A stretch of 34,929 bases of DNA from a virus, in IMG/VR virus record IMGVR_UViG_3300006802_000051, positions 1 through 34,929 of that record; one strand, 5' to 3'. The notes below the pieces were generated by a model. The model saw only the letters and a list, made by a program, of their open reading frames with translations. It had not been told where the DNA came from and made no database searches. Each line of letters opens with the position of its first letter. The first letter of the stretch is position 1. The position numbers were made by a program, and so were the translations under genes. Positions 1-34,929 of the stretch are shown in pieces.

Positions 1-123
1 GCACCACCACCTAATCCACCAGTAATAAATTGGCTTTGCCTTTTCTCTAGTGATTGTTCTGGTGTTAAATTTTCTTCTAAAGGGGTTTCCAGTGCATTAA
101 ATCCAGCCCCAAAAAGAGTACCA
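1..123. repeat. Terminal direct repeat, left copy (circular closure)
   Basis: These 123 bases are identical to the last 123 bases of the window. The repeat lies inside a long open reading frame that becomes a single 709-codon gene when the ends are joined. It is therefore best read as the overlap of a circular assembly, giving a unique length of 34,806 bp. A genuine short terminal repeat of a linear genome is less likely because it would cut a virion gene in two. Confidence 0.95.
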
Positions 124-713
124 GCCCCAGCCAATCCTTTTGCACCCCTTGCAACTCCTGCCGCTGGTAATGCTGCTAATTGCCCTATTTGCCCACCAAC
201 CTCACCAACTGTAGAAGCAATAGGACTGCGTTCAGAAGTTTCTTTTTGTATTTTATCAACTTCACGTAATGAATTTTTAATTGACTCGCCTAGTTGCTTT
301 GTATCTGTTTCAAGCAAAGCATTACGTAACTCAGGATTATTAATAAACTCTCTTGTGTTTTTGAACCCTAAATCTAATGATGTTACATCTTCACCAACAG
401 AACCTAAAAACCCTAAACCTTGTGAAAACCTACCTAATATATTCAGCCCATCATCAGTAGCAGGAGCGTTAGTTTCCCCACCAGTTGCCCCCGCTACATC
501 AGTAGCTAATGCCGCAACATTCAACGGCAATTCGGCTAACCCTGTCACTGCTGATTTTGTAAAATCCTCTATAGTTTCACCTGTTTTTTGTAAAAAACCT
601 TTATCTTCTTTTTTAGCATACATTGATTGTATTGCCGCTTTCATAGTTTCAGGTGGTGTTCCATCTGGAAAATTAGCAGAAGAACCATCAGGAAGATTTA
701 CTTTAATTACCAT
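1..713 (-). CDS. Large ejection (internal virion) protein, N-terminal part; continues at 34806
   Basis: This is the first 237 residues of a 709-residue protein whose remainder lies at 33390-34806 once the circle is closed. ATG at 713-711 overlaps the TAA of the upstream gene (TAATG), which suggests translational coupling. The N-terminus, MVIKVNLPDGSSANFPDGTP, resembles the start of many podoviral internal proteins. It is followed by Ala/Gly-rich, weakly hydrophobic helical stretches (about residues 55-80 and 165-205). It is the third of three consecutive putative ejection genes, matching the gp7/gp20/gp16 trio of P22, whose products leave the virion with the DNA and help it cross the cell envelope. 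No lysozyme or transglycosylase motif is visible. The role is inferred from position and composition. Confidence 0.7.
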   Translation of the reverse strand, partial: MVIKVNLPDGSSANFPDGTPPETMKAAIQSMYAKKEDKGFLQKTGETIEDFTKSAVTGLAELPLNVAALATDVAGATGGETNAPATDDGLNILGRFSQGLGFLGSVGEDVTSLDLGFKNTREFINNPELRNALLETDTKQLGESIKNSLREVDKIQKETSERSPIASTVGEVGGQIGQLAALPAAGVARGAKGLAGAGTLFGAGFNALETPLEENLTPEQSLEKRQSQFITGGLGGG

Positions 714-1633
714 TATTCAAGCTCTCCAGTTTGTGGATTATAAGTAAATTCTTTCTTAGTCGCTGTTTGTTGTTTTTTAGGTTTGTATCCATTCAATGCA
801 GCTCTTTGTGCAAGACTATCATCAATAATAGCTCTAAATTGTTGTATCTTACGTTTAGTTTGTACATCATTTGATAAACTCGCACCCCAAGTGGTAGGGT
901 CTGGAATTAAATCCATTAAAATCTCTTCATCACGCCCTTGCAATACACCTAGGTTGAATAATTCTTTTGCTTCCAACATCATCGCTGTTGTTAATTGCTT
1001 CATTTGTGATGCCGCCCTAGTAGGTAAAAGCTCTGTATCGTGCTTTTTAAATAATTTTTCAAGTTTATTCAGATTTGTTTGGATATTTTTATTAGCAGAA
1101 ACCGCTTTCTTAAAATTAGTCACATCAGTAGAAGATGGCTCAAAACCCTCTTGTAACTCATAACCACCAACACGTTTAGAATTTAACTCCTTTTGTTGTT
1201 TTTCTATTTCTTTATTTCTATCATAAACTTTGCTTTGATAATCCAAAATAGCCTTTTGCTTATCAAGGTTTAATCTATCTTGATCTAGCTGTAGTTTTTG
1301 CATAGTAGCTTGTGATTCTGGTGCTTGTGCAATACGTTTATTGGTTGTAGGGTCATACAATGATGAACCAGCAGACAATGAAATTGGTGTAGGAGCAACT
1401 CCTGCTATCATTTCACCAGTAACTGGATTAACTAATTGCTGTCCTTGTGATAAAGTTACAGGGTCTACTGGTTTTAATCTACTAACTAATGCGTTTTGCA
1501 ATGCTTGCGTACCACCACTTAATGCAATAGCTTTTGTTGCTGTAGGGTCTGCACCTGATGCAGTTAAAGCTTCAATTAATGCATTCTGCTGTGTCGCTTT
1601 TAACTCTTGTTGCCTATCCTCTTCTTGACGCAT
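713..1633 (-). CDS. Second putative ejection protein, main reading frame (frameshifted from its N-terminus)
   Basis: The 306-residue frame is rich in Gln, Lys and Glu, with coiled-coil-like helices around residues 120-155 and 170-200. It sits between the two other putative ejection genes. ATG 1633 has no properly spaced ribosome site, and a TAG lies two codons upstream in this frame. The preceding short frame (1600-1740) has a good start and reads naturally into this one if the ribosome, or one added A in the AAA run near 1634, shifts the frame by -1. The joined protein would be about 342 residues. This is either a recent indel, a sequencing error or a true frameshift site. The DNA-ejection role (P22 gp20-like) is inferred from gene order. 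Confidence 0.6.
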   Translation of the reverse strand: MRQEEDRQQELKATQQNALIEALTASGADPTATKAIALSGGTQALQNALVSRLKPVDPVTLSQGQQLVNPVTGEMIAGVAPTPISLSAGSSLYDPTTNKRIAQAPESQATMQKLQLDQDRLNLDKQKAILDYQSKVYDRNKEIEKQQKELNSKRVGGYELQEGFEPSSTDVTNFKKAVSANKNIQTNLNKLEKLFKKHDTELLPTRAASQMKQLTTAMMLEAKELFNLGVLQGRDEEILMDLIPDPTTWGASLSNDVQTKRKIQQFRAIIDDSLAQRAALNGYKPKKQQTATKKEFTYNPQTGELE

Positions 1634-1740
1634 TTCCTAGCACCTAGAAAAGAAGCAAGCCCCCTTGATAACGGGTCAACATTTCTATCCCCTCCAGTTT
1701 TCATTAATTGTGCTGCGATTAATTCTTGTGTTGTTGCCAT
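1600..1740 (-). CDS. N-terminal fragment of the second ejection protein (46 codons, other frame)
   Basis: ATG 1740 follows an AGGTATATAAA leader and encodes MATTQELIAAQLMKTGGDRN followed by about 16 residues containing VDPLSRGLASFLGA. The frame then runs out of frame with the downstream gene and stops at 1600. The sequence reads like the natural start of the protein continued in the -1 frame at 1633. The last ten codons (after Ala-Arg-Lys) are probably not translated as read. Inserting a single A at about 1634 would fuse the two frames. Confidence 0.55.
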   Translation of the reverse strand: MATTQELIAAQLMKTGGDRNVDPLSRGLASFLGARKCVKKRIGNKS

Positions 1741-1749
1741 TTTATATAC

Positions 1750-2844
1750 CTACTGATTTAACCACGGAAGCCCTTGCACTGGAGTACCGCCACCCCCTCC
1801 CATACCACCAGCAGCACTACCTAAAATACTAGATAAGCTACCTAGTGCATTTGCAGAATAAGAACCGCCTGTTGCATTAGGTTGGAATACTTGTTGACTA
1901 GCACCCGTTAAATTTAATGGCGTAAATACCTGCCCACTTGCTAACGGGCTGTAAACACTCAGACCTTGTACATTTTCCAAAAGTTGCTGTTGTCTTGCTT
2001 GCTGCTCTAATCCTGCAAGTGATAATTGCTTTCTTAAAGCATCATCTAATACACTTCTACGCTCACCGAATATTTGCTGCCTTTCACTAGCTAACTGTCC
2101 TCTTTCAGCTGCAGTTTGTGCTGACTCCGCAAAACCTAATCTAGCCAACCTATCCTGCTCACCTCTTCCAGCCTGTACAGCTTGAAATCCTGCTTGAGTT
2201 AATGCGTCATCTTCGGATTGTCGTAGTTTCTGAATCTCTCTTTCATAAGCAGCTGAACCCATAGGAATACCCATATCAGATAATCGTTGAGTTAATCTAT
2301 TTTCACGCTCTCTAAATGTGGGGTCTAATCTATTTCTTACAGCTTCAAAGGTTGCATCTTCTAATCGTGATATTTCAGCACCATATTGGTCTGGCGATAT
2401 TCGTTGAGTAAATTCTTTATTTGTAAAAGTTGGTAAATCTTTATCACTAGCTAATGCAGCTGGTAATATCCCCCTTATAACATCTGCACTACGGACATTA
2501 GGTAAATTAGTTGTAATACCAGACTGTAGAGTATTAATTAAACTCTCCTGCCCCATTTGGGTTATTTGCTCACTTCTCTTTCTAGCCGCTTCAACTTCTG
2601 GGCTTTCTGATACTTGTGCTACTGTTGTCCACTCACTTCCTGTATCAGGTACAAAATTACCCTCATTATCATAATAACCATAACGCACACTGCCTGTTGG
2701 TGTGATTTGATTTATAAGTTGTCTATTAGCTGCGTAATTAGCCTCTTGGTTACCCGCTCTTGCTTCAGAACCTGCTGATTTTTTACCTAGTAAACTACCG
2801 CCAATACCAGCAGCCACTGAGCCTACTGCTAATCCTATTCCCAT
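1750..2844 (-). CDS. First putative ejection / DNA-transfer protein (364 aa)
   Basis: The protein begins with a Gly/Ala-rich hydrophobic segment (MGIGLAVGSVAAGIGGSLLG), followed by a long Gln/Glu/Arg-rich helical region (about residues 150-290). It ends in a Gly/Ser tail with a GGMGGGGG run. This layout, a glycine-rich membrane-active start plus long helices, is typical of podoviral internal or ejection proteins (P22 gp7 type). ATG overlaps the TAA of the GNAT-like gene upstream, with GGGG about 6 bases before it. It is the first of three consecutive genes of this type. A minor tail protein is an alternative. Confidence 0.6.
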   Translation of the reverse strand: MGIGLAVGSVAAGIGGSLLGKKSAGSEARAGNQEANYAANRQLINQITPTGSVRYGYYDNEGNFVPDTGSEWTTVAQVSESPEVEAARKRSEQITQMGQESLINTLQSGITTNLPNVRSADVIRGILPAALASDKDLPTFTNKEFTQRISPDQYGAEISRLEDATFEAVRNRLDPTFRERENRLTQRLSDMGIPMGSAAYEREIQKLRQSEDDALTQAGFQAVQAGRGEQDRLARLGFAESAQTAAERGQLASERQQIFGERRSVLDDALRKQLSLAGLEQQARQQQLLENVQGLSVYSPLASGQVFTPLNLTGASQQVFQPNATGGSYSANALGSLSSILGSAAGGMGGGGGTPVQGLPWLNQ

Positions 2845-3239
2845 TATAACCCCTTATACATGTTAGTAATCTTAGTATCACCAACCATAAATCCGTTATC
2901 TTTAAATTTCTCTAAAAGATTATCGTTACTTTGATAAGTGTAAACTATACTAAATCCCATTTCTTTGGCTAATTCATTACAGCAATCAATACACATTTTT
3001 ATTGCATCACTTCGAATACCTCCTCGTAAGTGTGGGTCACAGACTGGAAAACCAACAAGTGCAACAGCACTATTAGTTCCATAAACCCACATCATACATA
3101 AAGGTTTATCATTATCTTTAACAACAATACCAGTCGTTGGTAAGCATTCTTGTGGCATAGGGACAATCCATTTATAACCACTCCACCAATCAACTGCTAT
3201 TTGATAATCTTTTTCTGGGATATACTTTCTTGATTGCAC
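2844..3239 (-). CDS. GNAT-like acetyltransferase-fold protein in the virion cluster
   Basis: This 131-residue protein has the pattern of a small GNAT fold. A central strand region (PLCMMWVYGTNSAVAL) is followed by a helix-strand-helix segment (IDCCNELAKEMGFSIVYTYQ) and a C-terminal GF...TKITNMYK strand. Such proteins are often found between tail-hub and ejection genes of podoviruses; their substrate is unknown. The start is GTG at 3239 with AGG six bases upstream. An ATG five bases further upstream is in another frame. The stop is coupled to the next gene by TAATG. The fold call is by pattern only, and a classical acetyl-CoA loop (Q/RxxGxG/A) is not obvious. Confidence 0.5.
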   Translation of the reverse strand: MQSRKYIPEKDYQIAVDWWSGYKWIVPMPQECLPTTGIVVKDNDKPLCMMWVYGTNSAVALVGFPVCDPHLRGGIRSDAIKMCIDCCNELAKEMGFSIVYTYQSNDNLLEKFKDNGFMVGDTKITNMYKGL

Positions 3240-3298
3240 TTCATACCTATTTTAATTATTGCTTGCTTCGGTAGAAGTGCCTATATATTAACATTATA

Positions 3299-4846
3299 TC
3301 ATCTTGTAGCCATAACGTCAAATATATAGGTACTTCTATACCATGTTAAAGTTTGTCCACTTATTTTAATATTAGTTTTTGCAGAAACTGATAATCCAGT
3401 ACCTGTAATTAAGAATCTTTTAATACGTACTTCACCTGCTCCTGACCATTGTGCAGTGTCCCAATATGTCACGTCCCATAATGCACCAGATACAGGAGAT
3501 GATGATGTGCTAGGGGTTGAAGTGTCGCCATAATTAAAAGCAATAGATAGCCCAACATCAATATTGCCATCAGACCCTAATAACTGCTCATGCCCTATAA
3601 TTCTTTTATCTCTGGATATTCCTAACGTGGTAAATGCAGGTTGTGCAATTAAACTAATATCAGACCCATTATCCGAATCAGTATCAAATGCTTTATACAC
3701 AAAAGTATCACCACCAAAATATAGTTCATTATTCCACAAAGCAAAACAACGAGCATTCCAACCAGTAAATTTACTTGAAGCTCCCGTTGATGTATTTGTC
3801 ACGTATTGAACATAAGTTTCACCCTCTGTATTAGGTACGTTATATATAATTAAATCAATTGCACTATGCCATATAGCCTGCCAACCGTATTTAGATTTAT
3901 TTAGTGCAGATTCAGTTTTAATTGAGCCACTTATTTTAGAAAGTCTTTTAGTTGCTGTTTGTGTACCCTCAGAACGTATAAACTCCATAATAGATATTGC
4001 GTCAGCTTGTGTAATTACCTTTACATCACCGCCAAACTTAACAGCAGAACGAACACTTAAAGGCGGTGGTAACATATACTTACCAACCAGACTCCAATTA
4101 CTAGCGTCGCTTGGGTCACTACCTTGATATAATAATGTTTCACCAGTAGACAATATAAATACTGCTAAATCATCAACACCAAACCCACTATCAAAGGATA
4201 TAGTCTGCATTATAATAAGATTACCACCAGTATCTGATACAACCCCTAAAGGGAAGACAGAAAAAGCCCCTTGTATTGCATCTGTACCGCCATAATAAAA
4301 ATTACTAGTGTCAGTATCCCACATATACACACGATTCTTATGTGCGTGGATACCGTCCATTTTTTCCTCACCATAAGTATTTAAATCACCACTATAAGTA
4401 AGTGTTGTGAAACTACTACCATCCCAACCTAATGGAGCATCTTCACCATTACATATCAATAGATAAGAATTAAAATTTACATGTTGCCATCTTGCGTTAG
4501 TTTTACCGCTTGCAATAGATGTGGAAGTTCCACTTGCAATAGTATCTAGTTCATAAATATTACCATCACTTGCAGCCAATAATTGACTTGTAGTGCCGCT
4601 AATATATGGCATTAATGACTCAACTTCTCCACTTACATCATCAGCCCATACACTATAGCCATCTCGTGAGGTTACAGCCTCATTTGCAGGAATCCAATTT
4701 TGCAAGATTATTGCGTCTGTAATTTCCATATCACCACGATTATCACGAGTATTTAATCCACCAACAGGAGCTGGTAAATCAACTTTCTGTGATAAAGTAT
4801 TACGTTGCTGTGATACTCTTTGTGATGATATTCTTCTTATTGTCAT
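3299..4846 (-). CDS. Tail-hub / DNA-stabilisation protein, propeller-like (515 aa)
   Basis: The N-terminus carries the typical motif of podoviral stabilisation proteins, LPAPVGGLNTRD followed by LQNWIPANEAVTSRDGYSVW (about residues 24-66). It is followed by repeated strand-rich blocks with short sequences such as YLLICNGEDAPLGWDGSSF, consistent with a beta-propeller as in P22 gp10 or tail tubular protein B-like proteins. It follows the adaptor gene with an ATGA overlap, which is the usual head-to-tail assembly order. The product would seal the portal after packaging and form the tail hub. Family placement is inference from motif and position. Confidence 0.6.
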   Translation of the reverse strand: MTIRRISSQRVSQQRNTLSQKVDLPAPVGGLNTRDNRGDMEITDAIILQNWIPANEAVTSRDGYSVWADDVSGEVESLMPYISGTTSQLLAASDGNIYELDTIASGTSTSIASGKTNARWQHVNFNSYLLICNGEDAPLGWDGSSFTTLTYSGDLNTYGEEKMDGIHAHKNRVYMWDTDTSNFYYGGTDAIQGAFSVFPLGVVSDTGGNLIIMQTISFDSGFGVDDLAVFILSTGETLLYQGSDPSDASNWSLVGKYMLPPPLSVRSAVKFGGDVKVITQADAISIMEFIRSEGTQTATKRLSKISGSIKTESALNKSKYGWQAIWHSAIDLIIYNVPNTEGETYVQYVTNTSTGASSKFTGWNARCFALWNNELYFGGDTFVYKAFDTDSDNGSDISLIAQPAFTTLGISRDKRIIGHEQLLGSDGNIDVGLSIAFNYGDTSTPSTSSSPVSGALWDVTYWDTAQWSGAGEVRIKRFLITGTGLSVSAKTNIKISGQTLTWYRSTYIFDVMATR

Positions 4847-5550
4847 ACGCCAAACCCCGTATCAGGTACATTAATCATAAACCTACCATTATACCAATTA
4901 CCGCCCACAGTTTGCTTAATTCTATTATTCTCTGCTTCTGCTTCTGCCCTACGCTCAAATGCTAGTAATTCATCTTCATAAGGCAAACCATATTCTTGAC
5001 GTAATTTATAAACCAAACCAAGGTATAATAAATGCTCGTTAAAAGTAAAAGTGTTTGTATCATCATCAAAATCACTAATTCTTGTAGAACCATCTTTAAT
5101 CCAATTGGCACTTTGATAATTAAATACATAAGTATCTATACTATCAGGTGTTGGGTAAACATTAATAGCATCTTCAAAGATAGTAATAACTTTTGTAATA
5201 CCCGCACTAGCTCCTATTGTACTTTGTCTACCTTGCCAGCCAGCAGTGGTAACAACTTGTAAATACCTATTGTTAGTTCGGTCATACATAGTGTTACCAA
5301 CAAATGCTGCAAAATCGTTATCTGTGACAATAGTAGATAATTCATATTGTGACTGACTTGCAACAGTGTTAAATGTTTGTTGTCTGGTTTGGAATTGCCA
5401 ATTATAGGCTTTTTTTAATTCCTCTCCAACCTCAAATAACAACTGTTGTGCTAGTGCAGTTTCATCTGTATTATTACCAACCACAAAACTAGGAGATTCA
5501 AATAATCTAGTTCTTTTAGCTGAGTTCTGTACTATCGTCAATAAGGTCAT
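4843..5550 (-). CDS. Head-tail adaptor / tail tube-A-like connector (235 aa)
   Basis: The protein has an N-terminal helical region (VQNSAKRTRLFE, then ALAQQLLFEVGEELKKAYNW) and a strand-rich core with the sequence INVYPTPDSIDTYVFNY. It ends in a helical C-terminus (LVYKLRQEYGLPYEDELL, AEAEAENNRIKQ). This is the profile of P22 gp4-type and tail tubular protein A-type adaptors that bind under the portal ring. The start codon lies inside the end of the upstream gene (35-base overlap) after AAAAGG. The stop overlaps the hub gene by 4 bases. The call rests on sequence style and position. Confidence 0.6.
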   Translation of the reverse strand: MTLLTIVQNSAKRTRLFESPSFVVGNNTDETALAQQLLFEVGEELKKAYNWQFQTRQQTFNTVASQSQYELSTIVTDNDFAAFVGNTMYDRTNNRYLQVVTTAGWQGRQSTIGASAGITKVITIFEDAINVYPTPDSIDTYVFNYQSANWIKDGSTRISDFDDDTNTFTFNEHLLYLGLVYKLRQEYGLPYEDELLAFERRAEAEAENNRIKQTVGGNWYNGRFMINVPDTGFGV

Positions 5551-6082
5551 TTTTTACCTTTTTCTTAGGTTTACTAGCAGATTCTAAAGCTTCAATACGC
5601 TTCATTAACTGCTCAATTGTTTTATCTTTTTCTTGTGTTACTTCTAACACTTGAAGCTTAACTTTTAATTGTTCCATGTATTTCTTAGCAATCATTACCA
5701 TTTCTTGACCTCTTGTGCCAAGCCTGTGTGCTTGTTCTGTTGGTACTGCTGCTAATTGTCTAATATTTTTAATCTGTCTTTTTTGCAATATCTCAATAGT
5801 ACCACGGTCAATTTCAATATTTTTAAAATCTAAAGCCTCCTCGTGTTCATGGCTAGTGTTGCCCTTGAACCCTTGATATTCAATATAAAAATCACGCTTA
5901 TGTTTATCTGATGCTTTTCCGTCCCATATAATTTGGTTTGTTAGATTTTTAGTAATACAAACATATTCAACTTCTCCTATTTCAATCTCATTATTGTTCT
6001 CGTCACGTCCGTATTTTGTTTTATTGTAAAATCTAGCATTTAAACCAGCATTTGTACTATCTAGTAAGTTTGGGGAAACCAT
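5516..6082 (-). CDS. Virion-cluster protein of unknown function (188 aa)
   Basis: This gene lies between the decoration-like protein and the adaptor. It starts with MVSPNL, the same six residues as the major capsid protein, perhaps because both starts share a leader. The middle is charged and the C-terminal 60 residues form a likely coiled coil (EMVMIAKKYMEQLKVKLQVL) ending in a Lys-rich tail. AGG lies a few bases before the ATG. It could be a head-completion or assembly factor. I do not recognise the family. Confidence 0.5.
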   Translation of the reverse strand: MVSPNLLDSTNAGLNARFYNKTKYGRDENNNEIEIGEVEYVCITKNLTNQIIWDGKASDKHKRDFYIEYQGFKGNTSHEHEEALDFKNIEIDRGTIEILQKRQIKNIRQLAAVPTEQAHRLGTRGQEMVMIAKKYMEQLKVKLQVLEVTQEKDKTIEQLMKRIEALESASKPKKKVKNDLIDDSTELS

Positions 6083-6112
6083 ATTATACCTATTTATTAA
6101 TTATAATAAGAA

Positions 6113-6130
6113 AGGGGGCGTTAACCCCCT
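6113..6130 (-). terminator. G/C hairpin after the capsid genes (leftward)
   Basis: On the leftward strand six base pairs AGGGGG/CCCCCT enclose a 6-base loop, followed by TTCTTATTAT. It lies just past the stop of the decoration-like gene and before the 188-aa gene. It may be a partial terminator that keeps capsid and decoration protein levels above those of the downstream genes. The U-tract is weak. Confidence 0.5.
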
Positions 6131-6135
6131 AACCG

Positions 6136-6636
6136 TTAAAGAGTAGCACCTACATAAGGAGCGTTAGAGATATAAGCAGCAACCGCCGCCGCACCACCGC
6201 CACCATTTGCAGTAAGTGTGTACAAGTTTTCAATTACTTCTGCTCCAACAGTAGCGTCATCGTCTAATTGTCCACCTGTAGCAGTCGTATTAAGTTGTGT
6301 ATGTGCAGCACAACTTGCTAATACATAAACAGTACATAAGCCTCTTATTTGAAACCAACCATACTCATTATCTGCCATTACAGCCTGAACAACACCAACT
6401 AAATCACCACGAGAAGATGCAGAAGTTGTAGTTGAAATTAAAGTACCATCGAAAATACTACCTGTAGTTTCGATTTGTACTACTTGCCCAGCACCTAAAG
6501 TAAATGCACCGTTAGCTTGTCCATAAATGTACTCACTACCATCATTTGCAATTGCTGTTGCGCCAAGTGTTTGTGTAGGTATAGTATCTACTTGCGTAAA
6601 ATCTATACCTAACTTTCCATCAGTTGAAAAAGTCAT
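6136..6636 (-). CDS. Putative head decoration / capsid stabilisation protein (166 aa)
   Basis: The 166-residue protein is rich in Gly, Ala and Thr and strand-forming. It has the segment FTLGAGQVVQIETTG and an Ala/Gly-rich C-terminus (GGGGAAAVAAYISNAPYVG). Small beta-rich proteins encoded immediately after the major capsid protein are usually head decoration proteins, which is the role inferred here. The gene starts 14 bases after the capsid stop with GAGG upstream and is followed by a hairpin that may limit read-through. Confidence 0.5.
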   Translation of the reverse strand: MTFSTDGKLGIDFTQVDTIPTQTLGATAIANDGSEYIYGQANGAFTLGAGQVVQIETTGSIFDGTLISTTTSASSRGDLVGVVQAVMADNEYGWFQIRGLCTVYVLASCAAHTQLNTTATGGQLDDDATVGAEVIENLYTLTANGGGGAAAVAAYISNAPYVGATL

Positions 6637-6650
6637 ATTAACCTCACTTA

Positions 6651-7613
6651 TTATTCAAAAATTACACCTTGTAAAGAAGCATTACTTAAACGCATATTAC
6701 CAGCCCATAACACAGGAATAACCATTGCATCTTGGTTAACTGGAGTTCTAGAATCTTGTGGTGTAATATTTCTATTAGAATGTACAGCTAAATTAATATA
6801 ATCAGTATTTAAGAAATACATATGGTCAGTTGAAATACCTGAACCATTCTCAAGAATTACATCAGAATTAGCATATTTAAGCACCATAAACCCAGCAGCA
6901 GCAAGTTTAGAATCTGGACTTGCAAATCGTTGTTGAGATTGTAATGCGTCTTGATAGAAACCAAAGTAGTTTGTATCAGCTACAATTAAATCTGGAACAT
7001 CATTACCACGAACTAATGAATTATACATTGAGTTCATACGTGAAATAACGTTTGCAGAAGTAGTGGCAGAAACTGCCCCATAATCTACAAAACTATTTCT
7101 CCAGAATGTATTGGTAGAACGGTCAATTCCACCAACTGTTCCAGTTGTAGGGTCATCAGCAACAAGCAATTGTAAACCGCCGATTTGCTTACCACCTGAA
7201 CCAGTACCATCAGAATAAATACCCTCAGAAAGGTTATTTTTGATAGTGTTGATTGTGATATCAATACGACTATTTAATAAGTCAATTATTGCCTCAGAAC
7301 CGTTATTTTGTAACTCTTCTAAACCACTCATAGATACAACAGAACTAGCTTGTTTCCAATCATATTCAGCTGCACTAATCATATCAGTAGGTGAAATATT
7401 TAATACTTCATACCCATTGTACCATTGATAGTTGCCATTCTCTGCGTATGCCAAAGGCTCAACAAGAGTACGACCACCAGAAACAGTAACGATTTTACCT
7501 TTCTCTTTTAGACGAACAAGTAAACCGTTATTATTAGTAACGTTATCCGCAAGCGTCTTTTGTCTTTGACGTAATGTGGTAGTTACTATCTCACTTAAAT
7601 TAGGAGAAACCAT
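6651..7613 (-). CDS. Major capsid protein (320 aa)
   Basis: The length, position after the scaffold and sequence style fit a major capsid protein. The N-terminal region (MVSPNLSEIVTTTLRQRQKT) is followed by VSGGRTLVEPLAYAENGNYQWYNGYE-type text split around residues 45-70. The sequence SAAEYDWKQASSVVSMSGLE resembles the spine-helix region of HK97-fold coats. Near the C-terminus there is RNITPQDSRTPVNQDAMVIP. It forms the icosahedral shell. The start has a GGTAATAATT leader 11 bases after the scaffold stop. The HK97 fold is inferred from the general family pattern. Confidence 0.75.
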   Translation of the reverse strand: MVSPNLSEIVTTTLRQRQKTLADNVTNNNGLLVRLKEKGKIVTVSGGRTLVEPLAYAENGNYQWYNGYEVLNISPTDMISAAEYDWKQASSVVSMSGLEELQNNGSEAIIDLLNSRIDITINTIKNNLSEGIYSDGTGSGGKQIGGLQLLVADDPTTGTVGGIDRSTNTFWRNSFVDYGAVSATTSANVISRMNSMYNSLVRGNDVPDLIVADTNYFGFYQDALQSQQRFASPDSKLAAAGFMVLKYANSDVILENGSGISTDHMYFLNTDYINLAVHSNRNITPQDSRTPVNQDAMVIPVLWAGNMRLSNASLQGVIFE

Positions 7614-7624
7614 AATTATTACCT

Positions 7625-8707
7625 TTAATTATTATTTTGTCTTTGAAAATTAACCATTAAATGCTCTCTTAGACTTTTAGCCGATAAATCTTCATCAATC
7701 ATAGTGCTGTCAACACGTCTAGATGCTTTCTTAGCTTGATTGATTGCCATTCTTTTTCTAGTCGCCTGTTGCTCTGGTGTTTCTTTATTCTTAGCTTCAA
7801 ATTCCAAACGCTTTACTGTTGGGGATTTTTTATAAGCATCTTCTAAATTATTACCAGTGCCAAGTAAAACAGCTATTTCTTGTTTCACTTCTTCATTAGA
7901 AAAATAAGGGTGTTTCAACTGCCCATCTTCATCTTTCGCATTTTCAAACTCTGATATAACATTCTCAACTTGTGCATTTTCCTTTTCTATTTGGGAATTG
8001 GATTGCTCAGTATTGAATTTATTTTCTAGCTTGTCTAAACGCTCCTTTAATTGTTTATTTTCGTTTTTTAATTTCAGCTCATGGTCAGTCAGGTAATCAT
8101 CTTCTTCATTTAAGGAGTCAGCCTCTTGCAAATCAGCCGTTATTCCTAATTTATCGGGTGTTACTCCGAACCTATCCATAATTAATTTAACCGTATTAAC
8201 AGGGTCTTTGTGCAACGCTGTAGCTGTATTCATTAAATCACGGAAGTAATCTACTGGATTAACTTTTTGTTGCTCAAATTCACCCTTATACGGCTCTAAC
8301 AAATCAACTAAGCCTTTGACTTCCTTTTTTTGCTCTGCTAATTCCTGCGTTTTGCGGGTATAGTCAGCATTACGGGATTTGTCATACTTAGTCAAAATCT
8401 CTTTTATTGGTATAACTTTGCCATCTTCTAATTCTAAATCATCAGGCAAGTTATCAAATAATTCTTTCTCTTCTGCATTCCAATTGGTTGGTGCTTTATA
8501 AATATCTAATACAGGAGTATCTTTAACTTCTTCTTGTTCCTCTTTAGTTTCCTTTATATTATCTTGTTCCTGTACTTCTTCCTCTTCAATATGTTGTGCT
8601 TCCTGTTTTTCTTCTACTTGTGAATCTTGATAGTTTTTTAGTAAAGTGTCTCTTAAAGTTTCTGTAGTTTCTACAGTAGACTCTACCTCAGGGGAAATAT
8701 CAGTCAT
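7625..8707 (-). CDS. Scaffolding protein (360 aa)
   Basis: This very acidic, Glu/Gln-rich, largely helical protein lies immediately upstream of the major capsid gene. The first 65 residues are dominated by Glu (for example EEEEVQEQD). Coiled-coil segments appear around residues 115-135 (TRKTQELAEQKKEVKGL) and 200-250 (ENKQLKERLDKLENKF). The basic C-terminus (RKRMAINQAKKASRRVD) is where P22-type scaffolds bind coat protein. It would guide procapsid assembly and then leave. The call is by composition and place. Confidence 0.7.
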   Translation of the reverse strand: MTDISPEVESTVETTETLRDTLLKNYQDSQVEEKQEAQHIEEEEVQEQDNIKETKEEQEEVKDTPVLDIYKAPTNWNAEEKELFDNLPDDLELEDGKVIPIKEILTKYDKSRNADYTRKTQELAEQKKEVKGLVDLLEPYKGEFEQQKVNPVDYFRDLMNTATALHKDPVNTVKLIMDRFGVTPDKLGITADLQEADSLNEEDDYLTDHELKLKNENKQLKERLDKLENKFNTEQSNSQIEKENAQVENVISEFENAKDEDGQLKHPYFSNEEVKQEIAVLLGTGNNLEDAYKKSPTVKRLEFEAKNKETPEQQATRKRMAINQAKKASRRVDSTMIDEDLSAKSLREHLMVNFQRQNNN

Positions 8708-8714
8708 TATCTAC

Positions 8715-9005
8715 CTATTTATATTTATTTGCGTTATTAACATACTCATTACCCACCTGCTCTACATTATGCTGGCGGTTATGATTTTTCAAATCCTGTG
8801 TATTATTAATCATAGAAAAATCCACTGGACTCTGAAATGGTTTAAAAAAAGTGATATAGTGTGGCTTTTGATGTTCAACTTTCTGGTTAATAGTTTTATC
8901 TAACCATTCCATAACTTGCTTACCCTCGTCACTATCAATAACTATCGGATTTTCTGGGCTTTTACTAACCCATCTTTGTTCGCATTCTAAGTCTGTTAAA
9001 ATCAT
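8715..9005 (-). CDS. Small protein between portal and scaffold (96 aa)
   Basis: The protein starts MILTDLECEQRWVSKSPENP and is Asn/Gln-rich at its C-terminus. The ATG overlaps the portal stop by four bases (ATGA), so it is co-translated with head genes. Proteins of this kind are present between portal and scaffold in several podoviruses, but I do not recognise a function. A minor head-assembly role is inferred from context only. Confidence 0.45.
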   Translation of the reverse strand: MILTDLECEQRWVSKSPENPIVIDSDEGKQVMEWLDKTINQKVEHQKPHYITFFKPFQSPVDFSMINNTQDLKNHNRQHNVEQVGNEYVNNANKYK

Positions 9006-10972
9006 ACACCTACCACCGTATTAACATTAGGATTAGCACCCTCTATTTTAATTTTTTCCTGCTCAAGTGTTAGCTTTGCAGCATCTAACGCTTTATCAAA
9101 CTCATTCATCTCAATATCGCTTTCAGTTTTATTAGCATCAACAAGCAATTGTTGTTGTTTTAACTCTAATTCAGCAACTTTTATTTGTGTATTGGCTTGT
9201 AACTGTTGTTGTTTGAACTGTAATTCAGCTTGGAACTTCTGCATATCCATCTCAGCCTTAACAATATCAGGGTCTGGTGGTGGTGGTGGTGGGTTTTCCT
9301 CAGCCTGTCTTTGTTGTTCTTTTAATTTATTTAATTGTTGTTCTAATGCTTGCTCTAATCCACGGGATAACTTAAATTTACGTAAAACAGAAGTTACCAA
9401 CTCACCTGTAAAATCAATACCGAATGTTTGTGCCATCTCTGGTAATTGTGGTGATAGTTGCGATATAGCAGAAGTGAACTCAACAGCCTTAGCTTGTTCT
9501 TCCATTTCATTAGCTTCAATTGTAGAATCTGTTTCAATATCAATACTAACTTGGCGTGGTGTCTGGTTACGTAAAAACTTTTCTAAAGATAATCTAACTA
9601 CCTCTTCTGGTTCGTTCGTGATTAACATTACAGATTGCACAGAATAATGCTCACTAATAATCTCACCAATAATAGAATAAATATCTTTAATAAAACGCTG
9701 AACTTCACGTTGCATAGAAGATATACGTAATGTACCAAAGTTACTTTTTAGTTTTTGAGCCCCTAAAGTTTCTCTAGGGTCTGTTTGAGCACGCATAATA
9801 TCAGCAAGCCCTGTAATCTCATAGATGGTTTGTTTAATCTCATTTCTTTGTTGATATAAACCTTGAACAACCTCTGCTATTCTTGTTATATCCATTTCAG
9901 CAATAACAGCTTGTATTCCACCTTTTTCGCTAAATCTATTCCAATTTGCAATAGGTACAAATTGATTATCACGAGCATTAATTATATCATCAATATTGTC
10001 TATTCCACCATTAGCAACACCACGACGTTTAAGTTCTTTTATTAGAAATCTAATTCGTGTACTAATAATTTCTAACTCTTCCTGTAGGTCAGCATAATAA
10101 ACATATAAGGGTATAGGAATTAATGAATCATTAGTTGTTACACTAAATAATGGCTCCGGTATTGGATAAAAGCATTCTAATTTTAATGGGTCTTCTGTTC
10201 TATCTAAAGGCTCTGGTAATTGACTACAAATAAATAATACTTCTTTATTATCCTTATCCCATATTTCATATATTTCAACGGTATCTTTTAGGGTTTCTTG
10301 ACGCTCTTCATTACCATCGTAATTATTATATTTTTGCTCCTGTAAATGGATTGAATGTTCGCCATAATCCAACTTATTAGCAATAGAAGCCCCGAACATT
10401 TCCGTTATTTCGTCTTTACTAGCAAGCCCTTTAATAGCAACCCAAGGAACATTACACCATTTTTTAGCAGCACCAAACGTAACGTTACGCCAGTCTAAGT
10501 ATTCACACTTAACTTCTTCGTACATTTTGTCTTCTTCACCATATTCGTTTTTCTCAAATATAGGGTCGTAACAAATACGTACTAAACCAGTACCACCTAA
10601 TAAATAATCTAAAACCGCTGATTTAATTACAGAATCAAAACTATAGGATTTAATACTGTTGTTAATTGCAGTTTCTAAAACTTCTGATGCAACCCTTGCA
10701 GGTCTATCAAATGACTTTTCGGCTCTACATTCTGCAACTGGGGTGCGATTATAAAGGATAGGCATCATCATTTGTGTGTTAGAGTATAATAAATTATAAC
10801 TACTAACAGATTGATTAAAAGCGGTCGCATCACTATTGTAGATGTCTAAGTTACCTTTGTATCCACGATAAATGTTATTAATGTCTTGTGCTTTTTTGAG
10901 ATAATTTTGATAAACAGCTTGTTGCTTATTTATAAGATTAAACCATTCTGCAACACTACGAGCTTTTGCCAT
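9002..10972 (-). CDS. Portal protein (656 aa)
   Basis: The length and sequence fit podoviral portals. They include an N-terminal helical region (AEWFNLINKQQAVYQNYLKK), a central stem and clip region with ITGLADIMRAQTDPRETLGA (about residues 395-415), and a long Gln-rich C-terminal coiled coil interrupted by a six-proline run followed by DPD. It forms the dodecameric ring at one vertex through which DNA is packaged and ejected, and binds terminase and the adaptor. It starts after AAGGTTGAG and is preceded by its own promoter and palindrome, so it begins a transcription unit: portal, small protein, scaffold, capsid. Confidence 0.8.
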   Translation of the reverse strand: MAKARSVAEWFNLINKQQAVYQNYLKKAQDINNIYRGYKGNLDIYNSDATAFNQSVSSYNLLYSNTQMMMPILYNRTPVAECRAEKSFDRPARVASEVLETAINNSIKSYSFDSVIKSAVLDYLLGGTGLVRICYDPIFEKNEYGEEDKMYEEVKCEYLDWRNVTFGAAKKWCNVPWVAIKGLASKDEITEMFGASIANKLDYGEHSIHLQEQKYNNYDGNEERQETLKDTVEIYEIWDKDNKEVLFICSQLPEPLDRTEDPLKLECFYPIPEPLFSVTTNDSLIPIPLYVYYADLQEELEIISTRIRFLIKELKRRGVANGGIDNIDDIINARDNQFVPIANWNRFSEKGGIQAVIAEMDITRIAEVVQGLYQQRNEIKQTIYEITGLADIMRAQTDPRETLGAQKLKSNFGTLRISSMQREVQRFIKDIYSIIGEIISEHYSVQSVMLITNEPEEVVRLSLEKFLRNQTPRQVSIDIETDSTIEANEMEEQAKAVEFTSAISQLSPQLPEMAQTFGIDFTGELVTSVLRKFKLSRGLEQALEQQLNKLKEQQRQAEENPPPPPPDPDIVKAEMDMQKFQAELQFKQQQLQANTQIKVAELELKQQQLLVDANKTESDIEMNEFDKALDAAKLTLEQEKIKIEGANPNVNTVVGV

Positions 10973-11015
10973 CTCAACCTTGATTGACTTTTATTAAACT
11001 ACAAATAATGATTGC

Positions 11016-11026
11016 ACCGACGGTGT
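11016..11026. promoter_or_regulatory. G/C palindrome in the portal leader
   Basis: CACCGACGGTG has 5-bp arms around a single base, is G/C-rich in an A/T-rich gap, and has looser outer symmetry (ATTG on both flanks). It lies just past the predicted start of the portal transcript. It could be an operator or a small RNA hairpin. There is no U-tract, so it is not a terminator. Confidence 0.4.
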
Positions 11027-11034
11027 TCAATTAT

Positions 11035-11063
11035 ATTATATACTATTTTGAAATAACAATCAA
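11035..11063 (-). promoter_or_regulatory. Predicted sigma70-type promoter for portal-scaffold-capsid genes
   Basis: On the leftward strand TTGATT is followed by 17 bases and a perfect TATAAT. It lies in the only gap between the small virion gene (11068) and the portal gene. Transcription would start near 11028 and run leftward into the portal gene. Confidence 0.55.
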
Positions 11064-11067
11064 ATAG

Positions 11068-11325
11068 TTAAGGTAAGGCACTAATAGTATTAACACTCTG
11101 CCAATTACTAAAACCATTAGCTAGTGCAAATTCATTTTGTAAATCATTTAAATCAGTTAATGAGCTACTATTGCGAATTTGCAACCATTGTATAAAAGCC
11201 TCATTATAATTATTAGATGTAGCACCCTCAGCTTGAAACGCCGCTAAACTATCGCCGTTATAATCTAATGTTGTACCCGCTATCGCTCTGAATGATGCGT
11301 GTTTACCTTCTTGATTTGTTGGCAT
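11068..11325 (-). CDS. Small virion-cluster protein (85 aa)
   Basis: This short protein has the core sequence FRAIAGTTLDYNGDSLAAFQ and the ending GFSNWQSVNTISALP, a pattern I associate with small structural-cluster proteins of marine and soil phages. Its ATG overlaps the TAA of the preceding surface protein (TAATG). It may be a minor tail or head protein. No enzymatic motif is present. Confidence 0.45.
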   Translation of the reverse strand: MPTNQEGKHASFRAIAGTTLDYNGDSLAAFQAEGATSNNYNEAFIQWLQIRNSSSLTDLNDLQNEFALANGFSNWQSVNTISALP

Positions 11326-12497
11326 TATGACCTCTGATATTCGTTTAAGCTAAATCTTAAAGTTATTTGTGTATTATTTTGGTCTGTATTAGCCGTAAAA
11401 TACAAAACATCTGTTGGCGACAAATTAAAGCCAACAGGGTCTTCAATTATAACTGTATTTTCAGATTGAGTATCAACAACATGTCTAAAGACCTCGAATT
11501 TTGTATCAATAGCTCTATTATATGCCCAACCTAAAACAGTTACTTTTGGATTGCTTCCAGATAACTTATTAACATTAAAGTATAAAAACTTAGCTACAGA
11601 GTCATCATTAGAACCATTAAAATATATTGCTTGCTGTGTTACACTGCCACCCGCTGGAATAATAGCTTGCACATCTGTACTACCACCAGATGTAGTAGAT
11701 ATTTTAATCTCACTCTTATTAGCTTTGTTTGTACCACTTGCTGATACAGCTACACGATTAATACCTAATCCACTAAATGCAGTTGTATCGTCACCGTCAG
11801 TTCCTAATGTATGTGTTGCTGTTGCAGGTCTACCTGTAGAATCTATATAACTAATAGTTAATTCAGTTGCACCTACAGTACCCGCCCCATCTGTACTACC
11901 ACCAGCAGTACCATCATATTCTATATCAAAAGTATCCGCACTAGTCATAGGTGTGAAAGTATCACTACTCGTACTATTTGCCCAAATAATTTCATCTCCA
12001 CCACCAGAGGTTAAGTTACTCCGATAAGCGAATTTCGTCCAACCAGTAACCCCTGCACGTCTACCAATTCTAATTTCATCTTGTGGTACTGTTGAGCGTG
12101 TTAATGTAGCATCACTATCAATCCCTACTGTTTGATTTAACGGCGTAACAGACGGAACAAAGTTATCACCATAATAAGTTGTTAATCTTAAATATGTTTG
12201 TGCTCCACTATCATTAACCAACCTAACACGGAAATATCTACCTAATTTAACCGCAGTATGGAACTCCGATATTCCATCAGCAACCTCAAATCCACTAGAT
12301 GGAAATGTAGAATCCCAGTTAGTACCGTCATTAGAAAAATCGAAGTAAAGCGTTCCTGTGTTATCAGTTTTACACATTACCCCGACTTGGCTATAATTAT
12401 TTTGCTCACCAACCCCAGTAAATGTAGCACCACTTCCCAAAGGAGTTGTTGTAGAGTTGCTAGTTGATGTTACACCTTTTGCACTTATATAAGTCAT
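11325..12497 (-). CDS. Beta-rich virion surface protein (390 aa)
   Basis: ATG 12497 overlaps the upstream TGA (ATGA); a GTG at 12509 is possible but adds only four residues. The protein is almost all Ser, Thr, Gly and strand-forming residues. It includes GTLYFDFSNDGTNWD and YFRVRLVNDSGAQTYLRLTTY, a jelly-roll-like block frequent in phage exposed proteins, and ends TLRFSLNEYQRS. It is probably a head fibre, tail fibre or other surface component. The exact place in the virion is unknown. Confidence 0.5.
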   Translation of the reverse strand: MTYISAKGVTSTSNSTTTPLGSGATFTGVGEQNNYSQVGVMCKTDNTGTLYFDFSNDGTNWDSTFPSSGFEVADGISEFHTAVKLGRYFRVRLVNDSGAQTYLRLTTYYGDNFVPSVTPLNQTVGIDSDATLTRSTVPQDEIRIGRRAGVTGWTKFAYRSNLTSGGGDEIIWANSTSSDTFTPMTSADTFDIEYDGTAGGSTDGAGTVGATELTISYIDSTGRPATATHTLGTDGDDTTAFSGLGINRVAVSASGTNKANKSEIKISTTSGGSTDVQAIIPAGGSVTQQAIYFNGSNDDSVAKFLYFNVNKLSGSNPKVTVLGWAYNRAIDTKFEVFRHVVDTQSENTVIIEDPVGFNLSPTDVLYFTANTDQNNTQITLRFSLNEYQRS

Positions 12498-14191
12498 AAT
12501 ATAAACCACTCATTTCCATTACTATGTATAGTTACACTATCGTACTGTGAGGAAATTACTACAGTGGTTGAACCGTCTATTGTTTCTGACGAGTTTCCGT
12601 CTATTGTAACAGTATTTACGCTACTATCTATTTTTTTAATATTATACACTCTATCTACTACACTTGCAACAGCGGGTAATGTTATCGTTATTGCGTTGCT
12701 AGTTGCGTCTGCATATATAACTGTTATATCACTAGCGGTGTATGTACTTGCAGTAATATTAATAAAACTAGCTTTTGTTGGTTGTGTATATGTTATTTGT
12801 GGCTGTCTACCTAATAACTTTTGCTTAATATAAATATATAAAGCAGTATCTAGTATTACTAAATCGTTAGTTACATTCACAAAATAATCTTGCTCTAGGA
12901 TTCTAATACCATCTTGCACCTTCTGTAAATCATTACCTTTCTCAAGCATATATAACAAAGGAAATAATGAAGCATGAGGGTTATCACTAGTTCTATACCA
13001 CCAATCACTTATCTTGTTATTCATGTAAGTTGTAGCAGCTAGACGTTTATCATAAGTAAGCTCGTCATCATCCATATATAGCATAACAATAGCTTGTGCG
13101 TACCATCTTGCGGTTTCTGCTGCTGTGCTTGTGTCTAACTCTAAATCTCCATAGAAATACACAAAATGATCTGTACTCCATAGCCCATTAATACCAGTCA
13201 CTAATGAAGCACGTAATGTTTCTGCTTGGTCGTATCTTATTTTATCGCCAACAAGCCTATAATATTCTTTAGCCAACTTAGCACCACCTAGCACCTCCGC
13301 ACTATCAGCAGCGTATTGTAGCGGTACTATTGTACCATCACCAATATCTACATTATTAGCAGCTCCTGTAATTGGGTCTGTGTTTTGTTGAAATACATAA
13401 GGCAAATTATTAACCACAACCAACGCAAGATACTCAGTCCATATTGCATCAATAATAACTGAATAAGCTCTAGCACCATTATTAGATGCACCTGCTAACC
13501 ATGATTTATCGCCTGTATTCTGGATATAAGCAGCAACCATAAAGAATATACTAGCCATAGCTGAATCATCGGCATCTTGCTTCTTTAACGCACTTAAATC
13601 ATCAGTATAAGCCATCTGGTAAGCTGTATGGTTAGTTGCGTGTTCTATTTCACGTGTCCAGACTACAGTACCATCATTGACAGTTGTGCCTGTAAATGTA
13701 GGAGCCGAAGAATTACTTGTTCCTGCTGTTGTGCATCGCCATACATAACCTGTTGTGTGTATAAATGTATTTTCAACATAAACTGTGCTATCTAGTCTAG
13801 GAAGTATTACTTGGTCTAGCATCTTCTTGATATGTGGTAAAGCTCTATCTGTAAAGTCTGTACCACTAAACGACTTCATTTGATAATATAATGCAAAATT
13901 AGAAAAATAAGGCTCTAATGCACTATTTGTATATGAGCGTAACGCATTCTGTAATGAACCACTAGTAACTAAGAATCTATCTATAATAATATCTTTATTA
14001 TACGAAGTACCGATAGCAGTACTTGACGCTAAATCACCAGCTAACGGAATAAGTTGCTCGTCGTTGTCGTATAATTCTAATTTATAGCCATTAGTTTTAA
14101 GAACCCCACTACTAATACTGATATTAGTTATATCTGTTGTCTTATAAATATCAACTGTTGAGGTAAGACCTGCAATATATGTATCTGCCAT
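12494..14191 (-). CDS. Putative tailspike-like protein with helical toroid domain (565 aa)
   Basis: The gene sits between the large terminase and head genes. Residues from about 85 to 460 are helix-rich with aromatic residues (ETARWYAQAIVMLYMDDDEL, SDWWYRTSDNPHASLFPLLY), which resembles alpha/alpha-toroid carbohydrate-active enzymes. A small insert near residues 150-180 (VWRCTTAGTSNSSAPTFTG) resembles short strand modules of tail proteins. The C-terminal 90 residues are a strand-rich Thr/Ser/Val domain (NAITITLPAVASVVDRVYNI) like those at the tips of fibres. I infer a host-surface polysaccharide-binding or -degrading spike. No catalytic residues can be assigned by eye. Confidence 0.4.
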   Translation of the reverse strand: MADTYIAGLTSTVDIYKTTDITNISISSGVLKTNGYKLELYDNDEQLIPLAGDLASSTAIGTSYNKDIIIDRFLVTSGSLQNALRSYTNSALEPYFSNFALYYQMKSFSGTDFTDRALPHIKKMLDQVILPRLDSTVYVENTFIHTTGYVWRCTTAGTSNSSAPTFTGTTVNDGTVVWTREIEHATNHTAYQMAYTDDLSALKKQDADDSAMASIFFMVAAYIQNTGDKSWLAGASNNGARAYSVIIDAIWTEYLALVVVNNLPYVFQQNTDPITGAANNVDIGDGTIVPLQYAADSAEVLGGAKLAKEYYRLVGDKIRYDQAETLRASLVTGINGLWSTDHFVYFYGDLELDTSTAAETARWYAQAIVMLYMDDDELTYDKRLAATTYMNNKISDWWYRTSDNPHASLFPLLYMLEKGNDLQKVQDGIRILEQDYFVNVTNDLVILDTALYIYIKQKLLGRQPQITYTQPTKASFINITASTYTASDITVIYADATSNAITITLPAVASVVDRVYNIKKIDSSVNTVTIDGNSSETIDGSTTVVISSQYDSVTIHSNGNEWFIL

Positions 14192-14194
14192 TTA

Positions 14195-15613
14195 TCAATT
14201 CCATTTGTTATATTCCTGTTCTTCTACTATACTATCAAATGTCATTGCTGCTATTGGCAGTTGCTCTTTGTATGGTTTAATCCCACGTAATCTATCTGCA
14301 AATAAATATGTAGCCACATACTGTAATGCGTCGTGAACATGTGAGTAATCGTTCTTATCAGGTTTATCAACATATCTTTCTGCTGCCGTTTGCATTCTTC
14401 TATATTGATAACGCCCTTGGAAACCTTTTCTTAGTTTACTACATTTTGTTGTTAATTTAAAGCACGGAACACCATCACTAATACGAGTTAAGGCGTAACG
14501 TACTGATTCAATCCTTATATTAGGGTCTTGGTCACCACCCATAATATTAATATTCTTACCCCATAATACATCAAAACAAGTACGCTCATCAGTTTGCACT
14601 CTTTGATTCCCTGCTGGGTCACCAATATCAACCCATTCTATATTAGGATATTCTAGGATACAATGTTGTAGCACTGCATCGCTAAATTTATCTATACCTG
14701 AACTTTCTGCGGTCATCTCGTCAAACACCACCCATTGCCCATTAGGTGCAAGGAATGAGAAACAACAAGCGGGAGTAAGTCCAAAATCCCAACCCCTGAA
14801 AAATTTAATACCACTCTCAGGGTCAGGTAATACAACATCATCATTACAATGTAAGAAGTCGCTATAATCAGTATATACTGGCTTACCGTCCTTAACATAA
14901 CCGTACTCACCTTTAATATATACTTTGATATAATCAGGATCTTTACCTACAGCAAGGTTAGTATAATAGTTATCAGGTAAGTTTTTAATATTCTCTGCTT
15001 CTGGTGATAATCCGCTTGGCTGTTTAAATACCTTAGCATTAGAAGGGCAGTTTTCCTCAAAGTATTTATACCACCAAGAATCATCGTCAGGCGGGTTAGT
15101 GTCCATAAACACTCCCCACCATGAAGCCCCACCATCTTTTTTAGCAGGGTAACGACCGACACGACCACATAAACCATCAATAATAGATTTTGGAACATCA
15201 CGAGCTTCATTAACCCATGCTCCAGTTAATTCTAATGATAGTAAATTTGCAATCTGCTCTGGTCTATCTAAAGCAAGAAACAGCACTTCAAATTCTACGT
15301 TGGGGAAACACGTGCAAACGAAGCGATGTTCTGCTTTATAATAGCGTCCGCATAAATTAAACGGTAGCCATTGTTCAAATGTTTTTATTGTTGTGTTTTC
15401 AAGTTGTTTATATGTGTTACGAATAATTGCCCATCTTGTGCGTCTGACACCTGTAGCATCCGGTTCTTGTGCCATCGCACGTCTAATAATTTCTACAGTA
15501 CAACCAGCTGATTTACCTGAACCAAACGGACCCATAATACCACGGACAAAGCTATCATCATTTGAGAATCGTTCTATTGTAGGTACACTTTCATAGCTGT
15601 AGTTAATTTGCAT
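14195..15613 (-). CDS. terL: Terminase large subunit (472 aa)
   Basis: The packaging motor has both expected domains. The ATPase part shows Walker A GPFGSGKS at residues 28-35 and a Walker B-like LTGAWVNEA with a catalytic Glu. The nuclease part shows acidic residues in RGWDFGLTPA and DIGDPAGNQR and a C-terminal SHVHDALQY. It pumps DNA into procapsids and cuts the concatemer. I chose ATG 15613 (after GGATAGGTAGT) because longer starts would overlap terS without a ribosome site. It lies 13 bases after terS. Gene order and circular map fit headful packaging, but the strategy is not proven. Confidence 0.9.
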   Translation of the reverse strand: MQINYSYESVPTIERFSNDDSFVRGIMGPFGSGKSAGCTVEIIRRAMAQEPDATGVRRTRWAIIRNTYKQLENTTIKTFEQWLPFNLCGRYYKAEHRFVCTCFPNVEFEVLFLALDRPEQIANLLSLELTGAWVNEARDVPKSIIDGLCGRVGRYPAKKDGGASWWGVFMDTNPPDDDSWWYKYFEENCPSNAKVFKQPSGLSPEAENIKNLPDNYYTNLAVGKDPDYIKVYIKGEYGYVKDGKPVYTDYSDFLHCNDDVVLPDPESGIKFFRGWDFGLTPACCFSFLAPNGQWVVFDEMTAESSGIDKFSDAVLQHCILEYPNIEWVDIGDPAGNQRVQTDERTCFDVLWGKNINIMGGDQDPNIRIESVRYALTRISDGVPCFKLTTKCSKLRKGFQGRYQYRRMQTAAERYVDKPDKNDYSHVHDALQYVATYLFADRLRGIKPYKEQLPIAAMTFDSIVEEQEYNKWN

Positions 15614-15626
15614 ACTACCTATCCAT

Positions 15627-16007
15627 TTAATCCTTTTGAGTAGTGGTAATGTTAAATGAAAAATGTTTGGAATCAGTTTCAGCTGCATTAAAGGCATTTA
15701 AACGCTTACCCCATTTATCAGCCGCCCCATTCATACCAGCAAAGTCTTTTGCTTTATGTGCCATTCTTGCCATTTCGAGGATATAATTATCTAACCCCTC
15801 TATAGTTAATTGAGTCTTTTCTGATAGTGTTTTACGTCGTTCTGCTATAGCTTCTGCAATTTCAGGTTTTTTCAGGTTTTCTTGTCCGATTGAGTAAGCA
15901 GTTTTTTCACTGTATTCTGCCCTGATTGCTGCTTGAGTTGCATTATTATCTATAAGGTATTCTTCAATAAACCTTTCTTGTTTAGCTGTTAATTTCTTTT
16001 GCGTCAT
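15627..16007 (-). CDS. terS: Terminase small subunit (126 aa)
   Basis: The N-terminus, LTAKQERFIEEYLIDNNATQ, then AAIRAEYSEKTAYSIGQENL, is the helix-turn-helix region of the Terminase_2 family that binds the packaging site. The rest is helical and oligomerising. It partners with TerL downstream. A promoter with an extended -10 lies just upstream, so this is the first gene of the leftward packaging and virion operon. The leader is short, and no strong Shine-Dalgarno sequence is visible before ATG 16007. Confidence 0.85.
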   Translation of the reverse strand: MTQKKLTAKQERFIEEYLIDNNATQAAIRAEYSEKTAYSIGQENLKKPEIAEAIAERRKTLSEKTQLTIEGLDNYILEMARMAHKAKDFAGMNGAADKWGKRLNAFNAAETDSKHFSFNITTTQKD

Positions 16008-16043
16008 ATCGTTATCAGGGGATTACGTTGTATTACATTATGA

Positions 16044-16072
16044 ATTATAGCACGATTTCCTTATTATTACAA
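16044..16072 (-). promoter_or_regulatory. Predicted promoter of the packaging/virion operon
   Basis: Leftward TTGTAA, 17 bases, TATAAT with TG one base upstream (extended -10). It lies between the zinc-ribbon gene and terS. Transcription would start near 16037, about 30 bases before the terS ATG. Confidence 0.6.
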
Positions 16073-16091
16073 TCTATGGTAAATAAACACC

Positions 16092-16265
16092 TTAATCCTC
16101 AAACAAATCTTTGATGGTGTATGTCATACTACAATCAGCACATTCTACCATTCCGAACTTCCACACTACCCACTCATGCCCCTCACAACTCCTACATTGT
16201 AAAATTAAATGTGGCACTGTTTTATCGCATGTTTCCTTTGTAGGGAATTGAATCACGTCACCCAT
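16092..16265 (-). CDS. Zinc-ribbon protein (57 aa)
   Basis: Two CxxC pairs, QCRSC and ECADC, are separated by 15 residues and a tryptophan pair (HEWVVW), giving a small zinc-ribbon fold. The start MGDVIQFP resembles many short phage zinc-ribbon proteins. The ATG overlaps the TAA of the dual-HTH gene (TAATG). It may bind nucleic acid or another protein; the role is unknown. It ends the middle leftward operon. Confidence 0.6.
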   Translation of the reverse strand: MGDVIQFPTKETCDKTVPHLILQCRSCEGHEWVVWKFGMVECADCSMTYTIKDLFED

Positions 16266-16801
16266 TAACTAGCCTCCTTTATATATTTTGAAATATCAAT
16301 ATCATAGTAATCTGCTAACTTCTGAATAGAAGTAATTGAAAATGAGCGAATCTCTCTTTCTACATAAGAAATTAATGTTGGTGATATTTTCGCTTCTTGT
16401 GATATTTTTTTGAATGTCTTACCACTTTTAATCCTTTGTGTATAAAATATAGTAGCAAGTTCTGGTGTCATTATCATTGTATGTTTACGTGTAGAACTAT
16501 GTTTACTAGGTTTTCTTCTCATTTGCCCTGCTGTAGTTTCCTCTTGTGGTGCAGGCTTACCGTATATATCGCGGGGCATCACCATCGTTTCAGGGTATAA
16601 ATCTGCTGGGTTAATCCGTAAAGCTTTTGCAACATCACTCATTAATGGGAATGTAATATTTTTACCACACTCATAATCTTGCAATTGCTCTAATGTTGTT
16701 TTGTTTTCCAGTTTTCTAGCTAACTCTAGCTGTGACAATCCGCTTTTTATTCTAAATTCTTGGATTCTTGAACCCACTACTTTTTGTTTACTTGTTTGCA
16801 T
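16265..16801 (-). CDS. Regulator with two XRE helix-turn-helix domains (178 aa)
   Basis: Residues 8-65 form one HTH_XRE-type domain (SRIQEFRIKSGLSQLELARK, with YECGKN in the turn region and a Pro-rich linker after DLYPE). Residues 115-175 form a second (FKKISQEAKISPTLISYVER, IQKLADYYDIDISKYI). They are joined by a basic Pro/Ser/Thr linker. Dual-HTH proteins can bind two half-sites from one chain. It directly precedes the zinc-ribbon gene and the late promoter, so it may control the switch to packaging genes. That role is an inference. The start is coupled by TAATG to the upstream gene. Confidence 0.7.
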   Translation of the reverse strand: MQTSKQKVVGSRIQEFRIKSGLSQLELARKLENKTTLEQLQDYECGKNITFPLMSDVAKALRINPADLYPETMVMPRDIYGKPAPQEETTAGQMRRKPSKHSSTRKHTMIMTPELATIFYTQRIKSGKTFKKISQEAKISPTLISYVEREIRSFSITSIQKLADYYDIDISKYIKEAS

Positions 16802-17364
16802 TATGCAGCCTCCAATTCATATACATATTTAAAAAAATTATATTCTTCACGTAACATATTGATTAACTTTGTCACTTTTTTATCAATAGATTTAAATTTA
16901 TTATCACCCCCTATTTCATGATATTCACGTCCCCATTCATTAAAATAGTAATCCATACACTCCTCAAATAATGGGTGTACACCATTTAAATAAAATCCAT
17001 CATCTTGTAATTTACGTATAGAACGCATTATAATTAAATTATGATGTTGTGTTGTTAGATGTTTACGCTCATTCTCATTAGGCATTAAGAAATTCATTAT
17101 ATGGTAAAGCACCTTATTTATTCTACGTTTATATGTATCTTTATCTGGAGTCCTATTAAACATATCATCTAACATAGATTCACATTCTTCTATCTTATCC
17201 TTATATAATTTGGCTTTTTCTTGATTACCCTCCTCAACTGCACATCTGTAATTTGCTTTCATAATATATACAGTATAGAATGGGAATAATAATTCTTGAG
17301 TTGTAATAATAGCATCAATTACTTTGTCTGTATTTTTTTGTTTAAAAGTTAACCGCCTACTCAT
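16801..17364 (-). CDS. Helical protein of unknown function (187 aa)
   Basis: A charged, mostly helical protein with FKQKNTDKVIDAIITTQELL at the start and an aromatic C-terminal part (ECMDYYFNEWGREYHEIGGD). It overlaps its upstream neighbour by 8 bases and its downstream neighbour by TAATG, so all three are co-translated. I do not recognise a family. The size and helical bundle style recall phage proteins such as four-helix bundles near regulators, but there is no motif to support a role. Confidence 0.45.
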   Translation of the reverse strand: MSRRLTFKQKNTDKVIDAIITTQELLFPFYTVYIMKANYRCAVEEGNQEKAKLYKDKIEECESMLDDMFNRTPDKDTYKRRINKVLYHIMNFLMPNENERKHLTTQHHNLIIMRSIRKLQDDGFYLNGVHPLFEECMDYYFNEWGREYHEIGGDNKFKSIDKKVTKLINMLREEYNFFKYVYELEAA

Positions 17365-17536
17365 CTGGATAATACTCCTTAATTAATTGTTTTGCTTCTT
17401 CTGTTGCTTCCATTTTAAGCATGTGTGTCGATTTATCTGTTATGTTGTCATATAACAACATTCCTAGTCTTTCATTATACAAATACTCAAATTGTTCGTT
17501 ATATTCTCTTCTTGTTGGTTTATCCATATTACTCAT
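17357..17536 (-). CDS. Small charged protein (59 aa)
   Basis: The start overlaps the preceding stop (ATGA), with AAAGGAGA immediately upstream. A second in-frame ATG three codons later (17527) is better spaced from the ribosome site and may be the true start. The protein is hydrophilic, with MDKPTRREYNEQFEYLYNER near the start and ending YYPDE. Function unknown. It overlaps the next gene by 8 bases. Confidence 0.5.
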   Translation of the reverse strand: MSNMDKPTRREYNEQFEYLYNERLGMLLYDNITDKSTHMLKMEATEEAKQLIKEYYPDE

Positions 17537-17889
17537 TCTCCTTTTGGTGCTTGTGGTAAAGACATGTAGTGACTAGGGGCGCTTATTTCACAAAGACCTC
17601 CTCCGTCATCAATAAACCAATTATTACCTCTACTCTTCCAAGAGACATAGTACTCTCCAGTTCCATCATAATATACCAACCAAGAAGTATGCTCCTTTAG
17701 GCTACTATCTACTACTTGCCACTCTTGCTGCTTCTCCAACTCCCTCAACTCATCGCCTAACTTCTTTAACTCCCAACGCAACTCTCTAATTTCAATATCT
17801 TTAAGCTTTACTGTATCTTTTAGTTGTCGCTTTAACCTTTCTTTTTCAGATTTTAAGTCTTCAATAAATTCTCTTTGTGTTATTCCCAT
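17533..17889 (-). CDS. Coiled-coil protein with DUF551-like end (118 aa)
   Basis: Residues 1-55 are a strong coiled coil (EDLKSEKERLKRQLKDTVKL). The C-terminal half has tryptophans and ends with SHYMSLPQAP, the pattern of DUF551-type domains in which a final HW/HY-x-PLP closes the fold. A second gene with this ending is at 21180-21539. The role of these domains in phages is unknown. The start has AAGGGGG eight bases upstream. Confidence 0.5.
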   Translation of the reverse strand: MGITQREFIEDLKSEKERLKRQLKDTVKLKDIEIRELRWELKKLGDELRELEKQQEWQVVDSSLKEHTSWLVYYDGTGEYYVSWKSRGNNWFIDDGGGLCEISAPSHYMSLPQAPKGE

Positions 17890-17902
17890 TATTCCCCCTT
17901 AT

Positions 17903-18115
17903 TTAGTCACTATATTTTATTGCTAAAATCCCAAAACCTACACAAACACCCGCAAATGGGATAATGAACCTTTTGCAGCCATTCGCATAACTTTCATCAC
18001 TTGGAATATTACTTGATGGTTCATATAACCATGTAAAATCCATCATACACCAACTAAAAAATAAAATCATAAATACAACCCCACCTAAAATATATAAAAT
18101 ATCTACTTTATTCAT
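17903..18115 (-). CDS. Small protein with two membrane segments (70 aa)
   Basis: Two hydrophobic helices are visible, residues 5-23 (DILYILGGVVFMILFFSWCM) and residues 48-66 (RFIIPFAGVCVGFGILAIKY), with a polar loop between. A GAGGAGG ribosome site precedes the TAATG-coupled start. It is a likely inner-membrane protein. It could be holin-like or an exclusion protein, but nothing distinguishes these. Confidence 0.5.
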   Translation of the reverse strand: MNKVDILYILGGVVFMILFFSWCMMDFTWLYEPSSNIPSDESYANGCKRFIIPFAGVCVGFGILAIKYSD

Positions 18116-18525
18116 TATTCCACCTCCTCACTCTCGATATTGTCTAGGTGGATAATTTTGAACTCTGTAAAATTTTCTAAGCTTTTTGCCTCCTTTATTG
18201 CGTCTTCTTTTGTTATAAAAGGTATATTAGTAGTTAATCCGTGTTGTGTGGTATAGTTATCAGTAATTATTCCTCCATTAGGTGCGATAATTAACCACCC
18301 ACTAACAGTTTTAAGCTCTTTGTGTTCTTGTTGTAAATATAAACTTTTTATCCTTGGTCTATCTTGAGGTGTTCCATCTTCTTTATAAATATAAATCTCA
18401 TTAGAACCATTATGACCTTGTATATAACGATGACCTATATAACAATCATATTCACTCAATATTATTTTTACTATAAATCCCGCTTTATCAACATACTTCT
18501 TACCAACTTCCAATTTATCTATCAT
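18115..18525 (-). CDS. Soluble protein, paralogue of the 19120-19623 product (136 aa)
   Basis: The start MIDKLEVGKKY, the central KTVSGW and the ending IIHLDNIESEEVE match the protein encoded at 19120-19623 (MIDKLEVGKTY, KTVSGW, IKLDNIEIEEVE). The two therefore share one fold of about 130 residues that was duplicated within this operon. The protein is strand-rich and acidic. Function unknown. It is coupled at both ends to small membrane-protein genes. Confidence 0.55.
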   Translation of the reverse strand: MIDKLEVGKKYVDKAGFIVKIILSEYDCYIGHRYIQGHNGSNEIYIYKEDGTPQDRPRIKSLYLQQEHKELKTVSGWLIIAPNGGIITDNYTTQHGLTTNIPFITKEDAIKEAKSLENFTEFKIIHLDNIESEEVE

Positions 18526-18866
18526 TATTTACCCTCTTCTGATTCATCTATATAATCACTTAAAAGCTTATCAATTGCCTTTACTGTTTTTTCTGGCAAT
18601 TGTTCTACACCTTGAATATTTTGAATTGTTGTAAAACCTACAAGCATTAAAGCTGATTTCGTAGATGGAATTACTACACCCAAAAGACCTGCTATTAAAA
18701 CACTTATTAAGGCTTTTTTTATCCACAACTTACTTTCTTCTGTCCTTTCTATTATAGCTGTCATAATCAATATAGCTGAGAAAAATCCTACAAAAACAAT
18801 ATAACCAAGTATAAGTCCTTGAATAGCATCAAGCCTAGTGATTAAATATAATAAAAATACTGTCAT
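18525..18866 (-). CDS. Phage membrane protein of the PSTK type (113 aa)
   Basis: Hydrophobic helices at about residues 3-36 (two segments starting FLLYLITRLDAIQGL) and 50-68 (IKKALISVLIAGLLGVVIPS) are followed by STKSALMLV and a charged tail with LPEKTVKAIDKLLSDYI. This layout, including the (P)(S/T)TK motif, recurs in small membrane proteins of many unrelated phages. Their function is not established. GGAGGGGG lies seven bases before ATG. Confidence 0.5.
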   Translation of the reverse strand: MTVFLLYLITRLDAIQGLILGYIVFVGFFSAILIMTAIIERTEESKLWIKKALISVLIAGLLGVVIPSTKSALMLVGFTTIQNIQGVEQLPEKTVKAIDKLLSDYIDESEEGK

Positions 18867-18889
18867 TTTTTACCCCCTCCTTTTATATG

Positions 18890-19120
18890 CTAATCTTTTA
18901 GTTCTCGTGCTGTTTTTGCAACTTTATTTCTCCATATTTTATTCTCTATCTTTTGTGATAAACTTTCAAAGCCCAACACATACAAAAATATGGTATACCA
19001 AGGCGATTGCTTTTTCACACTTGCCACATATTCTCTACCCATACCATAAACCTCTATAGAACGATAAACACCTTGTAAAGTATAAGAAGTTCCTATACGC
19101 ATTTTTATATTACCTATCAT
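18890..19120 (-). CDS. Small basic protein of unknown function (76 aa)
   Basis: I chose ATG 19120, which shares one base with the preceding TGA and lies six bases after GGAGGT. GTG 19123 would add one residue. The sequence MIGNIKMRIGTSYTLQGVYR is followed by a short hydrophobic stretch (WYTIFLYVLGF) and a basic C-terminus (ENKIWRNKVAKTARELKD). No family is recognised. Confidence 0.45.
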   Translation of the reverse strand: MIGNIKMRIGTSYTLQGVYRSIEVYGMGREYVASVKKQSPWYTIFLYVLGFESLSQKIENKIWRNKVAKTARELKD

Positions 19121-19623
19121 CACTCCACCTCCTCAATCTCGATATTGTCTAGTTTAATAAAGCCAACACAATGGTCTATTTTATTAAAGTCAGATATTGC
19201 ATATTCTTTATTTGGATATAAACACCCTAAACTCCATTTATTGCTATAGGGAGGGGCAAACACATTAACCCAACCACTAACAGTTTTAGGCTCTTTGTAT
19301 TCCCGCATAATATCATAGTCTGAGTTTCGGTTCTTATCTAAAAACGAACCCTGACAACTATACTTATAATAATTAACACCATCTTCATGGCGACCTACAA
19401 AACAATCATTTACTTTATCGTAAGCGACTATATAGCATATAGTATAATCATCTCTACATTCATACGTCTTACCAACTTCCAATTTATCTATCATTCTTTT
19501 ATCCTTTTTCAATTTATGTTTATCTTTTAGTATTTGGAAAAGTTTTAAGGGTGTATAAGGCTTATCCCCGTAACCTTTATATCCAAGAGTTACTTCTGTA
19601 TAACGCCCGTCACTATCTATCAT
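19120..19623 (-). CDS. Soluble protein, extended paralogue of the 18115-18525 product (167 aa)
   Basis: ATG 19623 follows GAGGTGG and overlaps the upstream stop by four bases. The first 43 residues (MIDSDGRYTEVTLGYKGYGD, then a Lys-rich linker) are extra. From residue 44 (MIDKLEVGKTY) the chain parallels the 136-aa paralogue. An internal ATG at 19494 with AAAAGGAT upstream could produce a second, shorter product equal in length to the paralogue. Function unknown. Confidence 0.5.
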   Translation of the reverse strand: MIDSDGRYTEVTLGYKGYGDKPYTPLKLFQILKDKHKLKKDKRMIDKLEVGKTYECRDDYTICYIVAYDKVNDCFVGRHEDGVNYYKYSCQGSFLDKNRNSDYDIMREYKEPKTVSGWVNVFAPPYSNKWSLGCLYPNKEYAISDFNKIDHCVGFIKLDNIEIEEVE

Positions 19624-19988
19624 TTTACCACCTCTAATAATAAGTACCCTACTAAGAACATCGTAATAGGTATATAGACTATAAAAAATAACCACATCTT
19701 ATTTATTTGAGTCTTTATACTATTATGTATTTTTGTCAAAGGTTTATCTTGGATATAGCGTGTTTGGTCGACTATTTCCTGTTTAATATCTAGTAACTTC
19801 TCTAAATATATTTCTTTATCTGTTTTCACCCCTAATCTCCCCATTCTCATTTTAATTAATTCTTTGTATTCTAGTCTTTGTATGGTTGGCACACTTCCCC
19901 AACAATTGCTTTGTGCTTCTCTTTCAGCCCTACAAACACCACATTCACCTATGTAACCACCTATACCACATGTATGATTACCGAACAT
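19620..19988 (-). CDS. Cys-rich, membrane-anchored protein (122 aa)
   Basis: The N-terminus has cysteines at residues 7, 16, 19 and 29 (HTCGIGGYIGECGVC and NCWG), a possible metal site. A helical middle follows (EIYLEKLLDIKQEIVDQTRY), and a C-terminal membrane helix (WLFFIVYIPITMFLVGYLLL) ends the chain. A tail-anchored metal-binding protein is likely; the role is unknown. It overlaps the MazG-like gene by 11 bases. Confidence 0.5.
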   Translation of the reverse strand: MFGNHTCGIGGYIGECGVCRAEREAQSNCWGSVPTIQRLEYKELIKMRMGRLGVKTDKEIYLEKLLDIKQEIVDQTRYIQDKPLTKIHNSIKTQINKMWLFFIVYIPITMFLVGYLLLEVVK

Positions 19989-20619
19989 TTTTACCCTCTA
20001 TAATATCGTCAAATCTCGGCTCTTTCCAACCCTCTGGTTTAATGATTTTTCCGTTAACTTTATGGAATTTACCATCTTTATGACGTTTAGCAAGGTTAGC
20101 GTCTGCGATACAGTCTAGGATAGTCCAAACATAGGCAATTGATTCTTTTTGCGTATAACCTAAACTTATTAAACGTAAAACCATAATAGTAAATGAACAC
20201 TCAATTATAGAAAGTAAACAAATTGAATTATAACTAACCTCCTTACCCTTTACGCTATCAATACTATCTAAGCAACTTAAATCGTAATCAATAGCACTTA
20301 TTAATGTATTAGTTGTATGGTTTGTTTTAATTAAATATCTAACTAAATATTCTATATTACAATCCTTTATAATATTTTTAACTCCTAAAAAATGCACTGT
20401 ATTAACCGCAATAAAAATAACATCTCCTGCACCATCTAATATTTCGTGTGAATCGTTATCTTTAATACCCTCGATTAATTCCCTTATTTCCTCACCAAGC
20501 ATTTTATCGCCAAATCTAAACTTGAGATAATCTATTTTATCTTGTTCAGTTTCGATAACTCTATCCATCATTTCAGCTTCATCGTGAAACTGGTTAAATT
20601 TTTCTATTGTGTTAGTCAT
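19978..20619 (-). CDS. MazG-like nucleotide pyrophosphohydrolase (213 aa)
   Basis: The all-alpha NTP-pyrophosphatase signature is visible: GEEIRELIEG (residues 42-51) and EILDGAGDVIFIAVNT (59-74), an ExxD-type metal site. There is also a typical phage ending, ANLAKRHKDGKFHKVNGKII followed by PEGW. These enzymes hydrolyse NTPs or dNTPs to the monophosphate and pyrophosphate. In phages they are thought to adjust nucleotide or alarmone pools during infection. About 70 residues lie between the catalytic helices and the C-terminal motif, longer than the minimal MazG fold. The start overlaps the upstream gene by 8 bases. Confidence 0.7.
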   Translation of the reverse strand: MTNTIEKFNQFHDEAEMMDRVIETEQDKIDYLKFRFGDKMLGEEIRELIEGIKDNDSHEILDGAGDVIFIAVNTVHFLGVKNIIKDCNIEYLVRYLIKTNHTTNTLISAIDYDLSCLDSIDSVKGKEVSYNSICLLSIIECSFTIMVLRLISLGYTQKESIAYVWTILDCIADANLAKRHKDGKFHKVNGKIIKPEGWKEPRFDDIIEGKNVR

Positions 20620-20836
20620 TTCTCAACCCCCATAACTTTTTGTCATGTGTGTTACGTTCCCATTCTTCGATTAACTCTTGTTCGTCAATTTCTTTTGATT
20701 CTTTAAGAATTAAATCAACCGACTTTCTCAATGTACCCCTTGATTGTTCGTTTAAATCTTCAAATAGTGTGTTATTAGGGAATTCAGTTAGCATATTATC
20801 CCAAAATATTTTTGATAGTTTATCTAGTTTATTCAT
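20612..20836 (-). CDS. Small acidic helical protein (74 aa)
   Basis: The protein begins MNKLDKLSKIFWDNMLTEFP and has mixed charge. It overlaps both neighbours by 8 bases, so it is translated with the XRE regulator before it and the MazG-like enzyme after it. No motif is recognised. Confidence 0.5.
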   Translation of the reverse strand: MNKLDKLSKIFWDNMLTEFPNNTLFEDLNEQSRGTLRKSVDLILKESKEIDEQELIEEWERNTHDKKLWGLRND

Positions 20837-21176
20837 CTCCTAAACTCCTTACTAATTCTGCTATAATCTCTTGTTTTTTTCTATCTAACTTCTGCAAGCC
20901 TCGTGTTACTTCTAGTGTCAATCTATCGTGCTGCCTTTCTACTACATCACTAACATCTAGTAACTCATTGAAGTCATCAATACCTAGTGCTGTGCATATA
21001 TGAAAAAACCTCCCAACACTAATACGATTTATACCTTTTTCATATTTCTGTAATTGTTGGTGTGTTACACCTATCATATCCCCTAATTTTTGACGACTTA
21101 ATCCTAATGCTATACGTCGCTCTTGTATAGCAACTCCTACTGCTTTATCTATGATGGTTAATTCTTTATTAGTCAT
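20829..21176 (-). CDS. XRE-family regulator of alphaproteobacterial type (115 aa)
   Basis: Residues 12-68 form a clear HTH_XRE domain: VAIQERRIALGLSRQKLGDM, then GVTHQQLQKYEKGINRISVG. The recognition-helix text QQLQKYEKGxNRI is characteristic of a large group of regulators in Alphaproteobacteria and their phages, which supports the host assignment. The C-terminal 40 residues are helical and probably dimerise. GGAG lies eight bases before ATG. It likely acts as a repressor within the middle operon; the target is not known. Confidence 0.8.
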   Translation of the reverse strand: MTNKELTIIDKAVGVAIQERRIALGLSRQKLGDMIGVTHQQLQKYEKGINRISVGRFFHICTALGIDDFNELLDVSDVVERQHDRLTLEVTRGLQKLDRKKQEIIAELVRSLGDE

Positions 21177-21179
21177 TAC

Positions 21180-21539
21180 TTATTCTCCTATTAATGGTTG
21201 CCAGTGAGTAGGTGAAAGCACAGCACCATCTTCTGATACCCAAGCTTCACCGCTTATTTGTCCTTGCCCCCAATATCCAATATAATACCAAACATCATCG
21301 CCTTTACGCTCGATTAATACTTTTTTAGAATCATCTTTAATAGCTGTTTCAATAGGTTGTTCAAGCAAATTCTCCAACTCCTCAATGCGGGCTTGTTGTA
21401 TTTCTAATAATGTAATTGCATCATCTATAGCAACCCCTAGCACTCTAGGCTCTGGCTGCTTAATATCTTCTTCGCCTCTACGCCATTTATTATAGCTAAA
21501 TAATATTTTTTTAACTTCTTTTAGTATATCTTCTGTCAT
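21180..21539 (-). CDS. DUF551-like protein (119 aa)
   Basis: ATG 21539 is chosen because AGGAG lies seven bases upstream; longer in-frame starts have no ribosome site. The N-terminal half is helical (LLEIQQARIEELENLLEQ). The C-terminal half has the DUF551-like pattern VLIE, then WYYIGYWGQGQ and finally SPTHWQPL. It shares this ending style with the 118-aa protein at 17533. Function unknown. A promoter-like TTGATA and A-rich -10 lie upstream, but the match is poor. Confidence 0.5.
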   Translation of the reverse strand: MTEDILKEVKKILFSYNKWRRGEEDIKQPEPRVLGVAIDDAITLLEIQQARIEELENLLEQPIETAIKDDSKKVLIERKGDDVWYYIGYWGQGQISGEAWVSEDGAVLSPTHWQPLIGE

Positions 21540-21687
21540 TCTCATTCTCCTATTAATTAATTGCGGTGCGTGTGTTGGATTCTCATTTTTATGAATACAT
21601 ATAACCTTATCAACACGAATCACTAGCACACACGCTACCTACACACTGCCGCATCAGTACGTATAAGGCGGTTAATAAGGTGTTTGG

Positions 21688-22173
21688 TTACTGAGTTACG
21701 AACATTACATAAAGTGTTGCTGCAAGACCAATTATGCACAATATAGAAGTTAGTAAGTGTTCGTGTGTCACAATATTCTTGAATTTAATTGGTAGGTCTT
21801 TGAATATAGGGTTATCATCTTCTGCGTTATTGTCGTTGTCATTAGTAAGTTTTAAATGACGTTCAACTCTTAATAGTCTTAATTCATGATTAAAAGTATC
21901 TTCACTCAGTGCGTTGTTTATTTGTTTCTGCTTATCTTGAAACTCTTGCAACTCCCTAAACTCTTCATCGGTGAAAGTTGTGTTGTTGTCTTGTGTTTGC
22001 TCTTTAAAGCCTATTAACTTATAGCTTGTTAAGATACATGGTCTAATTTTTGAATGTCCATTCTCCATGCGTCCGATATAAGAATGCGAACAACCTAATC
22101 TAGCAGCTAATGCACGCTGTGAAAGTTTACGCTCTAATCTGAAGTTTTTTAGTTGTTGGTTTAAAGTTTCCAT
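21688..22173 (-). CDS. XRE regulator with C-terminal membrane anchor (161 aa)
   Basis: Residues 5-60 are an HTH_XRE domain (LKNFRLERKLSQRALAARLG, CSHSYIGRMENGH). A charged, helical, Asn/Asp-rich linker follows. The last 22 residues (LLTSILCIIGLAATLYVMFV) are a single hydrophobic helix at the very C-terminus. A tail-anchored DNA-binding protein would hold its operator near the membrane. The gene has its own promoter whose -35 box is centred in a 14-bp dyad. Its leader carries the UCGGCAAC-N7-AGGAAAU module complementary to the small RNA at 24188-24260. It heads the middle operon and may be a main switch protein. Confidence 0.75.
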   Translation of the reverse strand: METLNQQLKNFRLERKLSQRALAARLGCSHSYIGRMENGHSKIRPCILTSYKLIGFKEQTQDNNTTFTDEEFRELQEFQDKQKQINNALSEDTFNHELRLLRVERHLKLTNDNDNNAEDDNPIFKDLPIKFKNIVTHEHLLTSILCIIGLAATLYVMFVTQ

Positions 22174-22178
22174 TTTTA

Positions 22179-22200
22179 ATTTCCTTGTTTATGTTGCCGA
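22179..22200 (-). promoter_or_regulatory. mRNA leader module a (UCGGCAAC-N7-AGGAAAU)
   Basis: UCGGCAAC at 22200-22193 and AGGAAAU at 22185-22179 are separated by exactly seven bases, AUAAACA. UCGGCAAC begins within one or two bases of the predicted transcript start, and AGGAAAU is the ribosome site of the membrane-anchored regulator. Copies b (26264-26285) and c (26671-26692) have the same spacing. Confidence 0.65.
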
Positions 22201-22207
22201 TAACTTC

Positions 22208-22240
22208 AATCTAACATAGTAAATACAGGGTGTCAACCCT
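22208..22240 (-). promoter_or_regulatory. Promoter with operator dyad for the membrane-anchored regulator
   Basis: Leftward consensus TTGACA (22231-22236) is followed by 17 bases and TAGATT (22208-22213). The -35 box lies inside a 14-bp dyad, AGGGTTGACACCCT (22227-22240), with 5-bp arms. This is the size of a typical XRE operator, so repressor binding there would block RNA polymerase. Farther upstream (22250-22320) are A/T-rich repeats of TTTAAAA with no clear role. Confidence 0.6.
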
Positions 22241-22387
22241 TAATTGTAATTATTTTTGATTTAGGGTAAAAAATTTTTCTACTAAATTAAAACGATTTTA
22301 AAGCCATTTTAAACGCCATATTCTAGCTAGATAATAAGATGTACCGCAACACCCTAATATCGAGCCGTAACCACCTTAAAAATTAAT

Positions 22388-23083
22388 TTAATCGGGTTTT
22401 TTATTCATTGCCTCACTTATATGTTTAATTGTTTCTCCGTCGCCTTGTTCATAACTCTTACCTTTATGCTCAAGTTGCCAGTTGTAACGAATGATTTTTA
22501 ATTGTTCAGCAGTGAAGTTGATATGTGGCTTGGTTAATTGGTTGCTTATTACGAAACCTGCAACTAAATTTAAATACTCGTCAATCTCCACAAAATCCGC
22601 ATTAAATCTGATTGGCAATAAGTAAGCTGAGTAACCATAACTTACCTTTCCATCGATTAAATATAGCTGCATTTCTGCTAATTGTTGCATTGAATCTTTT
22701 AATCTAAACTCCCAACCCTCACGAATTGCTTGTTGGTGTACCACATCATAACGATGTAAAGCCTCAATAATAGCTTGTTTAATTATCGCATCTTGTTCAT
22801 TACGTGCTTTCTGCCATTTATCAACATAACCGTCTTGTGGTTTAGTGTTTGAATTGGGGTTAATGTGGTAATAGGCTTTGATGATATCTTTTGGTTTTGG
22901 GTATCTATCGCATTCAACCATCATATAATCAACTACTTCTTCCCAATTGTTGTTTGGCAAGAATCTTAAAGCTTTGTGATATGCTTCAACTTTCTCAAAA
23001 GGTGATTTTCTACTATTGTGATTAAAAACAGCGTCTAATGGTCTGCAGATGTTATTATTTAAATTTTCGATTGTTAATTTCAT
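22388..23083 (-). CDS. Putative helicase loader (231 aa)
   Basis: The gene overlaps the O-like initiator gene by four bases (ATGA), the usual place of a helicase loader. The N-terminal helical text AYHKALRFLPNNNWEEVVDY followed by CDRYPKPKDIIKAY resembles the loader and inhibitor domain of phage G40P-type proteins. No Walker motif is visible, so it is not a DnaC-type ATPase. It would bring the host replicative helicase to the origin. The assignment rests on context and a weak family pattern. Confidence 0.5.
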   Translation of the reverse strand: MKLTIENLNNNICRPLDAVFNHNSRKSPFEKVEAYHKALRFLPNNNWEEVVDYMMVECDRYPKPKDIIKAYYHINPNSNTKPQDGYVDKWQKARNEQDAIIKQAIIEALHRYDVVHQQAIREGWEFRLKDSMQQLAEMQLYLIDGKVSYGYSAYLLPIRFNADFVEIDEYLNLVAGFVISNQLTKPHINFTAEQLKIIRYNWQLEHKGKSYEQGDGETIKHISEAMNKKPD

Positions 23084-23865
23084 TTATCATCTCCATATTT
23101 TTCTTTGTATTGTTTAATAATGTTGTTGTAGTAGTCATCTTGGTTATTTTCTCCTGTATAACTTTCTAAGGTGTTACTCCAACAAGAACGTTCTAGCCAT
23201 CTATCGGGGGTCATGATGTATTTGTACTCAGTTTCTGTTTCTCTCATTGCATCAGCATAAGCTTGTACTCCCTCCAGTAATTGATTGATTGTTGCTTGCT
23301 TGGTATTTAACACGTGATTGAATAGATTTTTAGTGTGAGGTTCATTTTGTTTCTTAGGATATATATCCCAAAAAATTTTAAAATCACTTTCGCTTATAAT
23401 ATTATTACTAGAATTTATTCTAGTGATAATATTATTATTAACATTATTCTCATTATTTACATTATTGTTTAGGTCTTTCTGTCGTCTTTCTGTCGTCTTT
23501 CTGTCGTCTTTCTGTTGTATCACCTCTTGGTATTTTTCATAATTAACTATAGCTATCTTATTGATTGCAGGTGTTTTTATGATTTTAATCTGTTGTTCTT
23601 TTTCGAGGTATTTTAAAAAATTTCTTAGCTTACTTCTCGACCACTTCCAACGCTCGCAAAGTGTCGATTCTGCACGTGCAATTTCAGCAAATTCTACCCT
23701 TACTTCATTACCTCGAATAAAGAATAATTCAGGTGTTTTTTTATGTCTTGCAAGTAATAATAAATCAACCCATGCAAGAGTTTTATTGAATGGCTCGGAA
23801 AAGAATAAAGGGTTTTCCCATATTGTGCGGTGGATACTAATCCAGCCTTGTATCTTTTGTGACAT
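23080..23865 (-). CDS. O-like replication initiator (261 aa)
   Basis: The first 110 residues match phage replisome organisers: GWISIHRTIWENPLFF, WVDLLLLARHKK, and a winged helix (CERWKWSRSKLRNFLKYLEK). The linker is Asn-rich and low in complexity. The C-terminal part (FKIFWDIYPKKQNEPHTKNL, YKYIMTPDRWLERSCW) is the domain that usually contacts the loader or helicase. The linker is encoded by four 11-bp direct repeats next to an A/T-rich stretch, as in lambda O where the origin lies inside the gene. GGAG lies seven bases before ATG 23865. It is the first gene of the replication operon. Confidence 0.8.
   Translation of the reverse strand: MSQKIQGWISIHRTIWENPLFFSEPFNKTLAWVDLLLLARHKKTPELFFIRGNEVRVEFAEIARAESTLCERWKWSRSKLRNFLKYLEKEQQIKIIKTPAINKIAIVNYEKYQEVIQQKDDRKTTERRQKDLNNNVNNENNVNNNIITRINSSNNIISESDFKIFWDIYPKKQNEPHTKNLFNHVLNTKQATINQLLEGVQAYADAMRETETEYKYIMTPDRWLERSCWSNTLESYTGENNQDDYYNNIIKQYKEKYGDDK
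23395..23516. other. Candidate replication origin: A/T-rich stretch, dyad and four iterons inside the initiator gene
   Basis: Four head-to-tail copies of GTCTTTCTGTC fill 23473-23516; the last copy has one change. Their 11-bp period places the copies on nearly the same DNA face. Next to them lies about 75 bp of almost pure A+T (23395-23472) that contains the dyad ACTAGAATTTATTCTAGT (23407-23424). This is the layout of lambdoid origins: initiator iterons beside an unwinding element within the initiator gene. Use as an origin is inferred. Confidence 0.55.
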
Positions 23866-23871
23866 TATGTA

Positions 23872-23950
23872 ACTCCAGTTTAATTACTCCAGTTTTAAAA
23901 TCGGCGGGGTAACTGGATTACCCCCTTGTCACTGGTTAGCTACTCCCAGT
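23872..23950. repeat. Repeated ACTCCAGT-type motifs in the replication leader
   Basis: ACTCCAGT occurs at 23872-23879 and 23886-23893, 14 bp apart. Related or inverted forms are ACTGGA (23912-23917), ACTGGT (23931-23936) and ACTCCCAGT (23942-23950). They lie between the replication promoter and the initiator start codon, so they are transcribed. They may be operator sites or leader RNA structures. Confidence 0.4.
23906..23924 (-). promoter_or_regulatory. Leader hairpin before the replication initiator
   Basis: In the leftward mRNA GGGGUAA pairs with UUACCCC around a five-base loop, followed nine bases later by a short U/A run. It could act as an attenuator or mRNA-stability element. The U run is too short and distant for a confident terminator. 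Confidence 0.4.
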
Positions 23951-23966
23951 CAAGCCATAATATAAT

Positions 23967-23995
23967 ATTATACCATTGCAACTATTGGTTATCAA
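23967..23995 (-). promoter_or_regulatory. Promoter of the replication operon
   Basis: Leftward TTGATA, 17 bases and a perfect TATAAT. Transcription would begin near 23960 and produce a leader of about 95 bases before the initiator ATG. Its -35 box lies between the two arms of the dyad at 23979-24006. Confidence 0.65.
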
Positions 23996-24006
23996 TTAAA
24001 TAGTTG
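23979..24006. promoter_or_regulatory. Inverted repeat spanning two divergent promoters
   Basis: CAACTATT (23979-23986) and AATAGTTG (23999-24006) are perfect 8-bp arms with a 12-bp spacer, so their centres are 20 bp apart, about two helical turns. One arm lies in the spacer of the leftward replication promoter and the other covers the start of the rightward sRNA -35 box. A dimeric regulator bound here could control both. Confidence 0.45.
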
Positions 24007-24032
24007 AACGTTAAAATGTATTGCTGTATATT
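24004..24032 (+). promoter_or_regulatory. Promoter of small RNA 1
   Basis: TTGAAC (24004-24009), 17 bases, TATATT (24027-24032); the predicted start is A24039. It is rightward in a region where all protein genes are leftward. It ends at a strong terminator 110 bases later, which supports a short RNA gene. Confidence 0.6.
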
Positions 24033-24038
24033 ATATTA

Positions 24039-24148
24039 ATAGGGGCGTTTAATTAATGCGTGTGAATCATAATAAACGCTCCTGTCTCTTTTAATTAATC
24101 GTATAGCCCCCTTAGTTCCTTTCTTTTGTCTAGGGGGTTATTTTTTTC
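24039..24148 (+). ncRNA. Predicted structured small RNA 1 (about 110 nt)
   Basis: The unit has a promoter, a strong 5' stem and an intrinsic terminator, and no open reading frame of note. AGGGGCGUUU (24041-24050) pairs with AAACGCUCCU (24074-24083), ten base pairs with one G-U. The loop contains AAUUAAU, and UUAAUUAA recurs near 24092, so a loop-to-tail pairing is possible. The terminator loop shows UUAGUUCCUUU, an anti-Shine-Dalgarno sequence that would pair partly with the ribosome site of the secreted protein at 28281 (AAAGGAAACUAA). I do not recognise a known RNA family. Its host or phage target is unknown. Confidence 0.6.
24104..24147 (+). terminator. Intrinsic terminator of small RNA 1
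   Basis: UAGCCCCCU (24104-24112) pairs with AGGGGGUUA (24132-24140), nine base pairs with one G-U, and seven Us follow immediately (24141-24147). It works only for rightward transcription. No rightward protein gene precedes it, which is the reason to propose an RNA gene. Confidence 0.8.
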
Positions 24149-24153
24149 ATTAC

Positions 24154-24181
24154 TTTACAAAATTAAAATCTGTGCTATAAT
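24154..24181 (+). promoter_or_regulatory. Promoter of small RNA 2
   Basis: TTTACA (24154-24159), 16 bases, perfect TATAAT (24176-24181) preceded by TGC, an extended -10. The predicted start is A24188. It begins six bases after the terminator of RNA 1, so the two RNA genes are in tandem. Confidence 0.65.
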
Positions 24182-24187
24182 AAACAC

Positions 24188-24260
24188 AATGCAGCCAATA
24201 ACATTTTATTTCCTGTTGCCGAACATCATGAAATTCAGTATTGTAAATATTGGCTGCTTC
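24188..24260 (+). ncRNA. Predicted antisense small RNA 2 complementary to three phage mRNA leaders
   Basis: GCAGCCAAUA (24191-24200) and UAUUGGCUGC (24248-24257) form a perfect 10-bp closing stem around a 47-base loop. The loop carries ACAUUUUAUUUCCU followed directly by GUUGCCGA. These two parts are complementary to AGGAAAU (plus the start codon region) and UCGGCAAC in the leaders before 22173, 26259 and 26696, with seven mRNA bases looped out each time. Before 26696 the first part gives 14 continuous pairs with one G-U, covering both ribosome site and AUG. The RNA would block translation of the three operons. The 3' end is uncertain, since only UUCGUU follows the stem. Confidence 0.55.
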
Positions 24261-24261
24261 G

Positions 24262-24471
24262 TTAACTACCACTCCAATCGATACTACCATCAATTTTATT
24301 TATAATCTCCTCAAGCTCGACATATTCAGGAGTTAATCGTAACCCCCGCTGTAACATCTCATCAAGTAAATCATGCGATAATTTATGATTGCGTTCATTA
24401 ATGAATGCAGTATTCATATTATACTCAATGCACTTTCTAGCTCGATTAAGTATGTCTTCTGTGTTATCCAT
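24262..24471 (-). CDS. Small acidic helical protein (69 aa)
   Basis: The protein begins MDNTEDILNRARKCIEYNMN and has a second helical part around LTPEYVELEEIINKID. ATG 24471 lies two bases after the preceding stop with GAGGATTA upstream. It is the last gene of the recombination operon, and its stop lies just beyond the small RNA 2 stem. Function unknown. Confidence 0.5.
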   Translation of the reverse strand: MDNTEDILNRARKCIEYNMNTAFINERNHKLSHDLLDEMLQRGLRLTPEYVELEEIINKIDGSIDWSGS

Positions 24472-24472
24472 A

Positions 24473-24619
24473 TTAATCCTCTAATTCCTCCAACTCTCTT
24501 TTAGCATATTTTAGTTCAGACTCAAAATATGACATTTCAGCAGCATATATATCATCATTAGATGATATAATATCAGTTAATACACTAATTCTAATCCGCA
24601 ATTCATCTATTGTATCCAT
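24473..24619 (-). CDS. Small acidic coiled-coil protein (48 aa)
   Basis: ATG overlaps the upstream TAA (TAATG) after AAAGGGGGAG. The protein is helical and acidic (MDTIDELRIRISVLTDIISS, ending YAKRELEELED). The position in a tight operon and the strong ribosome site support a real gene. Function unknown. Confidence 0.55.
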   Translation of the reverse strand: MDTIDELRIRISVLTDIISSNDDIYAAEMSYFESELKYAKRELEELED

Positions 24620-25266
24620 TACTCCCCCTTATTAAATGGATTATCATCAACTATAAACGCTGGCTGCTCAGAGTTCGAGTCCTGTTCGGGTTGTGCTTCT
24701 GCTAGTTGCGTATGTAACGTTAAAGCTTGTGTTAGCTCATAATGTAAATCGCTATTTGTATCTAACTTACCTAGCAACGAACTAGCAGCATTAATAATCT
24801 TATCGTTCACATTATCACCATGTAATACATTGATAGCTTTTTTTACTCGCTCTTCAATTGGTATTTCTTGTTTAATTTGCAGAGGCTCAATTGTAATACG
24901 TTCTTTTTTGTTGCGTGATATTGTAATACTTAACACTTCACGCTTTACAATGTCGGATAATGATTTAATCCTAATCCCACCAACAGCTTCACCTGCCCAT
25001 CGTACATTAGCATCACGATACAACTCAACATAACGCCCAATATACAACAACTCGTCATCACCCCATAATGCAGCAAGAACACGCCCCATTGATTTACAAG
25101 GCTTCCATGGTCTACCCTGTCCACCCTCATAATCAATAATAATTGGCTGGTCTGAATTTAGGTTGATTTTTACACCAGTAATTTTAATTATCTTTGTAAT
25201 ATTACCAATTAAATCATCAGCGTTTAACTGGTCACTTTTTGGCTTTAATGCTTCTCTTATACTCAT
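24619..25266 (-). CDS. Recombination-operon partner of YqaJ exonuclease (215 aa)
   Basis: The central text GRPWKPCKSMGRVLAALWGD, then YIGRYVELYRDANVRWAGEA and VGGIRIKSLSDI, is a pattern I know from proteins encoded beside YqaJ-type exonucleases in many phages. Such a partner would be expected to bind or anneal single-stranded DNA, but no biochemical role is established to my knowledge. It is not an obvious RecT or Erf. AAAGGAG precedes the ATG, and only two bases separate the gene from the exonuclease gene. Confidence 0.55.
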   Translation of the reverse strand: MSIREALKPKSDQLNADDLIGNITKIIKITGVKINLNSDQPIIIDYEGGQGRPWKPCKSMGRVLAALWGDDELLYIGRYVELYRDANVRWAGEAVGGIRIKSLSDIVKREVLSITISRNKKERITIEPLQIKQEIPIEERVKKAINVLHGDNVNDKIINAASSLLGKLDTNSDLHYELTQALTLHTQLAEAQPEQDSNSEQPAFIVDDNPFNKGE

Positions 25267-25267
25267 T

Positions 25268-25921
25268 TTATATCTCCTTTGGTAATTCTGTTTCTATGCC
25301 GTCAATATCGTTATGTTGCTTAATTATATCTTGCACCATACTTTCAAATTCACGTCCTGCATTAACAATAATATCAATCATTTCATCATCACGTCCAATA
25401 CGTATAGGCTTCATCTTCAACCCCTCGTGATAACTGATAAAATCCATATACTCTAAATCACCAGCCATCATAACGCCCTGCATTTGTAATATATGTTCTG
25501 TATCAATATCATTATGCAATATATTAGTTAAATGATGATGACTACGTGGGGATTTAATTTCAATCCCGCCTTTTTTATCAGTAGTTAATCCATCAGGTGA
25601 CGCTCCAAATGGAAATCCAAAACTATCATTTTCAATAAAACCAACATGATATAAGTGTTGGTAATTATTATTATATAAAAAAGCTGCCTCAGCCTCTAAA
25701 GCATTGCCACGTTCCATATCATCACTAATATAGACTGGTTCTACAATACCCTTAATCCGTTCAGCAGCAATAATTAACGCTTGTGTTTTTGCTCCTGCAC
25801 CTAATTTAAGGGTTTTGGGGGTTAATATATCCCCCAATCTCGAAGCGGTTAATTTACCACATCTTACTTTTAACCAATCATCAGAGCCTTGCTCCATATT
25901 CTCATAGATTCTTTTAGCCAT
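25268..25921 (-). CDS. YqaJ-family exonuclease (217 aa)
   Basis: All parts of the lambda-exonuclease-like fold are present: QGSDDWLKVRCGKLTASRLG (residues 11-30), RGNALEAEA with E76, GASPDG with D110, and IEIKSP with E121 and K123 as the metal site. It digests one strand of double-stranded DNA ends to give 3' single strands for annealing recombination or concatemer formation. The start is coupled to the upstream acidic gene by TAATG after GGGAGGA. It is expressed from the leftward promoter at 26294-26322. Confidence 0.85.
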   Translation of the reverse strand: MAKRIYENMEQGSDDWLKVRCGKLTASRLGDILTPKTLKLGAGAKTQALIIAAERIKGIVEPVYISDDMERGNALEAEAAFLYNNNYQHLYHVGFIENDSFGFPFGASPDGLTTDKKGGIEIKSPRSHHHLTNILHNDIDTEHILQMQGVMMAGDLEYMDFISYHEGLKMKPIRIGRDDEMIDIIVNAGREFESMVQDIIKQHNDIDGIETELPKEI

Positions 25922-26259
25922 TACATATCCTCCCTAGATTCTCTAATTTGCATATCGATATATTCATCATACGCAACCTTTTCATTATATCCGCATTCTT
26001 CCATAAGCTCGTCAATATAAAGATTAACATCATTATCATTATGCGATTCTATCTCGTCATATTCCTCATTGAACATCAACTGAAAATTAAAATCATTTAA
26101 ATGCACGGATTTAATATCATGATAGCTAAAGTCGTTAGCCTGTAGCCACTCCCCTAAATCCTCAAGGCTAGCAAAAGCATTATATTTATATTGCCTTACT
26201 ACTCCTAATTCTTTTTGATTAATTGACTTAACAATATATAGAGTTAATTCGTCTGACAT
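25921..26259 (-). CDS. Highly acidic first gene of the recombination operon (112 aa)
   Basis: ATG 26259 is the start because AAGGAAAU lies just before it and the predicted transcript begins about 28 bases upstream, inside any longer frame. By my count the protein has 27 Asp/Glu and 8 Lys/Arg, and acidic residues cluster from residue 75 on (for example NEEYDEIESHNDNDVNLY). First-expressed acidic phage proteins are sometimes DNA mimics that block host nucleases, or exonuclease inhibitors. Here that is speculation. Its mRNA leader carries module b, complementary to small RNA 2. Confidence 0.6.
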   Translation of the reverse strand: MSDELTLYIVKSINQKELGVVRQYKYNAFASLEDLGEWLQANDFSYHDIKSVHLNDFNFQLMFNEEYDEIESHNDNDVNLYIDELMEECGYNEKVAYDEYIDMQIRESREDM

Positions 26260-26263
26260 TTTT

Positions 26264-26285
26264 ATTTCCTTATTTAAGTTGCCGA
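26264..26285 (-). promoter_or_regulatory. mRNA leader module b (UCGGCAAC-N7-AGGAAAU)
   Basis: UCGGCAAC (26285-26278), UUAAAUA, AGGAAAU (26270-26264), then AAAAAUG. Small RNA 2 can pair with UCGGCAAC and with AGGAAAUAAAA (11 continuous pairs). The module starts at the predicted 5' end of the recombination operon transcript. Confidence 0.65.
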
Positions 26286-26293
26286 TAAAAATA

Positions 26294-26322
26294 ATTGTAT
26301 CATAATACGTACAGCACCGCAA
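26294..26322 (-). promoter_or_regulatory. Leftward promoter of the recombination operon
   Basis: Leftward TTGCGG (26322-26317), 17 bases, TACAAT (26299-26294). The start is predicted near 26287. The -35 box uses one arm of the palindrome at 26319-26335. Confidence 0.55.
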
Positions 26323-26335
26323 CATAAAATGTTGC
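26319..26335. promoter_or_regulatory. 17-bp operator palindrome shared by divergent promoters
   Basis: GCAACATAAAATGTTGC has perfect 7-bp arms and a 3-bp centre. The left arm overlaps the -35 box of the leftward recombination promoter and the right arm overlaps the -35 box of the rightward promoter. A dimeric HTH protein bound here would silence both. The product of the adjacent HTH gene (26392) is the best candidate. Confidence 0.6.
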
Positions 26336-26360
26336 ACTTTATGCAAAAATATATTACAAT
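26332..26360 (+). promoter_or_regulatory. Rightward promoter of the HTH regulator operon
   Basis: TTGCAC (26332-26337), 17 bases, TACAAT (26355-26360); predicted start near 26367, 25 bases before the HTH gene. Its spacing and -10 box mirror those of the divergent leftward promoter. Confidence 0.6.
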
Positions 26361-26391
26361 ATAAGAAATAACATTAATATAGGTTTTAAGT

Positions 26392-26652
26392 ATGTGGTTA
26401 ATAAATGAATTGCCCGAAGATGCAATCAAACGATTAAAGGATATTGTAGAATTACACAAAATATCAATTACAGAACTATCTAATAATATAGGTTATACAA
26501 GGGTTCACGTTAGCGGTGTGTTAAATCAAACACGTTATTCTGATAAAGTGGTGTACAAGATTATGAATTACTTGCAACTATCACCTGATTGTATAACTAG
26601 TGAAAAAAAATATCAAAATTATAAAGAAAAGGTATTGACAAGTGAAACATAG
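26392..26652 (+). CDS. Small HTH regulator at the divergent switch (86 aa)
   Basis: Residues 10-62 fit an HTH_XRE or Cro-like domain: EDAIKRLKDIVELHKISITE, LSNNIGYTRVHVSGVLNQT. Residues after about 68 form a charged tail. The gene lies directly downstream of the 17-bp palindrome that overlaps both divergent -35 boxes. I infer that its product represses its own operon and the recombination operon. AGG lies about eight bases before ATG, a weak ribosome site. The next promoter (26635-26663) starts inside its 3' end. Confidence 0.65.
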   Translation: MWLINELPEDAIKRLKDIVELHKISITELSNNIGYTRVHVSGVLNQTRYSDKVVYKIMNYLQLSPDCITSEKKYQNYKEKVLTSET

Positions 26653-26663
26653 AATGTTACAGT
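26635..26663 (+). promoter_or_regulatory. Rightward promoter inside the 3' end of the HTH gene
   Basis: Consensus TTGACA (26635-26640), 17 bases, TACAGT (26658-26663). The start is predicted at about 26670, so the mRNA begins with leader module c and skips the HTH gene. It drives the rest of the rightward block. Confidence 0.65.
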
Positions 26664-26670
26664 TAACTTA

Positions 26671-26692
26671 TCGGCAACAAAACAAAGGAAAT
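26671..26692 (+). promoter_or_regulatory. mRNA leader module c (UCGGCAAC-N7-AGGAAAU)
   Basis: UCGGCAAC (26671-26678), AAAACAA, AGGAAAU (26686-26692), then GAAAUGU with the AUG of the next gene. This copy has the best match to small RNA 2: AGGAAAUGAAAUGU pairs over 14 bases with one G-U, plus eight pairs with UCGGCAAC. Confidence 0.65.
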
Positions 26693-26695
26693 GAA

Positions 26696-26839
26696 ATGTA
26701 TATATTAATCAAACAAGATGGCACAACTTCCGAACCAATGGAGTTATTCGCTGCTATCAAACTTAAAACCCCAAACGAACGCATACAGAATGCAATGTCT
26801 GGTGATGAGGTAAAAAAACTTTATGAGGGCATGAAGTAA
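26696..26839 (+). CDS. Small protein, first gene after module c (47 aa)
   Basis: ATG 26696 is the start because AAAGGAA lies seven bases upstream; a longer in-frame ATG at 26642 would lie before the predicted transcript start. The protein, MYILIKQDGTTSEPMELFAA onward, has a short strand pair and two helices. Function unknown. It is coupled to the next gene by TAATG. Confidence 0.55.
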   Translation: MYILIKQDGTTSEPMELFAAIKLKTPNERIQNAMSGDEVKKLYEGMK

Positions 26840-27378
26840 TGACTAATATAAAGCGTCTTTTAAATTATCGCACTAAAATAAATAATTTCTATAAATCTAA
26901 GTATAGGGCTATTTTTGAGCTGCAAGCCACAGAATATAAGGAAGAATTAGAGCGTAAATATAAAGAGAAAGAAGAGTATCTTTTAACGACTGAGCAAAAA
27001 TTACAGTCACAGTTACAAGAATTTAATGACATCTATAAGTTTTACACTTCAAAATCAGGCTATAAAAGTATTGATTGGGACGTAAATAATTATTGCTGCC
27101 ATCTTAATAATGGCGATTTTAGATGGTGTATGGAAGCAATGTATGTATTAGATAAAGATTTATTCGTAAAAAACACATTACAATCTATTGATGATGTGGT
27201 GGATAGATTAAAGGGTCAATTAGAAACTAAGGAAAGTATAATACAAGGATTGAGGGAAGATATAGAAAGTATAGAACATAAGAAACAACAAAAAATTGAT
27301 AAACTACAAACCAAACTTGACCATGCCGAACAAGCATTAAAAGATAAGCATCTATATAGTGTGATAGTCAAAGAATAA
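26839..27378 (+). CDS. Coiled-coil protein (179 aa)
   Basis: Two coiled-coil regions are visible, residues 25-65 (YKEELERKYKEKEEYLLTTE) and 120-172 (VVDRLKGQLETKESIIQGLR, QQKIDKLQTKLDHAEQAL). They flank a central block with Trp and Cys residues (DWDVNNYCCHLNNGDFRWCM). No enzyme motif is recognised. It may be a scaffold or inhibitor acting early in infection. Confidence 0.5.
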   Translation: MTNIKRLLNYRTKINNFYKSKYRAIFELQATEYKEELERKYKEKEEYLLTTEQKLQSQLQEFNDIYKFYTSKSGYKSIDWDVNNYCCHLNNGDFRWCMEAMYVLDKDLFVKNTLQSIDDVVDRLKGQLETKESIIQGLREDIESIEHKKQQKIDKLQTKLDHAEQALKDKHLYSVIVKE

Positions 27379-27392
27379 TAAAGGATACAGAA

Positions 27393-27566
27393 ATGAACAA
27401 TAGTATAATAATAGCATTTACATTTCTAATAATAGCATTTTTTGGATTAGGACTTTCTATAGGTAGTAAAGAAATCAATATTACTATAGAAAAACACTGC
27501 GAAAAGATAGCGGAGAATATGCCCTATGAATCAATTGAAGAATGTGTAATGGAGTTAACGAGATGA
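27393..27566 (+). CDS. Small N-terminally anchored membrane protein (57 aa)
   Basis: ATG 27393 follows AAAGGATACAG. Residues 5-23 are one hydrophobic helix (IIIAFTFLIIAFFGLGLSIG) and the remainder is an acidic tail with two cysteines (HCEKIAENMPYESIEECVME). The orientation is probably with the tail outside the cytoplasm. The stop overlaps the next ATG (ATGA). Function unknown. Confidence 0.55.
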   Translation: MNNSIIIAFTFLIIAFFGLGLSIGSKEINITIEKHCEKIAENMPYESIEECVMELTR

Positions 27567-27736
27567 TAAAAAGAATAATTACTATATTAATATCGTTTAT
27601 CGTACTTTATCTGTGCTTTGCGTTCGTTAGTTGGGATTTAATGTGGGTGACTGGTGAGTACGATAGAATATCTTTTGCTAGGGTTATGTATTGTGCAGCT
27701 TCACTAGGTTTTGGTTTAATTTGTAGTATGGAGTAA
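27563..27736 (+). CDS. Small protein with two membrane segments (57 aa)
   Basis: ATG 27563 overlaps the upstream TGA. Hydrophobic segments lie at residues 5-23 (IITILISFIVLYLCFAFVS) and 40-55 (ARVMYCAASLGFGLICSM). It is encoded between a membrane protein and a soluble protein in the rightward operon. Function unknown; a holin or superinfection-exclusion role cannot be distinguished. Confidence 0.55.
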   Translation: MIKRIITILISFIVLYLCFAFVSWDLMWVTGEYDRISFARVMYCAASLGFGLICSME

Positions 27737-27740
27737 TAAA

Positions 27741-27896
27741 ATGAACTACAAAAAATATGAAGATTATTTACAAGCAAAAATTAACTGGTGTCAATCTATG
27801 TATGAATTATCTGGCGATGAAATACATCTTAAAATAAAACATACAATAGAAGATGATTTAAAGTTTTATAAAATATATGAGGGAAACAATGACTAA
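27741..27896 (+). CDS. Small hydrophilic protein (51 aa)
   Basis: ATG 27741 follows GGAGTAATAAA. The sequence starts [20 protein letters not shown] and is helical and charged throughout. It overlaps the GapR start by 8 bases, so the two are co-translated. Function unknown. Confidence 0.5.
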
Positions 27897-28143
27897 TTTC
27901 GGTGGATTTGCAGGCGAACACTTAAAGCAGTTCGTAGAACGTATAGAGCGTTTAGAAGAAGAAAAAGCGGGTATAGCTGAGGATATTAAGGAAGTATATG
28001 CAGAAGCCAAATCTAATGGATTTGATGTTAAGATATTACGTGAGGTTATTAAAAAGCGTAAATTAGATGCAGCAGATAGACAGGAGCAAGAAACAATACT
28101 TGATTTGTATATGCAGGCGTTGGGAATGTTGCCAAGCGATTAA
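27889..28143 (+). CDS. gapR: GapR-like DNA-binding protein (DUF2312 family, 84 aa)
   Basis: Almost the whole chain matches the GapR/DUF2312 pattern: [57 protein letters not shown] and a final [11 protein letters not shown]. GapR in Caulobacter is a tetrameric clamp on overtwisted, A/T-rich DNA that helps topoisomerases ahead of replication and transcription forks. A phage copy could support phage DNA replication, compete with the host protein or organise the A/T-rich genome. ATG 27889 follows GAGGGAAAC. The family is almost confined to Alphaproteobacteria, giving the best host clue. Confidence 0.85.
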
Positions 28144-28182
28144 AGAATAGTCCTAAGCATGACTGAAACTGCTTATTTCTAT

Positions 28183-28257
28183 GAGGGCATAGCTTAGTGG
28201 CTAAAGCGTCGGTCTCCAAAACCGAAGACCTGAGTTCGATTCTCAGTGCCTTTGCCA
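28183..28257 (+). tRNA. tRNA-Trp (anticodon CCA), CCA end encoded
   Basis: A complete 75-nt cloverleaf can be drawn. The acceptor is GAGGGCA/TGCCTTT, the D stem GCTT/AAGC, the anticodon stem TCGGT/ACCGA with loop CTCCAAA, and the T stem CTGAG/CTCAG with loop TTCGATT. It has discriminator G and encoded CCA. Anticodon CCA reads UGG (Trp), and G73 fits tRNA-Trp. The acceptor stem holds two G-U pairs, at 1-72 and 3-70. It lies between gapR and the secreted-protein gene and is likely processed from their transcript. No integrase is present, so it is not an obvious attachment site. Confidence 0.9.
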
Positions 28258-28280
28258 ACTTAAACAAAAAGGAAACTAAA

Positions 28281-29084
28281 ATGAAAAAACTATTAACAAC
28301 TACAATACTAGTGTCAATGATGGCAACTGGTGCTAATGCAGGAAGTAACCATCATAATAATTATGATAATTCTGTAACTGATAACAGCACAACAAACAAT
28401 CCGCATGCTTCTGCTTATGGCGGTGATGGTGGTAACGCTAAAAGTAACTCCAAGGCTAACAGTAATGCTACTGGTTTAGGTCTAGGAATTGCAGGAGTTA
28501 ATAAATCTGGTAATTCTAAGAATACTAATACTTTAAAGAATAATCAGAAACTACTTAATACTATTAAATCAAGTAATACCCAAAAACAAGGGCAAGCTCA
28601 AGGTTTAATAAATAGTAATAAAGCTGTTAACGGAGGCAATAAGAGCCGTAACGATAACATTAATGGAGCGTTAAACGAGGGTAATAACTCAGACTTAAAG
28701 AGTGATGTAAATACTGATGTTAATATTGTTAACAAGCAAAGTAAGATTCCAGTTAATCCAGCGTATGCACCATCTTTAACTGCTACAAGTGTTTGCTTAG
28801 GTTCGATTAGTGTAGGTGTTCAAGGTGCGAGTTTTGGTGTGAGTGCTGGGAAAACTACACTTGATGAGGGTTGTGATTTACAGCGTTTAGTTAAGTTGTC
28901 TACAGAGCAGTATGGTATTGAGGTTGGTAATACTATATTATGTCAGAATGACGATAGAGTAAGAAAAGCTTTAATTACTGCAACTGGTTATGACTGTAAA
29001 CCTGAAATCAAGCAAGAAGTAACTTATAATTCTAGAAATACTTGCGAGTATCCAACTAGTACTGGTTGTGGTCGCAGAAGATAA
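28281..29084 (+). CDS. Secreted Asn/Ser-rich protein (267 aa)
   Basis: ATG 28281 follows AAAAAGGAAAC; frames extending upstream would run through the tRNA. A typical signal peptide is present, MKKLLTTTILVSMMATGANA, with cleavage after residue 20. Residues 25-175 are low-complexity Asn, Ser, Lys and Gly. The C-terminal domain contains ATSVCLGSISVGVQGASFGV and four further cysteines, a pattern seen in other phage-encoded exported proteins of unknown role. It would be periplasmic or on the outer surface during infection, perhaps changing adsorption or envelope properties. It is followed by a hairpin. Confidence 0.65.
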   Translation: MKKLLTTTILVSMMATGANAGSNHHNNYDNSVTDNSTTNNPHASAYGGDGGNAKSNSKANSNATGLGLGIAGVNKSGNSKNTNTLKNNQKLLNTIKSSNTQKQGQAQGLINSNKAVNGGNKSRNDNINGALNEGNNSDLKSDVNTDVNIVNKQSKIPVNPAYAPSLTATSVCLGSISVGVQGASFGVSAGKTTLDEGCDLQRLVKLSTEQYGIEVGNTILCQNDDRVRKALITATGYDCKPEIKQEVTYNSRNTCEYPTSTGCGRRR

Positions 29085-29090
29085 CAACAA

Positions 29091-29110
29091 AGGGCTGTTT
29101 CGGCAGCCCT
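29091..29110 (+). terminator. Hairpin after the secreted-protein gene
   Basis: AGGGCUG pairs with CAGCCCU around a six-base loop UUUCGG, seven bases after the stop codon. No U-tract follows (GAAATGAGGGG), so termination is doubtful. It may protect the 3' end of the mRNA or partly reduce read-through into the small genes after it. Confidence 0.5.
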
Positions 29111-29154
29111 GAAATGAGGGGAATAAAATAATATGAATATAAAGAGAGGTTGTA

Positions 29155-29310
29155 TTGATTAGAATTATACTAATTCAACTCTATATTTATCTGATGGCAT
29201 TTGTTTTTGTTTTCTTTGTGTTGGTGGAGTTACAAGGTTTTGGAGTTATTGTTAGTTATTCCATGGGTATTATACTTGTCAAATATTTAGTTGAAAAAAA
29301 TTACTTATAG
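29155..29310 (+). CDS. Small membrane protein with TTG start (51 aa)
   Basis: TTG 29155 has AGAGAGG six bases upstream; the only in-frame ATG (29194) lacks a ribosome site. The chain is mostly hydrophobic, with segments IRIILIQLYIYLMAFVFVFF and GFGVIVSYSMGIILVKYL, then a charged end. A tiny nine-codon frame (ATG 29133) ends two bases into this start, which may allow coupling. Function unknown. Confidence 0.45.
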   Translation: MIRIILIQLYIYLMAFVFVFFVLVELQGFGVIVSYSMGIILVKYLVEKNYL

Positions 29311-29374
29311 ATATGAAGTTTATAGACTTATTGTGTAGGGCATTAAACAATATGATAAATTAAAGGAGAAAAAA

Positions 29375-29542
29375 ATGACTGAACAAGAATTAATGGATAT
29401 GAAGTTGCATGAGGGTATTAATATTTATCCTGAATGCGTTCTCGGAAACGAAACATATGTACAGCGAGTATTAGGTGGGTGGATATATCGGGATTTTAGC
29501 CTTGGCACATCTACATTCGTACCAGAGCCTAAAAAGGATTGA
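29375..29542 (+). CDS. Small soluble protein (55 aa)
   Basis: A strong ribosome site, AAAGGAG, lies seven bases before ATG 29375. The protein begins MTEQELMDMKLHEGINIYPE and has a strand-rich centre (YVQRVLGGWIYRDF). No family is recognised. The intervening 29311-29374 holds only a 16-codon frame without a ribosome site. Confidence 0.5.
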   Translation: MTEQELMDMKLHEGINIYPECVLGNETYVQRVLGGWIYRDFSLGTSTFVPEPKKD

Positions 29543-29544
29543 TT

Positions 29545-29718
29545 ATGGCAAGAGTCCATTTAAAAGATAAATACTATCCCGAGCGTATTTGGCAGTGTAA
29601 AGGGATACGTCAGCCTCATATGATTATAGGTAAGAAGATTTATATTAATGAGGATTATGAGGTTTTATCTTTGTTATTCAGATATATAAAGCGGTCACAA
29701 TCTGTGACCACTTGGTAA
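29545..29718 (+). CDS. Small basic protein (57 aa)
   Basis: ATG 29545 comes two bases after the preceding stop, with GGATTGATT upstream. The chain is basic and aromatic (YYPERIWQCKGIRQPHMIIG, then KKIYINEDYEV). It could bind nucleic acid. Its last codons contain a 17-bp inverted repeat that may be a regulatory site. Function unknown. Confidence 0.45.
   Translation: MARVHLKDKYYPERIWQCKGIRQPHMIIGKKIYINEDYEVLSLLFRYIKRSQSVTTW
29693..29709. promoter_or_regulatory. 17-bp inverted repeat GGTCACA-ATC-TGTGACC
   Basis: Perfect 7-bp arms with a 3-bp centre lie at the end of the 57-aa gene, about 50 bases before the next start. The geometry equals that of the operator at 26319-26335, but the sequence differs. 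It could be an operator for another dimeric HTH protein or an mRNA hairpin. No U-tract follows. Confidence 0.35.
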
Positions 29719-29757
29719 TGTAAAAGAAACGCAATATTTTTAACATGAGGAGCAAAA

Positions 29758-30048
29758 ATGACAAAATTAAGAGATTTAGACTTTCAATATATTCAGAACA
29801 CAGAAAGCCATTTTATAATAATTAAAGATGCATTAGATATAATAGAAAGGCAACAATTAACAATTAGTAACTATGAAGCATTAATGGCTAACATATTAAT
29901 ATCAGATAACTACCAAACAGCAGAATTATGGGAAGAGATTTTAAATACATTATATGGCGTAGACAAAACAGAATCTGTAGAAAATTTCGCAAAAAAAGTG
30001 GTTGAATTGATATTAAAAGACCAAAGTATAAAAAATAAGACTAAATAA
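29758..30048 (+). CDS. Helical protein ending the rightward block (96 aa)
   Basis: ATG 29758 follows GAGGAGC. The protein is helical (HFIIIKDALDIIERQQLTIS, ENFAKKVVELILKDQ). Its 3' end overlaps the oppositely oriented VRR-NUC gene by eight bases, so no terminator can separate the converging operons. Function unknown. Confidence 0.5.
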   Translation: MTKLRDLDFQYIQNTESHFIIIKDALDIIERQQLTISNYEALMANILISDNYQTAELWEEILNTLYGVDKTESVENFAKKVVELILKDQSIKNKTK

Positions 30049-30427
30049 CAATACCCTGCTTTTGCATCTGCTCAGTAACTATTTTAAACCATTTATCGCT
30101 GTCAAAATTAAATATCTCTTTCCAATCTTCAGGCTGGCGGGCTTCAATAAATATCCCGCCACGCTTTAATATACCATATCCGAATAACAACTGTTGTTCC
30201 GTCATTTTATTTTTACCAACCTTACACTCAATACCAACAAAACGTCCATGTGGTGCAATCAAGCCTATAATATCGCTAATACCTTGGAAGCCAAATCTTA
30301 CAAAGTATTCACCGCCGCCTTTCTTTTTGAACTTTGCACCGCCTGTATTTTGTCGCCATGCCATAACGTCGTTAGCATGATATTGCAATTGTCTTTCTAT
30401 TGATTTTACTAAGTCGGTTTCTTTCAT
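30041..30427 (-). CDS. VRR-NUC family nuclease (128 aa)
   Basis: The PD-(D/E)xK core of the VRR-NUC fold is clear: GFQGISDIIGL with D52, then GIECKVG with E67 and K69, and Q79 in the following helix. These stand-alone domains act as structure-specific nucleases, with a proposed role in resolving branched DNA before packaging. The N-terminal part (MAWRQNTGGAKFKKKGGGEY) is also typical. No ribosome site is visible before ATG 30427; a TATAAT lies about 20 bases upstream, so the message could be nearly leaderless. It is the last gene of the lysis operon. Confidence 0.8.
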   Translation of the reverse strand: MKETDLVKSIERQLQYHANDVMAWRQNTGGAKFKKKGGGEYFVRFGFQGISDIIGLIAPHGRFVGIECKVGKNKMTEQQLLFGYGILKRGGIFIEARQPEDWKEIFNFDSDKWFKIVTEQMQKQGIVI

Positions 30428-30455
30428 GTTGACAAATCTATATAATCAATTATAG

Positions 30456-30878
30456 CTATTTTGCTTTACCTGCTAACTTATCCACAGTTCTTAAAGTCGC
30501 CATACCAAGCATAGCTAGAACCAATTCTAATAATCCATCTGCATTAGTAGGGTATTGTTGTATAGCACTAGCCTCTAACGATAATTTAGCCCATATATAA
30601 GATGCTATTATGTATTGTGGTATATAATATATCCCTAACGATAAACCAGCAATCCAACCAATAAAAGGTCGCCACCCTGCTACAAATACCGTTCTATGTT
30701 GAGCCTCTAACTTGTTTAATTCTACCTGTAATTCAAGGGGGTGCTGTCTTAATTTCTCAATAACCGCCTTTGCTTGCAACTTTTCCTCATCACTAGTAAA
30801 CAGCTTATCGAGCGTATTGCCTATAGCATCAATTGGTTGTGCAATATTCCCACCAACTAAATTTGATAACCAGCCCAT
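30456..30878 (-). CDS. Holin, 3TM (gene-transfer-agent) type (140 aa)
   Basis: The N-terminus MGWLSNLVGGNIAQPIDAIG, the helical charged part LQVELNKLEAQHRT, and hydrophobic segments at residues 68-96 (FVAGWRPFIGWIAGLSLGIY, YIPQYIIAS) and 117-132 (LELVLAMLGMATLRTVDK) match the Holin_3TM family. This family is frequent in alphaproteobacterial phages and gene-transfer agents. It makes the inner-membrane holes that let the endolysin out. GAGGGGG lies just before ATG. It is directly downstream of the endolysin gene. Confidence 0.75.
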   Translation of the reverse strand: MGWLSNLVGGNIAQPIDAIGNTLDKLFTSDEEKLQAKAVIEKLRQHPLELQVELNKLEAQHRTVFVAGWRPFIGWIAGLSLGIYYIPQYIIASYIWAKLSLEASAIQQYPTNADGLLELVLAMLGMATLRTVDKLAGKAK

Positions 30879-30879
30879 A

Positions 30880-31251
30880 CTACCCCCTCACCAACTCAAA
30901 GTGTGGGGCATCATAAAAACTTTTAAAATCACCACCCCAACGTATATTTATACCCATACCAATTGCAAGCCCTTTTACGAATGAAGCAAATACTTCAAAC
31001 CGTTGTTTATCATTCCAATCTATAGGATATGGCACTACATCAATCGCCTTTGATGGGTAACTATTATGTTTGCTTTTTGGATATTTAGCTTTTGTTTTTC
31101 CTTGGCGAAACAACTGGTCTTGACGCTCTTGGTTTCTATGCCCCTCTAATACAGTACAATCAACATGCTTGATAACTTCGTTAAATAATTGTTGCAATTT
31201 TACATCAGTGGTTAATAATTTTGATTTTGATGCGTTACTAAAATTAGGCAT
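30880..31251 (-). CDS. Endolysin, peptidase M15 family (123 aa)
   Basis: The zinc site of M15 peptidases is visible: KHNSYPSKAID supplies H62 and D71, and DAPHFEL supplies H117. The substrate-binding text VLEGHRNQERQDQLFRQGKT (residues 34-53) is also typical. The enzyme cleaves peptide cross-links of peptidoglycan (L-Ala-D-Glu or D-Ala-D-Ala type; the exact bond cannot be told). No signal peptide is present, so it depends on the holin downstream. Its length is normal for single-domain endolysins of Gram-negative phages. Confidence 0.85.
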   Translation of the reverse strand: MPNFSNASKSKLLTTDVKLQQLFNEVIKHVDCTVLEGHRNQERQDQLFRQGKTKAKYPKSKHNSYPSKAIDVVPYPIDWNDKQRFEVFASFVKGLAIGMGINIRWGGDFKSFYDAPHFELVRG

Positions 31252-31260
31252 AACAACCTC

Positions 31261-31629
31261 TTAATTTAATATTTTCTGCACTATAAGTGGGGCTTCTTTA
31301 ATTATCAATGTAATTAAACTACCAATACCACCAGATATAATAATAATACGTTGAGTAAATTTACTTTGAGCGTCTACTTTAGCATCTATATTATCGATTT
31401 TGTCTTGTTGTGATTTATTGATTACGTTTTGTGTTTCTTTGTGTTTTTCTAATTTAAAATCTGAATCTTTAAACTTATTAATAATACTTTCTTTTAACTC
31501 TTCAATTGATTTATTTGTATTCTTTTGTGTTTCCTCGTGACGTGCCTGTTTAATGCGTATATCTGTCACAATCTCACTCACACCGTTGAGAGCCTCCCTA
31601 ATCTCTTTCATTGCGTCCTCTATAGACAT
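31261..31629 (-). CDS. XhlA-like coiled-coil membrane protein (122 aa)
   Basis: Residues 1-90 are helical and charged with coiled-coil character (HEETQKNTNKSIEELKESII, NKSQQDKIDNIDAKVD). Residues 92-108 are one hydrophobic helix (RIIIISGGIGSLITLII). This arrangement and the position before the endolysin and holin resemble haemolysin XhlA-type lysis accessories. It could help lysis timing, or act as a spanin-like linker. GAGGATAATT precedes ATG. Confidence in the lysis role is moderate. Confidence 0.5.
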   Translation of the reverse strand: MSIEDAMKEIREALNGVSEIVTDIRIKQARHEETQKNTNKSIEELKESIINKFKDSDFKLEKHKETQNVINKSQQDKIDNIDAKVDAQSKFTQRIIIISGGIGSLITLIIKEAPLIVQKILN

Positions 31630-31656
31630 AATTATCCTCAGTGGGGTTATCTCTTA

Positions 31657-31662
31657 ATTATA
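31657..31662 (-). promoter_or_regulatory. Possible -10 box for the lysis genes
   Basis: A leftward TATAAT stands in the 76-bp gap before the lysis cluster. No good -35 is present at 16-18 bases. The gap is the longest in this part of the late region, so a separate lysis promoter is plausible but weakly supported. Confidence 0.3.
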
Positions 31663-31705
31663 CAACAATTACAACTTGAAATATACACTTTTTCAACCGC
31701 CACAA

Positions 31706-32329
31706 CTACACAGAAACAAACTCTACAATATTAACATATTCAGTTCTACCATGTGTATTAGCACTACCGTCTATTCTTGTATCTATTTGTGCTTCCGTAG
31801 AGCTGTTAAAAGAAAAATTAAATCCTGTTGGCATCGCTGTTGAAGAACCATTACTTTGAGCTGCTGTTGACATTCTACCGTAAGAAATAGGGAATGAATA
31901 ATTAGTATCAACAGATGAAATAGTGTCTGTAATACTATCTGCAGTTCCACCTAAAGGAACAGTAAATGTAGCTATTTGTTGTGATAAAATTATATTATCC
32001 TCAAATTCAATAACAAAAAAATCAACATTACCTATTGTATCATAAGGTGGAGTTGCAGAAGCTGTATCACGTGTTAAAGTTATTTCAGTTGTGCTAGTTA
32101 ATTCCCATTTAGTGGCGTTATATTGGTAACTTGACGAAGCTTTAAATAAATTATGAAAACCTAAAATAAGGGTATTATCTTCATTTACTGCATTAGAAAG
32201 CGTTACTGTTCCTGTTGTGTTACCAGATGTAATTGTACCACTAGTAATTTCAAAATTCTTAATATTACCACCTTTAATATTGAGAATGTTTTGCAATCCT
32301 ATATTAAGTGCATTTCTACCAATAAACAT
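31706..32329 (-). CDS. Beta-rich surface or fibre-tip protein (207 aa)
   Basis: The chain starts MFIGRNALNIGLQNILNIKG, is Ser/Thr/Asn-rich and strand-forming throughout, and ends FDTRIDGS-like text around DTRIDGSANTHGRTEYVNIV. It is the third of three surface-type genes between the ejection protein and the lysis cluster. The ATG shares one base with the preceding stop (TAATG). A distal fibre or receptor-binding protein is likely from its place. No known fold can be named. Confidence 0.45.
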   Translation of the reverse strand: MFIGRNALNIGLQNILNIKGGNIKNFEITSGTITSGNTTGTVTLSNAVNEDNTLILGFHNLFKASSSYQYNATKWELTSTTEITLTRDTASATPPYDTIGNVDFFVIEFEDNIILSQQIATFTVPLGGTADSITDTISSVDTNYSFPISYGRMSTAAQSNGSSTAMPTGFNFSFNSSTEAQIDTRIDGSANTHGRTEYVNIVEFVSV

Positions 32330-32688
32330 TACGATACCCTATTTACATCACCGCTAATTTTTACCACATTTGCAACACTTGCGAATGCTTTTACAACCAA
32401 GCTATTAGTTAATGGTTTATTGATAACAATCATTCTATCGCCATCACCGTCAATACCTACTTTCGGCAATGTAATCTCTATAATATCGTCAGGGTCGGTA
32501 GTACCACCCCATTCAATAGTTAATAAAACACTCGCACTGTGTGCATTATTAGCAAACAAAGTAATAAAATCATTTGCTGATGCATCTGCTGTGTGGATAG
32601 TAACCGCACCAGCAGTATTTGTGCCAGTGACCTTAATTTGTCTGCCATTCGTTGAGCCGCTTAATAATTCTTTAGTAACACCCGCCAT
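32329..32688 (-). CDS. Small beta-sandwich-like virion protein (119 aa)
   Basis: The sequence MAGVTKELLSGSTNGRQIKV and SVLLTIEWGGTTDPDDIIEI is a strand-rich pattern common in small virion proteins of A/T-rich phages. It may form a trimeric collar or fibre element together with its neighbours. It lies 10 bases after the 192-aa fibre gene. Function is assigned only by context. Confidence 0.45.
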   Translation of the reverse strand: MAGVTKELLSGSTNGRQIKVTGTNTAGAVTIHTADASANDFITLFANNAHSASVLLTIEWGGTTDPDDIIEITLPKVGIDGDGDRMIVINKPLTNSLVVKAFASVANVVKISGDVNRVS

Positions 32689-32698
32689 AATACATACC

Positions 32699-33277
32699 TT
32701 ATGATAAAATTTCCATATTTAATAATATATTTAATGAATTATATTCATCGTTTAAGTTAGATAATATTTGAAAATTAGTGCCATCGTACACAATTTTCAC
32801 AATTTGCCCTGAATCAATCTCACCACCAACTAAATTACGTCCTGCATACTGTAGTGTTTTAGCACCCAATCCGCTAACGTTAATTGTAGCACTCCCAGTA
32901 TTTGCAAAGTTAGCATTAAATACAAATTCCTGTCCCGCTGCATAAGCTGTAATTGCAGGACTTAAAGCTAACACATACGCATTACTTGAACCTGTGGATG
33001 TAAAATAAACACCACCATTATCTTGGTATTGCCCCATTGTTAGATATTCATTTCTAGCTGTAGCATTACCGACATTAGTATGGTTATATGTTGCCATTGG
33101 TAACGCCGCAGTAGGTGCGTTCTGACCGTCTAATGTTCTACAGTTATTTAACCCACCAACAATATCAACGCCCGTTACTTGCTCCACCCTAGCTGCCGTA
33201 ATAGGAATACTATTTGCTTTATCATCTTCCCAGTTATATGTAACTGTGAAATTACCTACTCCGTCCCAACCTGCCAT
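32699..33277 (-). CDS. Tail fibre protein (192 aa)
   Basis: The central region (AYAAGQEFVFNANFANTGSA followed by TINVSGLGAKTLQYA) is a well-known tail-fibre module, and it leads to IVKIVYDGTNFQILS near the C-terminus. The N-terminal 60 residues (MAGWDGVGNFTVTYNWEDDK) resemble domains that attach fibres to the tail. GAGGTAAGC precedes ATG. It is shorter than most fibres, so receptor binding may rest on the two following proteins. Confidence 0.65.
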   Translation of the reverse strand: MAGWDGVGNFTVTYNWEDDKANSIPITAARVEQVTGVDIVGGLNNCRTLDGQNAPTAALPMATYNHTNVGNATARNEYLTMGQYQDNGGVYFTSTGSSNAYVLALSPAITAYAAGQEFVFNANFANTGSATINVSGLGAKTLQYAGRNLVGGEIDSGQIVKIVYDGTNFQILSNLNDEYNSLNILLNMEILS

Positions 33278-33285
33278 TGCTTACC

Positions 33286-33393
33286 TCAAAAAAATAAAAA
33301 CTTTAAAACTGCTAAGGGCAACAATATATATATTGATAATCTTAATAAGATAACTGCCCATAAAATCGAACCAAAAAACCACTCTCTAATCAT
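33286..33393 (-). CDS. Tiny membrane protein (35 aa)
   Basis: ATG 33393 overlaps the ejection gene stop (ATGA). After MIREWFFG nearly all residues are hydrophobic (SILWAVILLRLSIYILLPLA), ending KFLFF. This is a single or double membrane helix. The tight overlap supports translation. It may assist DNA entry or lysis; the role is unknown. Confidence 0.45.
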   Translation of the reverse strand: MIREWFFGSILWAVILLRLSIYILLPLAVLKFLFF

Positions 33394-34929
33394 AGTAAAT
33401 CCTGCATATCATCTGCTATTTCTTTTTTAATCATTTTTTGTAAAGAATTTTTCTCACCTTTAATTAATCTGTCTAAGAAAATCTTTCCTTTTTTGTTATC
33501 TAATAATATATTAGCGATAACTTTTGCATTTTTTTCGTTAATACCAATATACTTATTTGTCAGAGAGTTAGCAAGTGCATCAATTGCATGGCGTGTTATT
33601 TCTAATTTTCCACCCCTAGCAGCCTCAACCACTGTATCTGCAAATAGACCGTCATCTATTTGGTTGTAGTCTGTCCTTGAACCGCCCAATATGTTAAATT
33701 TAGTTTCGTTAAAATTAATTTCGTCGTTCATTTTTTTTGCGAATTGATCGTAGTTTTTACCTAAAACTAATTTTAACTGCTTTTGTTGCAGTAATTTACC
33801 AAATATCTTTTTCGCCTCATTTGCAGATTGTGCAGTATTATACACTTGATGTTCAAGGCTTTTTCTTACACCTATATTAAATGCGTCTAATTGTGCTGGT
33901 GTTAAGTCTTTTATTGTTTGTTTTAATTCAGGTATGCCAAGTTTATGATAAGTAGCTCCTAACTCTTGTGCATTTTGTAGTTCAGCAAAACCACCAAATG
34001 TTTTACGGGCTTTACTATATGTTGGTGAAACTTCATCTAATACATTAGTTAAATTACGCCTTGTATCCCCTACTAATCTAGCAGCGTTATTATATCCATT
34101 TCTAATTAGATTACTTTCTTTGTCAAATAAAGCCTGCTTTACTTTATCTAAAGCCTCCAGTGAATTAGGCTTCATTTCTTGCGTTAAACCTAAATACTTT
34201 TGTGCATAATTATAAGCCTCAACAACATTTGTGTCTTTTGTAAATTGTTCCAATCTATCATCTACAATATCAGCACCCTCCTCATAAGCTTTCTTATATA
34301 AAGGTGCAGACATTTCAGCACGTAATTTAGCAATATCATCTATATTTTGATAGTAATCATCAACTTTTGAAACACTACTATTAATAGTTTTTAAAACCCT
34401 ATCAGAAGTCGCATTTGCTCTATTCTCTAGTACATCATGCACTAAATTTCTAGCACCACCCGAAGCCTTACCCACTTTACGAGTCAGCCCCCTTATTTCA
34501 TCACCCGCAATATCTGCAAGTGTAATATCAGTATTGCTTTCTAGTTGCTTTTGCAATTGCCCTAAATCACGCCCCTTTAAACGTTTGCTAATAATTTTTA
34601 CAGGGTCGCCACCTAACGCTTTATCAGTTAACGCTTTAAAATCAAATAGTTTTGCGTCTAATTGTTCTGCTGCCTGTTTAGCGTTCATATTAGTAACAGT
34701 TTTGTTAATAAATGGCACTTGCATAACTTGCGTTTTTGCCTTCTCAATTGCAATAGGTGTATATTTACCAATACCCTTAACTACAACAGGAAGTGAAGCC
34801 CCTAACGCACCACCACCTAATCCACCAGTAATAAATTGGCTTTGCCTTTTCTCTAGTGATTGTTCTGGTGTTAAATTTTCTTCTAAAGGGGTTTCCAGTG
34901 CATTAAATCCAGCCCCAAAAAGAGTACCA
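33390..34929 (-). CDS. Large ejection (internal virion) protein, C-terminal part; starts at 713 across the junction
   Basis: The frame is open through the end of the window and joins the start at 713 on the circle, giving 709 residues; bases 34807-34929 duplicate 1-123. This part is long, helical and basic: LRAEMSAPLYKKAYEEGADI, YNYAQKYLGLTQEMKPNSLE, RKTFGGFAELQNAQELGATY. Such text is typical of the largest ejection protein of P22-like and related podoviruses (gp16 position). It would form part of the channel for DNA entry. No catalytic motif is seen. The stop overlaps the tiny membrane gene by four bases. Confidence 0.7.
   Translation of the reverse strand, partial: GTLFGAGFNALETPLEENLTPEQSLEKRQSQFITGGLGGGALGASLPVVVKGIGKYTPIAIEKAKTQVMQVPFINKTVTNMNAKQAAEQLDAKLFDFKALTDKALGGDPVKIISKRLKGRDLGQLQKQLESNTDITLADIAGDEIRGLTRKVGKASGGARNLVHDVLENRANATSDRVLKTINSSVSKVDDYYQNIDDIAKLRAEMSAPLYKKAYEEGADIVDDRLEQFTKDTNVVEAYNYAQKYLGLTQEMKPNSLEALDKVKQALFDKESNLIRNGYNNAARLVGDTRRNLTNVLDEVSPTYSKARKTFGGFAELQNAQELGATYHKLGIPELKQTIKDLTPAQLDAFNIGVRKSLEHQVYNTAQSANEAKKIFGKLLQQKQLKLVLGKNYDQFAKKMNDEINFNETKFNILGGSRTDYNQIDDGLFADTVVEAARGGKLEITRHAIDALANSLTNKYIGINEKNAKVIANILLDNKKGKIFLDRLIKGEKNSLQKMIKKEIADDMQDLL
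34807..34929. repeat. Terminal direct repeat, right copy (circular closure)
   Basis: Exact copy of bases 1-123. The reading frame of the large ejection protein is conserved through both copies, so joining base 34806 to base 1 rebuilds one gene. Confidence 0.95.

What the first reader, a model, noticed from the sequence alone, without database searches (positions are those of the whole stretch)
22179..26692. Three unlinked transcripts begin with the same leader module
UCGGCAAC, seven A-rich bases, AGGAAAU occurs before genes at 22173 (-), 26259 (-) and 26696 (+). In each case UCGGCAAC starts one or two bases from the predicted transcription start of a sigma70-type promoter, and spacing to the ribosome site is identical although the seven bases differ. 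Promoters and genes are otherwise unrelated, so the module is likely selected at the RNA or initial-transcription level, as target of small RNA 2 or of an RNA-binding protein.
Basis: partly seen in the sequence, partly recalled or inferred. Interest (0 to 1): 0.72.

Follow-up and report, generated by a model that had tools for sequence, protein, structure and literature searches.

The report
Phage small RNA silencing three operons
A small phage carries three operons whose messenger RNAs begin with the same short sequence, and between them a tiny gene that seems to make an RNA complementary to that sequence and to the start codons, so one RNA could switch off all three operons at once.

Summary
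The three copies are real and more than chance: TCGGCAAC-N7-AGGAAAT occurs exactly at 22200-22179(-), 26285-26264(-) and 26671-26692(+). Each begins at the predicted +1 of a promoter and ends in the ribosome-binding site of the first gene of an operon. The shared core is longer than reported: TTATCGGCAAC-N6-AAGGAAAT, after an extended -10. The only other TCGGCAAC in the genome is its reverse complement at 24208-24222, with the spacer missing. It lies in the loop of a hairpin (24191-24257) that starts about 10 bases after one of the four best promoter matches in the genome, on the + strand. That RNA would pair with both conserved blocks and the start codon of all three mRNAs (-22, -24, -28 kcal/mol). 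These are the top three of 56 gene starts; no shuffled loop matched this in 500 trials. Best explanation: a phage-encoded trans-acting antisense RNA that shuts off translation of three early operons, working like P1 c4 and P4 CI RNA but matching no known RNA family. Expression and function are untested. Module and antisense are absent from other viral contigs searched, apart from one near-identical fragment, so there is no covariation evidence.

The parts
22179..22203 (-). Target leader T1: TTATCGGCAACATAAACAAGGAAAT, predicted +1 at A22201, followed by TAAAAATG
22208..22236 (-). Promoter of T1: TTGACA-17-TAGATT with TG before the -10
21688..22173 (-). T1 gene, 161 aa: N-terminal Cro/CI-type HTH (HTH_3, E 7e-10) and a C-terminal hydrophobic stretch; first gene of the leftward run of small genes
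26264..26288 (-). Target leader T2: TTATCGGCAACTTAAATAAGGAAAT, followed by AAAAATG
26294..26322 (-). Promoter of T2: TTGCGG-17-TACAAT, weak -35, extended -10 (ATGATACAAT)
   Evidence: read; inference
25921..26259 (-). T2 gene, 112 aa, unknown function; first gene before a YqaJ-type exonuclease (25268-25921) and its probable recombination partner (24619-25266)
26668..26692 (+). Target leader T3: TTATCGGCAACAAAACAAAGGAAAT, predicted +1 at A26670, followed by GAAATG
26635..26663 (+). Promoter of T3: TTGACA-17-TACAGT with TG before the -10, overlapping the 3' end of the upstream HTH gene
26696..26839 (+). T3 gene, 47 aa, unknown function; first gene of the rightward operon
24154..24181 (+). Promoter of the antisense RNA: TTTACA-16-TATAAT, 11 of 12 with TG before the -10; one of only 4 such sites in the genome
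24188..24258 (+). Candidate antisense RNA, about 71 nt: 10-bp stem (24191-24200 with 24248-24257) closing a 47-nt loop; 3' end not certain
24202..24222 (+). Antisense element CATTTTATTTCCTGTTGCCGA: pairs with UCGGCAAC, AGGAAAU and the AUG of T1, T2 and T3; the target spacer bulges out
26392..26652 (+). 86-aa HTH (Cro/CI-like) regulator between the divergent T2 and T3 promoters; probable partner of the switch
   Evidence: syntenic in L254

Best explanation
The shared leader is the common target site of one phage-encoded, trans-acting antisense RNA made from 24188-24258(+). The RNA starts at a strong sigma70 promoter and is held in a hairpin whose loop carries CAUUUUAUUUCCUGUUGCCGA. This pairs with the 5' end (UCGGCAAC), the Shine-Dalgarno block (AGGAAAU) and the start codon of the three early mRNAs, bulging out the target spacer. 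Pairing blocks ribosome entry and so silences three operons together: an HTH regulator, the recombination operon, and a rightward operon of small genes. Shown by sequence: the modules, the antisense copy, the hairpin and the promoter match. Inferred: that the RNA is made, that it pairs in the cell, that it represses, and that its role is to hold early genes off (a quiescent state, or late infection).
For: Exact 15-nt reverse complement of the two joined blocks, found once in the genome; none in 300 Markov genomes. Complementarity goes on through the start codon: with T3, 14 contiguous pairs (one G-U) plus 8; duplex energies -22.2 (T1), -24.3 (T2) and -28.5 (T3) kcal/mol, net -14.9, -16.5 and -21.7 after opening costs. 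The three are ranks 1-3 of 56 gene starts; the next is -18.1; 0 of 500 shuffled loops have a third-best hit as strong. The promoter is one of 4 scoring 11/12 in the genome, and a 10-bp inverted repeat starts 10 bases after it; 0 such pairings in 60 shuffled genomes. Fold z = -3.2. The targets' leaders are almost unstructured.
Against: No expression data. No relative with both parts: the extended module and the antisense core are found nowhere else in 2.9 million viral contigs apart from a near-identical fragment that holds two of the leaders, so compensatory change cannot be tested. The RNA has no good intrinsic terminator at its 3' end. Opening the pairing site inside the RNA costs about 6 kcal/mol. 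The nearest distinct relative (L254, 54-57% protein identity, same early layout) lacks the RNA.
Confidence: 0.66

Rival explanations
1. The module is the binding site of a phage or host RNA-binding protein (a translational repressor or activator), and the reverse-complement copy is a decoy site carried on leftward read-through RNA of the T2 operon.
For: Conserved two-block leader with fixed spacing and a spacer that varies; leftward RNA through 24258-24188 would carry UCGGCAACAGGAAAUAAAAUG in a hairpin.
Against: The decoy lacks the spacer whose length is fixed in all three leaders, while the match goes on through the start codon; the strong promoter and the 5'-proximal stem are on the opposite strand. 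No RNA-binding protein family was seen among the proteins scanned.
Confidence: 0.13
2. The leader is a promoter-plus-translation-start cassette copied to three operons: the start-site sequence sets promoter escape or is a DNA operator (TTnnCGnnAA) for an HTH repressor at +1. The antisense copy is a degenerate inverted duplicate.
For: All three share an extended -10 and TTATCGG at the same place. TTATCGGCAA has weak dyad symmetry, and the T3-syntenic promoter of L254 carries GTTATCGCAAAC at the same place.
Against: Does not explain why the antisense copy keeps AGGAAAT through the ATG, nor its promoter and hairpin; the dyad is weak, and the full GTTnnCGnnAAC form is met only by T1 and by one site inside a gene.
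Confidence: 0.14
3. The + strand transcript is a leaderless mRNA for a 38-aa peptide (24189-24305), and the complementarity is a by-product of an inverted duplication.
For: ATG lies at or next to the predicted +1 and the frame is open for 38 codons.
Against: The exact complementarity, the closing stem and the overlap with the convergent gene 24262-24471 argue against coding use; the peptide itself was not searched for relatives.
Confidence: 0.04

Closest known systems
c4 antisense RNA of phages P1 and P7
   Same: Phage-encoded stem-loop RNA of about 77 nt, with sequences probably in loops complementary to the region around a ribosome-binding site in a phage mRNA, blocking translation (PMC12197685).
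   Different: c4 is a processed RNA that acts on ant; here there is a separate promoter and there are three operons. No Rfam match.
CI RNA of satellite phage P4
   Same: Small antisense RNA with more than one target site in phage transcripts, keeping replication genes off (PMC4825925).
   Different: P4 CI acts by premature transcription termination through seqA and seqC on either side of its own gene; here start-codon blocking is inferred, in separate operons.
sar RNA of phage P22
   Same: Small RNA of 68-69 nt that pairs with a phage mRNA and interferes with translation initiation (PMC12197685).
   Different: One target; no shared leader module.
Start-Associated Sequences (SAS/ESAS) of cluster K mycobacteriophages
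   Same: A short conserved sequence that includes the Shine-Dalgarno in front of many start codons, often just after a conserved promoter element; the subcluster K1 phages also hold one lone antisense copy away from gene starts (PMC3203893, PMC11373665).
   Different: Unrelated sequence and host; 13 bp without a two-block layout; 16-17 copies per genome. Function unknown.

Membership tests
Phage-encoded trans-acting antisense RNA (working class of c4, P4 CI, sar) | Own promoter or processing site and a discrete structured RNA | tested here: met
   Promoter 11/12 with extended -10; hairpin z -3.2. Only at sequence level.
Phage-encoded trans-acting antisense RNA (working class of c4, P4 CI, sar) | Complementarity to the translation start of phage mRNAs above chance | tested here: met
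   Top three of 56 starts, 0/500 shuffles.
Phage-encoded trans-acting antisense RNA (working class of c4, P4 CI, sar) | Compensatory change between RNA and targets in relatives | tested here: inconclusive
   No relative holds both parts (L254 lacks the RNA).
Phage-encoded trans-acting antisense RNA (working class of c4, P4 CI, sar) | RNA is expressed and represses its targets | not testable with these tools
   No transcriptome or host in hand.
Rfam families in the library (4227 models) | Match of the hairpin to a covariance model | tested here: not met
   Nothing reaches a gathering score over 24000-24300; only chance-level hits.
SAS elements of cluster K mycobacteriophages | Consensus GGGATAGGAGCCC before starts | tested here: not met
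   The three leaders carry AGGAAAT, not GGGATAGGAGCCC. Similar kind of layout only.

The most novel reading that the evidence does not exclude
A two-way RNA switch. The antisense RNA gene lies on the opposite strand inside the leftward early transcription unit (T2 operon on to the replication gene at 23865), with no clear terminator between. The RNA would silence T2, while T2 read-through would both run over the RNA's promoter and make a perfectly complementary RNA that titrates it, giving two self-holding states without a protein repressor.
Probability: 0.3. Interest if true: 0.75.

Novelty: new variant of a known kind. Interest (0 to 1): 0.62.

Why it matters
The phage antisense RNAs that I found described each act on one phage mRNA or on one operon. 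Here a phage seems to have put one target tag on three operons so that a single RNA of about 70 nt commands them together. It also suggests a general way to find such regulators from sequence alone: look for a repeated translation-start module with one lone antisense copy in a hairpin. That layout also appears in the cluster K1 mycobacteriophages, whose SAS elements have had no assigned function since 2011.

Tried and rejected
Searches for relatives through the exonuclease, terminase, portal and phrog_11517 proteins gave only one near-identical fragment, one distant syntenic relative and more remote phages. Whole-hairpin duplex scans were not discriminating because long interior loops dominate. 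The neighbouring candidate RNA at 24039-24147 was tested as a second regulator: its terminator loop pairs no better than shuffles (135/200), so it is rejected as a demonstrated partner. A DNA operator GTTnnCGnnAAC was considered: only 2 in the window, one of them inside a gene. The antisense-SAS idea for all cluster K phages was not upheld: the K2, K3, K5 and K6 phages checked lack the lone antisense copy.

Full report
What was claimed. Three operons begin with UCGGCAAC, seven A-rich bases, AGGAAAU. I confirmed this at the given coordinates with no mismatch, and it is not a chance result. The window is a whole, circularly permuted phage genome: its first 123 bases repeat at its end, and a near-identical contig (L025, 99.95%) runs through the join. 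The head genes are of the kind seen in small podoviruses; the terminase is about 45% identical to those of Cronobacter phage Ss1 and Pelagibacter phage Hodr, and the portal and major head proteins match PHROGs families.

Anatomy of the leaders. Reading the three promoters side by side, each has an extended -10 (ATG-N-TA-N-A-N-T), four or five bases, then TTATCGGCAAC, six variable bases, AAGGAAAT and the start codon 6-8 bases after AGGA. The predicted first transcribed base is the A before UCGGCAAC in each case, so the module is nearly the whole 5' untranslated region. The T1 gene encodes a Cro/CI-type HTH protein with a hydrophobic tail. T2 is a 112-aa protein before the YqaJ exonuclease and its partner. 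T3 is a 47-aa protein heading the rightward operon.

The missing piece. TCGGCAAC occurs four times in the genome. The fourth, at 24215-24222 on the minus strand, is followed at once by AGGAAATAAAATG: the same module with the spacer deleted. On the plus strand this is CATTTTATTTCCTGTTGCCGA, and it lies in the loop of a hairpin closed by GCAGCCAATA/TATTGGCTGC (24191-24257). The stem begins 10 bases after TTTACA-16-TATAAT, one of four sites in the genome scoring 11 of 12; no such promoter-hairpin pairing arose in 60 shuffled genomes. The hairpin folds better than shuffles (z -3.2).

Pairing. The loop pairs with both blocks and with the start codon in all three leaders, leaving the target spacer as a bulge: -22.2, -24.3 and -28.5 kcal/mol, or -14.9, -16.5 and -21.7 after the cost of opening both partners. 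Among 56 gene starts these are ranks one to three, with a gap of about 6 kcal/mol to the fourth; of 500 shuffled loops none had a third-best target as good. This test is not independent of the motif, since the loop contains its complement. The independent points are that the antisense copy exists at all, that it continues through the start codon, and that it sits behind a promoter in a hairpin.

Mechanism. I therefore infer a trans-acting antisense RNA that blocks ribosome entry on three early operons. Its gene lies opposite to, and downstream of, the T2 operon, with no good leftward terminator listed before the replication gene at 23865. Read-through from T2 would make a perfect complement of the RNA; mutual antagonism, and thus a switch, is possible but only inferred.

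Conservation. The extended module is in no other of 2.9 million viral contigs except the near-identical fragment, and the 19-nt antisense core is in none. Records very near the window may be left out of these scans. The closest distinct relative, L254, keeps the order HTH regulator / T2 homologue / exonuclease / partner / DnaD-like gene, but has no antisense RNA. Its T3-syntenic promoter does carry TTATCGCAAACAACAAAAGGAGAC at the same position, so part of the leader may be old and the RNA young. Covariation cannot be tested.

Comparison with known systems. P1 c4 and P22 sar block translation of antirepressor genes. P4 CI RNA pairs with two sites but works by terminating transcription. No Rfam family matches. 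The present case differs in having three separate operons tagged with one target module. The nearest match for the tag itself is the SAS of cluster K mycobacteriophages, whose role is still called ill-defined. Looking there, I found that the lone antisense SAS noted in 2011 for K1 phages sits exactly in the loop of a hairpin whose outer helix is paired in all seven aligned sequences despite changes (two pairs changed on both sides; modest support, 24 of 500 shuffles reach the covariation score). The hairpin region is in over a hundred mycobacteriophage records. The phages of K2, K3, K5 and K6 that I checked lack the lone antisense copy, so this is a lead, not a proof.

Verdict. Observation confirmed and extended; interpretation partly supported, with the small-RNA branch clearly the best. 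Function rests on sequence alone.

Noticed in passing
L326:30660-30713, L327:31848-31901, L328:30612-30665 (Adephagia, Anaya, Angelica): The single opposite-strand SAS of cluster K1 mycobacteriophages lies in the 10-nt loop (CCUCCUAUCC) of a strong conserved hairpin; it could be an antisense RNA against the SAS-bearing gene starts. No such lone copy in the K2, K3, K5 and K6 phages checked.
   Followed up: partly
24039-24147 (+): A second candidate RNA just upstream: 5' hairpin, then a C5/G5 stem followed by TTATTTTTTT. Its terminator loop pairs with no gene start better than shuffles; its middle part has one notable hit to 29375(+) (3 of 200 shuffles as good).
   Followed up: partly
28183-28257 (+): A phage tRNA-Trp (CCA anticodon) inside the rightward operon, just before a secreted-like protein gene (28281).
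   Followed up: no
1-123 and 34807-34929: The contig ends repeat each other over 123 bases and L025 spans the join, so the record is a complete circularly permuted genome.
   Followed up: yes
L254:109-200 (minus strand): The T3-syntenic gene of the nearest relative has a leader TTATCGCAAACAACAAAAGGAGAC at the same distance from its promoter: a diverged form of block 1 without the rest of the system.
   Followed up: partly
L254:480-592: Before the T2 homologue, TATGGCGTGTTAACCT and TATAGCGTGTTTACCTA form a spaced direct repeat around the promoter, a possible repressor operator.
   Followed up: no
23866-23995 (-): Leader of the DnaD-like replication gene has a strong extended promoter (TTGATA-17-TATAAT) and a GGGGTAA/TTACCCC hairpin.
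   Followed up: no

What the first reader, a model, noticed from the sequence alone, without database searches (positions are those of the whole stretch)
24188..24260. Phage-encoded antisense small RNA that could silence three phage operons at once
Seen: a rightward extended -10 promoter and a 10-bp closing stem enclose a loop with ACAUUUUAUUUCCU joined directly to GUUGCCGA. These are complementary to AGGAAAU(N)AUG and UCGGCAAC in three separate phage leaders (22179-22200, 26264-26285, 26671-26692), each with exactly seven bases looped out of the mRNA. Best case (26671-26699): 14 continuous pairs covering ribosome site and AUG, plus 8 pairs. Established: lambda OOP and P22 sar show that phages use antisense RNAs near replication and immunity genes, but those act on a single overlapping target. 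Inference: a trans-acting RNA coordinating the membrane-anchored repressor, recombination and rightward operons.
Basis: partly seen in the sequence, partly recalled or inferred. Interest (0 to 1): 0.88.

Follow-up and report, generated by a model that had tools for sequence, protein, structure and literature searches.

The report
Phage hairpin RNA matching three leaders
A small phage genome carries, behind one of its strongest-looking promoters, a hairpin whose loop is the mirror image of the identical start-of-message sequence on three other phage transcripts, so it probably makes a small RNA that blocks all three together; this is unproven because no close relative carrying it was found and no transcript data exist.

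Summary
TCGGCAAC-N7-AGGAAAT occurs three times in the window, always where a sigma-70-like promoter would start a transcript and just before an ORF. One antisense copy without the N7 lies at 24201-24222, in the loop of a 10-bp hairpin starting three bases after the predicted start of a TTTACA-16-TATAAT promoter with a TG extension. No shuffle of the genome (0/400) gives even one TCGGCAAC-N0-10-AGGAAAT; the genome holds four. That hairpin is the only one of its kind in the genome (0.12 expected). The leaders rank 1, 2 and 4 among 7,754 genome windows as pairing partners, cis site aside. Best explanation: a trans-acting antisense RNA that covers mRNA 5' ends and ribosome sites of three early transcripts. 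Transcription, 3' end and function are inferred. There is no recognisable terminator, no Rfam match and no relative carrying it, so covariation could not be tested. P1 C4 and P4 CI RNA are closer analogues than OOP or sar. A partial parallel turned up: in many cluster K mycobacteriophages a covarying hairpin presents an antisense copy of the repeated Start-Associated Sequence, but other K phages with identical SAS lack it. New variant of a known kind.

The parts
24154..24181 (+). promoter TTTACA-16-TATAAT with TG before the -10; predicted RNA start 24188
   Evidence: 11 of 12 consensus bases, tied best of the 9.5-kb scan; match to consensus only
24188..24260 (+). candidate antisense small RNA (3' end unknown)
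   Evidence: hairpin -19.3 kcal/mol, z -3.46; no Rfam family
24191..24200 (+). 5' arm of closing stem GCAGCCAATA
   Evidence: only perfect 10-bp, >=5 GC, loop 30-60 inverted repeat in the genome; 0.12 expected
24248..24257 (+). 3' arm of closing stem TATTGGCTGC
24201..24214 (+). anti-ribosome-site block ACAUUUUAUUUCCU
   Evidence: 7, 11 and 14 contiguous pairs with the three leaders
24215..24222 (+). anti-5'-end block GUUGCCGA
   Evidence: 8 of 8 pairs with all three leaders
26671..26692 (+). target leader 3, TCGGCAAC AAAACAA AGGAAAT; full pairing to 26699
   Evidence: exact motif; duplex -27.7 kcal/mol
26264..26285 (-). target leader 2, TCGGCAAC TTAAATA AGGAAAT
   Evidence: exact motif; duplex -23.2 kcal/mol
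22179..22200 (-). target leader 1, TCGGCAAC ATAAACA AGGAAAT
   Evidence: exact motif; duplex -21.7 kcal/mol
26635..26663 (+). promoter of target 3, TTGACA-17-TACAGT; start predicted at A26670
22208..22236 (-). promoter of target 1, TTGACA-17-TAGATT; start predicted at A22201
26294..26322 (-). promoter of target 2, TTGCGG-17-TACAAT with TG; start predicted at A26286
   Evidence: read from the sequence; poor -35, not in the scan list
21688..22173 (-). ORF behind leader 1: 161 aa, HTH_3 domain, hydrophobic C-terminus
   Evidence: PF01381 E 6.9e-10
25921..26262 (-). ORF behind leader 2: 113 aa, unknown, first gene of a leftward operon with a YqaJ-type exonuclease (25268-25921)
   Evidence: PF09588 E 3.3e-12 for the exonuclease
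26696..26839 (+). ORF behind leader 3: 47 aa, unknown, start of a rightward gene string
   Evidence: no family

Best explanation
A phage-encoded, trans-acting antisense RNA. Seen in the sequence: promoter, hairpin, and a loop that is the exact complement of two conserved blocks shared by three leaders. Inferred: RNA made from 24188 rightward shows GUUGCCGA in its apical loop, contacts UCGGCAAC at the extreme 5' end of each target mRNA, zips on through AUUUCCU over the ribosome site (to the AUG in the best target), bulging seven mRNA bases, and blocks ribosome loading and/or exposes the mRNA to RNases. Targets are the HTH/hydrophobic-tail gene (22173), the leftward recombination operon (26262) and the rightward operon (26696). 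Further inference: transcripts of the leftward operon that read through 24260-24188 would carry the RNA's perfect complement and would titrate it and collide with its promoter, so the RNA and one of its targets would repress each other, giving a switch-like step.
For: Three exact leaders and one antisense copy, 0 in 400 shuffles. Best antisense to all three leaders anywhere in the genome apart from the leaders' own opposite strands; leaders rank 1, 2 and 4 of 7,754 windows, the cis site excluded. Strong promoter in the right place and strand. Unique hairpin enclosing the antisense. Favourable net energy: duplex -21.7 to -27.7 against about 7-8 kcal/mol of opening; leaders nearly unstructured. 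Similarity to the leaders starts at T of TCGG, one base after the predicted mRNA starts, and does not extend into the TTA conserved upstream of all three leaders, as expected for RNA pairing rather than a copied promoter. AGGAAAT is not this phage's general ribosome site: besides leaders and the antisense copy it precedes an ATG within 8 nt only once more.
Against: No transcript data. No terminator-like site after the hairpin. No relative carries it, so no covariation; the nearest early-region relative L206 (53-61% identical proteins) lacks leaders and RNA. A stretch of unrelated sequence at 29098(+) pairs nearly as well (-23.4), so energy alone is not specific. Partner blocks are partly paired inside the RNA (opening about 6 kcal/mol).
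Confidence: 0.6

Rival explanations
1. A fourth, decayed copy of the leader cassette on the minus strand (TCGGCAACAGGAAATAAAATG...), left by duplication and trimmed by seven bases, without RNA function; it could start a 9-codon ORF.
For: The minus strand reads SD-spacing-ATG correctly, AGGAAATAAAATG then ATG TTA TTG GCT GCA TTG TGT TTA TTA TAG. The leaders do share ancestry-like similarity (I1: 43 nt, 81%).
Against: No promoter aligned with it on the minus strand, while all true leaders have one; similarity does not include the upstream TTA; it lies exactly in the loop of a unique hairpin behind a strong opposite-strand promoter.
Confidence: 0.15
2. The rightward transcript is a leaderless mRNA for a 38-aa peptide (MQPITFYFLL..., ATG at 24189).
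For: ATG begins one base after the predicted RNA start; open to 24305.
Against: No family match at E<=1; the ORF runs into the opposite-strand gene 24262-24471; does not explain the antisense or the hairpin.
Confidence: 0.05
3. Cis-acting only: an OOP-like antisense transcript against the leftward operon and/or a transcription event near the replication genes, with the leader complementarity of little consequence.
For: Lies between the recombination and DnaD-like replication genes, antisense to the leftward operon; a second rightward RNA candidate with a terminator sits beside it.
Against: Leaves the 8+7 match to three distant leaders unexplained.
Confidence: 0.12
4. The repeated leader is a DNA or RNA site for a phage or host protein, and the 24201-24222 copy is one more such site.
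For: The motif sits at +2 of three promoters, and the conserved TTA upstream is unpaired by the RNA.
Against: The fourth copy lacks the 7-nt spacer, has the opposite orientation to its own promoter, and sits in an RNA hairpin loop.
Confidence: 0.08

Closest known systems
P1/P7 C4 antisense RNA
   Same: Phage RNA of about 77 nt whose loops a' and b' pair with target mRNA; structured, trans-capable, in an immunity circuit (PMC5320573)
   Different: C4 has three stem-loops and is processed from a longer transcript by RNase P; here a single hairpin with its own promoter and three separate leaders; no Rfam match
P4 CI RNA (own knowledge)
   Same: Small structured phage RNA pairing with leader sequences
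   Different: P4 RNA causes premature termination in its own operon's leader; here distant ribosome sites are the predicted targets
Lambda OOP and P22 sar RNA (PMC12197685)
   Same: Own promoter, opposite-strand position near replication or immunity genes, antisense block of expression
   Different: They overlap a single target; here three non-overlapping targets
VpdS of phage VP882 (PMC12197685)
   Same: Trans-acting phage RNA that affects phage mRNAs
   Different: Hfq-dependent with host targets too; here predicted targets share a built-in repeated leader
Start-Associated Sequences of cluster K mycobacteriophages (PMC3203893)
   Same: Repeated asymmetric motif at translation starts of many phage genes, role unknown; in many K phages one antisense copy sits in a covarying hairpin loop
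   Different: Different sequence and host; Amohnition, Shandong1 and Marshawn keep SAS without an exact anti-SAS loop

Membership tests
C4 antisense RNA (Rfam) | match to the family's covariance model | tested here: not met
   no hit at gathering score or at E<=10
C4 antisense RNA (Rfam) | three stem-loops with two exposed antisense loops | tested here: not met
   single long hairpin predicted
C4 antisense RNA (Rfam) | RNase P processing from a longer transcript | not testable with these tools
   needs RNA data; own promoter suggests otherwise
OOP/sar type cis antisense RNA | target overlaps the RNA gene | tested here: not met
   targets 2.0-2.5 kb away, two on the minus and one on the plus strand; an additional cis overlap with the leftward operon exists
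OOP/sar type cis antisense RNA | own promoter and intrinsic terminator | tested here: inconclusive
   promoter yes, no terminator-like site at 24260
trans-acting base-pairing sRNA | complementarity to ribosome sites of unlinked mRNAs above chance | tested here: met
trans-acting base-pairing sRNA | expressed RNA that changes target expression | not testable with these tools
   no transcriptome for this phage
trans-acting base-pairing sRNA | conserved or covarying in relatives | tested here: inconclusive
   no relative with the element found

The most novel reading that the evidence does not exclude
A phage uses a repeated 5' leader as a shared address read by one dedicated antisense hairpin RNA, which silences three early transcripts together and is itself switched off by one of them; phages of unrelated lineages (for example cluster K mycobacteriophages with their Start-Associated Sequences) arrived at the same layout.
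Probability: 0.25. Interest if true: 0.78.

Novelty: new variant of a known kind. Interest (0 to 1): 0.58.

Why it matters
Known phage antisense RNAs mostly control a single neighbouring gene. One RNA reading a leader repeated on three transcripts would be a compact RNA regulon inside a 35-kb phage. It would also give a concrete, testable answer to why some phages carry repeated sequences at translation starts, a question stated as open for cluster K mycobacteriophages in 2011 (protein or RNA partner unknown, PMC3203893) and whose functional role still awaited testing in 2025 (PMC12699233).

Tried and rejected
Relatives: viral contigs by exonuclease, terminase, capsid, p215 and DnaD-like proteins and by leader and loop patterns; genome contigs by leader pattern and p215; 50 related records searched for the HTH and DnaD-like proteins. 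Only a near-identical contig of the same phage (L003; it does not cover the RNA) and remote relatives were found. Exact matches to the loop in other phages are in unrelated contexts. Second rightward RNA 24036-24153: its terminator loop looked complementary to leader 3 by eye, but the duplex is only -12.6 kcal/mol and unremarkable: rejected as a fellow regulator of the leaders. Rfam near-hits trpB and Glutamine-II are far below their thresholds. One search used a misplaced bracket string; one search is the correct count.

Full report
Setting. The window is a 34,929-base IMG/VR virus record. A second contig, L003, is 99.9% identical and wraps across the window's ends, so the genome is effectively circularly closed. 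Capsid and portal are Mx8-like; remote relatives of an early protein lie mostly in Alphaproteobacteria; the host is unknown. Leftward genes include a YqaJ-type exonuclease (25268-25921), a phrog_11517 protein (24619-25266) and a DnaD-like helicase loader (23080-23865); HTH proteins lie at 21688-22173 (HTH_3 plus a hydrophobic tail) and 26392-26652.

Observation. TCGGCAAC-N7-AGGAAAT occurs exactly three times, and a search allowing three mismatches finds nothing more. Each copy follows a promoter-like site so that the predicted first transcribed base is the A just before TCGG: TTGACA-17-TACAGT (26635), TTGACA-17-TAGATT (22236, minus) and TTGCGG-17-TACAAT (26322, minus; weak -35). Each is followed by a start codon. 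The candidate RNA has TTTACA-16-TATAAT with TG, tied best in the 9.5-kb scan, and a perfect 10-bp stem from +4 that encloses ACATTTTATTTCCT-GTTGCCGA.

Chance. In 400 dinucleotide shuffles TCGGCAAC-N0-10-AGGAAAT never appears; the genome has four. The 10-bp inverted repeat is the only one of its class in the genome, with 0.12 expected. The hairpin's z-score is -3.46. Against all 7,754 windows of both strands, and after removing the cis site, the best partners are leader 3 (-28.2), leader 2 (-23.7), an apparently unrelated stretch at 29098 (-23.4) and leader 1 (-22.2 kcal/mol). Among all 23-mers of the genome that pair with all three leaders at -18.9 or better, only the leaders' own opposite strands and 24201-24207 qualify. 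Opening costs are about 6 kcal/mol in the RNA and 0.7-1.7 in the leaders, leaving a net of roughly -14 to -21.

Why RNA rather than a copied DNA cassette. The three leaders resemble each other upstream too (43 nt at 81% between leaders 1 and 3; TTA before TCGG in all), but the fourth copy matches only from the transcribed T onward, lacks the variable spacer, has no promoter of its own in that orientation, and sits in the loop of a hairpin behind an opposite-strand promoter. This is an argument from layout, not proof.

Mechanism. See Best explanation. Seen: parts and complementarity. Inferred: transcription, loop-first contact with the mRNA 5' end, block of ribosome loading, mutual inhibition with the leftward operon. 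Weakest point: no terminator-like site near 24260, so the RNA may be longer or processed.

Relatives. The nearest early-region relative, L206, keeps exonuclease, p215 and DnaD-like genes at 53-61% identity in the same order, but lacks the HTH/tail gene, the leaders and the RNA. No other record carries the leader-antisense pair. Covariation is therefore untested, not refuted.

Known kinds. By way of working it is closest to trans-acting phage RNAs such as P1 C4 and P4 CI (own knowledge), not to OOP or sar, which overlap single targets. It is not a member of Rfam C4.

A parallel elsewhere. Cluster K mycobacteriophages carry the repeat GGGATAGGAGCCC in 11-19 copies per genome, nearly all just before gene starts; its partner, RNA or protein, was left open (PMC3203893). 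In Adephagia the single opposite-strand copy (58682-58694, one mismatch) lies in the gp92-gp93 gap as the apical loop CCUCCUAUCC of a -33.7 kcal/mol hairpin. The surrounding region matches 146 phage records. In nine representatives the anti-SAS loop is invariant while the outer stem changes with both-sided compensation at two pairs (98.4% of cells paired against 28-47% when slid; nine related sequences, so modest evidence). But Amohnition (a one-base-shorter variant), Shandong1 and Marshawn keep 17 SAS-like copies without an exact anti-SAS loop, so the partner is not universal. This is a lead, not a confirmation.

Verdict. Observation confirmed; antisense interpretation the most likely one (0.6); function and expression unproven; a new variant of a known kind.

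Noticed in passing
24036-24153 (+): A second rightward RNA candidate: promoter-like TTGAAC-17-TATATT, two hairpins and a terminator TAGCCCCC...GGGGGTTATTTTTTT just upstream of the DnaD-like gene (z -4.36); OOP-like position. L206 has a similar terminator-bearing stretch on the matching strand upstream of its DnaD-like gene (about 2955-3099).
   Followed up: partly
L261:28663-28712 (Adephagia 58663-58712): Cluster K mycobacteriophage hairpin whose loop is antisense to the Start-Associated Sequence; loop invariant and outer stem covarying in nine phages, absent in some others with the same SAS.
   Followed up: partly
L261:28567-28760 (Adephagia about 58567-58760): The same gap looks like a longer conserved noncoding RNA: CTTTTAGACT, then GCACAACTGTGCCCAAAA, then a GGCCCC...GGGGCC hairpin, shared by many cluster K phages although the next hairpin's loop varies. 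Some records annotate hypothetical proteins over it.
   Followed up: no
26309-26350: Palindrome GCAACATAAAATGTTGC between the divergent promoters of the leftward operon and the HTH gene 26392-26652, a likely operator.
   Followed up: no
29098-29134 (+): Third-best pairing partner of the RNA (-23.4 kcal/mol), spanning a terminator-like hairpin and AGGGGAATAAAATAATATG ahead of a small hydrophobic ORF; possibly chance.
   Followed up: partly
28183-28257 (+): Phage-borne tRNA-Trp (cca).
   Followed up: no
23473-23516: Tandem 11-bp repeats GTCTTTCTGTC inside the DnaD-like gene; L206 shows a comparable repeat CGACAGGAAGA in its homologous gene.
   Followed up: no
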